Of a stretch of 35,499 nt of DNA, positions 1-35,499 are shown piece by piece. The stretch is from Alphaproteobacteria bacterium (GTDB lineage Bacteria; Pseudomonadota; Alphaproteobacteria; UBA9655), in assembly GCA_013815465.1 (NCBI GenBank), contig JACDGE010000017.1, positions 1 through 35,499 of the forward strand, in the 5' to 3' direction. The notes under the pieces were generated by a model. It ran no database searches. It saw only the letters and a program-made list of their open reading frames with translations, and was not told the origin of the DNA. Made by a program: the position numbers and the translations under genes. The first letter of the stretch is position 1. The number at the start of each line of letters is the position of its first letter.

Positions 1-279
1 CACCCATACTACGGGCGCAGGGGTAACCCTTACGTCCCAGACTCTTTGAGTGGACATTCTTTTCCAAGACCTAAATTAACGCGAGATGATTCAGTGATAA
101 ACTGGACAATTTAAGCGAGTCGTAACAATGTGAGCTGGAATGTTTTGGAGACACATGATGTGAATGCTCTTCAAAACCTTACAAAACTTAGGCACCTGGA
201 CATGGGAGGGAATGCTATTGAGACAATCACGGGTGTTCTTCAAAACTTCCAGGCCCGAGGCGTAGACGTGAGGATATAA
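1..279 (+). pseudogene. leucine-rich-repeat protein remnant (3' end, internal stop)
   Basis: One frame is open from the window edge to a TAA at 112-114. The same frame then continues to a TAA at 277-279. The second part reads as a leucine-rich repeat: LQNLTKLRHLDMGGN followed by AIETITGVLQNFQARGVDVRI, with the LxxLxxLxLxxN spacing typical of LRR proteins. The upstream 37 codons show no motif I recognise. The simplest reading is the 3' end of an LRR gene broken by one premature stop, with its 5' part outside the window. A separate short reading frame is less likely because no start codon with a ribosome-binding site precedes the LRR part. LRR proteins of intracellular bacteria are often surface or effector proteins, but nothing here shows function. 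Confidence 0.5.
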
Positions 280-384
280 CCGTGGGTTACTACAGTTAAT
301 TAGTTTAAATTAGGTATTAAAAAATTGTGTTAATGTCTGATAAAATTTTTCAAAGTTATGAATTATGTTTCTGACCCACTTTTT

Positions 385-523
385 TATTAGACCTCTTTCG
401 AAACTCTCTATACTACCCCAAAGTTGTCATGCTGAAGTTGTTTCAGCATCTAAAAGAGATCCCGAGACAAGTTCGGGATGGCAATGGAGCGGTAGCGAGA
501 AGGAGTTATGAGAGAGGTCTAAT
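385..523. repeat. MITE-like inverted-repeat element
   Basis: About 139 bp bounded by imperfect 22-bp inverted arms. The left arm starts TATTAGACCTC at 385 and the right arm ends GAGGTCTAATA at 523. Inside are two smaller hairpins: GCTGAA/TTCAGC near 431-446 and ATCCCGA/TTCGGGAT near 459-478. The ends sit at TA dinucleotides, as in elements that duplicate TA. A single end of the same family recurs at 6635-6653. It lies downstream of lpxB and carries no gene; a short open frame through it is spurious. Confidence 0.6.
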
Positions 524-568
524 ATATTCCGCTCCTTCCTGGAAAGGGATAACAATTATGTCTAAGCC

Positions 569-1768
569 TTATAGTGTAGGGAGATTTTTTCTTAATTGTA
601 AAGGAGTATTCATCTCTTCTAACGTACTCTTCGCTGCTGCTTGAGCAGGTGCCTTAAGAAGTGCAATCGCCTCTTCCATGGCGTGTTCTTGACGGTTTCG
701 GGCGTTTGGATCTTCTAGCAGCGTTAGGAGGGCTGTCGTCAGTACCTCAGGATTGCAGTCGTCTTGGATAAATTCTGGAATCCAAGGTTCTTTAACTTTT
801 TCTTTGGCTTTACGATTCAGCACAAAACCGGGTTCGAATGTATGAAAGGCGAGCAAGATATTGACCATACACGCCCATGGAGTTTTTATAATCGCCCTCC
901 CAATCCATTCATTTATTTTTCCTACTTTATAAGCGATGACAAAGGGTAAACCCGCAGCTGCCAGCTGTAAGGCAACGGTGCCAGATGCGGCAAGGGCTAC
1001 GGACGCCTTTTGAAAAGCGGCGCGCCTTGCCTCATCTCCCACAACAATATGAACATCGACGGACCATCCTTTCGTTCCTTGTTCAACCAGATGTCTCATG
1101 GAAGGAAGGGTTGGGATAAGGACTTTTAAGGAGGGGATCTCTTGCTGTAAAAGGGCCACCGTTTGGCCAAAAATAGGCAAGAGAGTTTGGATTTCTGATT
1201 GTCGACTTCCGGGGAGCACACATAATAAATTTTGTTCACGATGCGATTCTCGCGCTGTTTCTCTTGCTACAGGGTGCCCCACAAAATTTGCTTTAAGTCC
1301 GTGTTTTTCAAAATAGGGTGGCTCAAAAGGATAAAGGCACAAGAGACGATCAACAATTGCAGCGATTTTACGAGCTCGCCCAGGACGCCAGGCCCATACG
1401 GTTGGCGCTCCATATTGGATAAGGCGAGGTCGTGCCGGTAATTTATGAAGACGTTTCATAATTCGAGCGCTAAATTCCTGCGCATCGATGGTTATCACCA
1501 CCTCCGGTTTCATCTGTTGTATGGTCTCAACCGTTTCGCGTAGGCGGCGTAAAAGATGGGGTAAGTTGCGTAGAATTCCCGTAATTCCCATAAGTGACAG
1601 CTCTTCCATGGGGAACAGACTGGTGAGTCCCTGAGCTGCCATCGCTTGGCCGCCAATGCCTGCAAATCGCACGTCTTTAAGCTCTTTTAAAGAATCCATG
1701 AGATCAGCACCGAGTTGATCACCGGATGCTTCACCTGCAATGATAAAGATTAAAGGAATGTGTGACAT
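569..1768 (-). CDS. lpxB: lipid-A-disaccharide synthase LpxB
   Basis: Glycosyltransferase family 19 enzyme that joins UDP-2,3-diacylglucosamine and lipid X to give the lipid A disaccharide, acting at the cytoplasmic face of the inner membrane. The 399-aa length is normal for the family. The N-terminus IFIIAGEASGDQLGA is the characteristic LpxB start, followed by VRFAGIGGQAMAAQG. A central VLPGSRQSEI motif marks the nucleotide-sugar binding half. It is the last gene of lpxD-fabZ-lpxA-lpxI-lpxB and its ATG overlaps the end of lpxI by 19 bp, which suggests coupled translation. The C-terminus extends a little beyond the conserved part with a polar tail. Confidence 0.97.
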   Translation of the reverse strand: MSHIPLIFIIAGEASGDQLGADLMDSLKELKDVRFAGIGGQAMAAQGLTSLFPMEELSLMGITGILRNLPHLLRRLRETVETIQQMKPEVVITIDAQEFSARIMKRLHKLPARPRLIQYGAPTVWAWRPGRARKIAAIVDRLLCLYPFEPPYFEKHGLKANFVGHPVARETARESHREQNLLCVLPGSRQSEIQTLLPIFGQTVALLQQEIPSLKVLIPTLPSMRHLVEQGTKGWSVDVHIVVGDEARRAAFQKASVALAASGTVALQLAAAGLPFVIAYKVGKINEWIGRAIIKTPWACMVNILLAFHTFEPGFVLNRKAKEKVKEPWIPEFIQDDCNPEVLTTALLTLLEDPNARNRQEHAMEEAIALLKAPAQAAAKSTLEEMNTPLQLRKNLPTL

Positions 1769-2601
1769 TGGGGGCTATCAAGTCCTACAATGAAAAGACC
1801 GTTCTCTTGAGCAAGTTTTAAGGTTTCTTCTCGATTGAGAAAGAGTGTCCGGCCTGCTTCAACGGCAATCCCCTGTAAGCCTGCCTGAAGTGCCTTGTGA
1901 ATGGTTGTCTGTCCAATGGTAGGCAGGTCTACGCGCTGTTCCTGTTGGTGCTTAGCCGTCTTAATAAGTATGCCGCCAGGTCCTGGACGGTGGAGAGGAC
2001 CGACGCGCTCGAGAAGGGCATCTGTTCCCTCGATAGCTTCAATCCCCAGGACCAATCCTTCTTGGATCACAACAGCTTGCCCCACGTCAACCGGGCTAAG
2101 AGCACAAAGAACCTCAAGGCCTCGGGCGATATCTCTCCATGCTTGATCATCTGGCTGGAGAGCTGTAAGGGGGCCAAGGGGTGCCAAAATATCCTCTAAA
2201 ATATCATCGGGGCCTACGACGGCATAACCCTTTTTTTCCATCATTTCAATGATAAGCTTCAGGAGATTATCGTCACCTAAAGCTTTTGAACCAATCTTCG
2301 CTAGCCACTTGACCCCTTCCCAATCTGGGCGAATTTCACTGAGGGTAGGTCGGGAAACGGCTCCCGCCATGACAATTTCTTTTACATGGTTTTCTTCCAT
2401 ATATCGTAAAGCTTTGCCAGCTTCACCAAAACTTAACCACAGATGAGGAAGATGGTTTACGAGGGCTTTCTCAGTTTGACCCCGAAAGGCAAGAATAACA
2501 AAGGGTCTCTTTTGCTTTTGAAAAATCTGTATGAGGGTATGAGGTAGGTCTCCCCTCCCTGCAAAAAGGGCGATAGGGCGGTGACTAGGCACTGCGGGCA
2601 A
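1750..2601 (-). CDS. lpxI: UDP-2,3-diacylglucosamine pyrophosphatase LpxI (DUF1009)
   Basis: Hydrolyses UDP-2,3-diacylglucosamine to lipid X and UMP. LpxI is the alphaproteobacterial replacement for LpxH, and no lpxH is seen here. Diagnostic stretches are IALFAGRGDLP at the N-terminus, the acidic KALGDDNLL motif, GTDALLERV, and the C-terminal GGILIKTAKHQQEQRVDLPT. The open frame reaches an ATG at 2682, but that would overlap lpxA by 98 bp and read lpxA-like sequence. A TTG at 2601 has GGAGGA 8 bases upstream and gives about 283 aa, so I place the start there. An ATG at 2622 and a GTG at 2592 are alternatives. It overlaps lpxB by 19 bp. Confidence 0.93.
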   Translation of the reverse strand: MPAVPSHRPIALFAGRGDLPHTLIQIFQKQKRPFVILAFRGQTEKALVNHLPHLWLSFGEAGKALRYMEENHVKEIVMAGAVSRPTLSEIRPDWEGVKWLAKIGSKALGDDNLLKLIIEMMEKKGYAVVGPDDILEDILAPLGPLTALQPDDQAWRDIARGLEVLCALSPVDVGQAVVIQEGLVLGIEAIEGTDALLERVGPLHRPGPGGILIKTAKHQQEQRVDLPTIGQTTIHKALQAGLQGIAVEAGRTLFLNREETLKLAQENGLFIVGLDSPQCHTFL

Positions 2602-3433
2602 GAGGGGCTTCCTCCGACTCATCCATTTCAAATTCCCAGGCCTCTGCAGGCAGGCATAAGGGTCTTTTGGGATCTTCTTCAATAAAATTCAAAAGATCAA
2701 TAACCGCTTTACCTTGTCCATAGAAAGCCTTAACTTTGTTGAGACGTTCTTCTAAAGTTCCTTGTTGATCCTTTGCTAAGAGCTTATAGGCATTGCGGAG
2801 CCCATGAATATCTTCTCGCTTGAATCCATGCCGTTTCATGCCAATAAGGTTAAGACCACCTAATTTGGCTCTCATCGCAATGACGGTACCAAATGGCATC
2901 ACATCTTCACTCACACCCGCTGTTCCAGAAATCATAGCATACGCTCCAATGCGAACGAATTGGTGGATAGCAGCGAGCCCTCCAATAATGGCATAATCTC
3001 CAACTATCACATGACCGCCTAGGGTTGCATTATTGGCCATGTGTACAAAATTCCCGATATGGCAATCGTGGCCGACATGGGCGCCAATCATGATGTAGCA
3101 ATTGTTTCCCACAGTTGTTTTTATGCCCCCTTTGACTCCACCCCGATGAACCGTCGCATGCTCCCGAATGACACAATTTTCACCAATCTCTAGGATTGTG
3201 GGTTCTCCTTGATAATGGATGCTTTGAGGTGCGAGACCCAGGACAGCAAAGGGGAAAACCTCTGTATGTGCACCAATGGTCGTATGCCCTTCGATGACCA
3301 CATGAGAATGAATCTTAACATTATTCTTTAGTATAACATTAGGGCCGATAACAGCATAAGCGCCAATACAAACATTTTGTGCGAGCTGGGCACCTTCTTC
3401 AATGAGAGCGGTGGGGTGAATTTGGTTAGACAT
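2585..3433 (-). CDS. lpxA: UDP-N-acetylglucosamine acyltransferase LpxA
   Basis: First step of lipid A synthesis: transfer of 3-hydroxyacyl from acyl-ACP to UDP-GlcNAc. The N-terminal two thirds are hexapeptide repeats forming a left-handed beta-helix (pattern [IV]GxxxxI, about residues 3-190). IGAHVGHDCHIGN contains the expected catalytic His at about residue 122 by comparison with E. coli LpxA. The C-terminal helical domain follows, with an acidic tail ending in DESEEAPLARSA; the total of 282 aa is slightly longer than usual. It lies 26 bp after fabZ and its stop lies inside the start region of lpxI, so the operon is tightly packed. Confidence 0.97.
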   Translation of the reverse strand: MSNQIHPTALIEEGAQLAQNVCIGAYAVIGPNVILKNNVKIHSHVVIEGHTTIGAHTEVFPFAVLGLAPQSIHYQGEPTILEIGENCVIREHATVHRGGVKGGIKTTVGNNCYIMIGAHVGHDCHIGNFVHMANNATLGGHVIVGDYAIIGGLAAIHQFVRIGAYAMISGTAGVSEDVMPFGTVIAMRAKLGGLNLIGMKRHGFKREDIHGLRNAYKLLAKDQQGTLEERLNKVKAFYGQGKAVIDLLNFIEEDPKRPLCLPAEAWEFEMDESEEAPLARSA

Positions 3434-3459
3434 GTTATAATTGCTTCCTTAAAAATGGG

Positions 3460-3939
3460 TTATTTATCGGCTATCATTGCTGTTTTAATCGCTTCTGCGA
3501 CCAATTCGCCATTGACTTTTGCAAGCCCTTTAAAACGCCAGACAGGACCCCTTTTATGGGTCTTTACCACTTCTAAGTGGAGGGTGTCACCTGGAAAGAC
3601 CATCTTACGAAAACGACATTCATCGATACCCATAAAATAAACGAGCTTTTCCTGATCATAGAGATCTAAAGAATGCATGGCAAGGGTTGCGGCTGTTTGC
3701 GCAAGCGCTTCAATAATCATAACGCCAGGCATCACTGGCTTTTTGGGAAAATGTCCCTGAAAATACCAGTCTGTTTTAGCAACAGTTTTAATTCCCACGG
3801 CACGATCCCCGGAAACAACATGCACAAGTCTCTCGACCATAAGCATGGGTGCGCGATGGGGAATAAGGCGCATAATTTGATCTACATCTAGTTCAGTTTC
3901 AATTTCTGTGGAAATATTTTGTGTTTTAGTTGATGACAT
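3460..3939 (-). CDS. fabZ: 3-hydroxyacyl-[acyl-carrier-protein] dehydratase FabZ
   Basis: Hot-dog-fold dehydratase of type II fatty acid synthesis, 159 aa. The conserved LIPHRAPMLMVERL segment is at 25-38. The catalytic pair is visible as His63 in GHFPKKPVMPG and Glu77 in VMIIEALAQ. About 15 extra polar residues precede the conserved region. It sits 6 bp after lpxD and 26 bp before lpxA, the arrangement common in proteobacterial lipid A operons. There it balances the 3-hydroxyacyl-ACP supply between membrane fatty acids and lipid A. Confidence 0.97.
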   Translation of the reverse strand: MSSTKTQNISTEIETELDVDQIMRLIPHRAPMLMVERLVHVVSGDRAVGIKTVAKTDWYFQGHFPKKPVMPGVMIIEALAQTAATLAMHSLDLYDQEKLVYFMGIDECRFRKMVFPGDTLHLEVVKTHKRGPVWRFKGLAKVNGELVAEAIKTAMIADK

Positions 3940-3945
3940 AAGATT

Positions 3946-4989
3946 TTACCTAGAATTAATTTTTTTCTGATTTTCTTTAACAAGCCTTTTTAACATGGCT
4001 ATTTGGCGATAATGGGCTTTGATGGGCATGGCAGGACTTCCCGCCAGCGCTTCTCCCTCATGCACATCACGCATGATTCCAGATTGGGCTCCAAGTCGTG
4101 CCCCTGTGCCAATTTTTAAGTTGTCAGTAAATCCTGCTTGCCCACCGGCAGCTACATAATCACCAAATTTTGTACTGCCCGCAATCCCGACTTGGGCGAC
4201 CATTACGCATCCTTTGCCAAAGTGGACATTGTGGGCAATTTGAACCAAGTTGTCAATGCGCGTTCCGAGCCCTATAATCGTGTCCTCTCCACTGCCCCGA
4301 TCCACCGTCGTGTTGGCGCCAATTTCTACAAAATCATTGATGATGACGCGGCCTAATTGGGGCACCGGAACATGCCCTCCCATATCGCCCGGATCCATGA
4401 AAAATCCAAACCCGCTTTGGCCAATTCGAGCTCCTGGCTTGATATGCACATGGTGGCCCACCACAGCATGAGAGAGGGATACATGGCTGCCGATAATAGA
4501 GTGAGCCCCAATCCCCACGCCTTCTCCAATTGCAGTAAGAGGACCTATCTTGACGCCATCGCCTAATTCTGCATGTGCCCCAATAACAGCCATAGGGCCA
4601 ATTTCGACATTTTGTCCTAGTTTTGCAGTTGGGTGAATGACAGCTGTAGGGTCAATACGTTCCTCTGCTTTTTGTTCTGGATAAAAAGCAGCCGAAATGA
4701 GAGCGAATGAGCGATGGGGATATTTTGCAATTAAAATAGCCAAATGAGGGGGGGCTTTTTCCGCCATTTCCACGGGAAGAATGCAAGCGGAGGCCTTGCT
4801 GTTTTCTAAGGCGTGTACATACTTTCCGCTGCGACAGAGCGCAATATGGGAAGATTCAGCCTTGTTCAAGGAAGCGACATCCGTCATTAAAAGCGCCGGA
4901 TCCCCGCGGCCAATGTCACACTGACCAACCTTCGCAAGGTCGGCTAATGTGAAAGGCCCATTTTTTTTATAAAAACGCGGATCTGCCAT
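3946..4989 (-). CDS. lpxD: UDP-3-O-(3-hydroxyacyl)glucosamine N-acyltransferase LpxD
   Basis: Third step of lipid A synthesis: N-acylation of UDP-3-O-acylglucosamine. The 347-aa protein has the usual N-terminal UDP-GlcN-binding domain (FTLADLAK, about 1-105), then a long hexapeptide-repeat beta-helix from [13 protein letters not shown]. The catalytic His is expected at residue 253 in [16 protein letters not shown]-terminal basic helix ends the protein. It is the first gene of the minus-strand operon. In many alphaproteobacteria bamA lies just upstream; here a 198-bp AT-rich divergent intergenic region does, so the operon has been separated from bamA. Confidence 0.97.
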
Positions 4990-5094
4990 AATTAGTATTC
5001 AGTCATCAATGTTAAATGATGTAAACACCTATATCAAAATCTTTTCATAAAGACAAAGCTTTTTTCTTAATCGTTATCATATAAAGTTTTTCAC

Positions 5095-5123
5095 TTGTCA
5101 CAAATTAAAAATTTTTATACATG
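5095..5123 (+). promoter_or_regulatory. possible sigma70-type promoter for the 5188 gene
   Basis: TTGTCA (5095-5100), a 17-bp spacer, then TACATG (5118-5123), in the AT-rich region between divergent lpxD and the 5188 gene. The -35 is good and the -10 is weak. The opposite strand of the same region must hold the lpxD promoter; TTGTGA and TATGAT spaced by 16 bp are candidates there. Pattern match only. Confidence 0.3.
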
Positions 5124-5187
5124 TCATAGAACAATTTTAAATTATCTCATATTGTGTCTTTTGAATAAACATTGGAGGCATTAAAAA

Positions 5188-5568
5188 ATGCTTATTGAAA
5201 TTAAAGGAAAACTCTCATCTGCTGATCTTTACAAGCTTGTTGAAATCTTATCCTCTTACTTTCAAAAAAAAGGAGTTGAAGAATTTGTAGATATCGATAT
5301 TGGTTTGAAACCGTTTAGTAAAAGCATACAGTTGCCCGCATCTATTTCTGATGACGAAGGGCGAGAGGTAAGATCAATCAAAATAACGAAATCAAAATTA
5401 GGGGAGCTAGAGCTCAGGGAGAATTCGGTGGATAATACCTGGATGACAACCCCTCTCGGTACTTTTTCGCCCGGTGAGCTTGTGATGCGCGTCTGGCCAT
5501 TATATCTTACAGGCTTTGGGCTCTTGATGTTCTATCTAATTTGGCATTGGTTTTTTAAAGAAATTTAA
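5188..5568 (+). CDS. small C-terminally membrane-anchored protein of unknown function
   Basis: A 126-aa protein with a clear ribosome-binding site (TTGGAGG, 9-10 bases before ATG 5188). I do not recognise the family. Residues 1-100 are soluble, with mixed alpha/beta character and many charges. Residues about 105-122 (LYLTGFGLLMFYLIWHW) form one hydrophobic, aromatic-rich segment ending in FFKEI, so it is probably a tail-anchored inner-membrane protein with the N-terminal domain in the cytoplasm. There is no signal peptide and no Cys. It stands alone between the divergent lpx operon and pgsA, 123 bp upstream of pgsA. Expression looks real; function is unknown. Confidence 0.8.
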   Translation: MLIEIKGKLSSADLYKLVEILSSYFQKKGVEEFVDIDIGLKPFSKSIQLPASISDDEGREVRSIKITKSKLGELELRENSVDNTWMTTPLGTFSPGELVMRVWPLYLTGFGLLMFYLIWHWFFKEI

Positions 5569-5691
5569 AACGATGCTTTTTGCCCTGTTTTTTTAGAAAA
5601 ATTGCCCCTTCTAGGTTGGGAAGACAACCCTTGCAATCCTTTGTGTATAATAGTATTAGACACTTAAGAATAATAATGATAATTATAATAA

Positions 5692-6249
5692 ATGGACCTA
5701 ACTCAAACCACCGTGCCTAATCTTTTAACCATCATACGGATTGCCCTGATTCCGGTCGTGGTTATTTTGTTTTATTTTGATCGACCTTTAAGTAACTGGA
5801 TTGTCGCCTCCATTTTTATTGTGGCTTGCATCACCGATTACCTGGATGGTTATTTTGCACGAGCCCTCAAACAAACATCAAGGTTTGGAATGTTCCTGGA
5901 TCCTGTTGCGGATAAGCTTCTTGTGGCGGCCACCCTTCTCATGCTAGTTGGTTTTGGACGTATTCAAGGGCTTAGCCTTATCCCTGCGGTTGTTATTCTT
6001 TGTCGAGAAATTCTTGTGTCCGGGTTGCGCGAGTTTCTGGCGGAAGCGCATGTTTCTGTTCCGGTCACTCGTCTCGCTAAATGGAAGACAGGCATTCAAA
6101 TGATAGCCCTAACCCTCTTAATTATTGAAGATATCCCGGGCTGTTTTCTCCCCATTTCTGCCCTTGGAACCCTAGGGCTTTGGGTGGCCGCTCTTCTGAC
6201 CCTTATTACGGGCTTTGACTATCTGCGTGCAGGCATTAAACATATGTAA
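5692..6249 (+). CDS. pgsA: CDP-diacylglycerol--glycerol-3-phosphate 3-phosphatidyltransferase PgsA
   Basis: Makes phosphatidylglycerophosphate, the committed step to phosphatidylglycerol and cardiolipin, in the inner membrane. The complete CDP-alcohol phosphatidyltransferase signature is present: D49-x2-D52-G-x2-A56-R57-x8-G66-x3-D70-x3-D74. The N-terminal VPNLLTIIRIALIPV segment is typical of PgsA. The 185-aa length and about five hydrophobic segments fit. The ATG at 5692 has no obvious Shine-Dalgarno (the upstream sequence is AT-only), but the conserved N-terminus leaves little room for another start. Confidence 0.95.
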   Translation: MDLTQTTVPNLLTIIRIALIPVVVILFYFDRPLSNWIVASIFIVACITDYLDGYFARALKQTSRFGMFLDPVADKLLVAATLLMLVGFGRIQGLSLIPAVVILCREILVSGLREFLAEAHVSVPVTRLAKWKTGIQMIALTLLIIEDIPGCFLPISALGTLGLWVAALLTLITGFDYLRAGIKHM

Positions 6250-6398
6250 GGCTCTTCGCCTTGCGGGTTTTGGCGGTCTTACACCCCCGCTATTGAAGGG
6301 GACAAGTCTTGAAATCCTTTGAGTATATGAAAAAATTTTAAATTTTCTCTGGAATTTTTCTTAAGTCTAGGGTATGGGTATATATCCTTTAAGAAAAA

Positions 6399-6473
6399 GG
6401 GCGATTAGCTCAGCGGGAGAGCGTCTCGTTTACACCGAGAGGGTCGGGGGTTCGAATCCCTCATCGCCCACCA
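6399..6473 (+). tRNA. tRNA-Val (anticodon TAC)
   Basis: Full cloverleaf: acceptor GGGCGAT (6399-6405) pairs with ATCGCCC (6463-6469). The anticodon stem CTCG/CGAG closes the loop TTTACAC, with anticodon TAC. The T arm is GGGGG-TTCGAAT-CCCTC. Discriminator A and an encoded CCA end at 6473. Confidence 0.97.
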
Positions 6474-6653
6474 GGATCTGCAATGGGATAGGGTGGTTGC
6501 TGACCAAAAAAATCAAAAAGTATGCCGGGGGGGCAAAACTGAAGAAGTCAGTTTTTGATGGGCCTCTTAACCCCCGTTTGGCTAAGGTCGGAGGGCAAGG
6601 GATCCAGCTCTTTCGAACTTCTTAGAATAAAAAAATTAGACCTCTTACGAAAC
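6474..6653. other. non-coding stretch after tRNA-Val with a half copy of the 385-523 repeat
   Basis: No supported gene. A frame open through the tRNA continues to 6625 (ending PLNPRLAKVGGQGIQLFRTS) but has no own start with a ribosome-binding site. ATTAGACCTCTTACGAAAC at 6635-6653 matches the left arm of the element at 385-523, with no partner arm nearby, so it is a solo end or a decayed copy. Confidence 0.45.
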
Positions 6654-6712
6654 AGCTAATCTTTGAAGGGAATGATCCCCAGAGCGGGGGAAGCATAAGT
6701 TAAAAATGAAAG

Positions 6713-7804
6713 CTACTTATACGCTGATTCATGCACACTGACTTTTAAAGTCGCCAGCTCTCTATTGATTAAGAGAGAAGCCGTTGTTCCAAGTGGCATC
6801 ACATCATTGTACTCACCATGGCCAAAACGTGGGGAATAAACGACTGGAATGTTAATGCCCTCTGGTAAAAGCTCCTCTTGAACAAAACGTTTCAGAACGT
6901 CCTTTGTTGCTTGTTGCGAATTCTCAAAGCCTGTTATTGGGTTGTTCCCTGCAATAAGACCTTTTGCTTCATTAAAAACCCCCGCAGAGAGCAGGCCCTC
7001 AAGGCGACGAGAAAGTCTCTTTCCATCTTCAGTCGTATCTTCAAAGAAAATAAAGCGACCTTTTCCATCAAGCGCAATTGGTGTTCCTTTATGATTTTCA
7101 ATGAGGGTAAGGTTTCCCCCCATCACACTTCCTGAAATAGGGGTTTCGGAGGGTGAAGATCCAGGATGAATAACCTCAAAAGAGTGGGTTAATTCGGTCA
7201 CGTCTCCCGTAAGAATTGAAAAAAGAGAGCTAAGCTTGGCGCTTTTATTCACTCCCGATTGGGTCACGGAATAAAGCTCTTCACCCAATCCGATACAAGG
7301 CCCATGAAGGGTAGGCCATTTATTAGCTGCTGCGTACAAATGGAGAGCCGTTATATCGCTAAAGCCAATGATAGGCTTAATCGTTTGAGGTAAAGTAAAG
7401 TGAGTACGTTTCAGACGTGTGACAACTTCTATGCCTCCAAAACCCCCACGCAAAGCCCATAGAGCTTTCCCCTCTCCTGTTAAGGCATTCATGAAATATT
7501 TAGCGCGTTCATCATGAGAATTTGCATAATACTCATAAGGAGAATTTTTTATATTAATCGCATCTTCGGATAAATAGGCTTGAAACCCTTGTTGACATAT
7601 AAGGTCCTTAGCTGCGGGTAATTGTTGGGAATTTAGAGGAGCTCCGGAAGGAACGATAATGTCAATTCTATCACCTTTTCCTAAAAATTCCCATGTGGGT
7701 GCTCTTCCGATGCTGCGAGGTGCTTCGAGCGTGTCCATTGCAACGACAGGGTCTACAATAAAAGCCAGTGTACTTACGAGGAGGGTAAAGATTAATTTTT
7801 TCAT
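6713..7804 (-). CDS. exported S66-family peptidase (LD-carboxypeptidase / MccF-like)
   Basis: A 363-aa serine peptidase of family S66. LdcA enzymes of this family cleave the terminal D-Ala from murein tetrapeptides; MccF members cleave microcin C-type nucleotides. The triad is visible: Ser149 in IIGFSDITALH, Glu255 in FIFFEDTTEDG, and His329 in FGHGEYNDVMPLG. RGGFGG at 119-124 matches the oxyanion region. An N-terminal signal peptide (MKKLIFTLLVSTLAFIVDPVVA, then MDT) predicts export. That is unusual, because E. coli LdcA is cytoplasmic. With AmpG and AnmK 5-6 kb away, a role in peptidoglycan turnover is reasonable but inferred. The downstream side carries the half repeat at 6635. Confidence 0.9.
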   Translation of the reverse strand: MKKLIFTLLVSTLAFIVDPVVAMDTLEAPRSIGRAPTWEFLGKGDRIDIIVPSGAPLNSQQLPAAKDLICQQGFQAYLSEDAINIKNSPYEYYANSHDERAKYFMNALTGEGKALWALRGGFGGIEVVTRLKRTHFTLPQTIKPIIGFSDITALHLYAAANKWPTLHGPCIGLGEELYSVTQSGVNKSAKLSSLFSILTGDVTELTHSFEVIHPGSSPSETPISGSVMGGNLTLIENHKGTPIALDGKGRFIFFEDTTEDGKRLSRRLEGLLSAGVFNEAKGLIAGNNPITGFENSQQATKDVLKRFVQEELLPEGINIPVVYSPRFGHGEYNDVMPLGTTASLLINRELATLKVSVHESAYK

Positions 7805-7905
7805 TTAAAGCTCCTTAAAGTTTTAAAACGTTTAATTATAGGTGAGTATTAGCATATTTTTATCATAAACACAACTCTTTAAAAAGACTTTAGAGGAACT
7901 ATTAC

Positions 7906-7934
7906 TTGACAAACTTCTGAAAAAAGGATACGAA
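7906..7934 (+). promoter_or_regulatory. candidate sigma70 promoter upstream of the DUF3857 gene
   Basis: Perfect -35 TTGACA (7906-7911), a 17-bp spacer and TACGAA (7929-7934). It lies 41 bp upstream of ATG 7975, between divergent genes. Confidence 0.5.
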
Positions 7935-7974
7935 TATTTTCACTAAAGTAATTTAATTTATTTAGAGGTGTTAT

Positions 7975-9879
7975 ATGTCGTCCATTTTTTCTCGTTCCCT
8001 TCCTGTGCTGATAATCATTTTTTTGCTTTCTCCGATCTCAGACCTTCAGGTCTCTGCACGATGGGGCGAAAAGGCTGAAGCAAGTGTAGAATGTTTGAGC
8101 AAAACGATGGTTTATACAGTGAATAAGGACGGTACTTGGACACTCGAATCGGACATTCAATTGAAGATTCTTACGGAAGCGGGAAGACAGGCTTTATCAA
8201 CCCAGACCTGTACCTATGATGCTACACGAAATACGGCTGAGGTACTAGAAGCGAGCACAGATAACAATGGGACAAAATCTATCGTTCCCAAAAATAGAAT
8301 AGAAGACAAGCCCTTAGCAAGCGATGCTCTAGGATTGAGAAAGCAACATCAAATTCTTATCCCTTTTGATCGTGTGGCCGTGGGGTCCATTCTTCATTTA
8401 AAATTAAAAGAACACTTTTTCAAGCCTGATTTTGAAAAGTATTTTTCTGCCTCTATAGGGTTTCAAGGAGGCTATTTGTGGAAAAAAATTGATGTTGTCA
8501 TTAACTCTGAATTGCCACTTATTTCAAATATTAATGATCCGCGTAATAGTTTAGATGTACGTGAGAACCAAGATAAATCAAAATATACTTTGCAAATAAA
8601 TTTAAAAAAACCGATTTATGAGCAACTTTTTGGCGAACCGGATCAATTTTATGGCGAACCTGCTCTTTATACCTCCATATTTGTTTCAACAGAAAGGGGG
8701 TTTGAAAGGCTCGGAAAACTCGAAGCCGCATTCTATCAACCCATACTGTCTTCACCGCTCCCTGAGGAACTCGAACGCATCCGAAAAATTGCAAGTAGCA
8801 TTAAGGACGAAACAGATTGTATCGATACAATCGTTGCTCATTTGATTGATAAAATAACCTATTTAGGGAACTGGAATATAGCTGAAGGGCATCTAGCTCC
8901 TCGCTCCCTTGAGGCTATTATCGCTTCAGGATCGGGGGACTGTAAGGAATATGCTTCTTGCCTTGCTGCAATTTTGAATAAGCTGGGACAAGGCTACAAC
9001 GCCAAAATTGCTCTTGTCGAAAGAAATGACGTCTATCTAGAAGAGGACGTGAAGCCAGCCTACAAACGCTCCTTTGATCACGCCATTGTTAAAGTTATTG
9101 GACCTTCCGGAAAAACTTATTGGGTTGACCCAACCAATAATGTGTCTATGGCAGGGGGAGTTTTTCCTGATATTGCAGACAGGCCAACCTTAGTCCTTGA
9201 TGCGGAAAATCCCACATATGAACGTATTCCCCCAATAGATTTTCGTCATGCCCTTTGTAAGGACGAACGCACCCTTACCATAACGAACGATGGGATTGTA
9301 AATACGAAGGGATCTTTTCATTTTGAGGGTGAGACTGCGAAATGTCTTACTGAAGGTTTAAAGATGCATCACCCTTCTGTAATAAAAGAAGGGATTGTTA
9401 GGCAAATGTGTGGAAGTAGTGATCCTATCGATCCAACTGTCAGCTTACCTGAGTGTACCTCCCATAAAGTTAAGCCTTTAAAGACGATCTTCAGTTATGG
9501 GGAAAAGCATACCATGACCCATACCAACCTTGGCGATGCTTTCCCTTTACTGGGCAATTGGTATAAAGCCTATACCTCAGCCTCTCAAACCCACGAAGGG
9601 GCACTCTATGTGGGGCATCCTGAAACCCTCATCAAAAAAAGGCTTTTTAAAAATGTTTCCGCCAAGAATCTGGAAAGGTTAGCCTTTTCTATTGAAACCC
9701 CTTGGTTAAATGCAAAACGAGAACTTGTCGTAACGGAAGAAGGTGTCGTTGTGACTGAAACAATTGAGAAGTTAAAAACGATTGTCTCAGCAAAAGATCT
9801 TAAATCAAAAGAGTTCGATAAACTGAAAGAAACTTTACGTAAATACTGTGATGGGGTTTCTATCGTTTTTTCTAAATGA
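7975..9879 (+). CDS. exported DUF3857 / transglutaminase-like protein
   Basis: A 634-aa protein with a signal peptide (hydrophobic VLIIIFLLSP at 11-20, cleavage probably after VSA at 28). Residues about 35-260 fit the DUF3857 beta-rich domain. Residues about 265-400 form a transglutaminase-like cysteine-protease fold with a complete triad: Cys323 in GSGDCKEYASCL, His369 in SFDHAIVKV and Asp385 in YWVDPTNN. A further beta-rich C-terminal part follows (about 430-634). The protein is probably periplasmic or exported. The substrate is unknown; relatives with this architecture are often annotated as transglutaminase-domain proteins and may act as proteases or peptide-modifying enzymes. The start has modest purine-rich sequence TTTAGAGG 5-6 bases before ATG. 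It is transcribed divergently from the S66 peptidase. Confidence 0.9.
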   Translation: MSSIFSRSLPVLIIIFLLSPISDLQVSARWGEKAEASVECLSKTMVYTVNKDGTWTLESDIQLKILTEAGRQALSTQTCTYDATRNTAEVLEASTDNNGTKSIVPKNRIEDKPLASDALGLRKQHQILIPFDRVAVGSILHLKLKEHFFKPDFEKYFSASIGFQGGYLWKKIDVVINSELPLISNINDPRNSLDVRENQDKSKYTLQINLKKPIYEQLFGEPDQFYGEPALYTSIFVSTERGFERLGKLEAAFYQPILSSPLPEELERIRKIASSIKDETDCIDTIVAHLIDKITYLGNWNIAEGHLAPRSLEAIIASGSGDCKEYASCLAAILNKLGQGYNAKIALVERNDVYLEEDVKPAYKRSFDHAIVKVIGPSGKTYWVDPTNNVSMAGGVFPDIADRPTLVLDAENPTYERIPPIDFRHALCKDERTLTITNDGIVNTKGSFHFEGETAKCLTEGLKMHHPSVIKEGIVRQMCGSSDPIDPTVSLPECTSHKVKPLKTIFSYGEKHTMTHTNLGDAFPLLGNWYKAYTSASQTHEGALYVGHPETLIKKRLFKNVSAKNLERLAFSIETPWLNAKRELVVTEEGVVVTETIEKLKTIVSAKDLKSKEFDKLKETLRKYCDGVSIVFSK

Positions 9880-10019
9880 AGAATTTGGAGAGGAGACTGA
9901 GAAAAGGTATTCACTATAAGCAGCTCGTAAGAGGAAAAGGCTGCTTCCGATCCATTAATCGTTTTTAAATCATTTTTTCTTATTGTAAAAAAATAATTAA
10001 AAATATTTTGGGGAGTAAA

Positions 10020-10949
10020 ATGAGTATAAAAAAATCAATATTTATAGCTTGCTTAAAAATGGGAAAGCGTAAAGAACGCCTAAGAAACGCTCAAAATAAA
10101 CCATTCGATGTGGAAAAGTCTCGAAAGTCTATAGAAATCTTGAACAAACTTATTGGATGGCTTCAACCTGTCAGAAATGATATTAAGCGGGAAATGACGC
10201 ATGTAGATGGAATGCCCGGCGTGCACATCGACAACCCCTCATCCACCCAACGCGTTATTCTTTATCTTCATGGGGGTGCATATATTAAGGGATTAAAGCA
10301 CCTCTCTTCACTATATCATTATTTTTCTGCTGAACTTGCTGTTGCTTGTGAAGCGGAAGTCTGGATGCCCGATTATCGGCTCGCGCCCGAATATCCTTAT
10401 CCTGCCGCGCTTGAAGATGTTTATGCAGCTTATCAAAGCTTACTTAGTAAAGGCGTGGAGCCCCGTCATCTATTTGTCATAGGGGACTCGGCAGGCGGTG
10501 GGCTGACGCTCGCGTTACTCATGAAATTAAGGGATGAAGGAAAACCTTTGCCAAAGGCCGCAGTGACGCTTTCTGCTTGGACAGACTTAGCTTTAACCGG
10601 AGAATCAATGATAAAGAGGGACGATCTCGATCCCATGCTTTCTTATAAGCCTGTGAGCGACGTTCCTCCTTTGATCATTCAGAAGGGTCAGGAAAAGGAT
10701 CCTTATATCTCTCCTTTGTATGGAAATTACAAAAATTTCCCTCCTTTAATGATGCTCGTAGGGGGACAAGAGATTTTATATGATGATACGCTTCGGGTTG
10801 TAGAAAAAGCGAAGAAAGCTGGTGTTAACGTGACACTCGAAATTGAGGAGGAAATGCCTCATGTTTATCCCGTCTTTGCAGGGATTCTGCCTGAAGGTAA
10901 AAAAGCAATTGAACACATTTCTTTATTTGTCAAAAAAAATGTGGTTTAG
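10020..10949 (+). CDS. alpha/beta hydrolase, HSL-type esterase/lipase (family IV)
   Basis: A 309-aa serine hydrolase of the hormone-sensitive-lipase group. The oxyanion-hole motif LYLHGGAY is at 81-88, the nucleophile Ser157 is in GDSAGGG, the acid is Asp255 or Asp256 in ILYDDTLRV, and the His is His281 in MPHVYP. The conserved DYRLAPEYPYPAALED segment (118-133) is typical. There is no signal peptide, so it is predicted cytoplasmic, acting on short acyl esters. ATG 10020 has TGGGGAG 5-6 bases upstream and is preferred over the TTG at 10008, which lies within that ribosome-binding site. The N-terminal 60 residues form a basic helical cap. Confidence 0.93.
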   Translation: MSIKKSIFIACLKMGKRKERLRNAQNKPFDVEKSRKSIEILNKLIGWLQPVRNDIKREMTHVDGMPGVHIDNPSSTQRVILYLHGGAYIKGLKHLSSLYHYFSAELAVACEAEVWMPDYRLAPEYPYPAALEDVYAAYQSLLSKGVEPRHLFVIGDSAGGGLTLALLMKLRDEGKPLPKAAVTLSAWTDLALTGESMIKRDDLDPMLSYKPVSDVPPLIIQKGQEKDPYISPLYGNYKNFPPLMMLVGGQEILYDDTLRVVEKAKKAGVNVTLEIEEEMPHVYPVFAGILPEGKKAIEHISLFVKKNVV

Positions 10950-11037
10950 TTTCCCCTGGGCATCCGTTGGAAAAATTTATGAATAGATTCCGTCATATAG
11001 AAACATACACCCCTCAAATTTTCCTAAAATTTTTTTC

Positions 11038-11066
11038 TTGACCGGTTTGAAAAGGCGGATTATTCT
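11038..11066 (+). promoter_or_regulatory. strong sigma70-type promoter for the 64-aa ORF
   Basis: TTGACC (11038-11043), a spacer of exactly 17 bp (11044-11060) and TATTCT (11061-11066). Transcription would begin near 11073 and give an 80-90-nt leader before ATG 11159. Good spacing and two good hexamers make it one of the best promoter matches in the window. Confidence 0.6.
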
Positions 11067-11158
11067 CAGACTACCCTGTTCATGGTGAGCAGAGCGTGAC
11101 GAGTAAATGTAACAGCATCTACCCGCCACTCATCACAACGATACTTGGAGGTATCATT

Positions 11159-11353
11159 ATGACTAATATGAAATTAGCCTACATTGAGCATATTTCTCAA
11201 CTATTAATTAAAAAAATTAAAAACGTGAATCATCTTGTCGCCAACTCATGGTACGAACTTGAGTTGGTTCGACAAGATGTGCGTGAAATTACAAAAGCTT
11301 ATGAAGAATGGCTTGCCGAAATGAATGAGACATTCGATGAACTTGATTCATAA
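11159..11353 (+). CDS. 64-aa hypothetical protein with a hairpin inside the coding region
   Basis: ATG 11159 has an ideal ribosome-binding site (TTGGAGG, 7 bases upstream). The 64 residues (MTNMKLAYIEHISQLLIKK to NETFDELDS) look all-helical and amphipathic with an acidic C-terminus. No family is recognised. A well-placed promoter lies at 11038-11066. The centre of the gene (11231-11279) is a near-perfect inverted repeat, so either the mRNA folds strongly there or a palindrome was inserted in frame. A longer frame starting at 11096 has no ribosome-binding site and is not preferred. Confidence 0.6.
   Translation: MTNMKLAYIEHISQLLIKKIKNVNHLVANSWYELELVRQDVREITKAYEEWLAEMNETFDELDS
11231..11279. 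repeat. 18-bp-stem inverted repeat inside the 64-aa ORF
   Basis: CATCTTGTCG + CCAACTCA (11231-11248) pair with TGAGTTGG + CGACAAGATG (11260-11267 and 11270-11279). There is an 11-nt loop and a 2-nt bulge (TT at 11268-11269). It encodes HLVANSWYELELVRQDV within the ORF. Confidence 0.85.
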
Positions 11354-11811
11354 GCTGACGCAGACCCTGACTAAAGACTAATCTGCGGACTTTTAAGATA
11401 GGGTGAAGGGATTGCAACAATGCAGTTTCTTCACTCTTTTGTTTCCTCATGAATAGAATTTTCTCTGCTCGTTTCCTTATCGTGACGATCTTCCTGAGAC
11501 CACGCCACACAGGTTTTTCAGGGGAAGTGATGACCCCGGTGGGGGCGTTTTATAGTGCATTAAGTTGAAGATGCCTCAACTCCTCAGGTGTCATGCTGAA
11601 ATAAATTCAGTATGACAGTCTGGAGAGGTCATGATGGCTATGTGATCTCCAATTCAAACTAACTCACTATATAAAGAGGCGTGCCATTTGTAGCAAGGAT
11701 TTCTCTGCGATTTAGAGGCGTTTACCGTCCTAAACAACCGTTATTTTACCAATATTTCGAAATCTATGTTATATTATCGTACCGCTGTGTTTTTAAAGGA
11801 TAGGTTTAGCG
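11354..11811. other. 458-bp intergenic region with one hairpin repeat
   Basis: No convincing gene. A minus-strand frame at 11289-11510 is basic and overlaps the 64-aa gene, so it looks spurious. A hairpin at 11589-11617 (TGTCATGCTGAA, loop ATAAA, TTCAGTATGACA; one mismatch) resembles the GTCATGCTGAA unit in the element at 385-523. The last 60 bp upstream of ampG are AT-rich, with TATATT near 11768 as a possible -10. Confidence 0.5.
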
Positions 11812-13128
11812 TTGATTCACTCGTGGAAAGCAAGTCTTTTAACCTTTTGTGATAGGCGCATTCTCTCGATTTTCCTTTTTGGATTTTCAAGCGGGTTGCC
11901 CTTTTTGCTGACCCTTTCAACTCTCACCCTCTGGCTCAAAGAATCAGGTCTCAATAATAGAACAATTGGTCTTTTTGTTATCGCTACCATTCCGTATACC
12001 TTTAAATTTCTTTGGGGACCGATGGTGGATCGTATACGGATTCCCTTGCTTTTTGATCTTTTAGGTCAGCGGCGTAGCTGGGCTCTTGTCTCCCAACTCG
12101 CTCTTATTTTTATGTTGGTTGGATTGGGAGAGTCAGATCCAAAAGAATATATTTTCCAAACGGCTTTGTGGGCTTTTGGTGTGGCCTTTTTTTCCGCTAT
12201 TCAAGATATTGCCGTTGAATCTTATCGTATTGAAATTATCGATGAATACCAACAAGGTTCTGCGGCCTCTGCCACTTACCTTGGGTATCGAATGGGGATG
12301 ATGGCCTCGGGCGTGGGTGCCCTCTATCTTGCCGCAATTTTTTCATGGCAAACGGCCTATTTGGTCATGGCAGCGCTTGTCATGCTCGGTGTTCTGACAA
12401 CTTTCCTTAGCCCTTCTCCTCCCAATTTTGAGATTGACAGGGCGACACCCCCGAAACAGACACGGCGAAAACTATATGATCAGCTTCGAGAATGGATAAG
12501 GCTCACCTACGGAGTTCCTCTTAAGGATCTTTTACGGACGATAGACTGGCGCATTGTTTTTGCTTTTATTTTTTTTTATAAGGTTGGAGATACAACCCTT
12601 AGCGTAATGAACACGCCTTTCTTAGTGGAGCTAGGGTTCAGTAAGCTTGAAATTGCTAATGTAGCAAAATTTTTTGGCATTTCTTCGATGATGATAGGGG
12701 GTATTGTCGGCGGAATTTTACTCAATCGTTTTGGTATTCTTGCCTGCCTCATCCTCTGCGCGGCTCTACATGTTTTGACATCCCTGATGTTTGTGGTTCA
12801 AACCTTCGCAGGGTGTGATCTTAACGTGCTTATTTTTACGATTGGTTTTGAAAATCTAAGCTGTGGGCTAGGTGCTGCTTCTTTTATCGCCTATCTTTCG
12901 AGTCTTTGCCATACGCCTTATACGGCGACGCATTTTGCTCTTCTCTCATCCTTTGGATCTTTAGCACGTATCTTGCTTTCGGTTTTCTCCGGTTTTTTGG
13001 CAGACTTGCTTCCGTGGTCTCTCTTTTTTACGTTTACAGCTATTGCCTCTTTGCCCTGTTTATTTCTTTTAGTGTATGCTTCCCGTCACTTTCCTTCTTC
13101 TCCTTCATTCCTCAGAACGGCTACCTAA
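11812..13128 (+). CDS. ampG: AmpG-family muropeptide permease (MFS)
   Basis: A 438-aa major-facilitator permease with about 12 membrane segments. The N-terminal stretch FLFGFSSGLPFLLTLSTLTLWLKESG followed by IPYTFKFLWGPMVDR is strongly AmpG-like; AmpG imports GlcNAc-anhydroMurNAc and its peptides from the periplasm. DIAVESYRIEI and YRMGMMASG are further conserved loops. The start is TTG 11812, because the conserved region begins at once and no ATG precedes it. AAGGA lies 11 bases upstream, which is slightly far. The 3' end overlaps the convergent anmK end by 24 bp, and AnmK acts downstream in the same recycling pathway. Confidence 0.93.
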   Translation: MIHSWKASLLTFCDRRILSIFLFGFSSGLPFLLTLSTLTLWLKESGLNNRTIGLFVIATIPYTFKFLWGPMVDRIRIPLLFDLLGQRRSWALVSQLALIFMLVGLGESDPKEYIFQTALWAFGVAFFSAIQDIAVESYRIEIIDEYQQGSAASATYLGYRMGMMASGVGALYLAAIFSWQTAYLVMAALVMLGVLTTFLSPSPPNFEIDRATPPKQTRRKLYDQLREWIRLTYGVPLKDLLRTIDWRIVFAFIFFYKVGDTTLSVMNTPFLVELGFSKLEIANVAKFFGISSMMIGGIVGGILLNRFGILACLILCAALHVLTSLMFVVQTFAGCDLNVLIFTIGFENLSCGLGAASFIAYLSSLCHTPYTATHFALLSSFGSLARILLSVFSGFLADLLPWSLFFTFTAIASLPCLFLLVYASRHFPSSPSFLRTAT

Positions 13129-16100
13129 ACACAGCCTTCCCCCGCTTAAAGGATAGGGAACGCCCGTTGTGCCTGGGAGGCTAAGGGGGAGTTGTTTCAA
13201 GGATCTCACGGCGAGATAGGCAAAGGCCTGGGCTTCCAATGCATCCCCGTCCCATCCTTGATCACTGACTTTTGTTATGGGAGCTTTTAGGCGATCAGCC
13301 ATCATTCTTAGAAGAGTGACATTATGGGCCCCTCCGCCGGCAACGAGGTAAGAGGTGGGTCGCTCTGATAAATGGTCCAAAGCTTTTTCCAAGGTGGCTG
13401 CCGTAAGGGCCGTTAATGTTGCAACACCATCTTCAAAGGGGAGGGGGCGTACATCCTCTAGGAAGACCTTAAAGGTTCCCCGGTCTAAGGATTTAGGGGC
13501 TGCTTGGTTGAAATAGGCGTGGATCAGCCATTTGTCTAACAGTTTTGGGTTCACCTGACCAAGGGCTGCAATTTTTCCATTTTCATCCCAAGGAAGATCC
13601 GTATTTTCCCTCACCCAGTCATCGATGAGGCCGTTTCCTGGCCCCGTATCGAAGGCAATTAGCTCATCGTCTCGAGGGCCTATCCAAGTGATGTTGGCCA
13701 CCCCTCCGATATTGATGATGGCTAAGGGTTTGGGTAAATTTTTCGCAAGCGCTTGATGGAACAGAGGGACGAAGGGCGCCCCTTGCCCTCCATGGGCGAT
13801 GTCGTTGAGGCGAAACTGGTCAATGACGGGAACCTGGGTGAGGGTGGCTAGCAGATATCCATCGCCGATGATATGGGTCTCTCCGCGTTCTCCATGGCGT
13901 TGAGGCGGCTTGTGATAAAGGGTTTGGCCGTGGAATCCCATCACCTCGATGTTTTTAGGCTGCAGCCCTGCTTTGCGTAAAAGCTCCGCGACAACGTGGG
14001 CATGGAGTTCCGTAATGGTGCGTTCCAGCTCTGCGATTTCTGGCCCTGGGACGTGGCCATAGGCTTTGAGGATGGCTTTCTTTACGGGCTCAGGATAGGG
14101 GATAAAGTGGGTAGGTCCAAACGATTTGATGGACAGCCCATCTGTCTCCAGAAGGGCCGCATCAATTCCATCCCCGGATGTCCCTGACATAAGGCCAAGG
14201 GCTATGAGGGGACGTTTGTGTGTGGTGTCTGTGTTGTTTATATTTCGTCCTCTGTTTCCTGAATTGGGCTCTCCAAACCCCTTGTAGCGTCCTTTTCCTT
14301 CTGAACCAAGGTCAAAACAACCCCCCTGCATTCCCTCTAAAAGCGCCTCACATATCTGCGGGTAGCCATCCTTGGCACTGGCCATAGCGCGGACGACATT
14401 CCCTTCATAGGCTGGATTGAGGTCCCCAAAGAAGCTGACTTTTTGCTCGCCCTTGTAAGATAAGAGAACGCCGTCTCTCTCATCCAGGTCTTCTTGCTCT
14501 AAAAACGCAGGAGGAAGGGTACCGGTTGCAACCAGTAGGGTGCGGCAGGGCAGGGACTCAACCCCTGTGGATGTTTGGACAAGGAGAGCTTCGATGTGAC
14601 CCTCGGCATCGACGAGGATCTCAAGAGGAGTCGCGTTTTCCCGGAAGGTGACCCCTTCTGCCATGGCCAGCTGGAGTTCTTTGTGGTTGAGCCGATAGGC
14701 CGGCGAGTCCTGAAGGGTTTTGCGATACACAATGGTTGCTCTGCAATTTCTCTCCTCGGGCGTCATTCCCGCGAAGGCGGGAACCCAGGGAAAGTTCGTT
14801 TTGCTGAAAATTTTTTCCTGGGTCCCCGACTCGCGCTTCGCGCTCTCGGGGATGACGCTCAAAGATTTTAAACTCGCATAAGCCAAAGCTTCCGTGGCTG
14901 TATCCACGGCCGTAAGACCTCCGCCAATGACCAAGATGGGAGATTCAATCTCTAAATCATTTCTACCTTTTAGCTGAAGATCAACTAGAAATCGCGCAGC
15001 GGGGATGATGCCCTTGATGCCCTCATGGGGAATGGAGAGGGTGTTTGAGCGGCCCGCCCCTAGGCATAGGGCCACATGATCAAAGCCTTGTGCAAAGGCT
15101 GTCGAAAGAGAGAGGTCTCGGCCTAATTGGGTACGGTCTTGTAGGGTAAAGAGCGAGCGTCGTTCCAATAACAGCCGCACCAGATCCAGATAATTTTTAT
15201 CCCACCGGGGCGTAATTCCATATTCCATAACACCGCCAAAGCCCCCGATTGTTCGTTGGCTCAGAGGAGTTTTAAAGTTAGACCACTCTCTGATGGGTTC
15301 GGTTGAAAGGTGAGAGGGCAGGGGCTCGATCTTAAATCTGTCGATTCCATGAACCTGGTGGCCCTCATTCAACAAATAATGTGCAAGGGTAAAGCCCGCT
15401 GGGCCCATACCGGCCACAAGCACTCTATATCCGGAAGGGTGTTTGGGGAAGGGGCGCTTCAGGTTCAGGGGGTTCCAGCGGGAAAGCAGGCTGTAAATTT
15501 CCACGCCCCAAGGCAGATTGAGAATGCTGTCCAGAGTTTCCGATTCAATGCTGGGGATGTCAACCGGGTCTTGTTTTTGAAAAATGCACGCTTTCTCGCA
15601 ATCGTTGCAAATGCGGTGGCCTGTAGCTGCTACCATGGGGTTGTCCACCATAATCATGGCAAGAGCGCCCAATACATAGCCTTGGGTGCGGAGAGTATTC
15701 ATTTCTGATATCTTCTGGCCCAAGGGGCATCCTTTGAGGCCTTCTGAAAGCCCCTTCGCGCAGGAATCTTTGCTCTGGTTGTGGCAGAGAATGCAGTAAT
15801 GGGCCTGGTCGAGGGCATCGCGTGTATGGACACTTGGTGTGGTACAGTCAAATCCTTTTCGCTGGATTCTATCGGGTGACCTTAAAAGATTTTCCTCACG
15901 ATTTACGGGGAATAGGGATTCGGGATTGGTTTTTCTGGGCAATCTAAAGAGGGTTGTTGGTTTGTCCTGATGTATAGACCAGGCTGCATATCGGGTAGCT
16001 AGGGTTAAGAATTCCTGATGTGCTTCCCTATCTTCAAGAGCTGTAAGGGTATGTCGGGCAAAGGCTAAGTCCGAATACTTTTCTTTTAAAAATATTGCTA

Positions 16101-16503
16101 TGTCTGGTTGGAGATAGGATCCATCGAACCGTTGAGCTTCCTCTTGTGAATAAGCTTTTGCCGCTTGGCGCTGCACAAATAAGCGCTTGCAGCGATAGAG
16201 AGGGGCGAGGTGATAGGTCAGATCTTGTAAAGTTTGTATTTCTTTCTCAATACCAAAAAAGATCCCCATAAAATCTTCAACATGAGGGGCAAGGTCAATC
16301 AGGAGAGCGCTCTCTTCCATTTTTGTGAGAGAGGATTGGCGAGCGTTTTTTAAACGGGTTGTAAGATCTAGGGAGTGTTCCTCCAAAAAAGACAAGAAGA
16401 TATTGTCCAGCTTTTCAAGAGCTGAAGCGTCATAAAGATCATGAAAAGAAAAGTTGAAGGATAGAAACTTAGGCTTATTAACAAATTGAATCATATAAAT
16501 CAT
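13105..16503 (-). CDS. fusion: GltD-like FAD/NAD(P) oxidoreductase + anhydro-N-acetylmuramic acid kinase (AnmK)
   Basis: One uninterrupted 1132-aa frame. Residues about 1-210 are helical and unassigned. Residues 237-306 hold cysteines for Fe-S clusters (C237, C240, C248, C259, then C299, C302, C306), as in GltD-type proteins. A first FAD-binding VLVAGMGPAG is at 361-370 and a second dinucleotide motif ILVIGGGLTA at 523-532. CATLLVATGT-like sequence (about 653-662) and a FAD-contact FFGDLNP (691-697) follow. A low-complexity linker covers about 729-763. Residues 764-1132 (369 aa) are a complete AnmK beginning IALGLMSGTSGDGIDAALL and ending TTGVPYPLSGG; AnmK phosphorylates anhydroMurNAc to MurNAc-6-P. 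No plausible independent AnmK start is visible: the only nearby ATG (14190) lies inside the MSGTSG nucleotide loop. Residues about 549-582 are a palindromic insertion. The 3' end overlaps ampG. Confidence 0.88.
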   Translation of the reverse strand: MIYMIQFVNKPKFLSFNFSFHDLYDASALEKLDNIFLSFLEEHSLDLTTRLKNARQSSLTKMEESALLIDLAPHVEDFMGIFFGIEKEIQTLQDLTYHLAPLYRCKRLFVQRQAAKAYSQEEAQRFDGSYLQPDIAIFLKEKYSDLAFARHTLTALEDREAHQEFLTLATRYAAWSIHQDKPTTLFRLPRKTNPESLFPVNREENLLRSPDRIQRKGFDCTTPSVHTRDALDQAHYCILCHNQSKDSCAKGLSEGLKGCPLGQKISEMNTLRTQGYVLGALAMIMVDNPMVAATGHRICNDCEKACIFQKQDPVDIPSIESETLDSILNLPWGVEIYSLLSRWNPLNLKRPFPKHPSGYRVLVAGMGPAGFTLAHYLLNEGHQVHGIDRFKIEPLPSHLSTEPIREWSNFKTPLSQRTIGGFGGVMEYGITPRWDKNYLDLVRLLLERRSLFTLQDRTQLGRDLSLSTAFAQGFDHVALCLGAGRSNTLSIPHEGIKGIIPAARFLVDLQLKGRNDLEIESPILVIGGGLTAVDTATEALAYASLKSLSVIPESAKRESGTQEKIFSKTNFPWVPAFAGMTPEERNCRATIVYRKTLQDSPAYRLNHKELQLAMAEGVTFRENATPLEILVDAEGHIEALLVQTSTGVESLPCRTLLVATGTLPPAFLEQEDLDERDGVLLSYKGEQKVSFFGDLNPAYEGNVVRAMASAKDGYPQICEALLEGMQGGCFDLGSEGKGRYKGFGEPNSGNRGRNINNTDTTHKRPLIALGLMSGTSGDGIDAALLETDGLSIKSFGPTHFIPYPEPVKKAILKAYGHVPGPEIAELERTITELHAHVVAELLRKAGLQPKNIEVMGFHGQTLYHKPPQRHGERGETHIIGDGYLLATLTQVPVIDQFRLNDIAHGGQGAPFVPLFHQALAKNLPKPLAIINIGGVANITWIGPRDDELIAFDTGPGNGLIDDWVRENTDLPWDENGKIAALGQVNPKLLDKWLIHAYFNQAAPKSLDRGTFKVFLEDVRPLPFEDGVATLTALTAATLEKALDHLSERPTSYLVAGGGAHNVTLLRMMADRLKAPITKVSDQGWDGDALEAQAFAYLAVRSLKQLPLSLPGTTGVPYPLSGGRLCLGSRSEE
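14760..14858. repeat. in-frame palindromic element inside the GltD-like domain
   Basis: Exactly 99 bp (33 codons) bounded by inverted arms, GCGTCATTCCC at 14760-14770 and GGGGATGACGC at 14848-14858. Inner arms GGGAACCCAGG and CCTGGGTCCCC also pair. Two sub-hairpins are CCCGC-GAAG-GCGGG and the CG-rich stretch around 14826-14850. Translated on the minus strand it gives a hydrophilic segment ending WVPAFAGMTPE, placed between a Rossmann strand/helix and the CRATIVYRK strand. It resembles in concept the Rickettsia palindromic elements that sit in frame within genes. Confidence 0.85.
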
Positions 16504-16559
16504 TCCATTTAGGATGTATTGACTCTATAAGCTTTAACTTTTTAAATCAACCGTAAACA

Positions 16560-16715
16560 GGGTCGAGGATAGGGCCACCTAATGAAAAAATAAGTTTTCT
16601 ACCGGTGGTGTCATCCCCGCGAAGGCGGGGATGACACAAATACATTGAAAACAATAGGTTAGAATCATTTGTCTTTAGCCTACGTGTTTTCATGAGGTGG
16701 CCCTGGGGTCGAGGA
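16560..16715. mobile_element. small non-autonomous inverted-repeat element with 10-bp direct repeats
   Basis: The inverted ends AGGGCCACCTAATGAAA (16571-16587) and TTTCATGAGGTGGCCCT (16688-16704) match at 16 of 17 positions. GGGTCGAGGA occurs immediately outside both ends (16560-16569 and 16706-16715), as expected of a target-site duplication. The centre contains a perfect 13-bp-stem hairpin (16608-16637). No transposase is encoded in the roughly 135 bp, so this is a MITE-like element moved by an enzyme encoded elsewhere. It lies between the 5' end of the fusion gene and the 3' end of the leucine dehydrogenase gene. Confidence 0.8.
16608..16637. repeat. perfect 13-bp hairpin inside the inverted-repeat element
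   Basis: GTGTCATCCCCGC, loop GAAG, then GCGGGGATGACAC. Its core matches the CCCGCGAAGGCGGG hairpin of the in-frame element at 14760-14858, so the two repeats share a building block. Confidence 0.9.
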
Positions 16716-16745
16716 GCCAACCGACGGGTTTCCCCGAGCTAGGGA

Positions 16746-17783
16746 TCACGATACTCCCTTCTTAAACCGCTCCTCAGCAATAAGATCGGCAGCCTGACTT
16801 GTTGAAACATGAAGCTCCTCTGCTTTATGAAAAACCTCAAGGAGTGTCCCATGGATTCCCCTCACATGGCGCTTCACGGCTTCCGCATTATAGTTGGGGC
16901 CCTCGTGAGAAACGTTAATGAGGCCTCCGGCATTGACCACATAGTCGGGTGCATATAAAATTTTCATTTTAGACAGAATCTCGCCATGGGCATGACTTGC
17001 AAGTTGATTGTTCGCTGATCCTACAATCATCAGGCATTTAAGCTCTAAAAGCGTCTGATCATTGATAACAGCCCCCATAGCACAAGGAGAAAATATTTCT
17101 GTCTCTACACTAAATAGGTTTTCCGCAGAGACTGCTGTGGCCTTAAATTCATTTACGACACGTTCAACCCGCTCGGGGTCGATATCGTTCACAATAAGCT
17201 GCGCTCCCCCTTCAGCCAAATTTTTGCAGAGATTATAGCCCACATTTCCCAGGCCTTGTACGGCAACTTTTATGCCACGAAGAGATGATCTCCCCAGACG
17301 GTAAGATACAGCCGCCCGTATAGCTTCAAAAACGCCGAGAGCTGTAAAAGGGGCAGGGTCTCCGCTGCCCCCAGGAATCCCCACAACGTGGGCTGTCGTT
17401 TCTTTTATACAGGCCATATCTTCAACAGAAGTGCCTACATCTTCGGCTGTAATATAACTACCATTGAATTGTTCTACGCATCGAGCAAATGCGTGGAAAA
17501 GATCTGGGGACTTTTGGTGGCGGGGATCTGCGATAATCACAGCTTTTCCGCCTCCGAAAGAAAGATTGGCAATAGCAGATTTATAGGTCATTCCGCGCGA
17601 CAGCCTTAACACGTCAGTGATAGCTTGCTCCTCGGTGGCATAGGGCCACATGCGGCATCCCCCCAATGCAGGACCCCGGTTTGTATCATGAATCGCAATA
17701 ATAGCCTTCAACCCGGTTTCCTTTTCATAGAAAAAAGCGACATGTTCATGCTGATCAAAATCAACTGCATCAAAAACGGACAT
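16746..17783 (-). CDS. Leu/Phe/Val dehydrogenase family (probable leucine dehydrogenase)
   Basis: A 345-aa NAD-dependent amino-acid dehydrogenase of the Glu/Leu/Phe/Val superfamily, deaminating branched-chain amino acids to 2-oxo acids. The glycine-rich substrate segment is LGGCRMWPY (40-48). The two active-site lysines are Lys68 in GMTYKSA and Lys80 in SFGGGKAVI, and Asp115 is in TAEDVGTS. The Rossmann motif VQGLGNVGYNL is at 175-185 with Asp (NDID) for NAD. Length and motifs fit leucine dehydrogenase better than glutamate dehydrogenase, which is about 100 residues longer. An upstream GGAGAA lies 6-7 bases before ATG. The gene is isolated, with the inverted-repeat element just downstream. 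Confidence 0.93.
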   Translation of the reverse strand: MSVFDAVDFDQHEHVAFFYEKETGLKAIIAIHDTNRGPALGGCRMWPYATEEQAITDVLRLSRGMTYKSAIANLSFGGGKAVIIADPRHQKSPDLFHAFARCVEQFNGSYITAEDVGTSVEDMACIKETTAHVVGIPGGSGDPAPFTALGVFEAIRAAVSYRLGRSSLRGIKVAVQGLGNVGYNLCKNLAEGGAQLIVNDIDPERVERVVNEFKATAVSAENLFSVETEIFSPCAMGAVINDQTLLELKCLMIVGSANNQLASHAHGEILSKMKILYAPDYVVNAGGLINVSHEGPNYNAEAVKRHVRGIHGTLLEVFHKAEELHVSTSQAADLIAEERFKKGVS

Positions 17784-17952
17784 TTGTTTTCTCCATTATC
17801 TTGTTTTATAATACGACTGTGATGATTAAGATTGTGATAAGGGAGAGATACTAACAACAAGCAAACTAAATAAATTAGTTTTTACTTGCCGTTTTATAAA
17901 ATATATCTTGTATATTGTTTGTTAATTAATTTTTATTATTAAGGACTGTATT

Positions 17953-18003
17953 ATGAAAAAGTATTTATCTAGTGTTTCTCTGGCCGCAGTGGCAAAGATC
18001 TAG
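17953..18003 (+). pseudogene. orphan signal-peptide stub
   Basis: AAGGAC lies 8 bases before ATG 17953, and the frame reads MKKYLSSVSLAAVAKI then TAG at 18001-18003. The sequence looks like the start of a Sec signal peptide (n-region KK, then a hydrophobic core) that ends before any mature protein. The following 40 bp run into the 3' end of the minus-strand chaperone gene, so the rest of a secreted-protein gene was probably deleted. Confidence 0.4.
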
Positions 18004-18040
18004 AAATTTCTTGGTATTGGAAATATGAGGATAGCCCCCT

Positions 18041-18562
18041 TTAAACCCCCAAAGCAGGCCAAGACACCCCTTGTCCCTCTTTCTTCTGACCATCCTGTTC
18101 TTTAAGAAGGTGATCACACGTCCTCACATAATTTCCGACCTCATCTGCCCATAGGGAGTGGGTATTTCCATAAAGATTACGGATGATGGCTTCTTCCAAG
18201 CTTTCTCTACCTTCCAACCCATCCTCATAGGCTTTCAAGGCGCCATAAAAGAATTTGGCACAGTTTTTGACTTGCTTTCCAACTTTCAAATCGCCCACTC
18301 CCATTTCCCGCAACGTGAGTTCCGTATAGGAAAAAAAGGCATCAAAGGCGGATTGAGCTATGGGGCCTTTGATGTTGCGCAGCAGAAGGCACATATGAAG
18401 TACAGCACAATCGAATCGACCTTCCATCGTATCGGGGACATTCCAGGTTTCATAAAAATAGGGTGTGCGCGCTTGATGGAGGGCAGATAGACAAAGGGAT
18501 TCGCCATTGGTGCGATAAACTTTTTTCCAGAAACCGTTGACAGAAGAGGGAAGCAAAGGCAT
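18041..18562 (-). CDS. ubiquinol-cytochrome c chaperone family protein (Cbp3/UQCC1-like)
   Basis: About 173 aa from ATG 18562. The frame stays open to an ATG at 18622, but the extra 20 residues do not look conserved and would run into the divergent bamE region. The segment YETWNVPDTMEGRFDCAVLHMCLLL with LREMGVGDLKVGKQVKN is characteristic of the family that assists assembly of cytochrome b in the bc1 complex. In alphaproteobacteria this gene commonly stands divergent from bamE, as it does here. It suggests a functional aerobic respiratory chain. The C-terminal tail is Gln/Lys-rich and variable. Confidence 0.85.
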   Translation of the reverse strand: MPLLPSSVNGFWKKVYRTNGESLCLSALHQARTPYFYETWNVPDTMEGRFDCAVLHMCLLLRNIKGPIAQSAFDAFFSYTELTLREMGVGDLKVGKQVKNCAKFFYGALKAYEDGLEGRESLEEAIIRNLYGNTHSLWADEVGNYVRTCDHLLKEQDGQKKEGQGVSWPALGV

Positions 18563-18741
18563 GGTAATTCCATCTGTTAAAGCATTCAACTGACACGTAA
18601 AGATATATGACGATAAAATCAAGACTATTTAATATACGCCTCGCCTTTCAAGTTTCGGGGGCGTTGCCCTTCTGGACTCACCCTCTGTCACGTATAAGGA
18701 TACGCTCATCGGGCTCGCTGCTCGGCAGCCTACCTGAATTC

Positions 18742-19179
18742 TTGAAATCCAAAGCGTATATGTTCCTCATGTTCGTTCCCCTTCTGAGTGGATGTGCAAC
18801 GATTGATATCCGGGGTCATGAAGTCGAACCCGAGCAATTGGCTAAAGTCGAAATTGGGGTCACGACAAAAGACCAAGTGAGAAAAATGTTAGGCACACCC
18901 TCTTCCGTATCTCCATTTGGGAATAGCACATGGTATTACATGTTTGAAATCACAGAACGACGTGCCTTCTTTTCGCCCTCTGTCTTAAACAGCAATATCA
19001 CCCGCATTGAATTTGATGCCCAAAATCGCGTGTCAAGCCTTGACTCCGTCACTGAAAAAGACAAACAGGTTGTATCGCACGTGACCCGACAAGAACCAAC
19101 GGCGGGTCATTCTTTTGGTGTGTTAGAACAAATTTTTGGCAACGTAGGACGGTTTAATGGAAAAGATCCGGATAAATGA
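18742..19179 (+). CDS. bamE: outer membrane assembly lipoprotein BamE (SmpA/OmlA)
   Basis: BAM-complex lipoprotein that supports folding of outer-membrane beta-barrels. The lipobox LLSGC follows a short hydrophobic run (AYMFLMFVPLLSGC), so the Cys would be lipidated. The BamE fold signature follows: IGVTTKDQVRKMLGTPSSVSPFG and TWYYMFEITERRAFFSPSV, then RIEFD. I place the start at TTG 18742, which gives a normal lipoprotein signal peptide beginning MKSKAY. ATG 18760 would leave only 11 residues before the Cys, and the upstream open frame to 18607 reads improbable low-quality sequence. No clear ribosome-binding site is seen for any choice. The stop overlaps the rpe start (ATGA). Confidence 0.88.
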   Translation: MKSKAYMFLMFVPLLSGCATIDIRGHEVEPEQLAKVEIGVTTKDQVRKMLGTPSSVSPFGNSTWYYMFEITERRAFFSPSVLNSNITRIEFDAQNRVSSLDSVTEKDKQVVSHVTRQEPTAGHSFGVLEQIFGNVGRFNGKDPDK

Positions 19180-19844
19180 CCCCTCTTCAAATCTCAGCTT
19201 CCCTTCTTTCCGCTGACTTTGCCCGCTTGGGCGAGGAAATAAAGGCCGTTGAGCCATTTGTGAATATGATTCACTTAGATGTAATGGATGGTCACTTTGT
19301 CCCCAATATAAGTTTTGGACCAGCCGTTATCTCTGCTTTACGGTCTTTAACGTCCCTTCCCTTTGATGTGCACCTGATGATATCACCTGTTGATTATTTG
19401 ATTAATGCCGTGGCAAAGGCAGGGGCTAATATCATCACGGTTCATCCTGAAGCGGGGGCCCATATCTACCGAACTTTGCAAAAGATTAAGGCCCAGGACT
19501 GCCTCGCGGGCGTTGCCCTTAATCCGGGGACATCGATCGAAATCCTCAAGCCTCTTTTGCCTGTGATCGATCTCGTTTTGGTCATGACCGTTAATCCAGG
19601 GTTTGGGGGACAGGCCTTTCTGGACACTCAACTTCAGAAAATTAAAGATATCCGGACCCTTATTGATGAAACAGATCGGAAGATTTTATTGCAGGTGGAT
19701 GGGGGGATTTCCTCAAAGACAGCGCCGCTCGTGGTTGAAGCTGGAGCTGACATACTCGTTGCAGGTAGCGCTATCTTTCATGGGGGTTCTGATCATTATG
19801 AGAAAAATGTGGCGGGCCTGAAAACAGTAATCAGTGTTCAGTGA
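19176..19844 (+). CDS. rpe: ribulose-phosphate 3-epimerase
   Basis: A 222-aa TIM-barrel enzyme interconverting ribulose-5-P and xylulose-5-P. The conserved motifs are all present: SLLSADFARL (9-18), HLDVMDGHFVPNISFG with metal-binding His34, Asp36 and Asp38 in the expected places, DVHLMI, VNPGFGGQAF, and VDGGIS with the second catalytic Asp. The ATG overlaps the bamE stop in an ATGA junction, so the two are co-translated. A perfect 11-bp inverted repeat starts at the stop codon. Confidence 0.97.
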   Translation: MTPLQISASLLSADFARLGEEIKAVEPFVNMIHLDVMDGHFVPNISFGPAVISALRSLTSLPFDVHLMISPVDYLINAVAKAGANIITVHPEAGAHIYRTLQKIKAQDCLAGVALNPGTSIEILKPLLPVIDLVLVMTVNPGFGGQAFLDTQLQKIKDIRTLIDETDRKILLQVDGGISSKTAPLVVEAGADILVAGSAIFHGGSDHYEKNVAGLKTVISVQ

Positions 19845-19889
19845 GCAGAATTCAAATAAAAAAACTGGCGCCCACTTTCTGAACACTGA
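19831..19889. repeat. 11-bp inverted repeat between the convergent rpe and aldolase genes
   Basis: TCAGTGTTCAG (19831-19841, spanning the end of rpe) pairs with CTGAACACTGA (19879-19889). Extra copies of the motif CTGATTAC/GTAATCAG occur at 19827-19834 and about 19907-19914, overlapping both stop codons. There is no long T-run, so it is a degenerate repeat cluster or a weak bidirectional terminator. Confidence 0.6.
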
Positions 19890-19910
19890 CGACTGATTCC
19901 TGGTTACTGA

Positions 19911-20672
19911 TTACTCCCTATAACTGGGGTCAGTCCGGTCGAGTCTTCGCAGCAATGCTGTCCAATCCCGAATACCGAAATCCGGTTCAAAGTCTCGTAG
20001 GTCTTGCACTGCTTCTTCACAAACCTCATGAGTGGGCAGGGTAATCTTCTGATTTCCTGAAAGCGCAGCACACTGCACCCGGCAGGACTGTTCCAAAAAA
20101 TGCATATAGAGATAGGCCTCTTGGATGGTTGAACCACAGGTCAAGGTCCCATGATTGCGTAAAAAAAGGGCTTTCATCTGTCCCAAATCTTGAGCCAACT
20201 TTTCACCTTGTCGTTGATTTTCAAGAGCAAGGGAATCATAAGCATGATAGGAGACCCGATTATAAAAATGAAAAGCAAACTGGCTTAAAGGAAGCAGGCC
20301 GCAATCCATAGCAGAAACAGCAATACCTGCAACCGTATGAAGATGAAAGATTGCATTTACATCGGAACGTTTTTTGTAAATGCTTCCATGGATGACGTAT
20401 CCTGTTTGGTTATATTGGCTTTCTTCACCTTCTAACACTTCTCCCTTTAAGGAGACCTTTAACAAATTTGATGATGTAACTTCTTCAAACAACATGCCAA
20501 AAGGATAAATAAAATAAGTATCGGAGCCGGGAATGCGCGCTGAAAGGTGGGTATAGGTGAGATCGTCCATTTTTTGGTGGGCTAAAATTCGATATGCAGC
20601 CGCTAAATGCATGCGCACAACTTTCTCATCATTATTTTGTTGAATTGGGAGTGGGGAAAAAGAATGTTTCAT
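19911..20672 (-). CDS. class II aldolase/adducin-like protein
   Basis: A 253-aa protein with the class II aldolase fold. The zinc ligands are visible: His110 and His112 in FHLHTVAG and His174 in RNHGTLTCG. TYTHLSARIPGSDTYFIYPFG (39-59) is the conserved phosphate-binding region. The Glu that acts as catalytic acid in fuculose-phosphate aldolase (Glu73) aligns with Gly91 in QTGYVIHGSIYKKRSDV, so the protein belongs with adducin-like or unknown-activity members rather than proven aldolases. It is convergent with rpe. An upstream GGAGC lies close to ATG 20672. The substrate cannot be named. Confidence 0.85.
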   Translation of the reverse strand: MKHSFSPLPIQQNNDEKVVRMHLAAAYRILAHQKMDDLTYTHLSARIPGSDTYFIYPFGMLFEEVTSSNLLKVSLKGEVLEGEESQYNQTGYVIHGSIYKKRSDVNAIFHLHTVAGIAVSAMDCGLLPLSQFAFHFYNRVSYHAYDSLALENQRQGEKLAQDLGQMKALFLRNHGTLTCGSTIQEAYLYMHFLEQSCRVQCAALSGNQKITLPTHEVCEEAVQDLRDFEPDFGIRDWTALLRRLDRTDPSYRE

Positions 20673-21135
20673 AAGTTGCTCCTATGTTTTTTAGTATTAT
20701 ATGTGGTTTGTTATCAACCGCCTGGCAGCAATGTAGCATATCTAAAATTTAATTCAACTGTTTTTTGAATAAGTAGGTAAATTTAATTCATATCATTTAG
20801 TGGAAGCGAGTGGGGCCCTTCGAAAGTCAAACGTCTCAACTCATGCAGGCCAATGTTTGCCAAGACTTTAATGGAGCTTGGAACTGCCCATCACATAAGC
20901 ATTGGATTTCTTTTAAAGGGTGAACCCAGCGGTGCATTTGATAAGGGTATGCATCCAGGCGCCAGGAAATAAGGCTGAAAGTTGTGCTGCCTTGATGTTC
21001 TGGTTAAGCCGACTTTTTGAGAGACATATTTTTTGAAGTTCACAAAATTTCTTTTGTTGATGACAATTAGGTGACAATAGATTTTTTGGTTTACTTAATG
21101 CACATACAAAAACCCAAAAAATTCTTTATTTTCAG
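20673..21135 (-). pseudogene. decayed coding remnant, LRR-like
   Basis: This 463-bp stretch has no intact gene. On the minus strand between about 20790 and 21000, short frames read like protein: QNIKAAQLSALFPGAWMHTL, followed after frame breaks by AVPSSIKVLANIGLHELRRLTF and EGPHSLPLNDMN, then a stop near 20790. The spacing of Leu/Ile is LRR-like. Stops interrupt each frame, so it is dead. It is the second LRR-like relic in the window. Confidence 0.35.
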
Positions 21136-21221
21136 TGGTGCCCCCGGGGAGACTCGAACTCCCACATCTTTTGGATAACAGATTTTGAGTCTGCCGCGTC
21201 TACCAATTCCGCCACAGGGGC
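21136..21221 (-). tRNA. tRNA-Leu (anticodon CAA)
   Basis: On the minus strand the acceptor GCCCCTG (from 21221 downwards) pairs with CGGGGGC. The anticodon loop CTCAAAA carries CAA. A long variable arm typical of class II tRNAs is present. The T arm is GGGAG-TTCGAGT-CTCCC. Discriminator A and an encoded CCA end at 21136; length 86 nt. Confidence 0.97.
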
Positions 21222-21271
21222 CCTTGGGTGTATCATAGCCAGAACCCTTGTTTCGTCAATAGGGAATTTTC

Positions 21272-22237
21272 TTATTTTTGAGTAAGGTCCGCCTTCTTCA
21301 TCATTTTTAATTTTTCAATAAGCTCGGGCAGAATGGTGAATAGGTCCCCCACCAGCCCATAATCAGCGACTTGGAAAATGGGGGCCTCCGGGTCTTTATT
21401 AAGGGCGACAATCACCTTACTCTCCTGCATGCCTGCGAGGTGCTGGATGGCCCCTGAAATGCCGATGGCGATATAGAGGTCTGGAGCGACCACTTTCCCC
21501 GTCTGTCCCACCTGGTAATCATTAGGGACAAACCCTGCATCAACGGCAGCTCTGGACGCTCCAATAGCAGCTCCTAGGAGATCAGCAAGGGTTTCAAGCA
21601 TCTCAAAATTCTCTTTGGTTTGTAAGCCTCGACCCCCAGATACGACGATTGAGGCTGAGGTTAGCTCGGGCCGTTTTGAAGAACTTTTCTCTATTTTTAC
21701 AAATGTTGCATGGGGAAAGGATGGGGGCTTAAAAGGGGGAGCTTCGATGGGAGCTTTTGACGACCCCTTCTCAGCTTTGTCAAAAGCGGTGGACCGGATA
21801 GTCATCACTTTTGTATCGTCTTGAGAAAGAACCGTTGCAAGAGCATTCCCCGCGTAAATAGGTCTCACAAAGGTTTGTCGGTCTACGATCTGAATCACAT
21901 CTGAAATCTGAGCCACATCTAACAGAGCGGCAAGCCGGGGCAGAAGGTTTTTCCCAAAGGTGGAGGAGGGAGCAAGAACAAATCCGTATCCCTTTGCCAG
22001 CTCTAAAAGTGTGTCCGTCATTTCTTCAGCAATAGGGTGCAGAAGGGAAGGGTGATCCATTATCCATACTTTCTCGACACCTTCATAACGCGAGGCCTCT
22101 TCGGCCACTTTTTGACAGGAATGCCCTATCAACACTATGTGTATCGGCACAGAGAATTGTTTTGCGGCCGTAAGGGTTGCAAGGGTTGAAGGCGTTAACT
22201 TCTCTTGATCGTGCTCGGCGATAAGAAGGAGGGCCAT
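21272..22237 (-). CDS. etfA: electron transfer flavoprotein alpha subunit
   Basis: FAD-binding subunit of ETF, which carries electrons from acyl-CoA and related dehydrogenases to ETF-quinone oxidoreductase. It is 321 aa. The N-terminal half is [15 protein letters not shown] with [21 protein letters not shown]. The C-terminal FAD domain begins [17 protein letters not shown] and includes [45 protein letters not shown] and [21 protein letters not shown], both diagnostic. It overlaps the etfB stop by 1 bp, so translation is coupled. Confidence 0.97.
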
Positions 22238-22986
22238 CAGATCACCTTTGCTTCATGACGTAGCCTATCCAGGAGGGCATCCACACTTTCCACTTTAAGT
22301 CCGGGCTTGCGGGGAGGGGGCTCTGCGACCTTAAGTGTTTGAAGGTGAGGGGTCAAATCAACCCCCAACATATTGGCTGTTAAAATTTCCATAGGCTTTT
22401 GTCTGGCCTTCATAATATTTGGAAGGGAGGCATAGCGGGGTTGGTTAAGACGTAAGTCGGTTGTCAGGACAGCCGGCAAAGGCATTTTAAGAGTTTCAAG
22501 ACCGCCGTCAACTTCCCGTACGGCTTGGATTTCTTGCCCTTCGATGGTGAGAGAAGAAATGAACGTTCCTTGAGGCCACTTTAAAAGGGCCGACAACATT
22601 TGTCCCGTTTGATTAAAATCATCATCAATGGCTTGCTTGCCCAGAACCACAAGCTGCGGAGTTTCCTTCTCGACAAGAGCTTTTAAAGCCTTAGCAACGC
22701 CAAGAGGTTGGGTTTCAAGTTCCGTTTTTACATGAATAGCTCTGTCTGCGCCTAAAGCCAAAGCAGCCCGCAAAGATTCTTGGACCGCTGTGTCTCCAAT
22801 AGAAACAACGAGTACCTCTGAACAAACCCCTTTTTCTTTGAGCCTGAGTGCTTCTTCTACAGCAATTTCATCAAAAGGATTGAGGGACATTTTAACACCG
22901 GCCAGGTCCATCCCGGTTCTATCGCTTTTAATGCGTACTTTTACGCTATAATCGACGACACGTTTAACGGCGACTAGGATTTTCAT
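22237..22986 (-). CDS. etfB: electron transfer flavoprotein beta subunit
   Basis: AMP-binding partner of EtfA, 249 aa. The N-terminus KILVAVKRVVDYSVKVRIK and the segment VKMSLNPFDEIAVEEALRLKEKG are diagnostic. LVVLGKQAIDDDFNQTGQMLSALL and REVDGGLETLKMPLPAVLTTDLRLNQPRY follow in family order. It lies 3 bp after the adenosyltransferase gene and overlaps etfA. The pair implies at least one flavin dehydrogenase (acyl-CoA, isovaleryl-CoA or similar) elsewhere in the genome, in keeping with the leucine dehydrogenase at 16.7 kb. Confidence 0.97.
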   Translation of the reverse strand: MKILVAVKRVVDYSVKVRIKSDRTGMDLAGVKMSLNPFDEIAVEEALRLKEKGVCSEVLVVSIGDTAVQESLRAALALGADRAIHVKTELETQPLGVAKALKALVEKETPQLVVLGKQAIDDDFNQTGQMLSALLKWPQGTFISSLTIEGQEIQAVREVDGGLETLKMPLPAVLTTDLRLNQPRYASLPNIMKARQKPMEILTANMLGVDLTPHLQTLKVAEPPPRKPGLKVESVDALLDRLRHEAKVI

Positions 22987-22989
22987 AGT

Positions 22990-23553
22990 CTAACGATTTG
23001 CTCCCGGCACCCACAATACATCCCCCTCCGCTTGATGATTCGCAAACCTTGCTAGAACAAAGAGTAAGTCTGACAGCCTATTGATGTATTGGATCACACA
23101 TTCATTAACGGCCTCTGTCTCCTTTAGAAAACAGATGGTTCTTTCCGCTCGTCGGACAACGGCCCGTGCCTGGTGAAGGTAAGCGGATAGGGGGGCTCCT
23201 CCTGGTAGTACAAAAGACATAAGAGGGGGGAGGGGCTCATTATAATAATCAATTTTCTCTTCTAAAAAGCTAACTTGATGGGGGTGAATGCGAAGTCTTT
23301 CCTTTCCACCATCTATATCTTCCACCACGCACAAGTCTGCGCCCGTATCAAAGAGATCATTTTGAATGTGGGACAGAAGTTTATCAATTTCTATATCTGC
23401 GGAAAGGCGAGCAATGCCTATGCACGAATTGGCTTCGTCCACATCTCCAATAGCTGCAACGCGAGGAGAGGACTTTAAAACTCGTCCGCCTACACCGAGG
23501 GACGTCTTTCCTTTGTCCCCCCCCTTCGTATAAATTCGTGTTAGTTGAACCAT
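22990..23553 (-). CDS. ATP:cob(I)alamin adenosyltransferase, PduO type
   Basis: Adenosylates cob(I)alamin to coenzyme B12. It is 187 aa. The P-loop-like N-terminus TRIYTKGGDKGKTSLGVGGR is diagnostic, followed by GDVDEANSCIGIARL. RAVVRRAERTICFL and CVIQYINRLSDLLFVLARFAN form the ATP/cobalamin binding helix region. It directly follows the twin-TM gene (stop and start adjacent) and lies 3 bp before etfB. Presence of the gene predicts a B12-dependent enzyme such as methylmalonyl-CoA mutase or ribonucleotide reductase elsewhere. Confidence 0.95.
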   Translation of the reverse strand: MVQLTRIYTKGGDKGKTSLGVGGRVLKSSPRVAAIGDVDEANSCIGIARLSADIEIDKLLSHIQNDLFDTGADLCVVEDIDGGKERLRIHPHQVSFLEEKIDYYNEPLPPLMSFVLPGGAPLSAYLHQARAVVRRAERTICFLKETEAVNECVIQYINRLSDLLFVLARFANHQAEGDVLWVPGANR

Positions 23554-23757
23554 TTATTTTTCCTTTAAAAAGAGAAGGAGAGAAAAAAATAAGATCGCTA
23601 AAGCCTGGAAAATAATCCGAAGGCGCATCATTCTATTGCTGCGTTCGTCGGCCTTGGACCCTGCTTTAAACATCGTGAATAATCCCAGGATCAAAGCACC
23701 AAGCGTTGCAGCCATAGCTGCAACGAGGAGGAACTTAAGAACGAATGCTAAGGTCAT
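23554..23757 (-). CDS. twin transmembrane protein (HIG1-domain family)
   Basis: A 67-aa protein with two hydrophobic segments (about 7-28 and 47-63) separated by a basic loop AGSKADERSNRMMRLRI, matching the HIG1/hypoxia-induced family. The conserved loop has a QRRxx-like basic helix (SNRMMRLRI). Relatives in mitochondria associate with cytochrome c oxidase. In alphaproteobacteria the gene regularly precedes the cobalamin adenosyltransferase and etfBA, as here. It is the first gene of the tight block twin-TM - adenosyltransferase - etfB - etfA. Confidence 0.85.
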   Translation of the reverse strand: MTLAFVLKFLLVAAMAATLGALILGLFTMFKAGSKADERSNRMMRLRIIFQALAILFFSLLLFLKEK

Positions 23758-23774
23758 TGAGCATCATTTTCAAC

Positions 23775-24284
23775 TCACTTATACTTCTCAAGAAGCTCAT
23801 TAAGATCCTCAAAACTACATAGTCCCAGGTGAACAGGGTTCGCTGGTTTTATCTCACTCATTGTCCGATGCGTCTTTGTTCGAATTGATTGAATGGTCAT
23901 CTTCGTTGTGCCCAGGGTACGAATAATATCTCCATCAGTGATGTTTGGAATTTCTTTCAAAAGCCACGCAATGCCATTGGGTTTGGCTTGGCGAAGAGCC
24001 ACAGGCGTATATTTAGCTTTTTTTCGTATTTTTCCCTGATGAACAATAGGAGACATCTGAAGTCTTAGAGAGGGATCCGCTTGACAACGTTCAATTTCAT
24101 CAAAAGTAAGTTGTCCCGATGTGATTGGATCATGGCCCAATATACCGACTGAGATATCTCCATCGGCAATGGCTTGAACTTCTAAAGGATGTAAATGGCA
24201 AAAGTCTCCAATCTGTTCAAAAGTCAAAGTTGTATTATCAATAAGCCATACGGCTGTTGCTTTGGGCATTAGGGGTGCATTCAT
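23775..24284 (-). CDS. trcR: DUF1013 family, cell-cycle transcriptional regulator TrcR
   Basis: A 169-aa protein of an alphaproteobacterium-restricted family. The N-terminus MPKATAVWLIDNTTLTFEQIGDFCHLHPLEVQAIADGD is a sigma-70-region-4-like helix-turn-helix. A second part, KYTPVALRQAKPNGIAWLLKEIPNITDGDIIRTLGTTKMTI, looks like another helix-turn-helix (the TIQSIRTKTH recognition segment). In Caulobacter the TrcR protein affects cell-cycle gene transcription; its role here is inferred from family. The gene lies 17 bp upstream of the twin-TM gene in the same direction and may be part of the same transcript. Confidence 0.9.
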   Translation of the reverse strand: MNAPLMPKATAVWLIDNTTLTFEQIGDFCHLHPLEVQAIADGDISVGILGHDPITSGQLTFDEIERCQADPSLRLQMSPIVHQGKIRKKAKYTPVALRQAKPNGIAWLLKEIPNITDGDIIRTLGTTKMTIQSIRTKTHRTMSEIKPANPVHLGLCSFEDLNELLEKYK

Positions 24285-24360
24285 TGGGCTTCCACTCTTT
24301 TAAGTAATTTATTTAATTATGTATTCAATCATAGGTTGGGGATCTATCAAACTAAAATTT

Positions 24361-35499: not shown

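Follow-up and report, generated by a model that had tools for sequence, protein, structure and literature searches.

The locus described here raises the question of how a palindromic DNA element can stand in frame within the gene of a conserved enzyme, and what has become of the protein segment that homologs carry at this place. The element lies in the window, i.e., the whole stretch of 35,499 nucleotides that was analyzed. A preliminary description, made from the letters of the DNA, had placed a sequence with inverted arms and two nested hairpins at positions 14760 to 14858, in frame, as residues of about 549 to 582 of a fusion ORF containing a GltD-like enzyme. The arms, the hairpins, and the coordinates were confirmed by sequence inspection and folding, and the element was found to constitute residues 549 to 582 with the reading frame kept. 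The features of the locus are the following, all coordinates referring to the window:

13105..16503, minus strand: host ORF, GltD-like and read through into AnmK; 1132 aa, no stop across 1132 codons
13108..14214, minus strand: AnmK-coding part, which in congeners is a downstream gene of its own
14739..14876, minus strand: 46-residue stretch containing the element, codons 543 to 588; 51 conserved residues in eight congeners
within 14739-14876: repeat-region peptide predicted from the host ORF, WVPAFAGMTPEER
14760..14858, no strand assigned: heterodimer formed by two CGTC-tagged REP units in head-to-head orientation; 99 bp, codons 549 to 582 of the minus-strand ORF
14761..14787, plus strand: canonical CGTC-1-type REP unit, CGTCATTCCCGCGAAGGCGGGAACCCA
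14788..14818, no strand assigned: AT-richer spacer, the complementary ends of which (CCAGG/CCTGG) close the central stem
14819..14857, minus strand: second REP unit with CGTC tag, CCA tail, and 16-nt loop, CGTCATCCCCGA-GAGCGCGAAGCGCGAG-TCGGGGACCCA
16609..16636, no strand assigned: near-perfect symmetric single REP palindrome of the same family, upstream of the host ORF, TGTCATCCCCGCGAAGGCGGGGATGACA

CGTC-tagged REPs have been defined by a CGTC tag, a stem of 8 to 9 bp starting with AT, a loop of 4 to 5 nt, and a CCA tail. Most of them form dimers in head-to-head orientation, with the tags on the outside and 20 to 100 bp of spacer between the units; they are known mainly from alphaproteobacteria and have no linked transposase, and some families of the CGTC-1 and CGTC-3 types have been reported to possess atypical loops (Di Nocera et al. 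2013, PMC3733652). The unit at 14761 to 14787, assessed according to this source (PMC3733652), displays the CGTC tag, an AT-starting stem with one mismatch, a 4-nt loop (GAAG), and the CCA tail. More generally, an unpaired CGTC (or TGTC/CCTC) is expected at one end of a unit, and both units begin with CGTC; the plus-strand unit features the AT-starting stem of 8 to 9 bp, with its single mismatch, and both units end in CCA. The loop of the minus-strand unit (14819 to 14857) exceeds the 4- to 5-nt range, comprising 16 nt that form a hairpin in themselves. Judged by these features, the 99-bp element is a head-to-head CGTC-tagged REP heterodimer with one atypical loop. Its outer arms are mismatched at 1 of 11 positions, and for the gene (minus) strand of 14760 to 14858 the predicted structure comprises two hairpins besides an outer and a central stem, with a fold energy of -51.5 kcal/mol versus -33.1 +/- 3.9 kcal/mol for shuffled sequences (z = -4.8; 0/200 shuffles). 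The core of the element was found again at positions 16610 to 16629 with one mismatch, no such match being expected in the window by chance, in agreement with the earlier statement that it is shared with an intergenic element at 16608 to 16637. A generic REP scan picked 14761 to 14787 and 16609 to 16635. Identity with GTAG REPs was rejected, the terminal tag here being CGTC and no linked RAYT having been found. Palindromes of another REP type, tagged with TGTC, are located at 425 to 452 and 11589 to 11616 (TGTCATGCTGAA...TTCAGCAT).

The genome to which the window belongs (G000) comprises 2.26 Mb in 151 contigs. Searching it with the 99-bp sequence gave 80 matches, about ten of which extend over its full length or the greater part of it; their identities range from 81 to 95%, or from 85 to 95% for the same copies when a consensus-like query was used. 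An alignment of ten copies displayed invariant ends and a variable spacer, with lengths from 93 to 99 bp, and a length of 99 bp, or 33 codons, is shown by each of the two copies that reside in genes with conserved domains (gltD and ampD). The canonical half, searched as a 20-base pattern with up to 2 mismatches allowed, matched 118 times in this genome, and the reversed-pattern control had 0 matches. The census of REP units was taken from the genome stretches around the copies, 9 of the 118 half-element matches being without a listed place, and yielded more than 110 units, mostly in head-to-head dimers. Specifically, the fetched stretches contained 40 head-to-head, 1 tail-to-tail, and 2 head-to-tail dimers besides 28 single units, in keeping with the prevalence of head-to-head, the rarity of tail-to-tail, and the negligible share of head-to-tail arrangements among CGTC-tagged REPs. 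A full-length 99-bp dimer was not seen in the 14 congeners searched, which contain halves only, and the dimer therefore appears to have spread within its own lineage. One congener, JABDEE01, is an uncultured alphaproteobacterial MAG. The 99-bp copy on contig C47 (L008:1480-1620) is enclosed by a larger inverted repeat (GATGCACCCCACCTGA ... TCAGGTGGGGTGCATC), as though it had entered the loop of a hairpin.

The preliminary description had likened the element to the palindromic elements of Rickettsia and proposed a genome search, the lack of any other copy counting against it. The search instead revealed about ten copies, further ones in frame within genes among them, and the likeness in behavior stands: a dispersed palindrome is found in frame in several genes. 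The accompanying statement that its sequence family is different is not supported, because the CGTC-tagged REP superfamily, most features of which the element shares, takes in RPE-4 and RPE-6; for R. conorii, RPE-6 and RPE-4 were equated with CGTC-1 and CGTC-4 (PMC3733652).

At the GltD site itself, the interval from Y542 to A589 comprises 46 residues, mostly repeat-coded, versus 51 in eight proteins of congeners and near relatives (seven in the genus; more in others); alignment rows with 1 to 4 residues at the site are fragments ending there and were left out. The native segment features the motifs QVEK..L.R.E and EF(L/I)xH(A/G)xAxR (in short, QVEK..EFLxHA), which are conserved as far as Gammaproteobacteria. 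As 46 mostly repeat-coded residues stand where congeners have 51 conserved ones, native sequence has been replaced, and a clean insertion is rejected by the congener alignment. This modifies the earlier reading of a simple in-frame insertion of 33 codons: the comparison of the ORF with homologs, which had been proposed as a check, did identify element-free congeners, none of them carrying the same 33 residues in the absence of the palindrome, but instead of a clean empty site it revealed that a conserved helical segment is gone. At the DNA level, no empty gltD site was found among the relatives, the nearest of which is about 64% identical in protein. In the AlphaFold models, residues 547 to 586 of the protein studied here, located between a helix (529 to 548) and a strand (589 to 592), have pLDDT values below 50, whereas the native segment of a congener (L032) is predicted to form two ordered helices (521 to 549 and 558 to 575) with pLDDT values of about 83 to 90. 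Homologs in the PDB possess about 5 residues at this site (query positions 541/589 align to 343/349 of 9bov_A), from which it follows that the segment is not required for the core fold; yet the conservation of the lost QVEK..EFLxHA motif, which reaches to Gammaproteobacteria, means that the loop is not wholly dispensable.

The gltD-like gene is one of several struck by these repeats. REP units lie wholly inside ORFs of at least 200 aa in 14 of 101 cases, whereas positions taken at random from the same genome stretches do so in 69% of cases, as expected if most REP hits in genes are purged; the family is likewise described as mainly intergenic, with a minority in frame in genes. In-frame cases were verified by congener alignment and Pfam. 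In AmpD (Amidase_2), a dimer on the N-terminal side lengthens the protein by about 51 residues net with no apparent loss, and a second one of 99 bp lies in the linker ahead of the peptidoglycan-binding domain. AddA (UvrD-helicase) contains one in-frame dimer and, in addition, a repeat of a different kind (VIPDSIRDL), whereas AddB (PDDEXK_1) has an in-frame REP copy; most congeners are devoid of the inserts in AmpD, AddA, and AddB. Two congeners also have a repeat peptide at this AddB site, REP-coded in G005 and stemming from a different repeat in G001 (RHCEERQA...); the other congeners have none. Both 99-bp copies, the one in gltD and the one in ampD, share one reading frame (VIPESxKxxSGTQ...WVPAxAGMT). 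Averaged over the copies, about half of the six frames contain no stop codon, so that in-frame survival as such is unremarkable.

Several observations touch on these genes. Both subunits of one helicase-nuclease, AddA and AddB (L100), carry in-frame palindromic repeats, and the VIPDSIRDL repeat in AddA (L100:1-2259) belongs to another family, with related copies on contigs C39, C116, and C91. The AddB linker holds different repeat types in three species, comparable to the recB-family exonuclease of Rickettsia. Within the window, a repeat with ends like CGTCATTGCGACC...GCAATCC is present in two copies, at 25867 to 25922 and 35244 to 35299, and is apparently of the same kind as the repeat in AddB of G001. 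Finally, CcmF and CcmH form a single open reading frame in which a REP dimer serves as a bridge (L092:1433-3400).

Taking together the repeat family, its dispersal, the kept frame, the replacement, the predicted disorder, the local divergence described below, and the other in-frame copies in conserved genes, we propose, with a probability of roughly 85%, that a non-autonomous CGTC-tagged REP heterodimer entered the gltD-like gene and was tolerated in a peripheral loop of a gene under partial relaxation, the native hairpin being lost. The dimer would have belonged to a burst of about ten copies in this lineage and would now fill the loop by which helix alphaB of the NAD(P)H-binding Rossmann domain is joined to the strand that follows. 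The frame was probably kept because the dimer measures 99 bp, because about half of the six frames are stop-free, and because this loop position tolerates large changes. The native helical hairpin of 51 residues may have disappeared in the same event or by later deletions. Mobilization could have occurred by a transposase or by recombination. A transposase search covering the Y1_Tnp family revealed no REP-flanked dedicated enzyme: the single Y1_Tnp fragment of this genome has no REP in its 1.5-kb flanks, and the Y1_Tnp genes of relatives are not REP-flanked, except for two loci of G006 with REPs within 1.5 kb, where one REP pair lies near a Y1 gene (L219). In a class-level relative (L206), other palindromes occur near a Y1_Tnp gene. 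The repeat-coded peptide presumably has no positive function of its own, and the function of the NAD(P)H domain may be reduced or altered.

The state of the host ORF bears on a different explanation, according to which the gltD-like part is becoming a pseudogene and its open frame is accidental. The ORF comprises Fer4_20 (residues 217 to 325), Pyr_redox_2 (359 to 678), and AnmK (769 to 1116). In congeners, the GltD-like protein has a C-terminal PyrK-like domain and is followed by a separate AnmK gene; here, at 13105 to 14340, this domain and the stop codon are lost and the frame continues into AnmK. The earlier view of a GltD-like enzyme in an in-frame fusion is hence refined rather than overturned, loss of the C-terminal domain and read-through into AnmK being added to it. 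The lost domain was not found elsewhere in the genome, and at positions invariant in ten congeners the GltD part shows 32 changes of its own, versus 0 to 11 per congener, with AnmK, AddA, and AddB of the same genome having ordinary numbers; all this is as decay would have it. However, 1132 codons are free of stops, and G005, the nearest relative, also lacks the C-terminal domain (with the stop kept and the genes separate) and yet is otherwise normal. Furthermore, the changes are concentrated in residues 421 to 600 (15 of 66 invariant positions versus 5 of 153 elsewhere), and residues 1 to 360 keep 97 of 99 congener-invariant residues, so that the divergence is local and does not extend to the whole gene. 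A gene in decay is thus possible but rather doubtful; the substitutions amount to relaxation or co-change confined to part of the protein, the NAD(P)H domain, not to general decay.

It is unlikely that the element acts in mRNA or DNA, be it as a hairpin stabilizing or attenuating the gltD-anmK transcript or as a protein-binding site, with its coding capacity incidental. Such a role would suit the very stable fold and the consensus stems, which persist in ten copies and rarely show double changes, but over these copies the covariation term is +1.7 (slightly unfavorable), only 3 pairs show two-sided changes, and the copies occur in unrelated contexts. As covariation is negligible, shared descent explains the conservation of the stems. 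A functional RNA was also rejected on these grounds, the sole Rfam match being mir-505, which lies far below its threshold and is consequently attributed to chance. That the repeat-coded peptide was co-opted to replace the native hairpin, with compensatory changes in the Rossmann domain around it, would mean that new protein structure came from a mobile palindrome that took the place of native sequence instead of being added to it, and is in line with the kept frame, the clustering of changes around the element, and the conserved N-terminal half, but is very improbable given that the segment is predicted to be disordered and that raw repeat sequence is used, the same peptide appearing in unrelated proteins.

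Returning to the tolerated REP heterodimer, the occurrence of palindromic repeats in frame within proteins is already known as a phenomenon, and an uncultured alphaproteobacterial genus joins the short list of lineages in which such repeats enter proteins. The less usual feature, evident from the congener alignments, is that a conserved segment can be supplanted by such an element, the effect going beyond the padding of a loop. The AddB linker offers a natural test for hotspots of repeat insertion.

Among known systems, GTAG REPs and the RAYT-mobilized REPtrons are alike in forming REP dimers of similar size with known intragenic copies. RPE-1 of Rickettsia is likewise a palindromic element in frame inside genes; RPE-1, -2, and -3 have a separate origin, the ATGAC motif being almost absent from them (PMC3767692). 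Closer parallels are RPE-4, RPE-6, and RPE-7 (PMC3767692), which are ATGAC-ended palindromes of about 68 to 192 bp inserted in frame at solvent-exposed sites, and which strike the same type of gene (recB-family exonuclease/AddB), with differing repeat types at one orthologous site. As judged from their descriptions, they differ in lineage and dimer sequence, and whereas the Rickettsia inserts occupy the same site in all orthologs examined, most congeners here are without an insert. Compared with other CGTC-tagged REPs, one partner has the 16-nt hairpin loop in place of 4 to 5 nt, the 99-bp dimer was not found in the 14 congeners searched, and the GltD copy replaces native residues. The element resembles the CGTC-1 type of this superfamily in its tag (CGTC/TGTC), AT-starting stem of 8 to 9 bp, 4-nt loop of the plus-strand unit, and CCA tail, and it shares with the superfamily the head-to-head dimers (often heterodimers) with spacers of 20 to 100 bp, the small number of copies in genes, the lack of a linked transposase, and in-frame copies within genes, including repair genes of the recBCD type.
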